A stretch of DNA of 64,000 nucleotides from Oscillospiraceae bacterium (GTDB lineage: Bacteria; Bacillota; Clostridia; Oscillospirales; Ruminococcaceae): the NCBI GenBank assembly GCA_009783695.1, contig WRCY01000003.1, positions 27,512 through 91,511 of the forward strand, read 5' to 3'. The translations under genes were made by a program, and so were the position numbers. Positions 1-64,000 of this stretch are shown here, in pieces. Position 1 is the first letter of the stretch. Each line of letters opens with the position of its first letter. The notes beneath the pieces were generated by a model. It made no database searches. It saw only the letters and a program-made list of their open reading frames with translations, and had not been told where the DNA came from.

Positions 1-5
1 TCGTA

Positions 6-533
6 ATGCTCGATAAAGACTTTATTGTCTGGAAGAAGCTTGAACTGGGAGATTCCGTCGTAGCTGCACACCGCGAGGATTTAAATCCCGGTGTTTACCC
101 TGATGTAAGCTACTTTCAAATGCAGACGGGCTATAGGTTTAATCCTTATTTTAACTATACAGCTTTACCGCTTAATACAGCTTTTCTGTACCTGCCCGAT
201 GAAGATTTCAAGCAGTTTTACGTTAATATGGCGATTGAGTTTATGAAGTCTGCACATGATTGCAGCGATTATCTGCGCTACATGGTTTATGCGGAGCAGC
301 GGCTGCTCGCGCTCTGCGCGGATTTTCTGAAACATCCGGTAGAAACGCTGCTCGATAAGGACAGGCTGTTTGAGCCGCAAGCAGATTACACGCACCTATG
401 GGGCGAGAAGCAGAAAATGCGTGACAACCCCGATGCCGAGCGGGAGTTCAACACCCGCTGCCGGGCGCGAATCATGCGGGATTTCCCCGGTTACGAGCAT
501 ATTATCAGTATAATTGAAAGGATAAAACCTTGA
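6..533 (+). CDS. hypothetical protein, possibly the C-terminal part of a longer CDS truncated by the window edge
   Basis: 175 aa ORF at window edge; no RBS visible upstream because the window starts 5 nt before the ATG. Confidence 0.6.
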   Translation: MLDKDFIVWKKLELGDSVVAAHREDLNPGVYPDVSYFQMQTGYRFNPYFNYTALPLNTAFLYLPDEDFKQFYVNMAIEFMKSAHDCSDYLRYMVYAEQRLLALCADFLKHPVETLLDKDRLFEPQADYTHLWGEKQKMRDNPDAEREFNTRCRARIMRDFPGYEHIISIIERIKP

Positions 534-555
534 AATATACTCTTATTAAATGTAG

Positions 556-2220
<1,665 letters not shown>

Positions 2221-2294
2221 TGAATATGGAATAATGAATAGAATCCGTCGCCGCAGGCGACACAACAATTTTTCATTGTTAATTGGTGAATAAA

Positions 2295-4496
2295 ATGAAC
2301 CCTAAACCTTACATGGATAACCGCGAGCTCTCATGGCTCAAGTTTAATGCGCGCGTGCTTGAGGAAGCCGAGGACGCGGGTGTTCCGCTGTTTGAGCGTC
2401 TGCGTTTTCTCTCCATCTTCCGCTCAAACATGGACGAGTTTTTCATGATACGCGTAGGAGGCCTTGGCGACCAGCTGCACCTTAAAAAAGAAAGGCTCGA
2501 CACCAAAACTTTCCTCAGCGCGGCAGAGCAGCTGACGCTTATTTCCGAGCGGGTAAAGGAACTTATTCCGCGGTTTACGGAAAGCTACAGCGAGGTAATG
2601 CGGGCTCTCGCACGTGAGGATATTCTTATTCAAGTTCGCCCTGAAAACAAGCACTGCACGCCCGGGAAAACCGCGCTTTCGGCAAGTGACGAGGAGTTTC
2701 TGCGTGCACAGTTTGAGCAGGAGGTTCTGCCGTTTCTCACGCCGTCGGTCATAGACAAGCGGCATCCGAATCACTTTTTGCGGAATCTTGAGCTTTACGC
2801 TGCCGCGTTCTTAAAGAAAGCGGGCTCGGACAAGCAGGAAAAAGGCGGCAATACGATGGTCGGAATCGTGCCGGTACTGTCGCAGGGCGTGTTTAAACGT
2901 GTGTTTTATTTACCGTCAGAGAACGAAGCCGTACGGTTTATACTTGTTGAAGATTTGATTTTATACTACCTTGATAAAGTTTTCAATAATTACGTCATCA
3001 CAGGAAAAGCTATCTTTAAGATTACAAGAAACGCCGACCTTGACGTGAACGAGGCAGTTTTCGATGAGGATATGGAGCTCGATTTCCGCGAAATCATGGA
3101 GGAAATGCTCAAGAAGCGCATAAAGCTCACGCCTGTTAGGATTGATTTCACAGGCGAGAATATCCCGGAGGATTACCAAAAAATCGTTTCAAAGCTGAAC
3201 CTGAATTTAAAAGACAGCTTCACGTTCCTGCTTGAGGCGCCGCTTGATTTTACTTTTATCGGCGAGCTTGAGGAAAAATTAAAAGACAGGCAGGAACTTT
3301 TTTATGAAAAACTAAGTCCGCGGCAGGCATTTCTTGCTGACCCGAACGAGAAGATTCTGAAGCAGCTCGACAAAGGCGATATTCTGCTTTGCTATCCTTA
3401 TGAGAGCATTAACACGTTTATAAAGCTTTTGGAGGAGGCTGCCGCAGACCCTCTTGTCGTTTCGATTAAAATTACGCTCTACCGCGTGGCGCGGGACAGC
3501 AAGGTCATCAACGCGCTGATTACCGCCGCCGAAAACGGCAAGGACGTACTCGCTTTGGTTGAGCTGCGCGCGCGGTTTGACGAGGAAAATAACATCGGCT
3601 GGTCGGTGCGGCTTGAAGACGCAGGCGTAAACGTTATGTACGGGCTCGAGGACTTAAAAGTCCACTCGAAGCTACTGTTAATCACCAAAAAAAGCGGGCA
3701 GGGAATAAAATACTACACCCAAATAGGCACCGGGAACTATAACGAGCGTACGTCAAGGCTTTACACCGATTTCACATTAATGACGAGCGCGCAGGACATA
3801 GGCTCGGACGCTTCGCTGGTTTTCAACGCGCTGTCCGTGGGCACAACGGTCAGCAACACGAGTACGCTTTGGGTCGCGCCCAAGGGATTAAAGCCGCGTG
3901 TTGTTGAGATGCTCGACACTGAAATAATTTACGGAAAAGAGGGATACATCGGCTTCAAGCTCAACTCCCTCACTGACCGTGACATAATAGAAAAGCTTGT
4001 TGAAGCAAGCAAGAAGGGCGTTAAAATCGAGTTGCTTGTGCGGGGGATTTGCTGTCTGATTGCGGGCGTTCCGGGGGAAACCGAGAATATAACGGTGACG
4101 TCGGTAGTCGGGCGGTTTTTGGAGCACAGCAGGGTTTATATTTTCGGGCGCGGCGGCAGGCAGAAAATCTATATCTCATCGGCTGATTTTATGACGCGCA
4201 ACACCGAGAAGCGCGTGGAGGTCGCTTCGCCCGTCCGCGACCCGCGTACACGCGAGCTTATACTTGAAGATTTTAACGCGCTTCTTCATAATAACTCAAA
4301 AGCGCGCGTGCAAAACAACGCAGGAGTCTACGAAAAATCTCAGCCGAACGAAAGCGATAAGGACACGCAGACAGAGCTTTATAAGCTCGCGTATAAACGC
4401 GAGCGGGAACGCGATTTTAACAGGATTAAACCTAAAAAAATATCATGGTTCAAAAGAATAATCGGTAAGATTAAGTTTGAAAATAAACACAACTGA
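2295..4496 (+). CDS. ppk1: polyphosphate kinase 1
   Basis: NRELSWLKFNARVLEEA start, VHSKLLLITKK active-site region, TGNYNERTSRLYTDF. Confidence 0.95.
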   Translation: MNPKPYMDNRELSWLKFNARVLEEAEDAGVPLFERLRFLSIFRSNMDEFFMIRVGGLGDQLHLKKERLDTKTFLSAAEQLTLISERVKELIPRFTESYSEVMRALAREDILIQVRPENKHCTPGKTALSASDEEFLRAQFEQEVLPFLTPSVIDKRHPNHFLRNLELYAAAFLKKAGSDKQEKGGNTMVGIVPVLSQGVFKRVFYLPSENEAVRFILVEDLILYYLDKVFNNYVITGKAIFKITRNADLDVNEAVFDEDMELDFREIMEEMLKKRIKLTPVRIDFTGENIPEDYQKIVSKLNLNLKDSFTFLLEAPLDFTFIGELEEKLKDRQELFYEKLSPRQAFLADPNEKILKQLDKGDILLCYPYESINTFIKLLEEAAADPLVVSIKITLYRVARDSKVINALITAAENGKDVLALVELRARFDEENNIGWSVRLEDAGVNVMYGLEDLKVHSKLLLITKKSGQGIKYYTQIGTGNYNERTSRLYTDFTLMTSAQDIGSDASLVFNALSVGTTVSNTSTLWVAPKGLKPRVVEMLDTEIIYGKEGYIGFKLNSLTDRDIIEKLVEASKKGVKIELLVRGICCLIAGVPGETENITVTSVVGRFLEHSRVYIFGRGGRQKIYISSADFMTRNTEKRVEVASPVRDPRTRELILEDFNALLHNNSKARVQNNAGVYEKSQPNESDKDTQTELYKLAYKRERERDFNRIKPKKISWFKRIIGKIKFENKHN

Positions 4497-4553
4497 ATCG
4501 GGGAAAAAGTTGTTTTCATTCCACTTTTGTGAAGAAAGTATTTAATGAAAATA
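4491..4553 (+). repeat. dispersed 5' leader repeat, copy before GNAT gene (not abutting the start)
   Basis: aactgaatcggggaaaaagttgttttcattccacttttgtgaagaaagtatttaatgaaaa. Confidence 0.9.
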
Positions 4554-4633
4554 AACGTGATAATTAAAACTCGCGTAAGTATAAATGAATTTACACAATT
4601 AAACGATACAGAAAAGGAAAGGAAAGTTATTAA

Positions 4634-5116
4634 ATGTATAATGTGAAAGAAATAACGCGGGACGAAGTTCCGGCGAGCGCGGAAATAATAAGGCAGTCAT
4701 TCAGAACTGTAGCCGATGAATTCGGCATTAACGAGGAGAACACGCCGACGCACGGAACGTTCTTGAAAGATGAAAAGCTGCTTGAAAATTTTGACAGAGG
4801 TATAAAAATGTTCGGCTTGTTCGAGTGGGAAAAGCAGGTCGGATTTGTCGCGGTTGAAACCAGGGACGGCGAGAATTATTATGTCGAAAAGCTCGCAGTT
4901 CTGCCCGGCTACCGGCACAGGAGAGGCGGCAAGGATTTAATGAAAGCCGCCGAGGAATATATCAGAAATGAGGGCGGGAAGTTGATTTCAATCGGGATTA
5001 TTTACGAAAATAAAGTGCTTCTGGAATGGTATACAAATCTCGGTTACGAGGAAGCGGGAACAAAAAATTTCCCGAATTTCCCGTTCACCGTATGCTTTAT
5101 GAAAAAAGAAGTATAA
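4634..5116 (+). CDS. GNAT family N-acetyltransferase
   Basis: VEKLAVLPGYRHRRGGKDLMKAAE acetyl-CoA binding motif A. Confidence 0.85.
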   Translation: MYNVKEITRDEVPASAEIIRQSFRTVADEFGINEENTPTHGTFLKDEKLLENFDRGIKMFGLFEWEKQVGFVAVETRDGENYYVEKLAVLPGYRHRRGGKDLMKAAEEYIRNEGGKLISIGIIYENKVLLEWYTNLGYEEAGTKNFPNFPFTVCFMKKEV

Positions 5117-5120
5117 AAGC

Positions 5121-5199
5121 TTGAAAATAACCGGCACCGAATCGGGGAAACGAAACTTTTCATTCATTGTCGGTATTAAAAGGACATGGTGAAAAAATG
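5121..5199 (+). repeat. dispersed 5' leader repeat, divergent copy before polA
   Basis: ttgaaaataaccggcaccgaatcggggaaacgaaacttttcattc...aaaaggacatggtgaaaaaatg. Confidence 0.75.
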
Positions 5200-7557
5200 A
5201 GATTATTGGTAATTGACGGCAACAGCATAGCCAACCGTGCGTTCTACGGAATCCGCCCGCTTTCTAATAAAGCAGGTGTGCCGACGCACGCTGTGACGGG
5301 TTTCATGAACATTTACCTGAAGCTGCAGAAGCAGTTTAAACCCGATGCGGCAGCGGTTGCTTTTGATGTGAGGAAGCCGACTTTCCGGGCAAAAATATAC
5401 CCGGAGTATAAGGCGAACCGCAAAGGCATGCCGGACGAACTCGCCGTTCAGTTACCCTATATAAAACAGCTCCTCTCCGCACTCGGCGTGGCTGTGCTTG
5501 AGCAGGAGGGCTTCGAGGCCGATGATATTTTAGGCACGCTGGCAAACGCCGCAAATGCATCTGCAAACGAGTGCATACTCGCTACCGGCGACCGCGACGC
5601 CTTTCAGCTCGTGAACGAAAAAGTCAGTGTTAATCTTGCTAAAACAAACGACGACACAGTTTTCACACCGGAGCTTATACGCGAAACCTACGGAATTTCG
5701 CCAGCGCAGATGGTTGACGTGAAAGCGCTGATGGGCGATTCAAGCGATAATATACCCGGAGTAAAAGGAATAGGCGAGAAAACAGCTTTCGATTTGATTC
5801 AAAAGTACGCAGGAATTGATGAAATCTATGAGAATTTAGATTCGCTTGAAATTTCGGCGGGCGTGAAAAAGAAGCTGTCCGACGGACGGGAAATGTGCTT
5901 TTTAAGCCGTGAGCTCGGTACAATTGCGCTTGATGTTCCGATATCGACCGCATACGGCGATTATGTTTTACACGGACGTGACGACGCAAAGCTCGGGCAA
6001 ATTTTAAACGAGCTTGAAATGTTTTCGTTCTTAAAAAAGTTCAATGTTACTGCAGGGAATGATGCTTCCGCCGTATTGCAGGAACCTACGAAAGCGGCGG
6101 AAGAATCAGCCGGGTTTATATCATTAAAGGAAGCAACGGAGTCAGATACTGATGAGTTTTTAAGCGGTGATGAGCCTAAAAGAACACACGATTTAAAAGC
6201 GTTGTGGAATCATGCGTTTGAGCGCGGCATAAGAATTAAAAACGTGGTTTTCGATACGGTACTGGCGGCGTACCTGCTCGGCTTAAACCCTGATGAACAC
6301 ACGCCCGAGTGGCTTTACGGCAAACTTTGCGCCGAGGATATGACGGAGCTTTTGAAAGACATAGAAATCCCGCTGACAGAAGTGCTCGTCAGCATGGAGC
6401 GTGCGGGAATCGAGCTTGACAAGGACGGAATAGGGGCTTTCGGCAAGGAGCTTGAAAGCGATATTGACAGAATCCAAAGCGAGATTTATGAGCTTGCAGA
6501 CGCGGTTTTTAACATCTCGTCGCCGAAGCAGCTCGGCGAGATTTTGTTCGATAAATTAATGCTGCCGCACGGCAAGAAAACAAAAACAGGTTACTCAACA
6601 AACGCCGACGTGCTCGAGAACCTGATGGATAAACATGATATAATCCCGCTTATAATCGAGTTCCGCGCACTTACGAAGCTCAATTCAACCTACGTCGCGG
6701 GCTTGCTCAAGCTCGTCGGCGAAGACAGCAGAATTCACACGACTTTCATGCAGACAATCACGCGCACGGGGCGCATTTCCTCGGTCGAGCCGAATATTCA
6801 GAACATTCCCGTAAGAACTGCCAGAGGCAGGCAGATGCGACGGTTTTTCCGCGCTAAAAGCGGGCATATGCTGGTAGACGCCGACTATTCGCAGATTGAA
6901 CTGCGCGTTCTTGCGCATATTTCCGGCGATGAAATCATGAAGCAGGCGTTCAGTGAGGACGCGGATATTCACACGATTACGGCGGCGCAGGTGTTTAATC
7001 AGCCGCCGGAGTGGATAACGCCCGAGCTGCGGACCGCGGCAAAAGCCGTAAATTTCGGCATTGTTTACGGCATTGGCGCATTCTCGCTCGCCAAGGACAT
7101 TGACGTCAGCGTCAGCGAAGCGAAGAGTTATATCGAGAGCTATCTCGCAAAGTATAAAGGCGTGAAAACCTACATGAATACTGTGATTGCAGGTGCGAAA
7201 AAAAGCGGCGGCGTTTCAACAATGTTCGGACGCAAAAGATACATCACCGAAATAAATTCAACAAACAAAATCGTCGAATCCGCAGGCAGGCGAATAGCGC
7301 AAAACACGCCGATTCAAGGCACGGCGGCGGATATAATCAAGCTTGCGATGATTCGGGTGTATAACAGAATTCGTGAGAAGGGCTTAAAGGCGCGGCTGAT
7401 TCTGCAGGTTCACGACGAACTTATTGTCGAGGCGCCTGTGAACGAAATGTTCGAGGTTGAGAAGCTGCTTAAAGAAGAAATGGAAGCTGCGGCAACGCTG
7501 TCCGTACCGCTCTTAGCGGACGTGAAAAGCGGCAAGACTTGGTTTGACGCGCACTGA
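5197..7557 (+). CDS. polA: DNA polymerase I (5'-3' exonuclease plus polymerase; 3'-5' exonuclease region shortened)
   Basis: GDSSDNIPGVKGIGEKTA and DYSQIELRVLAHISGD, VNFGIVYGIGAFSL, QVHDELIVEAP motifs. Confidence 0.95.
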   Translation: MRLLVIDGNSIANRAFYGIRPLSNKAGVPTHAVTGFMNIYLKLQKQFKPDAAAVAFDVRKPTFRAKIYPEYKANRKGMPDELAVQLPYIKQLLSALGVAVLEQEGFEADDILGTLANAANASANECILATGDRDAFQLVNEKVSVNLAKTNDDTVFTPELIRETYGISPAQMVDVKALMGDSSDNIPGVKGIGEKTAFDLIQKYAGIDEIYENLDSLEISAGVKKKLSDGREMCFLSRELGTIALDVPISTAYGDYVLHGRDDAKLGQILNELEMFSFLKKFNVTAGNDASAVLQEPTKAAEESAGFISLKEATESDTDEFLSGDEPKRTHDLKALWNHAFERGIRIKNVVFDTVLAAYLLGLNPDEHTPEWLYGKLCAEDMTELLKDIEIPLTEVLVSMERAGIELDKDGIGAFGKELESDIDRIQSEIYELADAVFNISSPKQLGEILFDKLMLPHGKKTKTGYSTNADVLENLMDKHDIIPLIIEFRALTKLNSTYVAGLLKLVGEDSRIHTTFMQTITRTGRISSVEPNIQNIPVRTARGRQMRRFFRAKSGHMLVDADYSQIELRVLAHISGDEIMKQAFSEDADIHTITAAQVFNQPPEWITPELRTAAKAVNFGIVYGIGAFSLAKDIDVSVSEAKSYIESYLAKYKGVKTYMNTVIAGAKKSGGVSTMFGRKRYITEINSTNKIVESAGRRIAQNTPIQGTAADIIKLAMIRVYNRIREKGLKARLILQVHDELIVEAPVNEMFEVEKLLKEEMEAAATLSVPLLADVKSGKTWFDAH

Positions 7558-7592
7558 CAAACAATTGACAATGTACAATTGCGAGGAAATTT

Positions 7593-8012
7593 ATGAGGAA
7601 TATCTTAATAGTTTGTACTGCTAATCAAACGCGCAGCCTGATGGCTATGGAAGTTGCGAATCACATTGCGCAGATTTCCGGTAAAGCAGATGAACTGCGC
7701 TTCGACAGTGCGGGAACCGCCGTAATGGGAAGCGAGAGCGACCCCGCGGCGAAGCGGCTGCTGGCGGAAGCCGGCATTGAATCCACGCACAGCCCCACGC
7801 ATTTTTCTTATTTGGAACTTGACGATTACGACGAGATTCACGTAATGACCGGCAGGCACAAGACTGCACTCTGCGCTTATAACAAAAGCGCGGATTTGGA
7901 AAGGAAAATCAAGGTTTTAAACGTAGACGACCCGTACGGACGAGGCACCCGCGAGTATCAGAGCTGCCTTGAAAAGTTAAAAGGATTTTATGAGAAATTT
8001 ATTAACGGCTGA
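7593..8012 (+). CDS. low molecular weight protein-tyrosine phosphatase family protein
   Basis: N-terminal CTANQTRS (CX5R) P-loop and DDPYGRG near the C-terminus. Confidence 0.85.
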   Translation: MRNILIVCTANQTRSLMAMEVANHIAQISGKADELRFDSAGTAVMGSESDPAAKRLLAEAGIESTHSPTHFSYLELDDYDEIHVMTGRHKTALCAYNKSADLERKIKVLNVDDPYGRGTREYQSCLEKLKGFYEKFING

Positions 8013-8394
8013 GCAGATTTTCGGCATAGAGCAGAAAAGCTTTGACGAACCGTGGAGCATGGAAATGATTACGGCACAGTTGAATTCCGGGAACAGCACG
8101 ACGCTCATCAAGACCGTGAACGGTGTTCCCGCCGGCTACGCGACGGGATTAAAACTTGAGGAAGAATCTGAACTTTACCGCATCGCAGTGCTCCCCGAAT
8201 ACCGCGGACAAGGCATAGCGAAAGAGCTGCTCGCACGGTTCATAGAGAAGTGCGAAGGCGATATATTTTTGGAAGTCCGCTCGAGAAACACAGCGGCTGT
8301 TCATCTTTATAAAAGCGCGGGTTTCAAGCAGGCGGGGCTGCGGAAGAATTATTACGGAGACGACGACGCTTTGATATTCAAGAAAGAAGTTTAA
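7990..8394 (+). CDS. rimI: ribosomal protein S18-alanine N-acetyltransferase-like GNAT protein
   Basis: IAVLPEYRGQGIAKELL and FLEVRSRNTAAVHLYKSAGFK; overlaps the preceding CDS by 23 bp. Confidence 0.85.
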   Translation: MRNLLTAEQIFGIEQKSFDEPWSMEMITAQLNSGNSTTLIKTVNGVPAGYATGLKLEEESELYRIAVLPEYRGQGIAKELLARFIEKCEGDIFLEVRSRNTAAVHLYKSAGFKQAGLRKNYYGDDDALIFKKEV

Positions 8395-8538
8395 AATAAA
8401 ACCGAATCGGGGAAATGTTGTTTTCATTTTGCTTTTGTGAAGAAAGGGCTTAATGAAAACAAGTTTAAAATAAATGAAACCGAATCGGGGAAAACGTTGT
8501 TTTCATTTTGCTTTTGTGAAGAAAGGACTTAATTAAAA
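8388..8538 (+). repeat. dispersed 5' leader repeat, two tandem copies (79-bp period) before pdxK
   Basis: gtgaagaaagg occurs at 8437 and 8516. Confidence 0.95.
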
Positions 8539-9384
8539 ATGCATGAAATAAAAAAAGCGGCGGCAATTCACGACCTTTCGGGCTTCGGGCGGTGTTCGCT
8601 GACGGTGATTCTGCCGATTTTATCGGCGATGGGCGTACAAGTCTGCCCCGTCCCGACGGCAGTGCTCGCCACGCACACGGGCGGCTTCGGCAAGGTTGAA
8701 ATCAATGACCTTACCGATTTTATACCCCGTGCGCTAAAAAAATATAAGGAGCTCGGAATAAACTTTGATGCAGTATACAGCGGCTTTCTCGCTTCTGAAA
8801 AGCAAATCGACCACTGCCTTGACTTCTTTAAAAGCTATCCCGGCTCGCTTAAAGTCGTTGACCCCGTAATGGGCGACCACGGCAAGGTTTACAGCACGTA
8901 TACGCCGGAGCTTTGTGCAAGAATGTGCGAGCTCGCAAACATCGCGGATATAATAACGCCCAACGTCACCGAGGCGGCTATTTTACTCGGCGAGGAGTAC
9001 CGGCAAACATTAGACCTTGAAACGGCGAAGTGCTGGCTCCGGCGGCTTGGTGAACGCGCATCGGCTGTTGTTATAACGGGTGTTCGTCTTACGGACGAAA
9101 GCGTTGTTAATATCTGTACAGGCAAAAACGACCGGGCTGTTGTTGAGTGCGATTATGTGCCGCAGGATTACCCGGGTACCGGCGATATTTTCACCGCCGT
9201 GCTGACGGGCGGGCTGCTCAGAGGCGAAGAACTGCACGCTGCCGTGGACAGGGCGACAAGCTTTACGCAGACGGCAATCCGTGCGACTTATTTGCGCGCA
9301 GCGACACCGCGCAACGGCGTTGTTTTCGAGGAATTCCTGCCCATGCTTACATCAGATTATGCTAACATGCAGTTAAAACATTGA
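8539..9384 (+). CDS. pdxK: pyridoxal/pyridoxamine kinase
   Basis: AIHDLSGFGRCSLTVILPILSAMG, VVDPVMGDHGKVY, DYPGTGDIFTAVL (PfkB/ThiD fold). Confidence 0.85.
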   Translation: MHEIKKAAAIHDLSGFGRCSLTVILPILSAMGVQVCPVPTAVLATHTGGFGKVEINDLTDFIPRALKKYKELGINFDAVYSGFLASEKQIDHCLDFFKSYPGSLKVVDPVMGDHGKVYSTYTPELCARMCELANIADIITPNVTEAAILLGEEYRQTLDLETAKCWLRRLGERASAVVITGVRLTDESVVNICTGKNDRAVVECDYVPQDYPGTGDIFTAVLTGGLLRGEELHAAVDRATSFTQTAIRATYLRAATPRNGVVFEEFLPMLTSDYANMQLKH

Positions 9385-9425
9385 CTGCTTTACGGTCTTT
9401 TTACCGCCATATAAGAAAATAAAGC

Positions 9426-9454
9426 TTGAAATATTTCCCGAAATGTGGTAAAAT
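9426..9454 (+). promoter_or_regulatory. sigma-A-like promoter upstream of trmL
   Basis: TTGAAA-N17-TAAAAT. Confidence 0.7.
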
Positions 9455-9459
9455 ATACA

Positions 9460-9546
9460 GATGAAAAGTTTGAGAATAGAACTAAATCGGGAAAACGTTG
9501 TTTTCATTCCGCTTTTTGTGAAGAAAGGAATTAATGAAAACCAAAA
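9460..9546 (+). repeat. dispersed 5' leader repeat before trmL
   Basis: aaatcgggaaaacgttgttttcattccgctttttgtgaagaaaggaattaatgaaaa. Confidence 0.95.
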
Positions 9547-10029
9547 ATGACTTTAAACATCGTTCTCGTAGAGCCGCAAATCCCGCAGAACACCGGAAAC
9601 ATAGCCCGTACCTGCGCCGCAACCGGTGCGCGGCTTCATCTGGTGAAGCCGCTGGGCTTTGAGATTGACAGCGCAAAGCTGAAGCGCGCCGGGCTCGATT
9701 ACTGGGAGCTGCTTGATATTACCTATTATGACGGACTTGAGGATTTTATGAGCAGAGCCGCGGGGGAATGCTTTTTCTTCTCGACAAAGTCGCCGAAGCC
9801 TCATTCCGGCGTAATCTACCCCAACAACGCCTGTATAGTTTTCGGCAGGGAGGATAAAGGTTTACCTGAAGAATTGCTTTATGGAAACCTTGAGCGTTGT
9901 GTGCGAATCCCGATGATAAGCGACGCGAGAAGCCTTAACCTCTCAAACAGCGTCGCCGTGGGGGTTTACGAAGTGCTCAGACAATGGGGGTATCCGAATC
10001 TGCAGAACGCAGGAAAATTAAAAACATAA
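9547..10029 (+). CDS. trmL: tRNA (cytidine(34)-2'-O)-methyltransferase
   Basis: SPOUT signature: NIVLVEPQIPQNTGNIARTCAATGARLHLVKPLGF and FGREDKGLPEELL, IPMISDARSLNLSNSVAVGVYE. Confidence 0.93.
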   Translation: MTLNIVLVEPQIPQNTGNIARTCAATGARLHLVKPLGFEIDSAKLKRAGLDYWELLDITYYDGLEDFMSRAAGECFFFSTKSPKPHSGVIYPNNACIVFGREDKGLPEELLYGNLERCVRIPMISDARSLNLSNSVAVGVYEVLRQWGYPNLQNAGKLKT

Positions 10030-10051
10030 AGGACAAAGGAGAAGTACAAAA

Positions 10052-10924
10052 ATGAACAAAAAAACATGGTTAATCACAGACAGCGGATGCGACATTCCTG
10101 CGGGCTGGGAAAAGCTTCACGACATCGACATAATGCCGTTTTCCATTATGATTGACGACAAGGAATACTGGGAGCGGCTGGAATTAACGCCGCAGGAGTT
10201 TTATGAACTCGCGAACAATTATTCGGGAATCCCGACGACAAACCAGATTTTCGCGCCTCGTTTTGAGGAGAAGTTCCTTGAGTGCATCGAAAAAGGCGCC
10301 GAGGATATTATAATCGTGCTGATAAATTCCGCCGGCTCGCAGACCTACAACAACGCGCTTCAGGCGCGGGAAAACCTCGCGGCGGCGGGCAGACTCGGAA
10401 ACACTAAGATTCATATTATTGACAGCCACTGCTATTCTGTCTGTTATGGATATGCAGTCATTGAAGCCGCAAAAAAAATCAAGGCGGGTCAAACCGCGGA
10501 AAGCATAGTCGCATACCTCGAGGACTGGTTCAACTGTGCGGAAATATACCTGCTGACCTTTGACCTTCGTCACGCGAGAAAGTCCGGCAGAATCACTGCG
10601 GCGGCGAGCGTAGTGGGCGGACTGATGGGAATCAAGCCCGTCATATCCATGATAGACGATAAGACCACGGTGATTAAAAAAGCGCGCGGAGAGAAGAGTG
10701 CGGTCGAAGCCGCCGTTGACGTCATGATGGAGCGCATGGTTCCGGGTACGCCGTGGCTAATGCTGCGGACTACCGTTCTTGAAGCGGAGGACTACATGGT
10801 TGAACTCATGACCAAGAAAACCGGCAAGCCTCCTGCAGTCGAGAGCTATGTCGGCTCGGCGGTCGGCGCGAATGCCGGAACAAAGGCAATCGGCGTAATT
10901 ATCCGCGGCAAACCCAGAAGATAA
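10052..10924 (+). CDS. DegV family protein (fatty-acid binding fold)
   Basis: LITDSGCDIP, SGIPTTNQI, DLRHARKSGRITAAASVVGGLMGIKPVISM. Confidence 0.93.
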   Translation: MNKKTWLITDSGCDIPAGWEKLHDIDIMPFSIMIDDKEYWERLELTPQEFYELANNYSGIPTTNQIFAPRFEEKFLECIEKGAEDIIIVLINSAGSQTYNNALQARENLAAAGRLGNTKIHIIDSHCYSVCYGYAVIEAAKKIKAGQTAESIVAYLEDWFNCAEIYLLTFDLRHARKSGRITAAASVVGGLMGIKPVISMIDDKTTVIKKARGEKSAVEAAVDVMMERMVPGTPWLMLRTTVLEAEDYMVELMTKKTGKPPAVESYVGSAVGANAGTKAIGVIIRGKPRR

Positions 10925-10973
10925 GCATAAACAGCGGAATTATAAATTAATTTTAGTTTTTGGTAAAAACCAC

Positions 10974-11002
10974 TTGAAAAATTCTAAATAAAGTGGTAAA
11001 AT
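10974..11002 (+). promoter_or_regulatory. sigma-A-like promoter for pgk, overlapped by inverted repeat ACCACTT/AAGTGGT
   Basis: TTGAAA-N17-TAAAAT. Confidence 0.75.
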
Positions 11003-11042
11003 AAAATATAGGTATACCTATAAAAAGAAAAGGAACAAAAAA

Positions 11043-12260
11043 ATGGGCAAAAGCAATAAGAAAAACGTAAACGATTTAAATGTAAAAGGACGCAGAATCC
11101 TTGTAAGATGCGACTTCAACGTGCCGGTTAAAGACGGCGCAATCACAAACGATAAAAGAATCCAGGCCGCGCTCCCGACAATCAAAAAGCTTATGGAGGG
11201 CGGCGGGAAAGTAATACTTTGTTCACATCTCGGCAAACCCAAGAACGGGCCTGAAGATAAATTCTCGCTCGGGCTCGTCGGCGAAAGGCTCTCCGAGCTG
11301 CTCGGAAAGAACGTAGTCTTCGCTAAGGACGACACTGTCGTCGGCGATAACGCTAAGGCGGCGATTAGCGCTATGAACGACGGCGATGTTGTTCTGCTCG
11401 AGAACACGCGCTTCCGCGCGGAAGAAACCAAGAACGGCGAAGCGTTCAGCCGCGAGCTCGCCGAAATCTGCGACGACTACGTAAACGATGCGTTCGGCAG
11501 CGCGCACCGCGCCCACTGCTCGACTGCGGGCGTAACGGACTTCGTAAAGGGTCAGACTGCCGTCGGCTATCTGATGGAGAAAGAAATAGAGTTCCTCGGC
11601 AACGCGGTTGAAAACCCCGAAAGACCTTTTGTGGCTATCCTCGGCGGCGCCAAGGTTGCGGACAAACTGAACGTTATATCAAATCTTTTAGAAAAATGCG
11701 ATACGCTGATTATTGGCGGCGGCATGGCGTACACGTTTATGAAAGCGAAAGGATTTGAAATAGGTCACTCGCTCGTTGACGATGATAAGCTCGGCTATTG
11801 TACGGAAATGCTTGAAAAAGCGGAAAGCCTCGGAAAAAAGTTGCTTCTTCCGACAGACAACGTAGTCGCTAAGGACTTCCCGAACCCAATTGACGCACCG
11901 ATTGAAACTAAAACTGTGTGCGCGGACTGTATTCCGGCGGACTATATGGGGCTTGATATAGGCGAAGAAACAAGAAAGCTGTTCGGCGAAGCGGTTAAAA
12001 GCGCGAAAACCGTGGTTTGGAACGGGCCGATGGGAGTGTTTGAAAATCCGCAGCTCGCAGCTGGAACGCTTGAGCTTGCAAAGGTGGTCGCGGAGGCTGA
12101 CGCAGTGACCGTAATCGGAGGCGGTGACAGCGTCGCGGCGGTGACGCAGCTCGGCTTCGCGGACAAGATGAGCCATATTTCAACCGGCGGCGGCGCGTCG
12201 CTTGAATACCTTGAGGGCAAGGTTCTCCCTGGCATAAGAGTGATTCAAGATAAAGAGTAA
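11043..12260 (+). CDS. pgk: phosphoglycerate kinase
   Basis: [56 protein letters not shown]. Confidence 0.98.
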
Positions 12261-12301
12261 ATATAGATGAACATGGGTAAACAGAGCAGTTAACTGCGCA
12301 T

Positions 12302-12360
12302 AAACGGGGAAACGCCTATAACAAAGAAAAATCAGTGCGGAAAGGACTATGGTGAAAAAA
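12302..12360 (+). repeat. degenerate dispersed repeat copy before PilZ gene
   Basis: aaacggggaaacgcc...gcggaaaggactatggtgaaaaaatg, similar to the polA copy. Confidence 0.5.
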
Positions 12361-12737
12361 TGGAAACTAACAGAAGGGCTTACAAGCGCGATATTTGCCA
12401 CCGCTCGAAGGTTAAGGTCAGCATGGACGGAAACAGGTGGGACAATGCCGAAGTTTTCGATATTTCTGCAGGCGGACTTAAGATTGTCACGAACATAATG
12501 TTTGATATAGGTGAGAATTTGTGGTTTAACCTTGATATGCCTGAGTTTTTGACCGACCGCCAAATAAAAATCGAGGGTACAATCCGCCGGCAGGAAACCG
12601 ACGACGAGGAGGGTATGTTCGTTTACGGGGTTTCCTTTAAGGATTTGAGCGAGTCTGTCCGCATAGGAATAGACGAAAACATTTTGTTTAGGGAAAGAGT
12701 ACAGAAAAAGAAAAACAAGTATTCTTCGGAGGGCTAA
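12360..12737 (+). CDS. PilZ domain-containing protein
   Basis: NRRAYKRDICHRSKVKV...FDISAGGLKI c-di-GMP binding-like pattern. Confidence 0.8.
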   Translation: METNRRAYKRDICHRSKVKVSMDGNRWDNAEVFDISAGGLKIVTNIMFDIGENLWFNLDMPEFLTDRQIKIEGTIRRQETDDEEGMFVYGVSFKDLSESVRIGIDENILFRERVQKKKNKYSSEG

Positions 12738-12746
12738 AAGGTAACA

Positions 12747-12825
12747 AGTTCAAAAATAAAATCCTCATGAACCGGGAAGAACACTGTTCTCATTCCTCGT
12801 TGGTGAAGAAAGGACTTAATGGAAT
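12747..12825 (+). repeat. dispersed 5' leader repeat before zinc-ribbon gene
   Basis: ttcaaaaataaa...accgggaagaacactgttctcattcc...gtgaagaaaggacttaatgg. Confidence 0.9.
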
Positions 12826-13146
12826 ATGAAAGGTTTATTCGATTTTTTAACCGTAACCTGCATACGCTGCGAAACGGATAAAAAGCTGATGAAAATCACA
12901 GACGACGTCTGGATGTGCATCGAGTGCCTGAAGCAGAGCAAGTATAAATCCTTTTGGAATATGCTGACCACACGCGTAATTGAAATCTGCGACCAGCGAA
13001 AAGACAGCAACGCTACATACGAAGCCCTGATGGAGGAAGCCGGAGGAATTCTGAACAAGAAAATCCTTTTAGACAGCGGACTCCTGACTAAAGAAGAATT
13101 TGACGAGAGAACAAGGCACTTCTTTGAAAATGTTGAAAAAGGTTAA
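12826..13146 (+). CDS. small protein with a CxxC/CxxC zinc-ribbon-like N-terminus
   Basis: TCIRCETDKKLMKITDDVWMCIEC; dispersed repeat immediately upstream. Confidence 0.7.
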   Translation: MKGLFDFLTVTCIRCETDKKLMKITDDVWMCIECLKQSKYKSFWNMLTTRVIEICDQRKDSNATYEALMEEAGGILNKKILLDSGLLTKEEFDERTRHFFENVEKG

Positions 13147-13148
13147 AA

Positions 13149-13227
13149 TTTTGAAAATAAAAATTGTTGAATCGGGAAAACGATGTTTTCATATCGCTTT
13201 GGTGAAGAAAGGACTTAATTAAAATAT
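13149..13227 (+). repeat. dispersed 5' leader repeat before tpiA
   Basis: ttttgaaaataaaaattgttgaatcgggaaaacgatgttttcat...ggtgaagaaaggacttaatt. Confidence 0.95.
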
Positions 13228-13998
13228 ATGAAAAAAGAACTCAGAAAGGCAATCATCGCCGGAAACTGGAAAATGAATAAAACCCGCCCCGAGGCGCAGC
13301 AGCTTATAAATGAGCTGAAGCCCATTGCAAACGGCATCGGCTGCGAGGTTGTAATCTGCGTGCCGTTTACGTCGCTGGCGGCGGCGGTCGAAGCTGTAAA
13401 AGACACCGGTATAAAAGTCGGCGCGCAGAACGTGCACTTTGAGGCAAACGGCGCGTATACGGGGGAAATCTCTGCTGTAATGCTGAAAGAAATCGGCGCG
13501 GAATATGTCATAATCGGGCACAGCGAGCGCCGTCAGTACTTCGGCGAAACCGACGAAACTGTAAATAAACGCACTAAAGCAGCGCTCGCGGGAGGTTTAA
13601 TCCCGATTGTTTGCGTTGGCGAGCTTTTATGGGAGCGCGAGGCGAATATAACCGAAGAAGTCGTTTCAAGGCAGATTAAACTTGCTTTCGCGGGAATCGG
13701 CGCGGCTGACGCGGCGAAAACCGTCATAGCTTACGAGCCCGTCTGGGCAATCGGCACGGGCGTGACCGCTACAAACGAGCAGGCGCAGGAAGCCTGTAAA
13801 TTAATCCGCGGCAGATTAGAAGCTCTGTACGGCAAGTCGGTTGCCGACTCGGTTACGATTCAATACGGCGGCTCGATGAACGCTCAGAACGCGGCTGAGC
13901 TCCTTGCAAAAGAAGACGTGGACGGCGGTTTAATCGGCGGCGCGTCGCTCAAGGCAGCGGATTTCGGCGTGATTATTAAAGCGGCAACCGTAGGATAA
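13228..13998 (+). CDS. tpiA: triosephosphate isomerase
   Basis: AGNWKMNKT, IGHSERRQYFGETDE, AYEPVWAIGTG, QYGGSMNAQN, IGGASLK. Confidence 0.98.
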   Translation: MKKELRKAIIAGNWKMNKTRPEAQQLINELKPIANGIGCEVVICVPFTSLAAAVEAVKDTGIKVGAQNVHFEANGAYTGEISAVMLKEIGAEYVIIGHSERRQYFGETDETVNKRTKAALAGGLIPIVCVGELLWEREANITEEVVSRQIKLAFAGIGAADAAKTVIAYEPVWAIGTGVTATNEQAQEACKLIRGRLEALYGKSVADSVTIQYGGSMNAQNAAELLAKEDVDGGLIGGASLKAADFGVIIKAATVG

Positions 13999-14020
13999 AT
14001 TCTATATGGGGGAGATAAAA

Positions 14021-14251
14021 ATGCAAAAGCTGGTATACTTAAGTAACAGCCGTGATTATACGGAGCAAGGCAACATAAATGATAATAAATATTTTGCACA
14101 TATCAATGAATTATTAGAGCAAGGGTGGAAGGTTGCCCATCTGACCCAAAATATGATTGAGATTACTCACGGCGACCAAAAGCCGGAGAAAAGAGAAACC
14201 TTTGCGGCTTTTGTACTGCTTGAAAAGCCTGATGAACAGAATAAAGCTTAG
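14021..14251 (+). CDS. hypothetical protein, 76 aa
   Basis: ORF with GGGAG RBS, tightly placed between tpiA and gpmI on the same strand. Confidence 0.6.
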   Translation: MQKLVYLSNSRDYTEQGNINDNKYFAHINELLEQGWKVAHLTQNMIEITHGDQKPEKRETFAAFVLLEKPDEQNKA

Positions 14252-14264
14252 GAGATTATTATAA

Positions 14265-15836
14265 ATGAGCAAAAGACCTATTCTACTCGTCGTAATGGAC
14301 GGCATCGGCTTCAGCGAAACCGATATCGGCGACGCCGTAACGATGGCACACACTCCCGTTCTCGACAAGCTGCTCGCCGAATGTCCGAGTACCCGCCTTA
14401 AAGCCCACGGAGAAGCCGTCGGGCTGCCCGGCGACGATGACATGGGCAACTCCGAGGTCGGGCACAACGCGCTCGGCTGCGGGCAGGTTTATTCACAGGG
14501 TGCAAAGCTTGTGGGTGAAGCAATAGAAAGCGGAAAAATGTACGCGGGCAATGCATGGAAAGAACTTATTAACAATTGCAGGGACAGCGGTGCTTTGCAT
14601 TTTATCGGACTTTTATCGGACGGAAACGTCCATTCTAACATAAATCATTTGTTCAGTATGCTGCGCGAAGCAAAGAAAAGCGGCGTTAAAAATGCGCGCG
14701 TGCATATTCTGCTCGACGGCCGCGATGTTCCGGCGACAAGCGCTCTTGATTATGTCGGAAAGCTTGAAGATGTGCTTGCGGAGCTTAACGACGATAGCTT
14801 CGATGGTAAAATCGCTTCCGGCGGCGGCAGAATGAAGCTCACGATGGACAGATACCGGGCCGACTGGGCGATGGTTGAGCGCGGCTGGAAGACGCATGTG
14901 CTCGGCGACGAGCGGGAATTCGGCTCTGCGGCAGAGGCAATTAAAACGCTCAGAAGCGAGAATACGGGTATAATCGACCAAGACCTGCCCGGTTTTGTAA
15001 TCGCCGGGAACGGCGGGCCCGCGGGAAGAATCATCGATGGCGACAGCGTGATTTTGTTTAACTTCCGCGGCGACAGGGCGATTGAAATCTCGATGGCTTT
15101 TGACTGCGATGAGTTTAACTTTTTCGACAGAGTCCGTAAGCCGAACGTTTGCTATGCGGGTATGCTGCAGTACGACGGCGACCTGCAGCTTCCGGCACGG
15201 TTCTTGGTCAACCCGCCCGAAATCAAAGATACGCTTTCGGAGCTCCTGGTGGCGAACGGGATTCGTCAGTATGCAGTTTCCGAAACGCAGAAGTTCGGGC
15301 ACGTAACCTACTTCTGGAACGGCAACAGGAGCGGGAAAATCAGCGAGGAGCTCGAAATTTTCAAGGAGATTCCGTCTGATAGAATCAGCTTCGACCTGCG
15401 CCCTTGGATGAAGTCGGCGGAAATCACCGACGACCTTATAGAGGTTATAAAGTCGCGCAAATACGGTTTTATCCGCTGCAACTTCCCGAACGGCGACATG
15501 GTGGGGCACACGGGGAACCTGGCGGCGTCGGTAATAGGCGTGGAAACGGTTGACTTGGCTTTGGCGCGGCTCGTTCCGGTCTGTGAGGAATACGGCGTGA
15601 CGCTTGTTGTCACTGCCGACCACGGAAACGCAGACGAAATGCTTGAGAAAAATAAAAAAGGCGAGCTCGAGCTGCGCACCGCGCACTCGCTTAACAAAGT
15701 GCCTTTTATAATTTACGATAAAAAGAATGATTACAGAATAATTGACGGTGATTACGGGCTTGCAAATGTTGCTCCGACACTCGCGAAGATGTTTGGGCTT
15801 ACACCTCCCGCTTCCTGGGAAAAAGCAATGATATAA
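14265..15836 (+). CDS. gpmI: 2,3-bisphosphoglycerate-independent phosphoglycerate mutase
   Basis: ILLVVMDGIGFSE, NSEVGHNALGCGQVYSQGAKLV, HILLDGRDVPATSAL, VTADHGNADEM. Confidence 0.97.
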   Translation: MSKRPILLVVMDGIGFSETDIGDAVTMAHTPVLDKLLAECPSTRLKAHGEAVGLPGDDDMGNSEVGHNALGCGQVYSQGAKLVGEAIESGKMYAGNAWKELINNCRDSGALHFIGLLSDGNVHSNINHLFSMLREAKKSGVKNARVHILLDGRDVPATSALDYVGKLEDVLAELNDDSFDGKIASGGGRMKLTMDRYRADWAMVERGWKTHVLGDEREFGSAAEAIKTLRSENTGIIDQDLPGFVIAGNGGPAGRIIDGDSVILFNFRGDRAIEISMAFDCDEFNFFDRVRKPNVCYAGMLQYDGDLQLPARFLVNPPEIKDTLSELLVANGIRQYAVSETQKFGHVTYFWNGNRSGKISEELEIFKEIPSDRISFDLRPWMKSAEITDDLIEVIKSRKYGFIRCNFPNGDMVGHTGNLAASVIGVETVDLALARLVPVCEEYGVTLVVTADHGNADEMLEKNKKGELELRTAHSLNKVPFIIYDKKNDYRIIDGDYGLANVAPTLAKMFGLTPPASWEKAMI

Positions 15837-15849
15837 GGGGAGATATAAG

Positions 15850-16163
15850 CTTAAGGAAAGAAAACTGATGAAACGGGAAAACGATGTTTTCATACAGTGT
15901 TGGTAGAGAAAGGGCTTAACGTAATAAGTTTGAAAATAAGAATTGCTGAAACGGGGAAAACGATGTTTTCATGCCATGTCGGTGAAGAAAGGGCTTAACG
16001 TAATAAGTTTGAAAATAAGAATTACTGAAACGGCGAAAACGATGTTTTCATACCGTGTCGGTGAAGAAAGGGCTTAACGTAATAAGTTTGAAAATAAGAA
16101 TTGCTGAAACGGGGAAAACGATGTTTTCATGCCGTGTCGGTGAAGAAAGGGCTTAACGAAAAT
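15850..16163 (+). repeat. tandem array of four ~79-bp leader repeats before the SNF2-like gene
   Basis: gtaataagtttgaaaata begins at 15921, 16000 and 16079 (exact 79-bp spacing), plus a shorter first copy. Confidence 0.97.
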
Positions 16164-18053
16164 ATGAGTAACATTGAATGGCTTTGGACGAGCGGTATTA
16201 ATTTTGACTCTTATGCACTGACGATTCCCGACAAGCTGTCCAAATACGGATACGCGGTCGCGCTGAACCGTATGGAAACGGGGAAGCTGCAGACGGCGCA
16301 GCTTTGTGTTCATGATGTTCTGGCGGGGAAAGACAACCCGAACATTGTAATTATAACGCCCGAACACCTGGCCCGCAACTGGTACTATTCGATGCTCTGG
16401 GATATGGGGGTTGAGTTTAAGTACTTTGGTGTTTTTGAGAAGTCGCTCGATTTATTTTCTGATGCGCTCGCCAATCTCTGTCTTGTTCCCGCAGAGGCCT
16501 TAGGCCCGGAAAACACTGTGCTGTCACAAGCGGGTAATGCAGGGCTCGCATGGGATTTGATGATTATTGATATGCCTGTCGCGGGAGAAGCAAATATTAC
16601 GGAAAGCTTGAAAAACACGAAAGCCAAAACAAAAAGGCTGCTCATCAATGCGTCTGCTGACAGGCTTGACACGAAATTTGAAAAACTTTCGGCGCTTGCG
16701 AAGACTGTGCTCCGCCGCGGCAGAAAAGAAGACAAGGGAGCCGAATATCCTATTTCGTTGTCGGAGCCGGACGGTCACGTTGCCGCAGGCAGAAACATGA
16801 CGGGCGACTACGACATTAAGACGATTAACTACAAAATCGACAGCACTGTTACCGCTAAAACCGAGCGCATTGACGATAAGAGGCTCGGAATTCCGCTCTA
16901 CAGCTACGGCGGGAACATATTTGAGGAATATAAACTTAAGGAAAGAAAAACCTACTTAAGCGATGAATATGATAAAGTACAGCTCAAGGCGCTGCTTGCC
17001 GCGGACGGCAAGCTGGAGGCGTTCCTGAAAGAAATCGTCACGCTGCTTGCCGACAGTGAGAACCGCATTGTCGTCTACTGCACATCGCCCGCCACTGTAA
17101 ACTACGTCAGCAAGGCGCTCTGGGCGTGCAACGGCGGCAAGAAAGGTATCTGCGTCTACGACCGGAACTGCAGTACCATGACCGACGCCGAGTTCGTTAA
17201 CGGCGAGCTGTACGGCGCGGGTACTGAGGAGCCTAATATAATAGTCGCCGACGACAAAGCAGGAAGCAGGTTTCTCAACGCAGAAAAAATCACGCATATA
17301 ATAAATTATGAATATCCCGAGAGCCCCGCGGTTTTGGAACAGCGGCTGACCCGTGCGGGAAGAAAACCGAACCCAAAGAGCCCCGCGTTTTATATCTTCT
17401 GCGACGGGGATTATAAATTCGACGGCAGAATGTTGCGTAAGACAGTTCTTAGCAACATAGGCAAGGCGTTCAGCAGAATTCCCGATAAAACTCTGCTGTT
17501 CGATATTGACGGTATAGAAGAGCATTTGATTGTGCTGATACTTGACTTGAAATTCATCGCCGACAATGCGAAAGACGACATGGTCGAGGACTTCCGCGTT
17601 GAATACAACGCGCCCGAGGTTAATTCAGCCAAAGACGCCGCCGCAACAGCCGAAAAAAGGCTTAAAAGCATTGTTGAGATGTTCGGGCTGCACGATGTCT
17701 TAAAGCAGAAGGAAATAGACGGTGAGCAGCTTTTCATGCAAATATCCGAACAGATTGACAAGTTAAAAAATAACAGGGTCTGCCTTGACGAGAAAGGCGT
17801 TCTGACGGTCGCCGGAAAAGCTGCCGAACCGGAAATAATCAAAAACTCAGTTGAAATAAAAAGAGCCGCAGAATTCGCGGCGAAGCTTACCGGGAAGAAA
17901 CAAGATTTAGAGCTGCTCAAAGCTGAGACGGAAAAACTCTCATACAGTCAAAAGCTCTCGGTACTCATAAACGCGTGGAAGCATTATAGGTTTGAGCTGA
18001 AGATTCAAAAATCATATAAAGATTTTATTGAACTTTTTAATCAGCTGGCTTGA
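16164..18053 (+). CDS. degenerate SNF2/SF2 helicase-like protein
   Basis: Helicase-like layout with motif VI-like QRLTRAGRKPN; motif I-like METGKLQTA and motif II-like DLMIIDMPV are non-canonical. Confidence 0.6.
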   Translation: MSNIEWLWTSGINFDSYALTIPDKLSKYGYAVALNRMETGKLQTAQLCVHDVLAGKDNPNIVIITPEHLARNWYYSMLWDMGVEFKYFGVFEKSLDLFSDALANLCLVPAEALGPENTVLSQAGNAGLAWDLMIIDMPVAGEANITESLKNTKAKTKRLLINASADRLDTKFEKLSALAKTVLRRGRKEDKGAEYPISLSEPDGHVAAGRNMTGDYDIKTINYKIDSTVTAKTERIDDKRLGIPLYSYGGNIFEEYKLKERKTYLSDEYDKVQLKALLAADGKLEAFLKEIVTLLADSENRIVVYCTSPATVNYVSKALWACNGGKKGICVYDRNCSTMTDAEFVNGELYGAGTEEPNIIVADDKAGSRFLNAEKITHIINYEYPESPAVLEQRLTRAGRKPNPKSPAFYIFCDGDYKFDGRMLRKTVLSNIGKAFSRIPDKTLLFDIDGIEEHLIVLILDLKFIADNAKDDMVEDFRVEYNAPEVNSAKDAAATAEKRLKSIVEMFGLHDVLKQKEIDGEQLFMQISEQIDKLKNNRVCLDEKGVLTVAGKAAEPEIIKNSVEIKRAAEFAAKLTGKKQDLELLKAETEKLSYSQKLSVLINAWKHYRFELKIQKSYKDFIELFNQLA

Positions 18054-18092
18054 AAATAATAAGGCATTTTCAAGTTAATCGGTTATATAACT
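18049..18092. repeat. short derivative (one end) of the hairpin element family between the SNF2-like and GHKL genes
   Basis: CTTGAAAATaataaggcATTTTCAAGTTAATCGGTTATATA. Confidence 0.65.
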
Positions 18093-18123
18093 GTGCAGAA
18101 ACACATTAAACGAGGTGAAAAAA

Positions 18124-21100
18124 GTGGCTATTGAAATAAATGGCAGAACCGTAACTGAACTTTGCGGCGATTTTTATGAGGGGCACGCAGCCGGCGACTC
18201 CGAAAAAATGAGCTCTACGCTTGTCGCGCTTGACGAGCTGCTCATGACGGGCGAAGCGGCGCACCTTGAGTTTATTGAGTATTTCAACGAGCTGTTCAGC
18301 GGGCGTTCAGCGTATAACACGTTGATTGGCGTTAAGGATTACCCCGTTGAAAGTGTGATTCGCGAGCTCTTACAAAACGCTTTCGACTGCGATTATGAGC
18401 AGGAAGACATAAAAATCGGCATAAACTTCAAAGACAACCACACGATTTCCATTTCATACAATGAAGTCGGGTTCATCTTAGAGCAGTTCATGTTCTACCT
18501 CAGCTTCGGGCGCAACACCAAGAACGCCGCCTCAAGCGAGGGCCGCTTCGGCGTGGGCGCCAAGAGCGTGTTCATGAATGTCGAGTGGCTTACCATGCGC
18601 TCGAACAACTTCAGCTTCAGTATCACCAACACCGACAATCAGCTCCGGATTAACGACATAAATCTTCGCCGCCCGATTTTTAAGGGTACTGAAATAGTAA
18701 TAAAAGTCAGCGCAGAGCAGCACAGAAGAATCAAGGATAACTTCGTGAGCCTGACGGGCAGGAAAGGCGATTATATCAACCTTGTCGAGCTTTGTTTCGC
18801 GTTTAACAGAAAGAAAATCCTGCACAATAAATTATCGCAGGAGATTAATGACAAGCGTACATTTAACATCGCAGTCATGCACAACGGAAAACTGATTGAC
18901 TTCTATAAAATCTTCAACCACTTCAATAAAGCTGTAGAGGTGAACGTCGTGCGCTTTACGCAGGGCGGAAAGAGCGTGGTGGACTTCATCTGCCACGAGG
19001 ATGAGGGCTTCGTCTGCCTTATACCTTTTGCGGTGGCTGTGAGCAAGCGCACGGACTTGGTCGGGCTGCTGTCCGACAGATACAATTACTTCTCTACCTA
19101 CGAGCTTACCGGGCTCATGCAGGACGAGAACAGCACGTTCGCGGCTGAAAGGCTTTCCGCATTCTTCATCAGCGTCCCGAATCAGCTTATAACCTCTTTC
19201 CGTACCGGAATCCGCCCGGAAAAGGAGGGTGAGGTTATTGCACGCGTTGAGGACAGCCTCTCTAAAATTATAGCGGAATATGCGCGGTTCTTCGTGCTTG
19301 AGCTTGTACCAAACCCTGACGGGGGCGGACTTCATCACCTGCGCCCCGAGTCTTATGCGTTCGAGTTTATCAAGAACTTCATACTCACCTGTAACATTGC
19401 AAAAGGGCATAAAAAAGACTTTTTACGCGCAATTTCAGTGCGTTACTCGCGGGAGGAGGTACCCCAGCATTACACGGAACTGCAGAAAAACGCTTTCTAC
19501 AGCCGCGCTGACGGAATCGCTAAGGAAGAGCACTTAGACGGCTCGGCTTACGACGAGCTCATTCTCGAAAAATTAGACAGAATGAATGAAAATTTGTCAG
19601 GCATAAACGGCAGAATCCTCTATGCAGGCTACGAGTGGGCGGGCGAGCTCCCGGGCGACGCAGGAAAAGTCTACGCCTACGAGTTCCACCGTGACGGGCA
19701 GGTGATTACCATCAGCTCCGAGAACAATCCGTCCGGCACCGACTACGACCTGCACGACGGCTTCATGCGCATGACCTCGCGCATTATGGAAAACGCGCTC
19801 GGCAGCGATAAGGTTATAAGCGATGAGAAGTTTATAAATCTTTTACTGCTGCTTGATGAAGTGTACGGCGAGGATTATAAAATCGCGCTCCGTGACGGTA
19901 AAATAGTCGTTATTGAAGCGGGCGAGGAATTCCCTGCGGACGCTTCCGCGATGAGAATCGCGAATATTGCTAACGTCATGGGTTGCCTGCACAAGCACAG
20001 GAATACATTCCTTACTTACCAGGACTACAGCGAAACAGTGAAGTTTATGCTTCACAGGTTCGGCGGCGACAAAAGCATCGCGGACTTTCTGCGCGCTGTC
20101 ATTGAGCAGGACGGTGAGGTTGTCATCCGCCGCGGCGAAGACGGCAGCTATTGCTTCGCGCTTTATGAAACCGAGTACGCCATTCCCGATGAAATGCCCG
20201 CCTGCGAGCTGCTTGAAATCATTGACGACATAGGCGTGCTGATTAAATACGGCGTACTGGCGAACAGGCATTTCGGCTTTGAGTACAGCGAGAGCCGCTA
20301 CAGCTTTGAATCAAAGAAAATCGCAGACACGCTGTCTTCGGACATTTTACCCGCCGAAATGGTGACGGAACTGTTTGCAGGTATTTTCATAACCGATTTA
20401 AAAACAGAAAAAATCGCACTGCTCGGCGAGAGCGATGCGATTATCGACATAATTGACTACAAAGACGGCTTCGAGCCGGAGGACGCCGAAAAGTGTAAAA
20501 AAGCGCAGAAGTTCATCGTTATGCGCGATGATGTTTCTAAAGAGGAATTCGCGGATTTAATCGAGCTGATTATCACCGGCGAAAACAAAGAGCTCATGCG
20601 CAGGCGTTATCTCGGCGCGAAAGCCGCCAAGATTATAATTCCCGACCAGCTCGCGTTCTTCATGAAGCCGCTGTCGGCTATAAACAAGAGCGAGTTCAAG
20701 TTCCTGCGCGAAACCGTCCGCAGTATAAAAGAGAATAATTATACAGCGCGTAATTTCTATGCTAAGGATATCAACTCGAAATTGTTCGGATACGGCGGCA
20801 ACTGCTCGCTCTGCAGGTTTGAAACAGACGGCATCAACGGCTTTGAGGTCCGGGAGTTCGAGGCGGGGCTCATGCACGGCGGGCACGAGAAGCACTTTGG
20901 TTTCGCGCTGTATCTCTGCGCCAACGACGCGATGATTTGCGACAGCTGGGTCATTGACGACCTGAGTGCCGGCGGCAAATCGCCGTTCGCATGGCTTGAG
21001 GAAGTCGCGAAAGCGGACAGCATTACGCCGGAGCTCCTGTCGGGTACGATAACCTACCGCGAGCAGTACACGCACGACATAGCAAAGACCGACGGCGAAA

Positions 21101-21204
21101 GCTTCAAGCCGCTCATGTCAGCGCCGAAAACCACGAACATTATCCTTTCTCCTCTAATGGCGGCGAACTGGGTTGAAATGAATACTGTTATGCTGCTTAA
21201 ATAA
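18124..21204 (+). CDS. large Hsp90/GHKL-type ATP-binding protein (~1026 aa)
   Basis: N-box VIRELLQNAFDCD and G2 box EGRFGVGAKSVF typical of Hsp90-like ATPases; GTG start with GAGG RBS. Confidence 0.75.
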   Translation: MAIEINGRTVTELCGDFYEGHAAGDSEKMSSTLVALDELLMTGEAAHLEFIEYFNELFSGRSAYNTLIGVKDYPVESVIRELLQNAFDCDYEQEDIKIGINFKDNHTISISYNEVGFILEQFMFYLSFGRNTKNAASSEGRFGVGAKSVFMNVEWLTMRSNNFSFSITNTDNQLRINDINLRRPIFKGTEIVIKVSAEQHRRIKDNFVSLTGRKGDYINLVELCFAFNRKKILHNKLSQEINDKRTFNIAVMHNGKLIDFYKIFNHFNKAVEVNVVRFTQGGKSVVDFICHEDEGFVCLIPFAVAVSKRTDLVGLLSDRYNYFSTYELTGLMQDENSTFAAERLSAFFISVPNQLITSFRTGIRPEKEGEVIARVEDSLSKIIAEYARFFVLELVPNPDGGGLHHLRPESYAFEFIKNFILTCNIAKGHKKDFLRAISVRYSREEVPQHYTELQKNAFYSRADGIAKEEHLDGSAYDELILEKLDRMNENLSGINGRILYAGYEWAGELPGDAGKVYAYEFHRDGQVITISSENNPSGTDYDLHDGFMRMTSRIMENALGSDKVISDEKFINLLLLLDEVYGEDYKIALRDGKIVVIEAGEEFPADASAMRIANIANVMGCLHKHRNTFLTYQDYSETVKFMLHRFGGDKSIADFLRAVIEQDGEVVIRRGEDGSYCFALYETEYAIPDEMPACELLEIIDDIGVLIKYGVLANRHFGFEYSESRYSFESKKIADTLSSDILPAEMVTELFAGIFITDLKTEKIALLGESDAIIDIIDYKDGFEPEDAEKCKKAQKFIVMRDDVSKEEFADLIELIITGENKELMRRRYLGAKAAKIIIPDQLAFFMKPLSAINKSEFKFLRETVRSIKENNYTARNFYAKDINSKLFGYGGNCSLCRFETDGINGFEVREFEAGLMHGGHEKHFGFALYLCANDAMICDSWVIDDLSAGGKSPFAWLEEVAKADSITPELLSGTITYREQYTHDIAKTDGESFKPLMSAPKTTNIILSPLMAANWVEMNTVMLLK

Positions 21205-21260
21205 CAATATATGGTACATAGTTAGAATACATAACTACTATATATAGTAATGAAATTCGT

Positions 21261-21290
21261 AAGAATCCTCAAAACGAGGATTCTTTTTTT
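21261..21290 (+). terminator. rho-independent terminator after the GHKL gene
   Basis: AAGAATCCTCaaaacGAGGATTCTTTTTTT. Confidence 0.93.
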
Positions 21291-21347
21291 GTGCAATATA
21301 TACAAAATGAAAGGTGAAACTTCTCAATAAAAGTTTAATAAAAGGCA

Positions 21348-21377
21348 TTGCTTTTTCAAGGTGATATATGTTATAAT
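21348..21377 (+). promoter_or_regulatory. sigma-A-like promoter upstream of mraZ
   Basis: TTGCTT-N18-TATAAT. Confidence 0.7.
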
Positions 21378-21383
21378 GTGTTC

Positions 21384-21418
21384 AGTGGTGAAAAGTGGAG
21401 TTTCGAGGTTATCAGTGG
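21384..21418 (+). promoter_or_regulatory. candidate MraZ operator: four 10-bp-phased repeats
   Basis: AGTGG at 21384, 21394, CGAGG at 21404, AGTGG at 21414. Confidence 0.75.
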
Positions 21419-21475
21419 TTGAAAACTTTGTGGAAAAGTTGAAACTTTTTAAAAAAGCCGAAAGGTGGTGGCGGT

Positions 21476-21895
21476 GTGCAGTTTAATGTAGCGATTGACG
21501 CTAAGGGGCGCATGAATTTCCCGTCAAGGCTGCGCGAAAAGCTCGGCGAAGTTTTTCACATCACCAAAACTTTAGGCGCAAAGTGTATAAAAGTATATTC
21601 GGCTGACGGCTGGAAATCTTTAGTAGAGCGGATTCAAGCCGCGCCGTCCACGGAAACTGCCCCGCTACAAAGATTCCTTTTCGGGAGCAAGCAGGACATA
21701 GAACCGGACAAGCAGGGACGATTTGTTATGTCTGCTGCGCTTCGCGAATATGCTGAGATTGAAACGGAAACCGAGGTCGTCATAGTGGAGCTCGAGGGAA
21801 GCGCGGAAATCTGGAGTACGGCTAACTGGAGCAGGTACATGAGCGACGAAAACATGGAGAAAATGCTGGATATTGCCTCTAAATTTAATATATGA
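21476..21895 (+). CDS. mraZ: transcriptional regulator MraZ
   Basis: DAKGRMNFPSRLREKLGE and DKQGRFVMSAALREYAEIE repeats; GTG start; start of dcw cluster. Confidence 0.95.
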   Translation: MQFNVAIDAKGRMNFPSRLREKLGEVFHITKTLGAKCIKVYSADGWKSLVERIQAAPSTETAPLQRFLFGSKQDIEPDKQGRFVMSAALREYAEIETETEVVIVELEGSAEIWSTANWSRYMSDENMEKMLDIASKFNI

Positions 21896-22836
21896 TGAAC
21901 TTTTCACACACGAGCGTGCTTCTGCGGGAAAGCATAAGTGCACTGGCGGTAATGCCGCAAGGCGTTTATATAGACTGTACTGTCGGGGGCGGAGGACACA
22001 GCCTTGAGATTGCTAAGCTTCTGAACTTCCAATTGGACGGCTGTCTCTTCTGCCTCGACAAGGACAGACAGGCATTAGATGCCGCGCGTGAGCGGCTGCG
22101 CGATTATCCCGCGGTTTTTATTAACGACTGCTTCTCTAACATAAAAGCACAGGCTGCCGTACATGGAATATGCTGCGCAGACGGCATTTTAATGGACTTG
22201 GGCGTTTCCTCACACCAGCTCGACACAGGCGGGAGGGGTTTTTCTTTTCATGAGGACGCACCGCTCGATATGCGAATGAATGAACAGCAAAAACTCAGCG
22301 CTTATGACGTTGTAAACAATTACAGCGCGGAAGATTTAATAAGAATTTTGTTTTTATATGGTGAAGAAAAGTTCGCGCGGGGCATAGCCGGCGGTATCGA
22401 AAAAGCGCGTAAAACAGCGCCGATTAAGACAACCGGCGAGCTTGCGGAAATTATCAGGAACAACGTGCCTTTAAAAATACGGCGGGAGAAGAACCCGTGC
22501 CGCAAAACCTTTCAGGCAATACGAATCGAAGTCAACAGCGAGCTTGAAGCGCTTAAAACCGCGCTCCCCGATGCGTTTGAGCTGCTGGGTACGGGCGGCA
22601 GGCTGGCAATTATTTCGTTCCACTCGCTCGAAGACAGAATCGTGAAGAATTATTTTAAGGAGCTTGCAACGGGCTGTATCTGCCCTCCGGATTTCCCGGT
22701 CTGTACCTGCGGCAGTACCCCCAGGGGCAGGCTCGTAAGCAGAAAGCCGCTCGTCCCGGCGGAAGCCGAGCTTGCTGCGAACAACCGCAGCAGAAGCGCA
22801 AAGCTGCGCGTGATAGAGAAATTACCGACAAATTGA
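21892..22836 (+). CDS. rsmH: 16S rRNA (cytosine(1402)-N(4))-methyltransferase
   Basis: SVLLRESISAL, DCTVGGGGHSLEIAK, GILMDLGVSSHQLD, IISFHSLEDRIVKNYFKE. Confidence 0.97.
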   Translation: MMNFSHTSVLLRESISALAVMPQGVYIDCTVGGGGHSLEIAKLLNFQLDGCLFCLDKDRQALDAARERLRDYPAVFINDCFSNIKAQAAVHGICCADGILMDLGVSSHQLDTGGRGFSFHEDAPLDMRMNEQQKLSAYDVVNNYSAEDLIRILFLYGEEKFARGIAGGIEKARKTAPIKTTGELAEIIRNNVPLKIRREKNPCRKTFQAIRIEVNSELEALKTALPDAFELLGTGGRLAIISFHSLEDRIVKNYFKELATGCICPPDFPVCTCGSTPRGRLVSRKPLVPAEAELAANNRSRSAKLRVIEKLPTN

Positions 22837-23061
22837 GATATATACAAAAAGAAGAAGAGTAAACACCGCAAAGAGAGAAAACCAAAACGGCGAGAGAATC
22901 GCAACCGTGGGCGAACACGTTTTTCGTACTTTCGTGTTCGCCCGCAAAAAACAAGGGGCGAACAGTTCGCATCGCAAAAACAAAAGGCGAACAATCCGCA
23001 CCGTAAAATCCATGAAAAAAACAGAAAAAGAAAAAGAGTAAAAAAATTGGGGGATTTAAAA

Positions 23062-23562
23062 ATGCTGGTACCTAACAGAACCAGCGCGGCTTATGATTTC
23101 GCGCTGTTTGAAAGCCAGGAGAAAGAAAAAGAAAACGAAAACCGGAACACCCGCATGAAAATCAAAGATGCCGCTGTGCGCTACTCGGCTTCAAGGAGCG
23201 GAAGTATTTTTAAAATTCTGCTTGCTGCGATTTGCGCGGTTATGCTGCCGATTTATTACCTTTCGAGCAAGGTGGAGTCGTCGGAGCTTTCGGGAATGAT
23301 TAACCGGGTGCAGCTTGAGCTTGAGCAGGCGCACAGCGATAATCTGCGGCTTCAGGCGGAGCTCGACAGCATTGTCACGACGTCGAGGGTGGACGATTTT
23401 GCGCAGAACGAGCTCGGCATGCAAAAAATAACAACGGCGCAGGGCATGCACATTTCCCTTAATACAGGCGGAACTACGGAAATTTCGGGCGATATCGGCG
23501 GCGCAGCTTCGGCAATATCGAAATGGTTTTCGGGCGTGCTGGAATATTTGGGATTTTTATAA
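23062..23562 (+). CDS. ftsL: FtsL/DivIC-like cell division protein
   Basis: Single TM helix followed by coiled coil, position between rsmH and ftsI in dcw cluster. Confidence 0.7.
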   Translation: MLVPNRTSAAYDFALFESQEKEKENENRNTRMKIKDAAVRYSASRSGSIFKILLAAICAVMLPIYYLSSKVESSELSGMINRVQLELEQAHSDNLRLQAELDSIVTTSRVDDFAQNELGMQKITTAQGMHISLNTGGTTEISGDIGGAASAISKWFSGVLEYLGFL

Positions 23563-23589
23563 AATATATTTAAACATAGACAAGCGGTA

Positions 23590-23705
23590 GTCAATTAATA
23601 ATTTACAATTAATAATTATGGAGTTCGCTTCGCGAACAGTTTTTAAATATGTCGCGCATTGCGCGGCACCACAATTGTTCATTATTAATTATTAATTGAG
23701 TCGGA
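23590..23705. repeat. AT-rich inverted-repeat element upstream of ftsI
   Basis: TCAATTAATAATT at left and its reverse complement AATTATTAATTGA at right, enclosing GTTCGCttcGCGAAC and a GCGCattGCGC hairpin. Confidence 0.65.
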
Positions 23706-23711
23706 GGTGCA

Positions 23712-26153
23712 ATGACAAGGTCGCAGGAAAACTTATTACCGACAAACTCCATGAAGAAAAAACTTTTCTTCGGGGTATTTTTGCTTATTATCTTTATGAC
23801 GTTTTATATATGCGCGCAGCTTTTCGACGTAGCCGTTGTAAACGCCGAGTATTATCGTGCAAAAGCAAACGCGCAGCAGCTCCGCGGCTTTACGATTCCC
23901 GCCAACCGCGGGACTATTTTCGACCGTAACGGTAAAATTCTCGCACAAAGCAAAACCGTATGGACGATTGTTTTATCCCCGAATGTAATCCGTGAAAACA
24001 GTGAAACGTATCAGACGCAGCGCAGCAACGCGGCGTGGCGTGAATACAGAAGAGACCGCGAAGCGGGTCTTCCCGCCTTTATGCCCATTGACGGCATGGT
24101 TTACTGCGAGGCGACGGAAATCAGCAATGCGCTCGCCGATATATTCGGCTTGGAGTTTAACGAGGTTTACACTAAAATCATGCAGTCTGACAGCGGTTAT
24201 GAAATTGTTTTCCGGCAGGCGGAGAAAGCCGAGGTTGACAGGCTTAATGAGTTTAAAATAGAACAAGGCATAGGATATTATTCGGTAATTGCGCTCGAGG
24301 ACACAATGCGCATTTATCCCAACGGCTCGCTTGCCGCCGCTGTTATTGGTTTTACAAACTTCGATAATATCGGCGTTTACGGCATTGAGGCATATTATGA
24401 CGATTATCTGCAGGGCACGGACGGGCGTTTTGAGATGGCGCGCGACGCTAATAATAATCCTATGCCTTTTGACTTTGAAAAACGTTTCGAGGCGCAGAAC
24501 GGGCACAGCCTGTATCTTACAATCGATGAGGTAATACAGCATTATCTCGAGAAGAATCTCGAGCTCGCCGTTTCGCAGCACCAGCCCGACAACCGCGCAA
24601 CCGGCATAATCATGGACGCCAAGACGGGCGCAATACTTGCTATGGCGACTTATCCGAGCTTTAACCTTAACGAGCCGGCGGTGCTTTCGGACTTTGATAT
24701 TTCAAGGCTCGCGGATATGCGCGAAGAAAAAGTTAATGAATTCCTTATCCTCAACGGTCTTGCGGCGGGCACGGAAGCAGACCTGAGCGCAGAACAGATT
24801 GAAAGATTAGACAGCGAAATGAGGGAGCAGCGGCTTGTAATGCGCGAGACGCAGTGGAAGAACAAAGCCGTAAGCGAGCTTTATTTCCCCGGCTCTGTTT
24901 TTAAGGTTATAACGCTTGCTTCCGCCCTTGAGGAGCATTTGGTGAATCTCGGAACCGGCTTCTTCTGCGGCGGCGTCGTTGAAATCGCGGGCGAGAAAGT
25001 CCACTGCTGGAGAACCAGCGGGCACGGGCAGATTAACGGCATTACGGACGCGATTACGCTGTCCTGCAACCCTGCGTTCATCAGAATGGGGCAGTCGCTC
25101 GGAGTTCAGAAGTTCAGCGATTATTTCGATGCTTTCGGCTTCACGAGGCGCACAGGCATAGACCTGCCCGGAGAGTCCGGCTCACTTTTCAGAAGCCGCG
25201 ATGTTATGACTACGCTTGACCTTTCGGTTTCTTCAATCGGGCAGGTGAATAAAATAACGCCGCTGCAGATGATAACGGCGTATGCAGCGACAGTGAACGG
25301 CGGGTATTTGGTGACGCCGTACGTAGTCGCTCAAATCGTTGACAATGACGGTAACGTTGTCCGCAGCACTGCGCCGCAGGTAAGGCGGCAGGTAATCAGC
25401 GAGGAAACATCGGCGCTCATGCGGCAGATTTTAGAAGATGTCGTGTCGGTGAACGGCGGGAGCAACGCTTATATCGCAGGTTACAGAATCGGCGGAAAGA
25501 GCGGAACAAGCCAGAGAATCGACCATGCCGACTTCGTTAACAAGGAAACTTATGTCGGCTCGTTTGGCGCGTTCACGCCCTCGAACGACCCGGAAATAAT
25601 AATGCTCGTAATGATGGACGGCGTCGCGCCTCCCGGGCTGTATTACGGAAGCGCGGTGGCGGCGCCCGTAGTTTCGGAGGTGTTCCGTGAAACGCTGCCG
25701 TATCTTGAAATATTCCAGACACAGCTGAGCGAAGAGGAGCTGGAGCTGCAAAACGTGATTATACCCTATCTCGTAGGCATGACAAGGAGCGAGGCGGCGC
25801 TGAAGCTCGCAGCAGACGGCTTGAATTACAAGTTTATCGGAGAAGAATCCGGCAATACCGTGCTCTACACCGTCCCGACTTACGGCGTGCCGATTGCACG
25901 AAGCGGCAGGGTAATCGTGTATTTGTCAGAAGAAGATTATACCACGGGTATTGTGCCTAACGTAATCGGGCTTACGCTCGCACAGGCGAACGAGAGAATC
26001 ACGAACGCAGGATTAAACATAAGGCTGACGGGCGGTGCAATCAACAACGCCCGGGCTACAGCGTTCGTGCAAGGCATAGAGGCGGGGGAAGAAGTACCCG
26101 CGGGAACGGTGGTTGAGGTTGAATTCAGATTCGTCGATGGGCATACAGGCTAA
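23712..26153 (+). CDS. ftsI: penicillin-binding transpeptidase with two C-terminal PASTA domains (FtsI/SpoVD/PBP2x type)
   Basis: RGTIFDRNGKILAQS, FPGSVFKVITLASALE (SxxK), GGKSGTSQRI (KSG), PASTA-like VPNVIGLTLAQANERITNAGL. Confidence 0.93.
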   Translation: MTRSQENLLPTNSMKKKLFFGVFLLIIFMTFYICAQLFDVAVVNAEYYRAKANAQQLRGFTIPANRGTIFDRNGKILAQSKTVWTIVLSPNVIRENSETYQTQRSNAAWREYRRDREAGLPAFMPIDGMVYCEATEISNALADIFGLEFNEVYTKIMQSDSGYEIVFRQAEKAEVDRLNEFKIEQGIGYYSVIALEDTMRIYPNGSLAAAVIGFTNFDNIGVYGIEAYYDDYLQGTDGRFEMARDANNNPMPFDFEKRFEAQNGHSLYLTIDEVIQHYLEKNLELAVSQHQPDNRATGIIMDAKTGAILAMATYPSFNLNEPAVLSDFDISRLADMREEKVNEFLILNGLAAGTEADLSAEQIERLDSEMREQRLVMRETQWKNKAVSELYFPGSVFKVITLASALEEHLVNLGTGFFCGGVVEIAGEKVHCWRTSGHGQINGITDAITLSCNPAFIRMGQSLGVQKFSDYFDAFGFTRRTGIDLPGESGSLFRSRDVMTTLDLSVSSIGQVNKITPLQMITAYAATVNGGYLVTPYVVAQIVDNDGNVVRSTAPQVRRQVISEETSALMRQILEDVVSVNGGSNAYIAGYRIGGKSGTSQRIDHADFVNKETYVGSFGAFTPSNDPEIIMLVMMDGVAPPGLYYGSAVAAPVVSEVFRETLPYLEIFQTQLSEEELELQNVIIPYLVGMTRSEAALKLAADGLNYKFIGEESGNTVLYTVPTYGVPIARSGRVIVYLSEEDYTTGIVPNVIGLTLAQANERITNAGLNIRLTGGAINNARATAFVQGIEAGEEVPAGTVVEVEFRFVDGHTG

Positions 26154-26180
26154 TTAATAATGAATAAGGAATAATGAATA

Positions 26181-27599
26181 GTGAAAATATTTGATTCAGA
26201 AGTTACAGGAATAACTGATGATTCGCGTGAAATTACGGCGGGAAATATTTTCGTTTGCATAAAAGGCGCTCATTTCGACGGGCATGATGCAGCTAGGGAA
26301 ATGCTTGAAAAGGGAGCGGCGGCTATTATAGCCGAGCGGGACTTGGGGCTTGAAAAGCAAATAATAGTCCCGAACACCCGCAGGGAGCTCGCAAGGCTTG
26401 CCTCGGAGTTCTGCGGAAACCCCACAAAAGACTTAAAACTCGTCGCCGCGACCGGCACTAACGGTAAAAGCACGGTAATCGCGCTGATAAAGCATATTCT
26501 TGAGGTCGGGGGAAGAAAAGTTGCTTCAATCGGAACTGTGGGTTATGATACGTGCGGGAAAACTTACGAGGCGAAGCTGACCGTTCCCCGGCAGACGGAG
26601 CTGTATAAGCTGTTCCGTGAAGCCGCTGACAACGGCGCGGAGTACTGCGTGGCGGAGGCGTCGTCGCAGGCGCTCGCGCAGGAAAGATTCGCAGAGGAAG
26701 TTTTTGAATGTGCAGTTTTTACGAATCTTACGCAAGACCATTTAGATTGGCACGGGACGATGGAGAATTATTTTCTCGCAAAGCGCGCGCTGTTCGACAT
26801 GACTAAAAGCGCAGTAGTGTGCATAGACGACAAATACGGCGAAAGGCTTGTTAAATATATTCAAAGTGAATACAATTATCCTGTTATAACCTACTCTGCG
26901 AAAGACTTCGCGGACTGTTATGCAGTGAATATAAAGTCTGCCGGCGCGGAGGTATCGTACTGGTTTTCATCTGCAGGGGAGGAGAAGTCGTTCCCCTTGA
27001 AGCTCAGGATACCCGGTCTATATAATGTTGCGAATTCAATTGCGGCGATTGCGGCTTGCGCGCAGCTTGATGTTCCGCTTGATGAAGCGGTGGAAGCGCT
27101 TTCGGATTTTAAAGGCGTGCGGGGCAGAAGCGAGGTTATCTATAGCGGCGAGTTTACGGTAATATGCGACTATGCGCATACCGAGGACGCGCTTAATAAA
27201 TTTTTATCAAGTATTAAAAATATCACCTGTAATGAGGGACGAGGTTCTCGGCTAATATGCGTGTTCGGTGCGCCGGGCGAGCGCGACATAGCAAAACGCC
27301 CGCTTATGGGTGAAGCCGCAGACAAGTATGCAGACTATATAATCATAACCTCCGACAATCCGCGGTTTGAAGATGAAAGCGAAATAATCGAGCAGGTCGC
27401 GGAAGGAATAAAAAACACGCCTTTCGAGAAATTTACGGACAGAAAAGAAGCTATTGAAGCGGCAGTAAAAATGGCGCAGAAGGACGACATAATCGCACTC
27501 TGCGGAAAAGGACATGAAACGTATCAGGCTATAAAAGGCAAGGATTTGCCTTTTGATGAGCGTGAAATTGTAAAGGGTTTGTTTGGGCTTGAAAAATAA
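26181..27599 (+). CDS. murE: UDP-N-acetylmuramoyl-L-alanyl-D-glutamate--2,6-diaminopimelate ligase
   Basis: VAATGTNGKSTV P-loop, DNPRFEDE (DNPR motif of meso-DAP-specific MurE). Confidence 0.93.
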   Translation: MKIFDSEVTGITDDSREITAGNIFVCIKGAHFDGHDAAREMLEKGAAAIIAERDLGLEKQIIVPNTRRELARLASEFCGNPTKDLKLVAATGTNGKSTVIALIKHILEVGGRKVASIGTVGYDTCGKTYEAKLTVPRQTELYKLFREAADNGAEYCVAEASSQALAQERFAEEVFECAVFTNLTQDHLDWHGTMENYFLAKRALFDMTKSAVVCIDDKYGERLVKYIQSEYNYPVITYSAKDFADCYAVNIKSAGAEVSYWFSSAGEEKSFPLKLRIPGLYNVANSIAAIAACAQLDVPLDEAVEALSDFKGVRGRSEVIYSGEFTVICDYAHTEDALNKFLSSIKNITCNEGRGSRLICVFGAPGERDIAKRPLMGEAADKYADYIIITSDNPRFEDESEIIEQVAEGIKNTPFEKFTDRKEAIEAAVKMAQKDDIIALCGKGHETYQAIKGKDLPFDEREIVKGLFGLEK

Positions 27600-27600
27600 C

Positions 27601-27728
27601 CTGCCTAACCGGAGAAAATGTCGCTTTCATACGTAAAAGTTAGAAAGGGGCTTGGTGAAAGTTTGAAAATAAAACAACTGAATCGGGAAAATGCTGTTTT
27701 CATTATTCATTTGTGAAGAAAGGACTTA
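27601..27728 (+). repeat. dispersed 5' leader repeat before mraY (one degenerate plus one good copy)
   Basis: aaccggagaaaatgtcgctttcatac...agaaaggggctt then tgaatcgggaaaatgctgttttcat...gtgaagaaaggacttaatg. Confidence 0.9.
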
Positions 27729-28760
27729 ATGAAAATAAATATGGATTTGACTACTAACATTACTGTTGCGGCTATTGCACTCGCAGTTACGGCTGTGCTG
27801 GGGTTTTTAATCATTCCGGCTCTGCGCCGTCTAAAATACGGGCAAACTATTCTCGACATCGGGCCCGCCTGGCACAAGGACACAAAGCAGGGAACGCCGA
27901 CTATGGGCGGGATTATGTTCATAACCGGCTCAGTGGCTGCGTTTAGCGCGGGGCTTGGTATTCTGTCGGGGAAAGGTTTTATCGACCTTTCGGAATTCGC
28001 CGGCAGAAAAGAATTTTTTGCAAGCATTTCCGGTATGCTCATGGCGCTGTTCTTTGCGTTTGTCGGCTTCCTTGACGATTATATAAAAGTGCGCAAGAAG
28101 CGCAACGAGGGGCTCACGGCAAACCAGAAGATTATCATGCAGATTATGATTATCGCAGCATACTTCACGGCGCGGATAATTTCGGGCGATACATCAACCG
28201 TAATTGCTTTTCCTTTTCTCGGGCAGCTTGATTTATGGTATTTTTACTATGTAATCATGGGACTTGTAATTTTGTATCTCGTAAATGCCGTGAACCTTAC
28301 CGACGGGCTTGACGGGCTTTGCGGGAGCGTGACGCTTGTGTACTGTACGGTGTTTATGGTTATTTGTTCGATACTGGGATTCACCGGGCTTTCTGTGCTT
28401 GCGGTCGCTGTTGCCGGGGGATGCCTGGGCTTTTTGATTTGGAACTTCCACCCGGCGAGAGTCTTTATGGGGGATACAGGCTCGATGTTTCTCGGCGGCA
28501 TTGTCTGCGCGCTCGGAATCGGTGCGGGAGCGGAAATAATCATGATTGTTGCGGCTGCGGTTTATATATGGGAAGCATTGACCGTGGTTATACAGGTGAC
28601 TTACTTTAAGATTACAAAAGGCAGGCGGCTGTTCAAGATGACGCCGATTCACCACAGTTTTGAAATCAGCGGCTGGAAAGAAACGCGGATAGTATTGTTG
28701 TTTATTATGATTGCAGTGATTGCGGGGGTTTGCGCGATATTACTCACTAAAGGAATGTAA
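27729..28760 (+). CDS. mraY: phospho-N-acetylmuramoyl-pentapeptide-transferase (start may be the in-frame ATG at 27741)
   Basis: KQGTPTMGGIMF, FVGFLDDYIKVRKKRNEGLTANQKI, NLTDGLDGL, MTPIHHSFE. Confidence 0.97.
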   Translation: MKINMDLTTNITVAAIALAVTAVLGFLIIPALRRLKYGQTILDIGPAWHKDTKQGTPTMGGIMFITGSVAAFSAGLGILSGKGFIDLSEFAGRKEFFASISGMLMALFFAFVGFLDDYIKVRKKRNEGLTANQKIIMQIMIIAAYFTARIISGDTSTVIAFPFLGQLDLWYFYYVIMGLVILYLVNAVNLTDGLDGLCGSVTLVYCTVFMVICSILGFTGLSVLAVAVAGGCLGFLIWNFHPARVFMGDTGSMFLGGIVCALGIGAGAEIIMIVAAAVYIWEALTVVIQVTYFKITKGRRLFKMTPIHHSFEISGWKETRIVLLFIMIAVIAGVCAILLTKGM

Positions 28761-28767
28761 TAAAAGC

Positions 28768-28824
28768 TTGAAAACAAGGTCTTGAAAAATGCTAAAGTAT
28801 TTTTCAAATTAACTGATTATATAA
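28768..28824. repeat. short derivative (one end) of the hairpin element family between mraY and ftsW
   Basis: TTGAAAAATGCtaaaGTATTTTTCAAATTAACTGATTATATA. Confidence 0.65.
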
Positions 28825-28882
28825 AACTTGGTAAATGATACTTTTCATTCTTTCGTTTGCGAAGAAAGGACTTATTGAAAAT
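28825..28882 (+). repeat. dispersed 5' leader repeat (5'-shortened) before ftsW
   Basis: aacttggtaaatgatacttttcattctttcgtttgcgaagaaaggacttattgaaaatATG. Confidence 0.85.
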
Positions 28883-30253
28883 ATGCAGAGCAGTGCACGA
28901 AAAACCGAACAGAGCAGTACGACGAGGGTCATGCCGCCGACTTCGCCCGAAAGGGAAACGAGGTTAGCGCAAGCCCGCGCAATGGAAGAGGCATTGGAAA
29001 AAACTGCTCGTCCGCGCCGCACTCTCAGACGCCCCACGCCCAATCACACAAAAAAAATACTGCCGTCGGCTTCCGGCGCGGCTGCGATTGCGCCGAAGGA
29101 AATGCGCAAGAAAATGAAAGACCGTGTGAAACCCCGGCGCGAACGGCTCGCACGGTTTGACTTCCCGTTTTTCACAATCGTTATAGTTTTGCTCGCATTC
29201 GGAATTGTCACGATGTTCTCGGCGAGCTATGCGTTCGCCTACCGCGAACACGGCGACAGCTACCATTTCGTGGCAAGACAGCTTAGGTTCATCGGTGCGG
29301 GGCTTGTCGCGATGATTATACTTTCGCGCGTTAATTACCGCCTGATGTGTAATAAGTACATCGTCAGAATCGGTGCCGGGGCGGCGCTGGGAGTAATGGC
29401 TTTCGTAGCGCTCGCGGGCAGGGTTCAGGGCGGAGCGGGCCGCTGGATTGAAATCGGCGGAACGATGGTGCAGCCGTCCGAAACCTTAAAATTTGCGGTA
29501 ATAGTTGTATTTGCATATTGGATGCACACGCATTACAGCAAGCTTGATAAATTCAAGCAGGGCTTTCTTCCCATATTTATGTTTCTGATGGTTTCCTGTC
29601 TGCTGATGATTCTTCAGCCGCACTTGTCGGGTACAATTATAATCTTCACAATCGGCTTCATCATGATGTTTATCGGAGACTGTAAAATCAAACACATCGC
29701 TCTGACGCTGCTCGCGTTTGCAGTGCTGGGCGGGCTTGCGATTATAGCGATGGACGCGATGGGGCTTGACTATTTTAACTCACGAATCTTAAGCTGGCAA
29801 AACCCCGAAGCCGACATAAGAGGCGATACGTTCCAGACCTATCAGTCGCTGATTACAATAGGCTCGGGCGGGATTTTCGGGCTCGGGCTCGGGAACTCAA
29901 GGCAGAAGTACGCCTATCTCCCCGCCTCGCACAACGACTTCATCTTCTCGATTATCTGCGAGGAGCTCGGTTTTATCGGCGCGATTGTGGTTATACTGCT
30001 GTTTGTGCTTTTTGTTGCACGCGGGTTTTATATCGCTGTCTGCGCGCGGGATAAGTTCGGGATGCTGCTCGCGGCGGGAATCACGTCGCAGCTCGGGGTT
30101 CAGGCGCTGCTCAACATCGGCGTTGTTACCAACGCCGTGCCGAACACGGGCATTTCGCTGCCGTTTTTCAGCTACGGCGGCTCGGCGCTGATGATGCAGC
30201 TCGCGGGTATCGGCGTCGTGCTTAACATCTCACGGAAGGCAGCGATTGAATGA
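28883..30253 (+). CDS. ftsW: SEDS family glycosyltransferase FtsW with a ~95 aa basic N-terminal extension
   Basis: MFSASYAFAY, SRVNYRLM, QPSETLKFAVI, QPHLSGTIII, GLGLGNSRQKYAYLPASHNDFIFSIICEELGF, PFFSYGGSALM. Confidence 0.94.
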   Translation: MQSSARKTEQSSTTRVMPPTSPERETRLAQARAMEEALEKTARPRRTLRRPTPNHTKKILPSASGAAAIAPKEMRKKMKDRVKPRRERLARFDFPFFTIVIVLLAFGIVTMFSASYAFAYREHGDSYHFVARQLRFIGAGLVAMIILSRVNYRLMCNKYIVRIGAGAALGVMAFVALAGRVQGGAGRWIEIGGTMVQPSETLKFAVIVVFAYWMHTHYSKLDKFKQGFLPIFMFLMVSCLLMILQPHLSGTIIIFTIGFIMMFIGDCKIKHIALTLLAFAVLGGLAIIAMDAMGLDYFNSRILSWQNPEADIRGDTFQTYQSLITIGSGGIFGLGLGNSRQKYAYLPASHNDFIFSIICEELGFIGAIVVILLFVLFVARGFYIAVCARDKFGMLLAAGITSQLGVQALLNIGVVTNAVPNTGISLPFFSYGGSALMMQLAGIGVVLNISRKAAIE

Positions 30254-31365
30254 GAAAATACTATATTGACAACATACGCTGGCTATGCGTGCTTTTATTG
30301 TTCCCCTATCATACGTTTATGATGTTCAATGCATTTGATGAGAGCTTTTATGTTAAAGGCGCCGATATTGAAACAACAACCCTTATTATGCGCGCCATAT
30401 ATCCATGGCTCATGCCGATTTTATTCCTGGTGGCAGGGCTCAGTTCCGCGTACGCTTTAAATAAGAGAAGTCCGAAGCAGTACATAAAAGAGCGCGTATC
30501 CAAGCTGCTGCTTCCGCTTGTTTTCGGTATATTGATTTTAATTCCTGTGCAGACTTATTTTGCGGAACGGTTTCATAATAATTATACGGGAAATTATTTC
30601 GAGCAGTATATTCTGTTCTTCACAAAACCGACCGACTTATCCGGTTATAACGGCGGCTTTACGCCGGCGCATCTTTGGTTTTTGGCATACCTGTTCGTTA
30701 TTTCACTAATCGCGCTGCCTGTTATGTATCTGTACCAAAAGTCCGTGAAGAAGCTGCCTGTACATAAAATCCCGCTGCCTGTTTTGCTGCTGTTCTTTTT
30801 AGTTCCCGGCTTCGCGCAGATGATTTTTGATATAGCGGGTAAAAGCGTCGGCGAATATACAACGTGGTTTCTGTTCGGATATTTTATTATTTCAAACGGC
30901 AAAGTACAGGAAAAACTCGAAAAACATAGATTCCTTTTACTTGGGCTTTGTCTGCCGTTTATGATTATATGCACTTTTTTTCTGAAAATCCATGAAACAT
31001 TTTTTAATGAAATACTTTTTATTTACGTTGTTATTTATGAAGTAATATATTTCTTCTATGCGTGGACAGCTATTTTAACTATTTTCGGGTTTGCAAAACG
31101 TTATTTAAACTTTGCAAACAAAACCACCTCCTATATGTCGGCTTCGTCTTTCGGCATTTATGTCCTGCATCAGCAGTGGACGGTGATTACGGCTTATTTC
31201 GCGCTAATACTGACGGCGAGCGTGCCGCTTCAAATGGTTTTGATTCTGACGGCGAGCATTGTGTTTACGTTCATAAATTTTGAGGTGTTCAAACGAGTTC
31301 CCGTTACAAGATTCATGTTTGGAATTAAGGAGCATAAAAAAGAAAATGCAGGGAATGAAAAATGA
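30250..31365 (+). CDS. acyltransferase family 3 membrane protein
   Basis: RKYYIDNIRWLCVLLLFPYHTFMMFN start and many TM segments, HLWFLAYLFV motif; ATGA overlap with ftsW. Confidence 0.85.
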   Translation: MRKYYIDNIRWLCVLLLFPYHTFMMFNAFDESFYVKGADIETTTLIMRAIYPWLMPILFLVAGLSSAYALNKRSPKQYIKERVSKLLLPLVFGILILIPVQTYFAERFHNNYTGNYFEQYILFFTKPTDLSGYNGGFTPAHLWFLAYLFVISLIALPVMYLYQKSVKKLPVHKIPLPVLLLFFLVPGFAQMIFDIAGKSVGEYTTWFLFGYFIISNGKVQEKLEKHRFLLLGLCLPFMIICTFFLKIHETFFNEILFIYVVIYEVIYFFYAWTAILTIFGFAKRYLNFANKTTSYMSASSFGIYVLHQQWTVITAYFALILTASVPLQMVLILTASIVFTFINFEVFKRVPVTRFMFGIKEHKKENAGNEK

Positions 31366-31615
31366 TTTAAAAAAGAACAAAAACACCGGTAAAATTAAAG
31401 TCGCAATCCTCACGACGCCGTACAGCGACATAAAAAGCTTCTGCAAGAGAGCAAGCGTTCCCGCGGACGCGCTCGTGCGGCTTGAGAGGACGTGAGCTGA
31501 CGGATACGACTTCGGCGAGGGGCGCATTGACAAAGGCTTTACAGCGAAGCGAACATGGACGGTTTAAGGGAGCTTGCGCAAAGACAGCGTTCGTAATCGG
31601 AGGAATCAAGTTTGA
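31355..31615 (+). pseudogene. possible decayed gene remnant (46 aa ORF 31355-31495 followed by out-of-frame coding-like sequence)
   Basis: Short ORF with TGA stop then GC-rich coding-like sequence in another frame, between acyltransferase and murG. Confidence 0.35.
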
Positions 31616-31688
31616 GAATAACTGATGCTTAGTCGGGGAAAACGGAGCTTTTCATTTCTCTTTTGTGAAGAAAGGACTTAATGAAAAC
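31610..31688 (+). repeat. dispersed 5' leader repeat before murG
   Basis: agtttgagaataactgatgcttagtcggggaaaacggagcttttcat...gtgaagaaaggacttaatgaaaacATG. Confidence 0.95.
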
Positions 31689-32792
31689 ATGAGAGCAATC
31701 ATCGCCGCCGGCGGTTCCGCAGGGCACGTAAACCCCGCGCTTGCCATAGCCGATAAAATAAAAGAAATCTATCCGGGGGCGATGAGTGCAGTACTTTTTA
31801 TCGGCACGCCCGGCGGCATGGAGGCAAGACTCATTAAAGAAGCCGGCTACGACTTTGCGCCTATTAAAATGGCGGGCCTGCAGCGCAGCCTGAGCCCGAA
31901 AAATATAATCAGAAACATAAAGGCGGCGCACTTGTATCTGCACGCGGGCAGAAAAGTGCGGGCTATTATAAAAAGATTTAATCCCGATATTGTCATCGGC
32001 GCGGGCGCGTATATTTCAGTACCCGTTTTAAAAACTGCGGCTAAAATGGGAATTAAAACCGCTGTTCACGAGAGCAATTCTTACCCGGGCATGGCTGTGA
32101 AGCTGTTGTCGAGGTATGTTGATAAGATTTTTGTCGCGGACGAGGACGTAAAAAAGAGAATTCCGAACCCGGAGAAGTGCATAGTAACCGGCAATCCGCT
32201 GCGCACTAACATAAAAATGCAAGACCGCGAAGCCGCACGGAAAAAGCTTGGCTTGCCGGAGGGATTAACGATACTGTCGTCGGGCGGGAGCAACGGCTCG
32301 AAAGCAATAACAAACGCCGTAATCGCGCTGCTCGCCTGGGAAAACGAGTGCGGCGGCATTAACCATATTCACTCTTATGGGCGTAACCGCGGGAACCCGT
32401 TCGAGGGGGTCAAGCTTAACTCCGAACGCACTATTATAAAGGAATATCTTGATAATATGTATACCTGCCTTTCGGCGGCGGATTTGGTAATCTCGCGGTC
32501 GGGCGCGATGAGCCGGACGGAAATAACGGCGGCGGGGCGTGCCTCCGTGCAGATTCCGTGGGCGGGCTCGGCGGAATATCATCAGTATTATAACGCGCTC
32601 GCAATGGTCAAAAAAGGCGCTGCCGTGATGATTGAGGACAAGGAACTGAGCGCGAAGAAGCTTGTTGAAGTCGTATCGCGGTTATGCCAAACCCCGGGAA
32701 AACTGCGCGACATGGAAATCCGCGCAAAAGAAATGTCGTCTGAATACGCAGCGGATAAAATCCTGGGCGGAGTATTGGATTTGATTAAATAA
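31689..32792 (+). CDS. murG: UDP-N-acetylglucosamine--N-acetylmuramyl-(pentapeptide) pyrophosphoryl-undecaprenol N-acetylglucosamine transferase
   Basis: AAGGSAGHVNPALAIAD, ISRSGAMSRTEITAAGRASVQIPWAGSAEYHQ. Confidence 0.95.
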   Translation: MRAIIAAGGSAGHVNPALAIADKIKEIYPGAMSAVLFIGTPGGMEARLIKEAGYDFAPIKMAGLQRSLSPKNIIRNIKAAHLYLHAGRKVRAIIKRFNPDIVIGAGAYISVPVLKTAAKMGIKTAVHESNSYPGMAVKLLSRYVDKIFVADEDVKKRIPNPEKCIVTGNPLRTNIKMQDREAARKKLGLPEGLTILSSGGSNGSKAITNAVIALLAWENECGGINHIHSYGRNRGNPFEGVKLNSERTIIKEYLDNMYTCLSAADLVISRSGAMSRTEITAAGRASVQIPWAGSAEYHQYYNALAMVKKGAAVMIEDKELSAKKLVEVVSRLCQTPGKLRDMEIRAKEMSSEYAADKILGGVLDLIK

Positions 32793-32863
32793 CTGTCCAT
32801 TGTCAACTGGCTTTGAAATAGCATATTATGAAAAGTAATGCTATTTTGAAAGGTTGTGTTGGC

Positions 32864-34138
32864 GTGGCGGTTAAAAAGGATGCCCCGAGAATTGTGGTTC
32901 AGGGAGGGGGCAGGTTGGCGGGGGAACTCAGCGTACAGGGAGCAAAGAATAGTATTCTTCCGCTATTATCGGCTACTGTGCTTTGTCAGGGAGAATCTGT
33001 TTTACATAATTGTCCGAATTTATCAGATAGCGATGCGGCGTGCAGAATCCTCAACTGCCTCGGTTGTAAGTGTGTGAGGGAAGCAAACGCCGTCACGGTT
33101 GATTCAAGAGAAGTATTGAACACCGATGTACCTAAAGATTTAATGCGCGAAATGCGCTCTTCCATAGTATTTCTCGGTGCAATCCTGGGCAGGACAAAGC
33201 AGTGCCGCCTGACTTTCCCCGGCGGATGCGAGCTGGGCCCTCGTCCGATAGACCTGCATGTAATGGCGCTGCGTAAGATGGGCGTCAATATTGAGGAGGA
33301 GGGTGGTTTCTTAAACTGCAACGCCCCGAAAGGCATACACGGCGCGTACATTTCCCTCGCCCTGCCGTCCGTGGGCGCGACCGAAAATATAATACTGGCT
33401 GCCGTCACGGCAAAAGGCACAACCGAAATCCAAAACGCAGCGCGCGAACCCGAAATCATCGACCTTGCGGAATTTCTTAATAAATGCGGCGCTAAAATCT
33501 CGGGCGCGGGAACGGGAACAATTGTAATAGAGGGGGTAGAGAAGCTCGGCGGGGCGGAGCATACGGTTATTGCGGACCGGATTGTCGCCGCGACCTATCT
33601 GTGCTGCGCGGCGATTACAAGAGGCGAGCTGATTCTTAAGAACGTTGACTTCAGACATATCAGTGCAATTTTACCCGTTTTTGAACAAATGGGGTGCAGT
33701 ATTTATACTTATAACGATAATCAGATTTACATTAACGCCGCAAAGCAGCTTCACGCGCCTTATAAGATTACGACTTCGGCGCATCCCGGCTTCCCGACTG
33801 ACGCGCAGCCGATGTTTATGGCTCTCGCCTCGACCTTGAAAGGCACGACGGTCTTCGTGGAAACAATATTCGACAATCGCTTCCGCCATGCGCAGGAGCT
33901 AAGACAGCTCGGCGCAAAAATCAGCGTTAATGACCGGGTGGCTGTTGTTGAGGGCGTGGAAAGATTAATCGGCGCCGACCTTGAAGCAACGGATTTACGG
34001 GGCGGTGCGGCACTCGTGACCGCTGCGCTATTCGCCGACAAAACAAGCACAATCACCGGAATCTCGCATATAGAGAGAGGTTATGACGATATAGTCGGGA
34101 ACTTACAAAAGATAGGAGCGAAAATAAGCAGTAATTAA
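32864..34138 (+). CDS. murA: UDP-N-acetylglucosamine 1-carboxyvinyltransferase (start uncertain: GTG 32864 or ATG 32828)
   Basis: VQGAKNSILPLLSATVL, GCELGPRPIDLHVMALRKMG, HPGFPTDAQPMFMALA. Confidence 0.95.
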   Translation: MAVKKDAPRIVVQGGGRLAGELSVQGAKNSILPLLSATVLCQGESVLHNCPNLSDSDAACRILNCLGCKCVREANAVTVDSREVLNTDVPKDLMREMRSSIVFLGAILGRTKQCRLTFPGGCELGPRPIDLHVMALRKMGVNIEEEGGFLNCNAPKGIHGAYISLALPSVGATENIILAAVTAKGTTEIQNAAREPEIIDLAEFLNKCGAKISGAGTGTIVIEGVEKLGGAEHTVIADRIVAATYLCCAAITRGELILKNVDFRHISAILPVFEQMGCSIYTYNDNQIYINAAKQLHAPYKITTSAHPGFPTDAQPMFMALASTLKGTTVFVETIFDNRFRHAQELRQLGAKISVNDRVAVVEGVERLIGADLEATDLRGGAALVTAALFADKTSTITGISHIERGYDDIVGNLQKIGAKISSN

Positions 34139-34194
34139 TTATGAATTGTTGCTGTATTGCTTCGCGACTGATTATAAATTATGAGGAATGTTAA

Positions 34195-35064
34195 ATGCCC
34201 GAGTTTACTGAACCGAGGCGGCGAAAAGCGAAACCCGACAAGCCGGCAAAAAAGCCTAAAGCGCCTAAAGCTCAAAAGAAATCTAAGCTGAAAGCGCAAA
34301 AGGCTCAAAGCACACCAAAGCCGCCCGGAGAAAGAAAATTTAAACAGCGACGCAGGCAAAACATGGCAATTTATTACGTCATGTTTTTTGTCGTCGCTGT
34401 AACGATTTTCTCGATTTTATCCGTAACGGTGCTTTTTAATTTGGAAGAAATCGTCGTTGAGGGCGAAAGTATTTATACAAGCGAGGAGATTGTAGCAGCT
34501 TCCGGCATACGGGAAGGCATAAATCTTCTGCGCTTTGATACGGGAACCGGCAGAAACAGGATTATTGAAAGCCTTGTTTATGTTGACGACGTTACAATCA
34601 GAAAAGGCTTTCCGAACAGGGTGACAATAACGGTGGCGGGTGCAGTGGAAATGGTTAGTATCGCACATGAAAATCACTTCTACACCATATCAAGAAACGG
34701 CAGGATTTTGGAAACGACGCGGTCGGCCTCTGATAATATCGCGGTTTACGGCTTTGAGGCGGAGGAGCCTGTAATCGGGGGGTACATAAGTTCAGCAGAG
34801 CAGCGGAAAACCGAGCTTGTGTTCACTTTAATCAAAACAGCGGAGGAAGCGGAGCTTTTCGGCATAATGGATATAGATATAACCGACCATCTTGACATAA
34901 AGATGAACTACATGAACAGAATAACGCTCCATATCGGGGCGGGCACAGACCTCGAGCAAAAGCTGCGCGCCGCCGCCGAAATCCTTGAAAACAGGATAGA
35001 AAGCAACGAACGCGGAACGCTGCGGCTTATAAATCCGTTGGAAGTTGTTTTTTCGCCCGAATAA
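34195..35064 (+). CDS. ftsQ: FtsQ/DivIB-type cell division protein (POTRA domain)
   Basis: Basic N-terminus, single TM, NLEEIVVEGESIYTSEEIVAASGIREGINLLRFD POTRA-like region, position before ftsZ. Confidence 0.85.
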   Translation: MPEFTEPRRRKAKPDKPAKKPKAPKAQKKSKLKAQKAQSTPKPPGERKFKQRRRQNMAIYYVMFFVVAVTIFSILSVTVLFNLEEIVVEGESIYTSEEIVAASGIREGINLLRFDTGTGRNRIIESLVYVDDVTIRKGFPNRVTITVAGAVEMVSIAHENHFYTISRNGRILETTRSASDNIAVYGFEAEEPVIGGYISSAEQRKTELVFTLIKTAEEAELFGIMDIDITDHLDIKMNYMNRITLHIGAGTDLEQKLRAAAEILENRIESNERGTLRLINPLEVVFSPE

Positions 35065-35138
35065 CATATATATCGGGGGTAGTAAAAATTAAAAACACAA
35101 AATAAATGGTTTTTTAAAAATTATTTTCAAAAAACCTA

Positions 35139-35167
35139 TTGATATTTTCTTCCAAATCTGTTACAAT
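35139..35167 (+). promoter_or_regulatory. sigma-A-like promoter upstream of ftsZ
   Basis: TTGATA-N17-TACAAT. Confidence 0.7.
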
Positions 35168-35199
35168 AAATTAAATGGGATTTTAACGGAGGTAAAGAG

Positions 35200-35349
35200 T
35201 TCTAAATTAAAACTGTTGAATCGGGGAAAACGATGTTTTTTACTATGGTTTAGTTAAGAAAGGACTTAATGTAGTTTGAAACAAGTTGTGCTAAGCGGGG
35301 AAAACGATGTTTTTACTTTGATTTGGTTAAGAAAGGACTTATTAAAAGT
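35200..35349 (+). repeat. dispersed 5' leader repeat, two tandem copies (~73-bp spacing) before ftsZ
   Basis: gttaagaaaggactta at 35253 and 35326; cggggaaaacgatgtttt twice. Confidence 0.93.
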
Positions 35350-36573
35350 ATGGCGATTTTTTACGATGAGGACGGCTTCGCTGAGGAGCTGGTTGACGAA
35401 CTTGACAACAATTCGGTGTACGACGTAAATATAAAAGTATTCGGGATTGGCGGCGGCGGCTGCAACGCCCTTGAGCACATGGCAAGGCACGGTGTTCCGG
35501 GAGTTGAGTACATAGCGGTCAATACCGATGTGCCTGCTTTGCGCTCTAAGGATAAAAATCTTATGAAACGACTGCAAATCGGCAAAAAAACCACCAAAGG
35601 GCGCGGCGCGGGCGGCGACCCCGGCATAGCCGCGGAATCGGCGCACGAAGACCGCGAAGAAATCGAAAAAGCCTTAAAGGGCGCATCGATGGCGTTCATT
35701 TCTGCGGGCATGGGCGGCGGGACAGGTACGGGCGCAGCCCCCGTAATCGCGGACATTGCGCGTGAGCAGGGGATTCTTACCGTAGGTATCGTAACCAAGC
35801 CGTTTGACTTTGAGCGCGAGCATAAAATGAATCTTGCACTCAAGGGAATCGCTGAAATGCGCAAGGTTGTCGATGCTTTAGTAATTATTCCCAATCAAAA
35901 GCTACTGAAATTAAATGAGCGTGCACTCAACTTCCGTCAGGCGTTTTCGATGGTTGACGACGTGCTGTACAATGTTGTCCGCAGTATTTCGGAGCTGCTC
36001 AACAATACGGCGGTCATGAATATAGACTTTGCGGATTTAAAATCCACGCTTGAGGCGGCGGGCGACGCGCATATCGCTATCGGCGTCGGCACGGGCGACA
36101 ATAAGGTTGATGAAGCCGTACAGAAGATTGTCAATTCGCCGCTGCTCGAAACTTCGATTGCAAACGCGGGCAAGGTTCTTGTAAACGTTGTAATGTCAGA
36201 AGATACGCTGCTTTACGAAGTTGACGAGGTAATGAACAAGATTACGGGCGTGGCGCATCCCGACGTAAAGGTGATTTACGGTGCGGACTACAGCCCGGCT
36301 TTAAAAGACGAGATGGTGGTTACGATTATTGCGACCTGCTTCGGTACCGGCGACAACCCGGCGAACGCGGCGGAGGTACGGGCAGCAGCGGAAGCGGCTG
36401 TGGCTGCGAAGAGCGGGGGAATGAAATCCTTTACCATGGAAATCGACGGCGATGACGACGAGGTTCAGACCACGAGGCTGAAGTCGCTCGACCAGTTCAT
36501 AACGGCAAACCTTTCCGAGAGCTTCGAGGATGACCCGTTCCGTGACTTGGACGAAATATTTAAGAAGAGATAA
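35350..36573 (+). CDS. ftsZ: cell division protein FtsZ
   Basis: FGIGGGGCNALEHM, GMGGGTGTGAAPVIADIAREQGILTVGIVTKPF. Confidence 0.98.
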   Translation: MAIFYDEDGFAEELVDELDNNSVYDVNIKVFGIGGGGCNALEHMARHGVPGVEYIAVNTDVPALRSKDKNLMKRLQIGKKTTKGRGAGGDPGIAAESAHEDREEIEKALKGASMAFISAGMGGGTGTGAAPVIADIAREQGILTVGIVTKPFDFEREHKMNLALKGIAEMRKVVDALVIIPNQKLLKLNERALNFRQAFSMVDDVLYNVVRSISELLNNTAVMNIDFADLKSTLEAAGDAHIAIGVGTGDNKVDEAVQKIVNSPLLETSIANAGKVLVNVVMSEDTLLYEVDEVMNKITGVAHPDVKVIYGADYSPALKDEMVVTIIATCFGTGDNPANAAEVRAAAEAAVAAKSGGMKSFTMEIDGDDDEVQTTRLKSLDQFITANLSESFEDDPFRDLDEIFKKR

Positions 36574-36619
36574 GCATCATAAAACAAAATTTATTTTATT
36601 TCGACATAAATAAACAACA

Positions 36620-36684
36620 TTCGCCTGTATTTGGTATTTATCCCATGAGGAATCTACTAAATGCAGGCGTGTTTATTTTTTTTC
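36620..36684 (+). terminator. probable terminator after ftsZ (long loop)
   Basis: CGCCTGTATTT...AAATGCAGGCG followed by TTTATTTTTTTT. Confidence 0.6.
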
Positions 36685-36782
36685 TGCCAAAGAGCGAAAA
36701 ATTTACCATTTTGGCTTGAAAAAAAAGTGAATATGTTATAAAATAGATTAAGGACAATTTAATCGGAGGATACATAAATAAA

Positions 36783-37745
36783 ATGAGCGCATTAAACAAA
36801 GTTGCATCTTTCTTTAAAAACAAGTGGACGAAAATAGGGTTTTCGGCGCTTTCGCTGGGTTACGGCTTCTTCATGCTGTGGCTGGCGTGGCTCACGTTTA
36901 CATTCCATCTCGTGCCGACCAACTCAGTTTCGCTTTTTTCGCTTTATTTATTGATTAACGTGCTGTTCGGCACGGTGATGCTTTACACCCGCAAGCAAAT
37001 AGCGACGCAAATCACCGCCTGCCTTCTGCACCCTTGCATATTAATAATGCTGGTATTTGCGTTCGGGGACTTGTACCTGCTTATTCCGGCGTTTGCGGTG
37101 GCGACGATTGTGTTTTTCGCCGCAGGCACGCCCGAGTCGCTCAAAACCATACTCGGGACGGTGTATTTAATTTTGTTCGTGCTGACGATACTCGGGTATC
37201 TGACTTTGCAGATTTTTGCAATCACGAGCAATATTTTCCCCGTAAACTTAGAGCTGCGCAGCGATGTTTACATACACTCAACAGACGGCTCGTACAGGCT
37301 GGTAATGTACATCGACAAGGAAAACAAGGAGAACCGTACGGTTACTTTCCATGCGGAGTTCACTGAAGGCGACACGCGCCTGCCGTTCTTGAACGGCGAA
37401 AAATACGCCGACAGCACGAGAATACATCAGCAGCGCCTGCCGCGCGACTTCGAGATTGATGTGGTAAACGAGTATATGTTTGTAATCAAGGAATTTGAAA
37501 TTGATGAAGATACGGGCAGAAGGATTCTGGTTGGAGAAAAGGAAGTCGAATGGCTGACGGCCGACAAGATTTCAATCAGCGATACGGTTTTCACGGCTCC
37601 CGACTTCATATCGCCTGTCCATGAGGGGCGCGAAGACGGCGACCGGTTTTCGGGCGAAACTATGCCTTTCAGTGCAAACCCCGGTGAAATAACACGATGG
37701 CAGCCGCCGACGGGGAACCCGATACCCGAAACGGCAGATGAATAG
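36783..37745 (+). CDS. multi-pass membrane protein of unknown function
   Basis: Several hydrophobic segments in N-terminal half; own promoter-like sequence. Confidence 0.7.
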   Translation: MSALNKVASFFKNKWTKIGFSALSLGYGFFMLWLAWLTFTFHLVPTNSVSLFSLYLLINVLFGTVMLYTRKQIATQITACLLHPCILIMLVFAFGDLYLLIPAFAVATIVFFAAGTPESLKTILGTVYLILFVLTILGYLTLQIFAITSNIFPVNLELRSDVYIHSTDGSYRLVMYIDKENKENRTVTFHAEFTEGDTRLPFLNGEKYADSTRIHQQRLPRDFEIDVVNEYMFVIKEFEIDEDTGRRILVGEKEVEWLTADKISISDTVFTAPDFISPVHEGREDGDRFSGETMPFSANPGEITRWQPPTGNPIPETADE

Positions 37746-37832
37746 ACATTCAGGCACATTCAAGCAATTTGCCGCTCTATAAAGAAACCCGCCGCTCCGC
37801 AAAGCGCGCTTATTGAAAAAGGACGTGAAAAT

Positions 37833-39947
37833 TTGAACAATCGAATTAATCTTACCGGAAAAAATTCAAACGATATATATTCGGTTACATATCCTAATAA
37901 CCTTTTATATTTCATGAAATATGACTTCAATCTTTTTATGGAAAGATGTGTTGACCTGTGTAAGCTTTATATGAAAACCGGCGAATACCGGCAGGAGGAA
38001 GCGGCCGAAATCCGTAATTCTATCGCGGGCTGCCACAAATATTTCGAGCAGAATCTACGCAGCGTCTTTGAAAAAATCGTCATCGACTGCTGGGTTGAAT
38101 ATATCTGCCGCCAGAATGAAATCGGTATAATCACGCTTTGGAACAATTATATCCCGTGCAAAAACGAGTTTGAAAAGGCGGTGTTCATGCGGCTTTCTGA
38201 ATACCGGCACGGGCACGCGATTAACCAGTGGGTAAACATTCTTAAAATTCAGGAATACGCGAACATAAAAGTTGATTTTATATTTTCGGGGAAGCTGAGG
38301 AGCTCTGCTGAAGCCGCCGCGCGCGCGAATTATTTTGATTTAATGTTCAATGTCGTTGCGAACGAGCTCGGCTACGACCTCAATTCCACAGCTGACAGCA
38401 AGGTTTTTACTATGGGGCGCACGCCGAACTCGCCCTTTATAATGAGCAGCGTAAGCCGCGAAATAGTACGGAACCTGCTGACCGATTTAAGATACAGCGA
38501 CGATAAGAACCGCAAGGTCATTAAAAATGAAATTGTTTCCGACCAGCTGGCGATGGACGCGTTTTCGTCCATGAAGCTGTTTCTGCCGCCCGGAGGCGAC
38601 AATATCGTCGAAACGATGATAAAGTCACTGTCAGAGTCGCCGATGAAAGTTTTTATGCCTACGAGCTTAAAGGCGGCGATAGACCTTGAAATTGACGCAA
38701 TAATCGAAAACGGCGGGTATTTGCAGCACTGCGCGCTTTGCAAGGATTATTACCTGCGCTCGGAGGATTATGACTTCGATTACTGCGACAGGCTCTCCAA
38801 GAACGGGCGCAGCTGCCGTGAGGTTATGGTGAAGAAAGGCGCTAAAGAGCGTACGGCGTTTTCCGAAAGCGTAGACGCCGCTTTGCTTCACGAGCGGTGC
38901 GACCGCCTTTATAAGGAAATGAGCTCGCGCATTAACGTGGAGTTCACCCAGCGTGATTTTTCCGATTGGTGCAGATATATGAATACAATGCGCGATAATA
39001 TTCTAAGCGGCATTGCGACCCTGAAAGATTTTGAGAGCTTCGCTGAGTATTCGCGGGCGATGTCGTTTTTACCGAACGCGGCGCAGGGCGAAAAGAAGCG
39101 GATTAGTGAAAAGGTAAAGGAAAGACAGGAGGCAAAGGATGAAAAGGGCAGGACTGTGAAGCCCTTTGTGCCACCGCGGGTTGACAGAAAAGACATGATT
39201 AAACCCGAAAGCATGCCGGAGTATTATGAAGATGAGGAGATGGAAGAGGAAGTGTCCGCGGTTCCTGTCAGGGAGCGGGTTTCATCAAAAGTTATCAGGG
39301 GTGTGAATCCCGATAGTTTTTCTGCCTCGGGCGGCGTGGTAATCCCGTACGGCACGCAGGCGCAGCCCCCGACCCCTTTGTATGCCGAACCTATCTTAAA
39401 AACCTCGGGTGAAGAGAGCATAAAGATTTATAACGTTAAGACTAAGGAAAAACCCGGCGAATACGTAAAGGTGTTTAAACCCAAGAAGCAGCCGATTATA
39501 AGCACACCGCTCAGCGACAAGCCGGTTATTCCGAAGCCCGTAAAATCCGAGCCGGCACAACCGCCTGTGTCCCCTCCGAAAAAAATTCCCGCGTTTTCAA
39601 TGCCGCCCGCACGCGAGGAGCGTGTCATTTCGGCGGGCGCACCTGCGCTCAGCGTGCCGAAGCTGCAGGACAGGGAACGAGAAGAAAGCCCCGTCGGTGA
39701 GGCGCCTGCGCGCGAGGAGCGGCGCACGCAAAGGGAGTTCTACGCATCGCAAAAAACGGAATACACGCAGGAATTGGGCTTTACGGATATATTAAAGGGG
39801 CTCGAGCGCAAGGACGGCTTCACAGACGAGAGTATACCGACAGATTCGGAGGGCGTGCCTGTTTCGCATAAAACGAAGCGGGTCATGGACGCGATTTTTA
39901 AGCAGTCGAAGCCGAGCTTGTTTATTAACATGAATAAAGATGAATAA
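37833..39947 (+). CDS. hypothetical protein, 704 aa with proline-rich C-terminal half
   Basis: Long ORF, TTG start, CALCKDYYLRSEDYDFDYCDRLSKNGRSC cysteine motif. Confidence 0.75.
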   Translation: MNNRINLTGKNSNDIYSVTYPNNLLYFMKYDFNLFMERCVDLCKLYMKTGEYRQEEAAEIRNSIAGCHKYFEQNLRSVFEKIVIDCWVEYICRQNEIGIITLWNNYIPCKNEFEKAVFMRLSEYRHGHAINQWVNILKIQEYANIKVDFIFSGKLRSSAEAAARANYFDLMFNVVANELGYDLNSTADSKVFTMGRTPNSPFIMSSVSREIVRNLLTDLRYSDDKNRKVIKNEIVSDQLAMDAFSSMKLFLPPGGDNIVETMIKSLSESPMKVFMPTSLKAAIDLEIDAIIENGGYLQHCALCKDYYLRSEDYDFDYCDRLSKNGRSCREVMVKKGAKERTAFSESVDAALLHERCDRLYKEMSSRINVEFTQRDFSDWCRYMNTMRDNILSGIATLKDFESFAEYSRAMSFLPNAAQGEKKRISEKVKERQEAKDEKGRTVKPFVPPRVDRKDMIKPESMPEYYEDEEMEEEVSAVPVRERVSSKVIRGVNPDSFSASGGVVIPYGTQAQPPTPLYAEPILKTSGEESIKIYNVKTKEKPGEYVKVFKPKKQPIISTPLSDKPVIPKPVKSEPAQPPVSPPKKIPAFSMPPAREERVISAGAPALSVPKLQDREREESPVGEAPAREERRTQREFYASQKTEYTQELGFTDILKGLERKDGFTDESIPTDSEGVPVSHKTKRVMDAIFKQSKPSLFINMNKDE

Positions 39948-39954
39948 AAAAATC

Positions 39955-39985
39955 GGGGCGGTGAAAACCGCCCCTGCTTTATTTT
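39955..39985. terminator. terminator hairpin between convergent genes
   Basis: GGGGCGGTgaaaACCGCCCC with flanking A and T tracts. Confidence 0.85.
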
Positions 39986-39991
39986 TAAACC

Positions 39992-40927
39992 TTATCCCTC
40001 CCGTGCCAGCTGCTTGTTCACAAACTCAATATCCGCCCGCTCCCAGCGCGGGTTATCTGAATTAATTTCAGCGAGCGAAAGCAGGTATGTTTCATAACGG
40101 TTCATCATGGTTACCGCGTCCAGGCTGTTCTGAACATCGCCGCTCGCCAGCAGCTCCGCATGGCGGACAGAGTCGAAAGGCAGGTACAGCGTCGTGTCTG
40201 AGTGGTCGCTGTTATTTATTATTAAGCGGTAGTAGGAGGGGGCATAATCGCCCGCTCCGGCGGAAAGCACGCCGAAAACTATACACTCGGTGGTGACGGC
40301 GTCGCGCTTGACAAAGATTTCAACAGCCGTGAAGCCGAGGTCAGCGGGGACGGCTCTCGCATTAACCGCGCGGAGCGATTTTAGGCTGATGTCGTTTGTA
40401 TAGTTTGCGAACACGCCGCGTTCCTGAAAGTATTTAAGTCCGTAGCCGAGCCCGAAACCGAGCGCCAAAATAATGATAAACGCAATAATATTCTGCACGA
40501 AGCGCGGCAGACGGAAGCCGTGCACCTCGGTTACGCCTTTTTGAATGATGATGTCGTCATGGTCGTCATCATTATGGGGTTCTGCTTCCTCATCATCGGG
40601 GATTGCCGTGGTGAGCTCAACAACCTCGGTTTTGTTGTTATGGTTCTCGCCTAATATTTCATCAAAATTGATTTCGTTCATCGCCGACAAAGCGCCGTCA
40701 AGCTCGCTGCCCGAAAACTCAATCTCAACGCCGGAATCAAAGGCTTCGAGCTGGTTTGCGTTTAATTCATCGGAACTCACGACGATACTCGCGTCCTTTC
40801 CGAACATTTTCGATATTTCGGCACTGTTGTCAACAGCAGGCTTTTCGTTCGCATCAGCGCCGCAATTTGCACAAACAGTTACACCTGCAGGGAGCTCCCC
40901 GCCGCACTTAGGACATGATTTCCCCAT
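39992..40927 (-). CDS. zinc-ribbon domain-containing membrane protein
   Basis: N-terminal CPKCGGELPAGVTVCANCG and one TM helix (FIIILALGFGLGYGL). Confidence 0.8.
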   Translation of the reverse strand: MGKSCPKCGGELPAGVTVCANCGADANEKPAVDNSAEISKMFGKDASIVVSSDELNANQLEAFDSGVEIEFSGSELDGALSAMNEINFDEILGENHNNKTEVVELTTAIPDDEEAEPHNDDDHDDIIIQKGVTEVHGFRLPRFVQNIIAFIIILALGFGLGYGLKYFQERGVFANYTNDISLKSLRAVNARAVPADLGFTAVEIFVKRDAVTTECIVFGVLSAGAGDYAPSYYRLIINNSDHSDTTLYLPFDSVRHAELLASGDVQNSLDAVTMMNRYETYLLSLAEINSDNPRWERADIEFVNKQLAREG

Positions 40928-40944
40928 TTTTTACCCCCGATTGA

Positions 40945-41122
40945 GTTTATAATCAATTAACTTGAAAATGCGTTAGCATTTTTAAGGTGCGGCGGCTGCC
41001 GCACAGCCGCACAGCGGCTTAATTTGATTGCATAGTTGATTACGCGCTTACAGCGCGAGCGACAAGCTTTGCTTGTCGGAAAAACCATAAAGCGGTTTTT
41101 CAAGTTAATCAACTATATCACC
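40945..41122 (+). repeat. multi-hairpin intergenic element with terminal inverted repeats
   Basis: Ends TATAATCAATTAACTTGAAAA / TTTTTCAAGTTAATCAACTATA; internal hairpins AAAATGCgttaGCATTTT, GTGCGGCggctGCCGCAC, CGACAAGCtttGCTTGTCG. Confidence 0.85.
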
Positions 41123-41158
41123 TATTATTTTATCATGTTTATCCGTTTTTGTCAATGA

Positions 41159-41187
41159 TTGACTAAAAATCAGTTTTGTGTTATACT
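41159..41187 (+). promoter_or_regulatory. sigma-A-like promoter for substrate-binding protein gene
   Basis: TTGACT-N17-TATACT. Confidence 0.7.
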
Positions 41188-41227
41188 GTAATTCAAATAG
41201 AGTAAATTAAATAAAGAAAGGCACGAA

Positions 41228-43525
41228 ATGAAAAAGAGTTTCATCGCTTTATTAATAACCGCGCTTTTGCTGCCGGCGATGTCCGCATGCAGCAGCGTGA
41301 GCCATATTGAGGAGCCGGAAATTGATGAATTTATTGATGATATAATTACTGAGGAGGTAATCCCCAGGACCGAAATAATAATAGGCGTGACGGGAATGAC
41401 GGGGAACTTTTCGCCTTTTTACGGCAATGCGGGCGATAATGAAGTTATGAGCGTGATAAACGTGCCGCTCGTGACGCTCGACAGGCGCGGCGAAGTCGTA
41501 AGGAATGCAGCAACAGGTGAATGGCGCAGCTATAACGGCGAGGAGTATTATTATGAGGGAGTTGCCGACACCTCAATCAGTATTACGGAAAACAACACAA
41601 CGGTTTTAACGTTTCGGCTTCGGGAGGACGTTTATTTCAGCGACGGCGCGAATATGACCGCCGCCGACATTATTTTTACGCTGCGTACGCTGCTGGACGC
41701 GGATTATAGCGGGCGTCATGCGGGAATCTCGCTGCTGCCGATTGAGGGGCTTGAAAATTATATAACAAACGCAAGCCGCGAAGTATATGAGAAGTATGCG
41801 GAAATTGCTGCAAGCGGACAATTTACCGACGAACAGTACGAGCTGTATCTTGTATGCGAGCAGCGGGCGTGGCTCATGCATATTTATGCAGTTGCGGAAT
41901 ACTGCGTGCAGAATTATGCAGATTTTGCCCATGTTATTGCCGACGGCGATATACACAGGGATGAATGGCTGCAGGCGGCGCTGGCCATGATGGTGTGGCG
42001 GGTGGCGGATTTTCCTTTAATAACACCCGCAACGGACGAGCGCGAGGCAGAGTTTGGGAACTTTACGTCTATATCGGGCAGGGAGTGGGATTTTGTGAAC
42101 ACTTTCCCTGCAGTCCGCGATATGTACGCCGAGTTTTACGAACTTTATAACGGTGATTTACAGGCTTATATAGAATCGGAAAAAATCGGGCAGCCGTGGC
42201 TTGATAATGTGCTCCGGCGCGCCGAGTTGCTTTTCATTAGCGAATCGGCCGCGCAGGATGAGGAGAACAGCGGTGTGAGCGGTATCAGCGGGGTTCGCAG
42301 GCTCGGTGATTATGAGGTTGAGGTAACGCTCGAGGGGCATATTCCGGCGGCTGTCTATTCGTTTGTTTTTCCTGTCGTACCGCAGCATTACAGCGGCACG
42401 CCGCTCGGTGCGGGCCCATATAAGCTTATCGGTTACGGCAATGGAGTAGCCGCACTTGAAGCGAATGAGTTTTATTATAAAGGAGCGCCCGAAACTCAGT
42501 ATATCTGCTTTAAGGAAACAAACCCCGGCGACCTGATTTACGGGGTTGCTTCGGGAACGCTGGATATAACCGCAGCTGCGGCGGAGCGCGGGGTGCCCGG
42601 CGAGATTAACGCGTACGGTGCGTCGGGGATTAAAACACAAGGGTTTGACTTTGGTGCATTTGGTTTTATCGGAATAAATGCAGAGCGCGTAAGTATCAGC
42701 GGTGAGCCGCTCAGCGAGGAGAGCGTTAATTTCCGCAAGGGAATCGCGACTGTTCTTGCGGCGTACCGCGATATATCCGTATGGGATTTCTACGAGGGCG
42801 CGGCAGGAGCAGCCCAATATCCCGCTGCGGGCGTTTCATGGGCGGCGCCGAGGGAGTGGGACAGCGGCTTTAGAACGGCGTATGACACCGATGTGAACGG
42901 TGATGAAATTTATGACGGCGAGATGAATGAAGCAAGGCGTTTTGAAGCCGCGGGGAAAGCCGCGCTCGGCTTCTTTGAGGCGGCGGGCTGCACAATTAAC
43001 GAGTCGGGGACTGCGATAAGCGAGTTTCCGGAGGGCGTTAGCGGCGACTATGAGGTTTATGTGGCCGGCTTCGGCTCGGGCAGGCATCCCAGTTTTCTTT
43101 TGCTGACGATGGCGGCGGAGGCATTACGCGCCGCAGGAATTAATATTATTATAATTGACGTTCCGTCACAGGCGCAGATGTACGAGGTTGTTTTCGGCGG
43201 TACCGCCGATATGTGGTGCGCAGCTTGGCAGGGCGAGATTCTGTCTAATGCGGGCAGGGTTTTTAAAAGTGCGGGTGAAGAGAATTTTTTCCGCCTTTCG
43301 GACGAGATGATTGACCAGCGGATTGATTTGGCGGGCACTACGCTGAACCTGGAGTTTTATAAAAACATATTTGACGCAGTGCTCGAGAGCGCGGTCTGCA
43401 TTCCGATTTATCAAAGGCAGAAGTATTATTTATTCGGAGCCTCGCTGCTTCAGGACACGGTTGAGGCTGACTTGACGGCGCATTACGGCTGGGCGGATAT
43501 ATTATGGAAAGTAAAAATAGCATAA
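41228..43525 (+). CDS. ABC transporter substrate-binding protein, family 5 (oligopeptide-type) lipoprotein
   Basis: Lipobox LLPAMSACSS; TFRLREDVYFSDGANMTAADIIFTLR signature of SBP family 5. Confidence 0.9.
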   Translation: MKKSFIALLITALLLPAMSACSSVSHIEEPEIDEFIDDIITEEVIPRTEIIIGVTGMTGNFSPFYGNAGDNEVMSVINVPLVTLDRRGEVVRNAATGEWRSYNGEEYYYEGVADTSISITENNTTVLTFRLREDVYFSDGANMTAADIIFTLRTLLDADYSGRHAGISLLPIEGLENYITNASREVYEKYAEIAASGQFTDEQYELYLVCEQRAWLMHIYAVAEYCVQNYADFAHVIADGDIHRDEWLQAALAMMVWRVADFPLITPATDEREAEFGNFTSISGREWDFVNTFPAVRDMYAEFYELYNGDLQAYIESEKIGQPWLDNVLRRAELLFISESAAQDEENSGVSGISGVRRLGDYEVEVTLEGHIPAAVYSFVFPVVPQHYSGTPLGAGPYKLIGYGNGVAALEANEFYYKGAPETQYICFKETNPGDLIYGVASGTLDITAAAAERGVPGEINAYGASGIKTQGFDFGAFGFIGINAERVSISGEPLSEESVNFRKGIATVLAAYRDISVWDFYEGAAGAAQYPAAGVSWAAPREWDSGFRTAYDTDVNGDEIYDGEMNEARRFEAAGKAALGFFEAAGCTINESGTAISEFPEGVSGDYEVYVAGFGSGRHPSFLLLTMAAEALRAAGINIIIIDVPSQAQMYEVVFGGTADMWCAAWQGEILSNAGRVFKSAGEENFFRLSDEMIDQRIDLAGTTLNLEFYKNIFDAVLESAVCIPIYQRQKYYLFGASLLQDTVEADLTAHYGWADILWKVKIA

Positions 43526-43630
43526 AGATTGCAAATTAAATCGGCGTAAATCATGGAAACTTACGCAGTATGCACTACTTTATAATTATCTCTTGTAGCT
43601 CGGAGAAGCTTACTTTATAGTTATTTCTTG

Positions 43631-43689
43631 TGAATCGGGGAAAACGAAACAATAAAATATCTCTTATGAAGAAAGGACTTAATGAAAAC
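43631..43689 (+). repeat. dispersed 5' leader repeat before the 43690 CDS
   Basis: tgaatcggggaaaacgaaac...atgaagaaaggacttaatgaaaacATG. Confidence 0.93.
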
Positions 43690-44607
43690 ATGATTGATTA
43701 TTTTGCGGGGAAATATTTTGTTCAGGAGGGCTTGCTCAAAGCTGAGAAGCTGACAGAAATTATGACGCGGCAGAATGTGGTTCACGATAATTACAGCAAA
43801 ATCGGGCAGGACGCCAGCAGCTTTCTTGAAGAAAACCAGGTTATGCTGATAAAGCTTATGCAGCATACGATTGACGAAAAGCTCGGCGATTTGGCGTTCG
43901 AGTACGGCGGCGTGGACGAGGAGAAATTCAGGTTCACCGTTAAGAAACAAGAGATGCTGAACACCGCATTCTTCGACCAGCTTATTGTCGAGGGCATTAT
44001 CACGCCCGATTTGCTCGCGCCGCTGCTTGAAAAAATGCGTAATTACTATGGGCTCAACAGCCCTAATATCTCGCATAACCTTAAGCATGATTTTGATGTT
44101 ATTCTAGGCGCACACGTCGACACAGGCGAGCGTTTCGCTAACGAATACCTTGGCATCGCGCTTAAATATATTCTGCGTTTCGTCGGAACTAATATCAAAC
44201 TCGGCAAGGCAAATCCGGTTAGAAGCTACTTCGCCAAGCGTGCGGCGATTCAGAAAGTCGTTACCGACCCGCGCCGCTACTTTATCGGAATTTGCGCCGA
44301 GAAAGCAGTTCTGCACAGCTTCAACGACGGGCTCGGCAACAGCTTCACAAACACAAATACCTGCAAGGATTCGCGGTACAGCGCGCTTTGCGCGTTTCTC
44401 GACTGCATCTCCAACGTCTTCCAGTGTATTATTATGACTGAGAAAAACGTGCTTCTTGTCGATGACTCCTCAGTGTTTAAATTTGCGACGATTGCCTCGG
44501 AGAACAAGATTTTCGTCATGCCCTTAACCGTATGGGATATGAATGTCGAGATTATTACGGGCTTCGGCGATAAGCCGAATTTCGCGGTGATGTCGCATAA
44601 TTTATAA
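43690..44607 (+). CDS. hypothetical protein, possibly with a CheX-like C-terminal domain
   Basis: Long ORF with dispersed repeat as 5' leader; domain assignment is weak. Confidence 0.55.
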   Translation: MIDYFAGKYFVQEGLLKAEKLTEIMTRQNVVHDNYSKIGQDASSFLEENQVMLIKLMQHTIDEKLGDLAFEYGGVDEEKFRFTVKKQEMLNTAFFDQLIVEGIITPDLLAPLLEKMRNYYGLNSPNISHNLKHDFDVILGAHVDTGERFANEYLGIALKYILRFVGTNIKLGKANPVRSYFAKRAAIQKVVTDPRRYFIGICAEKAVLHSFNDGLGNSFTNTNTCKDSRYSALCAFLDCISNVFQCIIMTEKNVLLVDDSSVFKFATIASENKIFVMPLTVWDMNVEIITGFGDKPNFAVMSHNL

Positions 44608-44627
44608 TAAATAAGGAATAAGGAATA

Positions 44628-44999
44628 ATGAATTGGAGTTTTATTTTTGCAACGGTTGTAACGGGGCTTGCTGTAGTTTTCGCAGTATTGATTTTCCTGA
44701 TTGTTTTACTTAAAATAATGGGAAGATTATTATCCGCAAAGCCTCGTAAAAAGCCTGCCCCCATGCAAATAATGCCGCGGAAAGATTCATTTAAGTTAGT
44801 TGCGCCGGCAAGGCCCGTAACGGTTTTGAAGCCTGTGCCGCGTGTTGACGAATTGCAGGTAATTGCAGTCATAACAGCGGCAATTCATGCATACGGCGAA
44901 CAGGCAGGCAAGCGGCTGCGAATTGTTGATGTTAAAAAACGCGAACTAAACACGCGCAGCGCATGGGGAAACATGGGCGTGATTGAAAGCATGAGATGA
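44628..44999 (+). CDS. OadG-like sodium-pump decarboxylase gamma subunit
   Basis: Short protein with single N-terminal TM and adjacency to OadB-like CDS. Confidence 0.65.
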   Translation: MNWSFIFATVVTGLAVVFAVLIFLIVLLKIMGRLLSAKPRKKPAPMQIMPRKDSFKLVAPARPVTVLKPVPRVDELQVIAVITAAIHAYGEQAGKRLRIVDVKKRELNTRSAWGNMGVIESMR

Positions 45000-45161
45000 A
45001 AAGTTTGAAAATAAACACAATTGAGTTGGGAAAGCGACACTTTTCATTCTTTGTTAGCGAAGAAAGGGCTTAATAAAAATAAACATGAGAATAAAATGAA
45101 CTATATCGGGGAAAACGATACTTTATCATTCTTTGTTAGCGAAGAAAGGACTTATTGAAAC
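45000..45161 (+). repeat. dispersed 5' leader repeat, two tandem copies (82-bp spacing) before oadB
   Basis: ttagcgaagaaagg(g/a)ctta at ~45055 and ~45137. Confidence 0.93.
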
Positions 45162-46331
45162 ATGGACGTATTTATTGAATCGATGAAGGGCTTGTGGGAG
45201 AAGTCGGGCTTCGTGAACGGAACGTGGCTTGACCTTGTTATGCTCATAGTTTCGCTCGTGCTTGTCTACCTTGCAATCGCGAAAAAATACGAGCCGCTCT
45301 TACTTCTGCCGATTGCGGTCGGCATGCTGCTCACAAATATCCCGGGCGGAAACATGTTCCACCCTGAGCTGTTCGCTGGGGAAACAGTGGACTTCGCTCA
45401 GGTGTTAAGTTCAGGCGGGCTGCTTGATTTGCTGTATCTCGGCGTTAAGCTTCAGCTTTTCCCGCTGCTTATATTCTTCGGCGTAGGCTGCATGACCGAC
45501 TTCGGGCCGCTGATTGCGAACCCGTCGAGCCTTCTGCTCGGCGCGGCGGCGCAGGCGGGGATTTTTATAACTTTCATCGGTGCGTTCGCGCTCGGGTTCC
45601 CCGCGGGTGAAGCCGCGTCAATCGCGATGATAGGCAGCGCGGACGGCCCGACGACGATATGGCTCGCGACGCGCCTCGCGCCTGAAATGCTCGGCTCGAT
45701 TGCAATCGCGGCATATTCATACATGGCGCTCATTCCCGTAATACAACCGCCCATCATGAAGCTGCTCACCACAAAAAAAGAGCGGGTCGTGCGCATGGCG
45801 CAGCTCCGCTTTGTATCAAAGAAAGAACGGATTTTCTTCCCTGTTATTGTTACAATTATCGTCGGTTTTTTAATTCCCGATGCGCTCGGGCTCGTGGGTA
45901 TGCTAATGCTCGGCAACTTGTTTAAAGAAAGCGGCGTGGTTGACCGGTTGGTGAAAACCTCGCAGAACGAGCTGATGAACGTGGTTATAATCATGCTCGG
46001 CATGGCGGTGGGCGCAACTGCGAAAGCCGAGAATTTCCTTAACGTCAGAACACTTATGATTATCGGGCTCGGGCTCGTGGCGTTTATGCTCGGGACGGCG
46101 TGCGGCGTGCTTTTCGGGAAGCTGATGTGCCTGTTTGGCAAGAAAAAGACAAACCCGCTGATTGGCTCGGCGGGCGTAAGCGCGCTGCCGATGGCGGCGC
46201 GAGTCACACAGAGAATCGGGCAGGAAGCCGACCCGAATAATCATCTGTTGATGCATGCGATGGGACCGACGGTGTCGGCGATTATCGGGAGCGCGGTGGC
46301 GGCGGGGATTTTGTTTAGTTTGTTTGGATAA
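45162..46331 (+). CDS. oadB: sodium ion-translocating decarboxylase beta subunit
   Basis: GVGCMTDFGPLIANPSSLLLGAAAQAGIF, IGSADGPTTIWLA, VSALPMAARVTQRIGQEADPNNHLLMHAMGPTVSAIIGSA. Confidence 0.95.
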   Translation: MDVFIESMKGLWEKSGFVNGTWLDLVMLIVSLVLVYLAIAKKYEPLLLLPIAVGMLLTNIPGGNMFHPELFAGETVDFAQVLSSGGLLDLLYLGVKLQLFPLLIFFGVGCMTDFGPLIANPSSLLLGAAAQAGIFITFIGAFALGFPAGEAASIAMIGSADGPTTIWLATRLAPEMLGSIAIAAYSYMALIPVIQPPIMKLLTTKKERVVRMAQLRFVSKKERIFFPVIVTIIVGFLIPDALGLVGMLMLGNLFKESGVVDRLVKTSQNELMNVVIIMLGMAVGATAKAENFLNVRTLMIIGLGLVAFMLGTACGVLFGKLMCLFGKKKTNPLIGSAGVSALPMAARVTQRIGQEADPNNHLLMHAMGPTVSAIIGSAVAAGILFSLFG

Positions 46332-46343
46332 CAGGCAATTAAA

Positions 46344-47159
46344 TCACGGTTTTCTTGCCATATACAATTGAAAAACATAATCTTTTTTATATTCGCCGTA
46401 CTTGTTTATAATTTCTCTTACACCCGCATATAAAGCCGTCCTATCGCTTTCGGGCAGACTTCTGTGGTCGGAAAGCGTGTCAAGAAAAGTTAAGTACTCA
46501 TCTGCGCTGTATGTTTGCTGTGCGTCATACAGTTTCATCGAAATGTCCGTGAAACCGTATGTTTTTAAGTCCTCGAACCCGAATCCGCGCAGGATTTCAA
46601 CCGGTTCTAAATATTTCTCGCGTGATAATTTAATTGGTTTTTTATACGGCTTGTGATAATATTTTTTATAGATTTCCTGCAGCTCTTCATAAATAATATT
46701 TCCATCAGTGTGAATAACATTATAACGGAATAATGCAAACGCTCCGCCGCTTTTTAATATCCGGAAAGCTTTCGGGCATCCGATTTCTGTATCAACCCAA
46801 TGGAAAGCGGATGCGGCGTAAACCAAGTCATAAACATCGTTTTCGAGCACAGCGTTCTCAAAATCTGAAGTGATTGCATTAAAATTATTATATCCTTTAA
46901 ATTTTGACAGCAGAAATTGCGTCATATTTTCGCCGAGCTCAACGGCGGTTACACCGAAGCCTGCGCCGAGAAAAGGCGCAGTTGCTTTTCCTGTACCCGC
47001 GCCGATTTCGAGGGCATTTTTGCCTTTTGAATACGATATAATATCACTAAACAATTCATCTGGATATTCAGGCCGGATTTTATCATATGCTTCGACAATT
47101 TCATCGAAGTGAACCCGTCTTTCGCGCTCCCGGCCTTTGCTGAATTCTGCTTTATTCAT
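46344..47159 (-). CDS. class I SAM-dependent methyltransferase
   Basis: NALEIGAGTGKATAPFLGAG motif I and YAASAFHWVD. Confidence 0.9.
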   Translation of the reverse strand: MNKAEFSKGRERERRVHFDEIVEAYDKIRPEYPDELFSDIISYSKGKNALEIGAGTGKATAPFLGAGFGVTAVELGENMTQFLLSKFKGYNNFNAITSDFENAVLENDVYDLVYAASAFHWVDTEIGCPKAFRILKSGGAFALFRYNVIHTDGNIIYEELQEIYKKYYHKPYKKPIKLSREKYLEPVEILRGFGFEDLKTYGFTDISMKLYDAQQTYSADEYLTFLDTLSDHRSLPESDRTALYAGVREIINKYGEYKKDYVFQLYMARKP

Positions 47160-48351
47160 CGAGAAATTTCTCCATTAATGTATGTCCGATTTTAATGAAA
47201 TTCCCGCTCGCTTTCGCGGTTTCTTCAGTGAAAGTCTTCGCTCCTTTTATAGGTGAACTCCCCCCGCAGGGGGTATTGCCGCCGGAGGCACTCCGGTCGT
47301 AAATTAAATATGGCACGGGGTCGTTTGTGTGCGTGCGGAGCGAAAGCGGTGTGGCGTGGTCGGGGCAGATTAAAATTTTAATTTTCTCATCTTTAAAAGC
47401 TTCTAAAAACGGTGCTAAAACAAGCTCGTCTATAAGCTCGAGCGCCTTGATTTTTCCCTCAACTTCTCCCCTGTGACCGCATTCGTCGGGCGCCTCGATG
47501 TGCAGATAAACGAGGTCTGCACCTGACTTTAAGGCGTTAATAGCGGCATTTGATTTTCCTGTGAAGTTGGTGTCGAGATAACCTGTCGCGCCGGGCACGC
47601 TGATAACGTCCATGCCTGTAAATTTTCCTATGCCTTTGAGTAAATCCACCGCCGAAATCATGGCGGCTTTTTTATTATACTTGTCGCTGAATAAAGGCAA
47701 ATCGCGGCTTTTGCCCTCGCCCCAAAGCCAAATGGAATTCGCCTGTTTACTTTTAAGAAGCTTGTACGATTTTTGCATAAGAGCAAGCAATTCAGCGTTG
47801 TTTTCGTTGACTTCAATGCAGTCGCCGACCCGCCTTCCCGTAATATCGTGAGGAGGAATTATGTTTAAATTCAGCTTGCCGTTTTTCCAGATTAAACAGT
47901 GCCGGTATTGAATTCCTGTGTAAAATTTAAACTGCTCGCTGCCCAAATTTGTGTTCACCAGCGCAATTAATTCCGCTGCTTCATCGGTGTGAATATCATC
48001 GGCGCAATAGCTTAACATGACGGCGTCACGGAAATCATCAGCGTCCGATAACTTAACAAGATTGCACCGAATTGCAACATCGCTCGACGCGAGTTTGATT
48101 CCCATGCTCGCAGCCTCATAAGGCGAACGCCCCGAGTAATAAAGCTCGGGGTCGTAGCCGAGGATTGACAGATTTGCAACGTCACTGCCGGGCTTCATAT
48201 GGTCTTGCACGGTCTTCACCAGACCAAGCTCCGATACGGCGGCGAGCCTGTCCATTGCGGGCTTTTTCGCGGCCTGCATAGGCGTTATGCCGCCGAGTTT
48301 TTCTATGGGATAATCGGACATACCGTCACATAAAAGAACGAGATATTTCAT
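47152..48351 (-). CDS. apgM: cofactor-independent phosphoglycerate mutase, archaeal (ApgM) type
   Basis: MKYLVLLCDGMSDYPIEKLGGITPMQAAKKPAMDRLA and CPDHATPLSLRTHTNDPVPYLIY. Confidence 0.9.
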   Translation of the reverse strand: MKYLVLLCDGMSDYPIEKLGGITPMQAAKKPAMDRLAAVSELGLVKTVQDHMKPGSDVANLSILGYDPELYYSGRSPYEAASMGIKLASSDVAIRCNLVKLSDADDFRDAVMLSYCADDIHTDEAAELIALVNTNLGSEQFKFYTGIQYRHCLIWKNGKLNLNIIPPHDITGRRVGDCIEVNENNAELLALMQKSYKLLKSKQANSIWLWGEGKSRDLPLFSDKYNKKAAMISAVDLLKGIGKFTGMDVISVPGATGYLDTNFTGKSNAAINALKSGADLVYLHIEAPDECGHRGEVEGKIKALELIDELVLAPFLEAFKDEKIKILICPDHATPLSLRTHTNDPVPYLIYDRSASGGNTPCGGSSPIKGAKTFTEETAKASGNFIKIGHTLMEKFLDE

Positions 48352-49285
48352 AATACTTCTCCAAAAACCAAATGTTTTCCGCTTCAAATTCGCGGCCTTT
48401 CAGGTATTCTAAAATCCCCGCGTCTGAATTAAAATCAAAGCGTAATTTATAGCTGTAAAGCGCTTGATATTTAAACTCCTTTGACGGTTTGCCGTACTTC
48501 CCGTCGCCGAGCAGCGGATGCCCGATAAACGCCATGTGTGCGCGGATTTGATGCGTTCTGCCGGTCAGCAGATTAACCTCTAAAAGTGAGTGGTTTTTAC
48601 CGCTGTCAAGCACGCGGTATGCGGTTTTAATTATCTTTGAACCCGGTGTTTTTTTAGCAATAATTTTAACCTTATTCTGCTCGGGAAATTTCTCGAGCTC
48701 GGCGGTTAACGTGCCGGATTTTTTACCCGCCGGAAACACGCCGTGAACGGCGCAGAGATAAAGTTTTGTAAGCTCGCGGTCTTTTAATTTCTGCGAGATT
48801 ATGCGAAGGCTTTGCGCATTTTTTGCGGCGATAACAATGCCGCCCGTGTTGCGGTCGATACGGTTGCATAAAGACGGACGAAAGCTTAATTCGTTTTCGG
48901 GCGTATATTCGCTGGTGCTTTGTAAGTACAGCAAAACACGATTAATCAGCGTATCAGGCGAGTTTTCGTTATCCTCGTGAACGGGTAAACCCACAGGCTT
49001 GTCCAGTATTAAAAGATTCTCGTCCTCATAAATAATTTTTAAATCGCGCGGAATTTCATACGAAATTGAATGTGTTTTTCCGGAAAGAAGCTCGTCCATA
49101 TAAAGACGGACAACATCGTTTTTCTTTAGGCGGTAGTCTGCGTTTTCACGCCTGCCGTTTACTTTTATGCGGTTTTTGCGGAGCGCGCTTTGGATAATCC
49201 CCTGGCTTAAAGAGGGGAAAGATTTCGCTAAAAATCTGTCAAGCCGCTGCCCCGAATCGTTTTTGTTAACTATTATATCGCGCAT
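48326..49285 (-). CDS. RluA family pseudouridine synthase
   Basis: S4 domain, LDKPVGLPVHEDN, CNRIDRNTGGIVIAAK, LLTGRTHQIRAHMAFIGHPLLGDGKYG. Confidence 0.93.
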   Translation of the reverse strand: MRDIIVNKNDSGQRLDRFLAKSFPSLSQGIIQSALRKNRIKVNGRRENADYRLKKNDVVRLYMDELLSGKTHSISYEIPRDLKIIYEDENLLILDKPVGLPVHEDNENSPDTLINRVLLYLQSTSEYTPENELSFRPSLCNRIDRNTGGIVIAAKNAQSLRIISQKLKDRELTKLYLCAVHGVFPAGKKSGTLTAELEKFPEQNKVKIIAKKTPGSKIIKTAYRVLDSGKNHSLLEVNLLTGRTHQIRAHMAFIGHPLLGDGKYGKPSKEFKYQALYSYKLRFDFNSDAGILEYLKGREFEAENIWFLEKYYEISRSFM

Positions 49286-49488
49286 TATTTCTGAATCCGC
49301 AGGAAGCCGTGGCTCTCAAAATGTGAGCAGACACGGTTAAAAAAATCATTGAAATTATTACAGTCCGAGCTCATATCCGGCAATGTTTTTTTAGCTTTAT
49401 CGAACTCGGAAAATTCGCTGTCGCCCATGAACCAAATCTGATTTTTCCATGTGCCGAAACTGATGGTAACTATGAATGATTTTTTCAC
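49285..49488 (-). CDS. hypothetical protein, 67 aa
   Basis: Short ORF whose ends abut/overlap both neighbours in an operon-like arrangement. Confidence 0.5.
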   Translation of the reverse strand: MKKSFIVTISFGTWKNQIWFMGDSEFSEFDKAKKTLPDMSSDCNNFNDFFNRVCSHFESHGFLRIQK

Positions 49489-50663
49489 GTCTTGCTTCCT
49501 TTCGCGCCAAGTTTTGCATCGGATAAAATATTAGTTTCAAACGAGAAGTTTACGGCTTTGTTTTCGCGCTCACGCTTCAAGGCGAGTGTTATTAATCTGT
49601 CGAGCAATTCAGGGTATTTTACACCGGCCGGCTCCCATAAATAAAACGCCAAGCTGCCGGGCACCGTGTTTATTTCATTATAGAATAATTCGTTGTTTTT
49701 ATCGTCGTAAAGGAAGTCGATTCGCGCGATTCCCGAGCAGCCGAGAGCACGGAATGATTTGACTGCGAGCATGCGGATTTTCTCACGCAGTTCGCCGGGA
49801 ATATCCGCAGGGATTTTTCGTGAAAGCGACGCCATGCCTGTGCTTTTTCCGCCTTTGGAATTGCTCTTATATTTATCATCGTAGCTTAAAATTTCATCGC
49901 GCGCAATCGGTTCCTCACACTCGCTCGCCTCTGCGCTGTCCTTGTCGCCGAGCACGGATACGTTAATCTCGCGCAGGTTTTGCACGGCGCGTTCCGCAAT
50001 GATTTCACCGCTGAAAAGGAAGCCGAACTCAAGCGCTTCTTCGCAGCTTTTAATATCGTCCGCGATTTTAATTCCCACGCTTGAGCCGAGGTTTACCGGC
50101 TTTATAACGGCGGGAAAACCGATTTTACTTTGGATGGTTTTGAGTGTTGTGTCAGCGTCAGCGAAGAATTCGGAAGCCGTGATTTTCACGCAGTCGAGCA
50201 CGGGAATTCCCTCATGACGGAGCAGGATTTTCTGCGTGAATTTATTCATGCCGACTGACGCGGAAAGCACGTCGCATCCAACATAAGGTATACCGAGAAA
50301 CTCAAGCAAGCCCTGTAATGCGCCGTCTTCGACATAGGTTCCGTGACCGAGCGGAAACGCGACGTCAATTTCGGAAATTATTTTTTTGGCGAAGCCTGCG
50401 GGGTATTTAACCAGCACAGTTTTATTACCATCACGTACGGGAATCACGCGTATGCTCTGCCTTTTCAGCGTTGCAATGTCGGCGTACGACTCGATTCTGC
50501 CGGTTATAATTCCGGTGTACATACAATTATTTTTATCGATGTAAACAGGGATTATATCGTACTTTTTTACATCAAGCGAATGAATTGCCTGTAGCGCGGT
50601 AATAACGGAAACCTCGTGTTCAACACTCTTTCCGCCGAAAAAAACAGCTAATTTTATCTTCAT
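49485..50663 (-). CDS. ddl: D-alanine--D-alanine ligase
   Basis: FFGGKSVEHEVSVITALQA, FPLGHGTYVEDGALQGLLE, FLYDDKNNELFYNEINTVPG. Confidence 0.95.
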   Translation of the reverse strand: MKIKLAVFFGGKSVEHEVSVITALQAIHSLDVKKYDIIPVYIDKNNCMYTGIITGRIESYADIATLKRQSIRVIPVRDGNKTVLVKYPAGFAKKIISEIDVAFPLGHGTYVEDGALQGLLEFLGIPYVGCDVLSASVGMNKFTQKILLRHEGIPVLDCVKITASEFFADADTTLKTIQSKIGFPAVIKPVNLGSSVGIKIADDIKSCEEALEFGFLFSGEIIAERAVQNLREINVSVLGDKDSAEASECEEPIARDEILSYDDKYKSNSKGGKSTGMASLSRKIPADIPGELREKIRMLAVKSFRALGCSGIARIDFLYDDKNNELFYNEINTVPGSLAFYLWEPAGVKYPELLDRLITLALKRERENKAVNFSFETNILSDAKLGAKGSKT

Positions 50664-50770
50664 ATTTTCACTAAGTCCTTTCTTCACAAGCGGGGAATAA
50701 AAAGTTTCATTTTCCCCGATTCAATTATATTCATTTTAAAACTTATTTTCACTAAGTCCTTTCTTCATAA
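50664..50770 (-). repeat. dispersed 5' leader repeat before ddl (minus strand; one full and one partial copy)
   Basis: cactaagtcctttcttcacaagcggggaataaaaagtttcattttccccgattcaattatattcattttaaaac plus a second cactaagtcctttcttcat. Confidence 0.93.
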
Positions 50771-50819
50771 AATTGCGGTGGTATGGGCTGGTGCTGCTTT
50801 AGCGGCAGAACCCCCATTT

Positions 50820-52388
50820 CTAATAATTATCCGGTAAATCATTTTCGAGCAGAATTATTTTCTTTTTATCAGTTTCAATCGAATAAACAAATTTAAGTCC
50901 TTCGCCTAATGTTTTAAAGATGTTGATTTTATCATCGGGGAAGCCGCTTTCACGCAGTCCCGCTTTTATCGGCACGCTCTGCTTTTCGCCGATGAGCACT
51001 GCATAATCGCAGCAGTCTGCAGCATGGGCGCCGAAGCTTTTATTAAGCTCATACTCCTTTTCTCCGAGCTCAATCATGCCGGGAGTCACGAGTATTTTCA
51101 AACCGGAAAATTGCTTAAGGACATCCAGCGCGCCGCTTGCGCCTACGGGATTTGAATTAAACGCGTCGTCAATGATAATATCGTCACCTTTATTAATAAT
51201 TTGCATACGGTGCGGGACGGGCTCAAGCCGCTTTACAGGAAGCACTAAATCTTTTAGTTCAATGCCGAGTCTGTGCGCGACAGCGATTGCCCCTGTTATA
51301 TTTTGTACGTTGTGCGCGCCGAGCAGCCGCGTTTCAAACCTCACGCCGCTGACGGTGAAAGAAGTGCCGCGCTCGGAAACGCTTATATCACAGGCGCAGT
51401 AGTCCTTGTTTCCCGCGATTAAACCGTAGCGGATTATATTCTTGTCAATCTTGCGGCTTGCGATATGCTCGTTGTCGTAGTTGAGGAAAACCATGCCGTC
51501 GAGCTCGGAAATACAATTCACAATCTCGAACTTCTCGTTGATTATATTTTCGAGCGTTTTCATGGTTTCTAAATGCTGCGGGCCGATTGAGGTGAGCACT
51601 GAATGTTTGGGTTTGACGATTTCGCAGATTTCTTTTATGTCGCCGAGCCATTTCAGCCCCATTTCGCAGATGAAAATCTCGTGCGTTGCCTTGAGGTCGC
51701 CCCGTATGGTTTTGACCACGCCGAGCGTCGTATTGAAGCTTTCGGGGGTCATTAAGACGTTGTATTTTACGGACAATAGCTTATGAAGAAAAAACTTTGT
51801 CGAGGTCTTGCCGTAGCTGCCGGTAATGCCGATGGTGATTAAGTTTTTATGACTGTTTATAATTCTTTTCGCGTCGTTGATGTAGCGGAGGTTATTTAGT
51901 TTTTCAATGGGGGAGTTGATGATGTTGGCGATGATGGGGAGGAAAATGGAAAGCGGAAAAGGAATAAGAAAAAGCAGAGCAATAAAATCTCCCGATATAT
52001 CACTCAAAAAATAAACCAAAAATATAACTGTCAAACAAACGATGAAAGCCGTAACACACATTCTGATTACGCGCGGTGTATAAACAAGCGGTTTTTTAGC
52101 TTTTTCCCTAACTGTACCTAATAATAGTGAACCGACAAGCGAAATCAAAAACGCTCCCAAAGAACCAAATAAACTATCAAGCCCCATTGTTTCAGTATTG
52201 CGTCCCATAGACCTCATTAACCCGTAAAAACTTATCGCCGATAGCGGAATAAGAGAACTCCAATAAATCCACTTTATTTTTTGTCTGAACCATTTAAATT
52301 GACCTGCCGCTTTATACGAATTTAATTGGAACATGTGCATCGAACGTAAAAAATAAAAAAAGGCACTAACAAATATAATTAGAGTCAT
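50820..52388 (-). CDS. murF: MurF-type Mur ligase with an N-terminal membrane region
   Basis: GITGSYGKTSTKFFLHKLL P-loop, HNVQNITGAIAVAHRLG, DDAFNSNPVGASGALDVL; several N-terminal TM segments. Confidence 0.85.
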   Translation of the reverse strand: MTLIIFVSAFFYFLRSMHMFQLNSYKAAGQFKWFRQKIKWIYWSSLIPLSAISFYGLMRSMGRNTETMGLDSLFGSLGAFLISLVGSLLLGTVREKAKKPLVYTPRVIRMCVTAFIVCLTVIFLVYFLSDISGDFIALLFLIPFPLSIFLPIIANIINSPIEKLNNLRYINDAKRIINSHKNLITIGITGSYGKTSTKFFLHKLLSVKYNVLMTPESFNTTLGVVKTIRGDLKATHEIFICEMGLKWLGDIKEICEIVKPKHSVLTSIGPQHLETMKTLENIINEKFEIVNCISELDGMVFLNYDNEHIASRKIDKNIIRYGLIAGNKDYCACDISVSERGTSFTVSGVRFETRLLGAHNVQNITGAIAVAHRLGIELKDLVLPVKRLEPVPHRMQIINKGDDIIIDDAFNSNPVGASGALDVLKQFSGLKILVTPGMIELGEKEYELNKSFGAHAADCCDYAVLIGEKQSVPIKAGLRESGFPDDKINIFKTLGEGLKFVYSIETDKKKIILLENDLPDNY

Positions 52389-53224
52389 TATTTCCCGTCC
52401 CCCAAATAAGAATCCAAAATCCGTCCGAACTGCTCCGACCGGTCGAAAAAGGCATAATGACCTGCGTTTTTTATTACTGCAAGCCCCGCATTAGGCATTT
52501 TCGCTTCCATGAGCTTACCGTCGGACAGCGGCGCAGAGTCGTCGTTCTCGCCCCAAATAAGCAACACTTCGCGGTTGACTCCCGGCAGCAGCGGCGTCAA
52601 ATCTTCGTTCACGATTTTAACAAGGCACTGCCTCATAATAGGCGAAGCCGCACGATAGTCCGCAGAACCGCTTCTGCTCTGCAATTTCAACTTCAGGCGC
52701 GGGAACGGCGCGAGAAAAACCTTTCCGGTTTTATAAAAAGCCGTCTTGATTTTCTGTGAAAGGCTTTTACGGGGTTTTATGCCCGCCGCGCCGGTCATGA
52801 CGACTTTTCCGGTGACGGCGTTAAAACCGTCGGCGAGCAGCTTTATAATAATCCGGCAGCCAAGGCTGTGCCCGAAAAGCGTGATATTCTGCAGGTTTAA
52901 GCTTTTACAAAAATTCCGGATGAATTCTGCGTACTCGCCCACACCCCAGGGCTCGGGCGGCTCAGGGGTTTTTCCGAATCCCGGCATGTCGGGCGCGATT
53001 ACACGGAAGCGCGCGGAAAGGCTGTCAATCAGACTGCGGTAAGTTTCGCCGCTGCAGCCCCAGCCGTGAAGCAGCAACAGAACAGGTTTATCCCCGTCTG
53101 TATCAATAAAATTCACTGCTAACTGTCCGGTGTCAATTATCAACTGCCGCCTCCTCCAATTCTTTCCAAATAAGTATAGCATTTTTAGTATATGACTGTC
53201 AAGTAAATAAAATTGCCGAAACAC
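52388..53224 (-). CDS. alpha/beta hydrolase (start uncertain)
   Basis: LLLHGWGCSG oxyanion region, FGHSLGCRI nucleophile elbow, NAGHYAFFD. Confidence 0.88.
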   Translation of the reverse strand: MFRQFYLLDSHILKMLYLFGKNWRRRQLIIDTGQLAVNFIDTDGDKPVLLLLHGWGCSGETYRSLIDSLSARFRVIAPDMPGFGKTPEPPEPWGVGEYAEFIRNFCKSLNLQNITLFGHSLGCRIIIKLLADGFNAVTGKVVMTGAAGIKPRKSLSQKIKTAFYKTGKVFLAPFPRLKLKLQSRSGSADYRAASPIMRQCLVKIVNEDLTPLLPGVNREVLLIWGENDDSAPLSDGKLMEAKMPNAGLAVIKNAGHYAFFDRSEQFGRILDSYLGDGK

Positions 53225-53427
53225 TTGCTATTATAAGAAAAATTTGCTATAATAAAAATATCAATGCAAGCGTTTCACACTTACCGCCGCAATCGCAGCA
53301 GATGATTGAAATTATGTTATAATAGCCTCACCCGTTACCGAAAATAAATTTTTGAACGGGTTCCGAGAACATTGAAACATAACTGCGGTAATGTTATAAT
53401 AAAAACTAATATTTCACGGAGGTTTAT

Positions 53428-53844
53428 ATGGGAGTATTTGCTTCGGAAAAGAAGTCGGTTTTACTCGTTCATAACCTTTCAGAGAAGCTGCTGCTGCTCA
53501 AGGATACGCTGTCTGACTTTGTGCGGGTGTACGCGGTAAAGTCGGGAAAGGCGGCTATGCGCTCGCTTAAAATGGTTCAGGGTATAAACTTGATTATGCT
53601 GGACCTGGATATACAGGACATGACCGGATACGAATTCTTGGATTTTTTGAAGAATTCGGGCGAATACAGGGACATTCGGGTCGCAGTGCTTACATCAAGC
53701 CCGCAGCAGGAAATAGAGAAAAAGCTCAAAAGCTACAGTAATGTGACAGGGCTCATAGATACGTCGAGCGAAGCACGCGAAATCCGCGAGATGACCGGCG
53801 AGTTCCTCGGGATTCAAGCTTCGTCGATAGAAAAAGGTATTTAA
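53428..53844 (+). CDS. response-regulator receiver-like protein, degenerate acidic pocket
   Basis: Receiver layout LIMLDLDIQDMTGYEFLDFL and VAVLTSS; N-terminal DD pair replaced by HN (VLLVHNLSE). Confidence 0.75.
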   Translation: MGVFASEKKSVLLVHNLSEKLLLLKDTLSDFVRVYAVKSGKAAMRSLKMVQGINLIMLDLDIQDMTGYEFLDFLKNSGEYRDIRVAVLTSSPQQEIEKKLKSYSNVTGLIDTSSEAREIREMTGEFLGIQASSIEKGI

Positions 53845-53850
53845 GAACAA

Positions 53851-54119
53851 GTTGTGAAGAAAGGACTTAATGAGAACAAGTTTAAGAATAAAATAAAACT
53901 GAATCGGGGAAAACGTTGTTTTTATTCCGCTTTTGTGAAGAAAGGACTTAATGAGAACAAGTTCAAGAATAAAATAAAACTGAATCGGGGAAAACGCTGT
54001 TTTTATTCCGCTTTTGTGAATAAAGGACTTAATGAGAACAAGTTCGAAAATAAAATAAAACTGAATCGGGGAAAACGTTGTTTTATTCCGCTTTTGTGAA
54101 GAAAGGACTTAATGAGAAT
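53851..54119 (+). repeat. tandem array of 5' leader repeats before hybrid kinase (81, 81, 80 bp periods)
   Basis: gtgaa(g/t)aaaggactta at 53854, 53935, 54016, 54096. Confidence 0.97.
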
Positions 54120-57100
54120 ATGCCAAGAGAAAAGAAACTCGGAATAACAGTTTCGGGAGTTATAAAACTTGTTGCTTTAGTCGCAGCCATAACGGTTATG
54201 ATTTACTTGGTGCTGACCGTAGCCATGCCGGAGGTTTCGGTAATCAAAGACGCCGGTATCGGCAGAGGCGTGATTAGGCTTGCAGAGCACAGGGAATTCG
54301 ATTATGAAAAAGACTTGTTCGTGCTCAGCGGCGAGTGGGAATTCTATCCCAACCAGCTGCTGTACTCCGAAGATTTTATGGATGGCAATGTAAACGCGGA
54401 CAGCATCAGGTACGTGAGTTTCCCGCATTACTGGCGCGACGACCCTGTTAACTTCCCCGACGGTACCGGATATGCGACCTACCGCATGACGGTTCAAACA
54501 GCAGCGCAAACCACCGGGGCGGGGATTTTCTCGCAGTTTCAATACGGAGCATACAGGGTTTATTTGAACGGCAACTTAATCGGTATGGGCGGTAATGTTT
54601 CAGAGAATACAGACGATTATTATTTCGCTTATAACGGCAGCACCGGCTATATTTGGTCGGGAACGCCGAATTCTTTTGAGGTTATTGTGCAGCTGCAGAG
54701 CTACGACCATGAAGACGCAGGGCTGGTGAATATGATTATCATGGGCTCGCCCGATGCAATCAGAAGCTACAGCAACTTCATAAAAGTATTCACGGGCGCC
54801 GCTACGGGCGCGGTTACGGTGCTTGCACTTTACTTTTTGATTATATTCATACGTAACAGGAATAAAAGCGAGTATATGAATTATGCCATCGTATCTTTTT
54901 GCGGGTTGTATCTTGCGCTGACCAACCTTGGTGAAAACCATGCTTACTACTGGGTTCCCGAGGTGAGCAACAGACTGCTGTATGCGTTTGAGCACGTGGC
55001 GCTTGTGCTGGGTACGTTTTTTGCGTCGATTCACGTAATAAGAAAATATATTAAATACAAATACACGGGAATCGTTTTGACAAGCTTCGTTAGTGCACAG
55101 TGCCTGCTTTTATTAATTCTGCCGCCGTATCAGGTCAGCGTGCTGCGTCCTTTTACTTACGCCACAACATTATTATTCTTGGTTTGTGCGTTTACAATCA
55201 GCATTGTTTATAACGTGAGAAGCCGGCGCAAGGGAAAAGATTATTCAATGCTTGAGAGCATGGGTCTATTGGTTTTAGTTGCCGGCGCGGTAATCAGCAT
55301 TTCTAATCCCACACTATACTTAGGCTTTGATTTATTCTGCATTTCTGTAATTATATACTGCTTTATGAAAGTTTTCGTGGTTTCGGGGCATTACCGCAGA
55401 ATAAGCGAAGATTTGTTTGAGCTCAATAAGACGCTCGAAAATCGCGTAGCTGAGCGGACTGCCGCCCTTGTTGAGATGAACAGGAAGGTGGAGGCCGCTG
55501 ATAACGTCAAGAGCGAGTTCCTCACCCGCATGAGCCGTGAAATCCGCACGCCCATGAACGCTATTGTGAGTATAAGCGAGCTGTTCGATACGCAGAATCT
55601 TAATGAAATCCAGAAGAATTATTTCTACAATATAAAAGAAACATCGCACTCTATTTTGAATTTAATCAACGATATAATGGATTTCTCGCGTATTGAAGCG
55701 GGGCGGCTGGAGCTTACGCCGGCGCATTTCAATCTCAATGCGTTTATTGAGAACATCTGCTCGACCGCAAGATATTCAGCGGGGCTCAAAGGCCTGCATT
55801 ACGAAAGCACTGTGGAAGCGAACATTCCCGAAGTGATTTACGGCGATGAGGTGCGGATGAAGCAGGTGATTGCAAATATCCTCAGCAACGCCGTCAAGTA
55901 CACCCGCGACGGAAGCGTCAAGCTGAACATTTCGACAACAGCAGAGCACGCTTCGGAAGCAGAGAAGATGCTGCTGTTTACCGTAACCGATACGGGCGAG
56001 GGCATGAGCAGGGAAGAAATCAAGAAAGTATTCGACGCGTTCATGAATCCGGAGCTCGGAAACAGGCGCGGGCTCAAAGGCACAGGGCTCGGTATGGCTA
56101 TATGCAAGAAGCTCATGGATATGCAAAACGGTGTAATCGAGTTCATCAGTGCAGAGGGCAAGGGGAGCGAGGTCAAGCTTTATTTTCCGCTGCGGCCCGG
56201 CGATGAGAACCTTGTGGAGGACGTAAATGTAAAAGAGAAGATTTACGCCAAGAACGCGAAGATTCTGATTGTCGAGGACAACACGATTAACGTTACGGTC
56301 GCACTGGATATTTTAGCGGCTCATGACATTCGCCCCGATGTCGCCAAAGACGGCTACAAAGCGCTCAGCATGATTAAGGAAAAGGAATACGATCTTGTGT
56401 TCATGGACCAGTTCCTGCCCGGTATGGACGGCATCGAAACCACGCAGAGAATCCGCGAGCTCGGCGGGAAATACCGGACGCTGCCCATAGTTGCGATGAC
56501 CTGCAACGTAGTGCACGGCGCGCGGGATATGCTGATTTTCAAAGGACTCAGCGACTATATAGCAAAGCCCGTGTGTCATAACGCGCTTAATAATATTCTT
56601 ATTCGCTGGCTTCCGCACGATAAAATAAGCTCGGCGCTCGGACGGTTTAATAAAGACGTGCGTAATGAGTTCCTCAGCGGGCTTCCCGTGGAGCTGGTTG
56701 AAATAACCGAAATCAACTGCAACGCTGCGCTCAAGAACATGGACGGAAGCGTAGAAATCTTCATGGGATTGCTGCGCAGGTTCACGGCGCAGGCAGACGA
56801 GTATGCGGAGAGCCTGAACGAGTATTTGAAAGCCGGCGACTACATGAATTACATCATAGTCGTGAACGGTGCGAAAAGCCTGCTCTACAACATCGGCGCG
56901 AAAGCGTGCGGTGATATGGCGGCGAAGCTTGAAAAAGCGGCAGCAGCTAATGACGAGGAGTTCTGCCTTGAGCAGAACGACAGGTTCTGCGAACATTTGA
57001 AGTGGCTTTCGCAGCGGGTCATGCTTGCGCTCCCGCAGCAAAACGATTCGGAATCCGCGGCAAGCAGAGGCTCTCCGGGCGGCGGCGGACTTGTGAAATT

Positions 57101-57308
57101 GGCGGGAATCATGCACGACTTGTCGTTTGATTACTCGATAGGCGACTGCGCCTCAATAGACAAGCGTATTGCCGTTTTAAAGGAATCGTCGTTCGGCAAG
57201 GAGCACAGCGAAATTATCTCTAAAATAATAAGCGAGTCGAATGCAATGGAATACGAAAGAGCCGCAGAATTATGCAAGAAGATATTAAACACACTGATGA
57301 ATGATTGA
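54120..57308 (+). CDS. hybrid sensor histidine kinase-like protein (7TM sensor, HisKA-like, HATPase, receiver, Hpt-like)
   Basis: H-box region FLTRMSREIRTPMNAI, N box NILSNAVKYT, DTGEGMS, GTGLGMAI, receiver DLVFMDQFLPGMDGIE, Hpt-like C-terminus. Confidence 0.9.
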   Translation: MPREKKLGITVSGVIKLVALVAAITVMIYLVLTVAMPEVSVIKDAGIGRGVIRLAEHREFDYEKDLFVLSGEWEFYPNQLLYSEDFMDGNVNADSIRYVSFPHYWRDDPVNFPDGTGYATYRMTVQTAAQTTGAGIFSQFQYGAYRVYLNGNLIGMGGNVSENTDDYYFAYNGSTGYIWSGTPNSFEVIVQLQSYDHEDAGLVNMIIMGSPDAIRSYSNFIKVFTGAATGAVTVLALYFLIIFIRNRNKSEYMNYAIVSFCGLYLALTNLGENHAYYWVPEVSNRLLYAFEHVALVLGTFFASIHVIRKYIKYKYTGIVLTSFVSAQCLLLLILPPYQVSVLRPFTYATTLLFLVCAFTISIVYNVRSRRKGKDYSMLESMGLLVLVAGAVISISNPTLYLGFDLFCISVIIYCFMKVFVVSGHYRRISEDLFELNKTLENRVAERTAALVEMNRKVEAADNVKSEFLTRMSREIRTPMNAIVSISELFDTQNLNEIQKNYFYNIKETSHSILNLINDIMDFSRIEAGRLELTPAHFNLNAFIENICSTARYSAGLKGLHYESTVEANIPEVIYGDEVRMKQVIANILSNAVKYTRDGSVKLNISTTAEHASEAEKMLLFTVTDTGEGMSREEIKKVFDAFMNPELGNRRGLKGTGLGMAICKKLMDMQNGVIEFISAEGKGSEVKLYFPLRPGDENLVEDVNVKEKIYAKNAKILIVEDNTINVTVALDILAAHDIRPDVAKDGYKALSMIKEKEYDLVFMDQFLPGMDGIETTQRIRELGGKYRTLPIVAMTCNVVHGARDMLIFKGLSDYIAKPVCHNALNNILIRWLPHDKISSALGRFNKDVRNEFLSGLPVELVEITEINCNAALKNMDGSVEIFMGLLRRFTAQADEYAESLNEYLKAGDYMNYIIVVNGAKSLLYNIGAKACGDMAAKLEKAAAANDEEFCLEQNDRFCEHLKWLSQRVMLALPQQNDSESAASRGSPGGGGLVKLAGIMHDLSFDYSIGDCASIDKRIAVLKESSFGKEHSEIISKIISESNAMEYERAAELCKKILNTLMND

Positions 57309-57436
57309 TATATAGTCGTTTAACTTAGAAAGCATGAAATCGTAACCTCCGCGCCTGTGGCACGGTATTCGCCCAACGGGCGAATGTAAGAAACAGCTTT
57401 GCTGTTTCTTAAGTTAAACGATTATAATAGGTTATA
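57305..57436. repeat. related element with terminal inverted repeat
   Basis: TATAGTCGTTTAACTTA ... TAAGTTAAACGATTATA with ATTCGCCCaacGGGCGAAT and AAGAAACAGCtttGCTGTTTCTT inside. Confidence 0.75.
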
Positions 57437-57488
57437 TTAAGCAAATATATTGATATACAGGGTGTTTATATTTTAGGAGTCGTTTCAT

Positions 57489-58001
57489 ATGCAAAAAATG
57501 ATTATTTCAAATATCAAAAGCGCGGAGTTTAAGAATACAAATCTCAATAAAACGTTTGAACCTGACAAACAACACAAACAATCGTTTGAATTTCAAAAAT
57601 GCAATGTAAGCAATCCATATTCTGCGGGAGAAGGAAAATTAGCCGTATCATTTTATACTCTTCAACCGGGAAAAGCGAATTATCCATACCATTATCATAT
57701 GGGAAGCGAAGAAGTTTTTTACATTATCAGAGGTCAAGGAACATTAAAAACACCGGACGGTGAAAAAGCAGTTTCGGAGGGTGATATTATCGTATGCCCT
57801 GCGAATGAAAACGGAGCGCATATGATAATTAACACTTCTGACGCTCCTCTTGTGTTTCTTGATGTGGATACGATAAGTTTGGATTCTGCAGAAGTAGTTG
57901 TATACCCCGATACTGAAAAATACATGATTAAATCGGAAAAGGGGGGGATTTTAGATACATTTAGGAAAAATACATCTGTGAATTATCTTGACGGTGAATA
58001 A
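57489..58001 (+). CDS. cupin domain protein
   Basis: YHYHMGSEEVFYIIRGQGTLKTPDGEKAVSEGDIIVCPANENGAH. Confidence 0.88.
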   Translation: MQKMIISNIKSAEFKNTNLNKTFEPDKQHKQSFEFQKCNVSNPYSAGEGKLAVSFYTLQPGKANYPYHYHMGSEEVFYIIRGQGTLKTPDGEKAVSEGDIIVCPANENGAHMIINTSDAPLVFLDVDTISLDSAEVVVYPDTEKYMIKSEKGGILDTFRKNTSVNYLDGE

Positions 58002-58080
58002 ATCTAATAATGAACATTATCTACATACCTCTATGCATAAGTCTAACAGAACAATATAATAAAACAACAGGGGGAAATTA

Positions 58081-59361
58081 GTGAAAGAAAAAACTCATAT
58101 GCACCCACACATGTATCTGCCGTATATTGTCATGATTTGTCTGAATTTCAACTTTATTATAGTTGCGTTCACAATAGACAAGCCGGCAGATGTAATCGAC
58201 GGTTTTTTCAGGATAATCACTTCGCGTTCAATTCTTGTTACGGACTATATAGCGGTTGGAGGGATTGGAGCGGCGCTGCTTAACGTTGCGCTTGTGGGCT
58301 TCATGAGCGTGTTTACGCTTATGTTCTCGGGCGTAAGGCCCAACGGCGCGTCAATCATGGCGCTGTGGGTGACCGTAGGATTCGCTTTCTTCGGCAAGAA
58401 TGTACTCAATATGCTCCCCCTTACGTTCGGCGTCTGGTTGTTTGCGAAATATAAAAGGGAGCCTTTCATTAATTACTCGCTGTCCGCGCTGCTCGTAGCG
58501 ACACTTACGCCCGTAGTCAGCGAAATCGGCTTCTTCGGAGCGTTTCACCGTCCGGTTGAAATATTGACGGGGATTCTGTTCGGCTTTTTTATCGGTTTTA
58601 TCTTTCCCGCGATTTCCGCGCATACAGTGAAGATTCACGGCGGTTATGACTTGTATAACATGGGTTTTGCGGGCGGGCTGATTGCGGTGATTTTTTCGAC
58701 GACTTTCAGAAGCTTCGGGCTTAATATAGAGGAAGCTGATTTTTGGAGCAGCGGCAATACCTTTCCTTTGGCAGTGCTGCTTTATTCTATTTCCGCCGCA
58801 ATGCTCTGCCTCGGTTTCTTTGTGGGCGGCATAAAGAATAACATCGGCGGCTATAAAAAAATAACCACCCATACGGGCCGCCTGGTTACGGACTTTTACT
58901 TTCTGCATCAGAACAGTGTATACATAAACATGGGCGTGCTCGGTATATTTGCGACGAGTGTGACGCTTGCAATCGGCGCCGAGCTCAACGGCATAAGCAT
59001 CGCCGGAATCTTCACAATCATAGGCTTCGGCTGCTTCGGCAAGCACTGGAAAAACGTGGCGCCTGTTATGGCCGGGGCGGTTATATCAGCGTTTCTTTCC
59101 GCATTTTTCAGTCACGGTGATTTTGTATCGCCGGCAAAAACTGCGGCAATACTATTCTCGACTGCTCTTGCGCCGATTGCGGGGCATTACGGTAAAGTCT
59201 GGGGAGTTGTTGCGGGCTTTCTGCACGTAAATGTCGCGATGTTCGTAGGGGAGATGAACAGCGGGCTTAACTTGTACAACAACGGTTTTGCCGCAGGGTT
59301 TGTAGCGATGTTCCTGCTGCCGTTAATCACTACATTTAAAAAAGACAAGGAAGAAGCTTGA
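58081..59361 (+). CDS. multi-pass membrane protein, resembles DUF1576 family
   Basis: Repeated hydrophobic segments and GGYDLYNMGFAGGL / SGLNLYNNGFAAGF internal repeats; family name from memory. Confidence 0.6.
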   Translation: MKEKTHMHPHMYLPYIVMICLNFNFIIVAFTIDKPADVIDGFFRIITSRSILVTDYIAVGGIGAALLNVALVGFMSVFTLMFSGVRPNGASIMALWVTVGFAFFGKNVLNMLPLTFGVWLFAKYKREPFINYSLSALLVATLTPVVSEIGFFGAFHRPVEILTGILFGFFIGFIFPAISAHTVKIHGGYDLYNMGFAGGLIAVIFSTTFRSFGLNIEEADFWSSGNTFPLAVLLYSISAAMLCLGFFVGGIKNNIGGYKKITTHTGRLVTDFYFLHQNSVYINMGVLGIFATSVTLAIGAELNGISIAGIFTIIGFGCFGKHWKNVAPVMAGAVISAFLSAFFSHGDFVSPAKTAAILFSTALAPIAGHYGKVWGVVAGFLHVNVAMFVGEMNSGLNLYNNGFAAGFVAMFLLPLITTFKKDKEEA

Positions 59362-59433
59362 ATACAAGTAAAACCAAATCAGGAAAATTTTATTTTCATT
59401 TCGCTTTTGTGAAGAAAGGACTTAAAAACAATC
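59357..59433 (+). repeat. dispersed 5' leader repeat before the 59434 CDS
   Basis: ttgaatacaagtaaaaccaaatcaggaaaattttattttcatttcgcttttgtgaagaaaggacttaa. Confidence 0.9.
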
Positions 59434-59778
59434 ATGAAGCTTAAATTTGAAAAGAAAATGAAGATGGCGAGCGATTTATTATCGTACTGTCATCTTCACA
59501 GCGCGACTGATTATCATCTTGATATAAAATTGAACGCGGACTGTACGGTTTTTATCGTAAAGGCGAGCCCGGTGGTAATTTCCGACGAGGATATGGAGAT
59601 GCTCAGAAAATGCCTCAGCGCACCCCGCCAAAAAGAGATGGAGCAGGACTACTGGGAGCTTATGGGTAATTCCGAGGAGAAATGCGAGATAACGCTGATT
59701 GGCATGATGTGCGATGATGCGGAGGTACAGCTTGACGGTGATGAACTGGTAATTAAAATAGTGCGGCTTATTGATTAG
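59434..59778 (+). CDS. hypothetical protein, 114 aa
   Basis: ORF preceded by a dispersed repeat copy; stop overlaps convergent CDS by 4 bp. Confidence 0.65.
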   Translation: MKLKFEKKMKMASDLLSYCHLHSATDYHLDIKLNADCTVFIVKASPVVISDEDMEMLRKCLSAPRQKEMEQDYWELMGNSEEKCEITLIGMMCDDAEVQLDGDELVIKIVRLID

Positions 59779-60599
59779 TCAACAAGCGCCTTAACAAAGA
59801 AATTGTTGAAATTCTCAAGCTCGTCGTACATGACTGCGTGCGCTGAGTTTTTAAGCGAGAACAGTGTCGAGCCCTTGATTTCCCTATGCTGGTAATCGGT
59901 CACGGCGACAGGCACGACCGTGTCTTTTTCGCCGCGAATAATGAATACAGGCACTTTTATACACCTTAAGTCGTCACGTCCGTCCTCATCGCGGAGGGAC
60001 ACGGCGGCTTTTATTGTGCCGATGCCCGAAGCCGACTGCGCAATTGCGGTAAACCAGCCTTTTATTGCATTACTGTGCACACGTGCAAACAATTTTTCAT
60101 CCACGAAGTTTCTGCACAGCTCCGGGCGGTCGCTGCTGGCTTTTTCAATCATGGCGTCAACATCGCGCTTATCAATGCCGTAAGGGAAATTTTCGCTCAT
60201 CGTGAAACATGGCGCAGCGGCGGCGAGCAGGATGAGCTTATTCACTCCGAAGCCTTTGAAAATCCGCATATAACGCAGCGCGACAGCGCCGCCCATTGAA
60301 AAGCCGGCGAGCGTGATTTTAGATAACCCGAGCGCTCTGATAACGTTGTGAACGTCCCGCGCCATCTGGTTATAATCATAGCCGAAAGCAGGTGCGTCGC
60401 TCGCGCCGAAGCCGCGGAAATCCACGCCGACAACGTGATAGCCGAGCTCTACGAGCAGGTTTATTTGATACTCGAAGATTAAATGCGACAGCGGCCAGCC
60501 GTGCAGGAACACAACTGTGTCCACGCCGCACCTGCGGCTGCATTCGCGGTTGTATTCGCAGACGGCGATTTTCACGCCGCCGGAATTAATATGAACCAT
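59775..60599 (-). CDS. alpha/beta hydrolase
   Basis: FLHGWPLSHLIFEYQ, GVDFRGFGASD, LAGFSMGGAVALRY; AAAGGAGAA RBS before ATG 60599. Confidence 0.9.
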   Translation of the reverse strand: MVHINSGGVKIAVCEYNRECSRRCGVDTVVFLHGWPLSHLIFEYQINLLVELGYHVVGVDFRGFGASDAPAFGYDYNQMARDVHNVIRALGLSKITLAGFSMGGAVALRYMRIFKGFGVNKLILLAAAAPCFTMSENFPYGIDKRDVDAMIEKASSDRPELCRNFVDEKLFARVHSNAIKGWFTAIAQSASGIGTIKAAVSLRDEDGRDDLRCIKVPVFIIRGEKDTVVPVAVTDYQHREIKGSTLFSLKNSAHAVMYDELENFNNFFVKALVD

Positions 60600-60702
60600 A
60601 AAAAATTCTCCTTTTTCTTTTATATTATGAATGATTGTAAATTCTGGCTTTGTGAATAAAACATCGAAATATACAAAAAATAAAAGAAAAAAGGAGTTAT
60701 TT

Positions 60703-61020
60703 ATGAGAAGAGTGTCTTTTTTGAGCATAATTCTTTTTATTATAACGGCATGGTTTCTGATATTCTTTTTCTGGAATTTTATTGAATATAACAATTATGT
60801 AGGCGGAGTGCTGCGAAACGGAAACATCTCTTTCCGCGGAAACGCGCATGAAATAATAGGCTACTATATGAGTAACTGCGCGCCTTATTTGTTTTACGCG
60901 CTGGTGATGGGGACGCTGGGGTGGCTGCTGATAAAGCTCAGACCCCGCTACGTTGTCGAAACAACTGCGATTCCCGTGATTCCTGTGTGCGACTGCAGGG
61001 AAGAGGATATGGTGGAGTAA
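60703..61020 (+). CDS. small two-TM membrane protein
   Basis: AAAGGAG RBS, two hydrophobic segments. Confidence 0.65.
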   Translation: MRRVSFLSIILFIITAWFLIFFFWNFIEYNNYVGGVLRNGNISFRGNAHEIIGYYMSNCAPYLFYALVMGTLGWLLIKLRPRYVVETTAIPVIPVCDCREEDMVE

Positions 61021-61032
61021 ATAAAAATGCAT

Positions 61033-61162
61033 GTATAAACTTAAGGCGGAGCGCGAAGCCCCGCCTTAATTCGATAGCACAGCTGATTACGCGCCTACGG
61101 CACGTCAACAAGCTCATTTGCTGTAAAAATGCGAAACATTTTTTAAGTTAAATGGATATATC
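61033..61162 (+). repeat. multi-hairpin intergenic element, second copy; right end contains the patatin stop codon
   Basis: AAACTTAAGGCGG...CCGCCTTAATTCGATAGCACAGCTGATTACGCGCCTACGGCACG...TTTTTTAAGTTAAATGGATATATC. Confidence 0.8.
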
Positions 61163-62155
61163 TTTAAAATTATACGCCGCCTCCGCGCTCTCAAATCCGC
61201 ACTTTAAAAGCATATTGAAATTAGCTGCGGACGGCGTTATTAGAGTCGTCGGATAATCGCAGTTTCCGATTTTTACATACAAACCGCTGCCTTTTTTAAC
61301 TACCTGAGCCATGAAATCCCGCCTGCGCAGCGCGCCGACCTGATACATGGCGATATCGAGCAGGCGCTTCATGTTCGTGAAGGACATGCTGCCTTTGCGC
61401 TTTTGATACTCAATAGGCGGCGAGGCGTCGGAGGCGATGAGAAAATCAATCTCACTGTCCAGACCTTTCCCGATTTTATAAAGTGCCTCCAAACCCAGGT
61501 TATCATAGACGCCGCCGTCCCACAAGGTAATCTGCGGGTCAAGAATAACCTCTTCGTCCTTACCGTGTTTATCCTTTGTCCAGCGCATGGCTCGCGTTTT
61601 GAGCGTGTACGGGCCAATCAGCACAGGGAACCCGGCAGACGCCGCCATCATGCGGGAAATAGGCAGGTCGGGGTTCTGTGTGTAGCCGAGGAGGCGGTCG
61701 CCCATATAGTCGCGCCGAATCCGGAAGCTTCTGCCCGTTTCGTATGTAGTGCAGTTTATTTCCCAGTACGGGAAACGCGGCAAATCCTGCAAAGTTCCGC
61801 TTATACCCCACTTTTTCTCAAGCATATCCGCGATAATTTCCACGCGGTTACTCCAATAGGCAGGCGAAAACGGCAGGCGGCGAAGAGCCGATTTTTCAAT
61901 ATCGTTGCTTAAAATAACCTCGCGGACGCGCGGTAAAACGCGGCTCAGGAATTCGTCGCCTGTGCACCATTTGTTGTTATTCACCGCGAAAATCGCGCCT
62001 ATGCACAGGCTTGCGCCTGATACCGACGAAATGCTGACAATGCGGTCGAAAAGCCGCTCGTGCGCCAAATATTTGAGCACGCCCAGATGAAAGACAGTCG
62101 CGCGGATTCCGCCGCCGGAAAGCGCGAGCCCGATTAACTTATTATTTAGTTTCAT
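61148..62155 (-). CDS. patatin-like phospholipase
   Basis: LALSGGGIRATVFHLGVLKYL, SSVSGASLCIGAIF, DGGVYDNLGLEAL. Confidence 0.9.
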   Translation of the reverse strand: MKLNNKLIGLALSGGGIRATVFHLGVLKYLAHERLFDRIVSISSVSGASLCIGAIFAVNNNKWCTGDEFLSRVLPRVREVILSNDIEKSALRRLPFSPAYWSNRVEIIADMLEKKWGISGTLQDLPRFPYWEINCTTYETGRSFRIRRDYMGDRLLGYTQNPDLPISRMMAASAGFPVLIGPYTLKTRAMRWTKDKHGKDEEVILDPQITLWDGGVYDNLGLEALYKIGKGLDSEIDFLIASDASPPIEYQKRKGSMSFTNMKRLLDIAMYQVGALRRRDFMAQVVKKGSGLYVKIGNCDYPTTLITPSAANFNMLLKCGFESAEAAYNFKDISI

Positions 62156-62205
62156 GGAAAATATTTCCTTTCGCTTTTTGTAAAAAAATCGTCTATTAAA
62201 ATCTA

Positions 62206-62234
62206 TTGACAAATCGAAAGTTTTATGTTAAAAT
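62206..62234 (+). promoter_or_regulatory. ssrA promoter
   Basis: TTGACA-N17-TAAAAT. Confidence 0.85.
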
Positions 62235-62246
62235 GAAAATGTATCC

Positions 62247-62595
62247 GGGGCCGCAATGGTCTCGACGGGGGTTATGAACCTCGCTAAGCACGCGGAGTGC
62301 GCTGCAATCTCCTTAATCGAGCGGCAACTAAATTTTAAACGCTAACAATAACACTGTAGCAGCAGCAGCCTAAGGGCTCTGCCGTCCTCCCGGAGAGTAC
62401 CGCGGCTTCGGCTTGGGCGTCAATCAGCGGTCAACGTTTTAAGTGAGAGCCTTGCAGCTTAAAACGTAACAAAGGGCTACCGAACGTCGGTTTTGTTATT
62501 TGTACCGCCGTAAGGGAAGATTAAACGAATGACTAAGCGTGTAGAAATGAGTGGGAATTAGTTTTCGGACGCGAGTTCGATTCTCGCCGGCTCCA
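62247..62595 (+). ncRNA. ssrA: transfer-messenger RNA (tmRNA); CCA not encoded
   Basis: 5' GGGGCCGCAATGGTCTCGACGGGGG and 3' GGACGCGAGTTCGATTCTCGCCGGCTCCA; 7-bp acceptor stem pairs GGGGCCG/CGGCTCC; tag ORF at 62341. Confidence 0.95.
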
Positions 62596-62603
62596 TAAAA
62601 CAA

Positions 62604-62630
62604 GGCTGCATTATCAAAATGCAGCTTTTT
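62604..62630 (+). terminator. ssrA terminator
   Basis: GCTGCATT...AATGCAGCTTTTT. Confidence 0.88.
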
Positions 62631-62651
62631 AAGTTTTATTTAAAATACCCC

Positions 62652-62680
62652 TTGACATTTCTTTCCATATATGTTAAAAT
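62652..62680 (+). promoter_or_regulatory. promoter of the leader region upstream of the ABC transporter
   Basis: TTGACA-N17-TAAAAT. Confidence 0.8.
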
Positions 62681-62715
62681 AATCAATATTATATTGAGAA
62701 AGGCGGTGAAAAGCA

Positions 62716-62790
62716 ATGACATTAAAAAATATTAGCTTAAGCAGCTTAAAACTAAAGATTAATTTATCCGCTTTTCACCGTATTATATAA
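62716..62790 (+). CDS. putative 24 aa leader peptide MTLKNISLSSLKLKINLSAFHRII
   Basis: AGAAAGGCGG RBS-like sequence, ATG, stop inside a hairpin; consensus promoter upstream and terminator-like hairpin downstream. Confidence 0.45.
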   Translation: MTLKNISLSSLKLKINLSAFHRII

Positions 62791-62810
62791 ATAATACGAT
62801 GATTATGAAG

Positions 62811-62850
62811 CCTCGTGCGGATGAGTGAAATCCGTGCGAGGTATTTTTAT
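62811..62850 (+). terminator. terminator/attenuator-like hairpin downstream of the mini-ORF
   Basis: CCTCGTGCGGATgagtgaATCCGTGCGAGG followed by TATTTTTAT. Confidence 0.75.
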
Positions 62851-62899
62851 GCCTTAAAATAAACATGACAGGCACTTGTCATAATTACTGTGATATATT

Positions 62900-63077
62900 T
62901 ATATAGCCGGTTAACTTGAAAAATGCTCTGCATTTTTCACAGCAAACTCGTTTGCTGACGCGCCGTAGGCGCGCAATCGGCTATGCAATCGAATTAAGCC
63001 GCTTCGCGGCTTACGCGGCAAATGCCGCGTCTTCAAAAATGTTAAAACATTTTTGAAGTTAATTGATTATATAAGAA
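62900..63077 (-). repeat. multi-hairpin intergenic element, third copy, inverted orientation
   Basis: Six consecutive hairpins flanked by TATATAGCCGGTTAACTTGAAAAATG / CATTTTTGAAGTTAATTGATTATATA; shared core GGCTTAATTCGATTGCATAGCCGATTGCGCGCCTACGGCGCG on the minus strand. Confidence 0.88.
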
Positions 63078-63097
63078 AGAACAGGAGAAAAACTATT

Positions 63098-63907
63098 ATG
63101 CAAATCATTAAAGTAGACAACTTAAAAAAGCATTACGACTATTATCAGAAAGACTTGGGGCTTAAAAACTCGCTTAAAAACATTATCGGACGAAAGAAGC
63201 TGAAAAAAGAAGCGGTCAACGAGATTTCCTTTAGTATTGAAGCGGGGGAAATCGTAGGCTTCATAGGGCCCAACGGCGCGGGGAAAACCACCACGCTTAA
63301 AATGCTTTCCGGCATATTGTTTCCGACGAGCGGCACAGCAAGCGTTGGCGGCTTTACACCGTGGGAGCGGAAAAAGGCCTTTAAGATGGGCTTCTCGATT
63401 GTCATGGGGCAGAAGACCCAGCTCAACTGGGACCTGCCCGCAATCGAAACCTTTAATCTTAACAAATGCATTTACGAGGTGGAAGACGCTGTATTTAAAA
63501 AGACAGTCGGCGAGCTGATAGAACTGCTCGGCGTGGAGTCACTGATGAAGACGCAGGTGCGACGCCTGAGCCTCGGCGAGCGTATGAAAATGGAGCTTAT
63601 TGCCGCGCTCGTGCACCGTCCGAAAATTATCTTCTTAGACGAGCCGACAATCGGGCTTGACTTCGCCTCGCAGAAAACAATCCGCGAGTTTGTAAGGCAT
63701 TATAACGAGGAAACAGGGGCGACGATTCTGCTCACGAGCCACTACATGAACGATATAGAAAGTCTTTGTAAACGCGCGATTGTCATCAACGAGGGGCATC
63801 TTATTTACGATGGGAGCCTTGCGGGCATTGCTAACGGCAGCTCTCTGCCGATGGAAGATGCGATTCAGAAGCTGTATGATAAACCGAGGGAGAGTGATTC
63901 TGAATGA
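63098..63907 (+). CDS. ABC transporter ATP-binding protein
   Basis: Walker A GPNGAGKTTTLKML, signature LSLGERMKMELIAAL, Walker B KIIFLDEPTIGLD. Confidence 0.97.
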   Translation: MQIIKVDNLKKHYDYYQKDLGLKNSLKNIIGRKKLKKEAVNEISFSIEAGEIVGFIGPNGAGKTTTLKMLSGILFPTSGTASVGGFTPWERKKAFKMGFSIVMGQKTQLNWDLPAIETFNLNKCIYEVEDAVFKKTVGELIELLGVESLMKTQVRRLSLGERMKMELIAALVHRPKIIFLDEPTIGLDFASQKTIREFVRHYNEETGATILLTSHYMNDIESLCKRAIVINEGHLIYDGSLAGIANGSSLPMEDAIQKLYDKPRESDSE

Positions 63908-64000
63908 AAATACTAAAAAAATACACCGCCGTATTCAAAATTGAAATGCAGAGCAAGATGGAATACAGAATGGATTTCCTGATGAGTCTGATTAGCGGCG
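63904..64000 (+). CDS. ABC-2 type permease, truncated by window end
   Basis: ATGA overlap with ATPase; MKILKKYTAVFKIEMQSKMEYRMDFLMSLISG. Confidence 0.7.
   Translation, partial: MKILKKYTAVFKIEMQSKMEYRMDFLMSLISG

Follow-up and report, generated by a model that had tools for sequence, protein, structure and literature searches.

Two adjoining genes at positions 16164-21204 of the window (the whole 64,000-nt stretch of DNA analysed, to which all coordinates refer) encode a pseudo-helicase of the SNF2/RapA fold, called HEL here, and an ATPase of the Hsp90/MutL type, called GHKL. The two genes are inherited vertically as a pair and are under purifying selection as strong as that on cell-wall genes. 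We propose that they could form a lineage-specific, chromosomally fixed two-subunit machine, domesticated in its present hosts, in which a GHKL clamp ATPase works with a catalytically dead SNF2 partner. We assign this explanation a probability of about 0.4.

All features described below lie on the forward strand. The HEL gene extends from an ATG at 16164 to a stop codon ending at 18053 (629 aa), an assignment based on the open reading frame, Pfam, AlphaFold/Foldseek and a PDB profile match. After a gap of 61 nt the GHKL gene follows, from a GTG at 18115 to a stop codon ending at 21204; its product has a long C-terminal half. The initial annotation had described this large frame as about 1026 aa, and it is slightly longer at 1029 aa. 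The motifs quoted there, METGKLQTA, DMPV and QRLTRAGRKPN in HEL and RELLQNAFDCD, SYNEVGF and GRFGVGAKS in GHKL, were found verbatim, and the description of the locus as a two-gene module is confirmed. Its interpretation stood for the conserved module, the helicase fold and the GHKL partner, but not for a mobile defence role or for a GHKL ATPase crippled by its G1 change. A probable intrinsic terminator, with a 10-pair stem and a T run, is located 3′ of GHKL at 21261..21290, in a region where the count of terminator-like sites is not above that in shuffled sequences.

Folds and catalytic motifs of the two proteins

HEL matches Helicase_C above the Pfam cut-off. Its AlphaFold model, computed with the genus alignment (pLDDT 84.5, pTM 0.87), shows two RecA-like lobes of the SNF2 type, and the Foldseek matches are RapA, Chd1 and SNF2h at about 1e-11. 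RapA is also the best PDB relative by sequence profile (E 2.4e-8). The catalytic motifs are in a different state. Motif I of the window protein is degenerate (NRMETGKLQTAQ, 16266..16301) and lacks GxGKT, which is near-intact in loci L050-L052, where the motif has the near-canonical form DEFGGGKTAKAQ. Motif II (WDLMIIDMPV, 16551..16580) contains Asp136, which is invariant throughout the genus, while the catalytic Glu is missing from all 51 genus sequences versus its presence in all four sister-genus sequences (DEEL or DEEI). The motif VI region (THIINYEYPESPAVLEQRLTR, 17292..17354) includes the invariant Arg394. The stretch Y-GGNxFEE-Y at residues 246-264 (16899..16955), a signature of the family, is invariant or nearly so and better conserved than the catalytic motifs.

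Among the sequences compared, from the genus and its sister genera, none has motifs I and II both intact. The order of the losses was read from the GHKL tree with the sister genera as outgroup; this tree takes its root from the genus labels and contains long outgroup branches that join one another. Most simply, the motif-II Glu was lost once at the base of the genus and motif I decayed later, several times in separate lineages, from DEFGGGKTAKAQ as in L050-L052 to NRMETGKLQTAQ as in the window. ATP hydrolysis by HEL has thus very probably been lost, as initially suggested, but this is a trait of the whole genus and not of one species. HEL may still bind ATP or hydrolyze it weakly, since many members retain the motif-I Lys and all retain Asp136 and Arg394. 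Given the invariance or near-invariance of Arg394 and of the Y-GGNxFEE-Y stretch, selection on HEL now targets something other than hydrolysis.

GHKL matches HATPase_c_3 just above the Pfam cut-off. A sequence-profile search of the PDB gave no relative, and the best Foldseek matches of the AlphaFold model (genus alignment, pLDDT 80.2) are the Hsp90 protein TRAP1 (2.4e-9), MutL and GyrB. These matches support a Bergerat fold followed by an S5 domain, in a model with a whole-model pTM of only 0.54. Structure prediction therefore agrees with both folds initially proposed for the pair. The N box (RELLQNAFDCDY, 18361..18396) contains Glu84, the predicted general base, and Asn88, a predicted Mg contact, both of which are invariant. 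The G2 box with the ATP lid (EGRFGVGAKSVFMN, 18538..18579) and the terminal GT motif (G191 and T192, 18685..18690) are near-invariant. A predicted S5-type transducer occupies residues 249-400 (18859..19314, borders approximate) and has conserved YNYFSTYELTG and RTGIR stretches.

The most unusual element is the G1 box, where the canonical DxGxG is absent and replaced by YNExGF (YNEVGF in the window, 18457..18474), in which Y, N, E and F never vary. In a profile alignment its counterparts are DNGIGL in a protein of the Hsp90 family and YNNKPF in a sacsin-type protein encoded by a different Bacillota genome. Because the variant is invariant and resembles that of sacsin-type GHKL proteins, it is better regarded as a family feature than as decay, and the essentially invariant N box, G2 and GT do not fit the view of a crippled ATPase. 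For sacsin repeats, both ATP hydrolysis and help in refolding have been reported (PMC3629688), so that YNExGF is compatible with ATPase activity. Judged from these motifs, GHKL looks like an active ATPase.

The C-terminal half of GHKL (residues 549-1023, 19759..21183) belongs to no recognised family and gave no Pfam or NCBIfam match. It includes a possible metal-binding motif, GYGGxCxxC...C, formed by the conserved Cys897, Cys900 and Cys935 (20803..20919). In one genome (G046, 96% complete) HEL is gone and GHKL is cut to a 496-aa gene that corresponds to residues 549-1023 and precedes mraZ; this locus, L097, is nested within a clade of species carrying full pairs. In another (G006) the beginning of the same short form is found at a contig end. 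Stand-alone genes that encode only the C-terminal half, with neither an ATPase domain nor HEL, are located at 3162-4652 of L097 and 6496-6981 of L100, which suggests that this half is an independently useful domain. A third genome (G054, 95% complete) has no HEL and keeps a highly diverged GHKL with an end branch of 3.9 (L094). HEL thus disappears when the ATPase half disappears or drifts; these events, few in number, suggest that HEL works for the ATPase half. The diverged GHKL retained in L094 shows that HEL is not strictly required.

Pairing, inheritance and distribution

HEL lies directly upstream of GHKL in 52 loci of the genus and in all four sister-genus loci, so the pairing assumed in the initial annotation is conserved. 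In 50 of the 52 genus loci the HEL stop codon is positioned -11 to +17 nt from the GHKL start as called by alignment, which suggests translational coupling. Pairwise distances of HEL and GHKL correlate with r=0.97 over 22 loci, and the correlations with dcw genes over these loci are 0.90 (HEL) and 0.87, whereas permutations reached at most 0.30. Inheritance of the pair is vertical. The dN/dS values are 0.05-0.12 for HEL and 0.02-0.09 for GHKL, similar to gpmI, mraW, murE and mraY; dS is saturated in several of the pairs compared, and pairs with dS < 1 agree. Purifying selection on the two genes is as strong as on murE or gpmI.

GHKL occurs in 58 of the 60 genomes of the genus, in two of these as the C-terminal half alone, and in none of the 39 other genomes of the order included in the same survey. 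In a survey of the family, full-length GHKL was found in 3 of 126 genera; outside the genus, full-length copies occur only in two sister genera of this family, g41 (3/3) and g239 (1/1). Among 399 genomes of the phylum only the genome containing the window has the gene, and a sample of about 650 genomes from other parts of the order and phylum gave no homologue. Since the order and the phylum were sampled, rare homologues could have been missed, and many of the surveyed genomes are incomplete MAGs. Named close relatives are Oscillospiraceae MAGs from termite guts. A single phage record with a homologue, MT835670.1 (L215), labelled "Bacteriophage sp." in GenBank, shares 98.5% identity with genus genome G014 (L075) over 16.8 kb and is a mislabelled chromosomal fragment, which removes phage origin as an explanation. 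This record is from human faeces, so the genus also occurs outside termites. The plasmid and viral-contig collections searched contain no homologue of the pair.

Although the gpmI/mraZ setting is common, about half of the species have the pair at other places, such as next to a threonyl-tRNA-synthetase-like gene (thrS) or flagellar genes (both named by eye), and linkage to gpmI and the dcw genes was therefore discarded as a functional clue. In the loci compared, no conserved nuclease, methylase, TIR or mobile gene was present beside the pair.

A 79-bp repeat in 3.7 tandem copies occupies 15869..16158, its last copy abutting the start of HEL. It belongs to a genome-wide family that is not specific to the module. 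Repeats of about 79-81 bp, single or in tandem, are also present at 8394-8538 and 53852-54118, and single cores at 12803, 13202, 27713 and 31665. The repeat terminates in GTGAAGAAAGGACTTAATGAAAAT, and the last copy provides a Shine-Dalgarno-like stretch directly before the next gene's start codon. With up to 2 mismatches the 19-nt core occurs 348 times in this 2.2-Mb genome (control 0), 90 times in the nearest relative G012, not in G023, and essentially nowhere else. The repeat is a recent genome-wide spread of an element carrying a ribosome-binding site.

Related systems and possible functions

MORC and paraMORC GHKL ATPases are known from restriction-modification operons where they adjoin SF2 helicases, including those of the SWI2/SNF2 type (PMC2292703), and this literature documents the association of GHKL proteins and helicases in conflict systems on which the initial annotation drew. 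The pair described here is similar in that a GHKL-S5 ATPase with largely retained catalytic motifs adjoins an SNF2-family protein. However, it has no conserved nuclease or methylase, it is nearly fixed in one lineage and neither mobile nor patchy, its SNF2 partner is catalytically dead, and the G1 box differs. The MORC S5 signature GhXhhpXXRhl (PMC2292703) was found in none of 58 GHKL sequences, so membership of the MORC family is rejected and descent from MORC-type pairs can be proposed by analogy only. In the three GHKL sequences inspected, an ExxxH motif of the paraMORC2 type is found each time at another position, none of them shared. Pfam and NCBIfam gave no match in the C-terminal half of GHKL to the RE-fold nuclease or TIR domain that paraMORC3/4 proteins carry at this end. 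In our reading the pair may work like a GHKL-SNF2 remodeller without belonging to the MORC or paraMORC families.

Sacsin-type proteins and TmtA (Tiamat) share with GHKL the N box, a Tyr-Asn replacing the Asp of G1 (YNNKPF in L166), a GRFGxG G2 box and a large size. The homology covers only some 80-120 residues of the N-domain, below the curated cut-off, and the C-terminal half differs. The sacsin N-domain model NF047352 scores 35.9 bits with the window protein compared to a cut-off of 50 bits; it matches 35 of 35 members below that cut-off (best E 2.4e-9), and one member matches Pfam SACS. The model was rejected as a specific marker because it also matches ordinary GHKL proteins of about 640 aa in most genomes. 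No literature linking Tiamat with Hsp90 was found. In three loci of other Bacillota (L177, L178 and L181) large sacsin/TmtA-type GHKL proteins adjoin what appear to be type I restriction genes, as named by eye. HtpG, the bacterial Hsp90, has the GHKL-S5 fold too, but it is encoded by a separate gene in the same genomes and GHKL is not a PF00183 match; in the genome studied here the PF00183 match is a different gene on contig C8.

Four explanations other than the two-subunit machine can be considered. The pair could be a resident anti-phage or anti-plasmid system fixed in the lineage, in which the SNF2-like protein is the sensor for foreign DNA and GHKL executes or triggers restriction. The nearest PADLOC relatives of the HEL family are the defence helicases HmaA, DrmD, DpdE and BrxHII, whose SNF2 core profiles match most HEL members (HmaA 30/34, DrmD 27/34), GHKL weakly resembles TmtA, and inactive SNF2 domains have been proposed as sensors in BREX PglZ (PMC12839542). 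The sacsin/TmtA-type proteins beside apparent restriction genes elsewhere in the phylum would also fit. However, HEL is about 60% of the length of these helicases and is catalytically dead, and the partner genes of their systems are not seen beside it. The near-fixed and vertical inheritance in the genus and two sister genera, a dN/dS as low as that of cell-wall genes, the several chromosomal settings beside ordinary cell genes, the missing nuclease, methylase or TIR partner and the absence from plasmid and viral collections all argue against such a role. Mobility, patchiness and a defence-island context, the hallmarks of anti-phage systems, are not features of the pair. A mobile defence island is rejected on distribution, vertical signal and neighbours, and the resident form is unlikely.

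A folding or remodelling chaperone, with a sacsin- or Hsp90-like GHKL and HEL as a dead-enzyme adaptor for a protein client and no role for nucleic acids, appears equally doubtful. It would agree with the Hsp90s as best structural matches, the sacsin-model matches, the shared G1 variant and the reported activity of sacsin repeats. Replacement of HtpG is excluded by the ordinary HtpG in most genomes of the genus, the SNF2 fold of the partner normally binds nucleic acids, and the gene setting is not one of stress genes. Still less probable is that HEL acts as a RapA-like transcription factor in RNA polymerase recycling or remodelling, without ATP hydrolysis of its own and powered by GHKL. RapA is the best PDB match and among the top folds, but the match is limited to the SNF2 core, HEL lacks the catalytic Glu and is shorter (629 versus 968 aa), it is paired with a GHKL ATPase, and profile matches to defence SNF2 proteins are comparable. 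The idea that both genes are decaying remnants without function could draw on the degenerate motifs and the losses or reductions in G046, G006 and G054. It is hardly tenable, since dN/dS values of 0.02-0.12, as for core genes, rule out pseudogenes, the frames are open in dozens of species, and non-catalytic residues are invariant.

In the proposed two-subunit machine, GHKL would act as a clamp or conformational engine driven by ATP, mechanically of the Hsp90/MutL/MORC type. Binding of ATP would close the GHKL-S5 halves, hydrolysis would reset them, and the long C-terminal half would handle a presumed client. HEL, a dead SNF2 subunit of the RapA/DrmD/HmaA type retained as a co-translated partner in a presumed complex, would regulate the ATPase or guide it to a target, either duplex nucleic acid or something polymerase-like. 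Its most likely origin would be a GHKL and SNF2 pair similar to those in conflict systems, which was domesticated ahead of the diversification of the genus and whose HEL lost catalysis at the base of the genus. More tentatively, the pair could be an undescribed core machine of one lineage of gut bacteria, in which a dead SNF2 subunit, fixed as a regular partner, and an active GHKL clamp act on the chromosome, transcription or translation, a non-conflict counterpart of MORC-type systems.

Pairs of a GHKL protein and a helicase are known from mobile restriction systems, and here such a pair is seemingly part of a near-universal cell function of one genus. The step by which HEL became a pseudo-enzyme can be placed on a tree, with the Glu present in the sister genera and lost in the genus. 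The lineages thus provide a natural experiment that asks what use a GHKL ATPase has for a dead SNF2 protein; in one of them HEL and the ATPase half are gone and the C-terminal half has survived.
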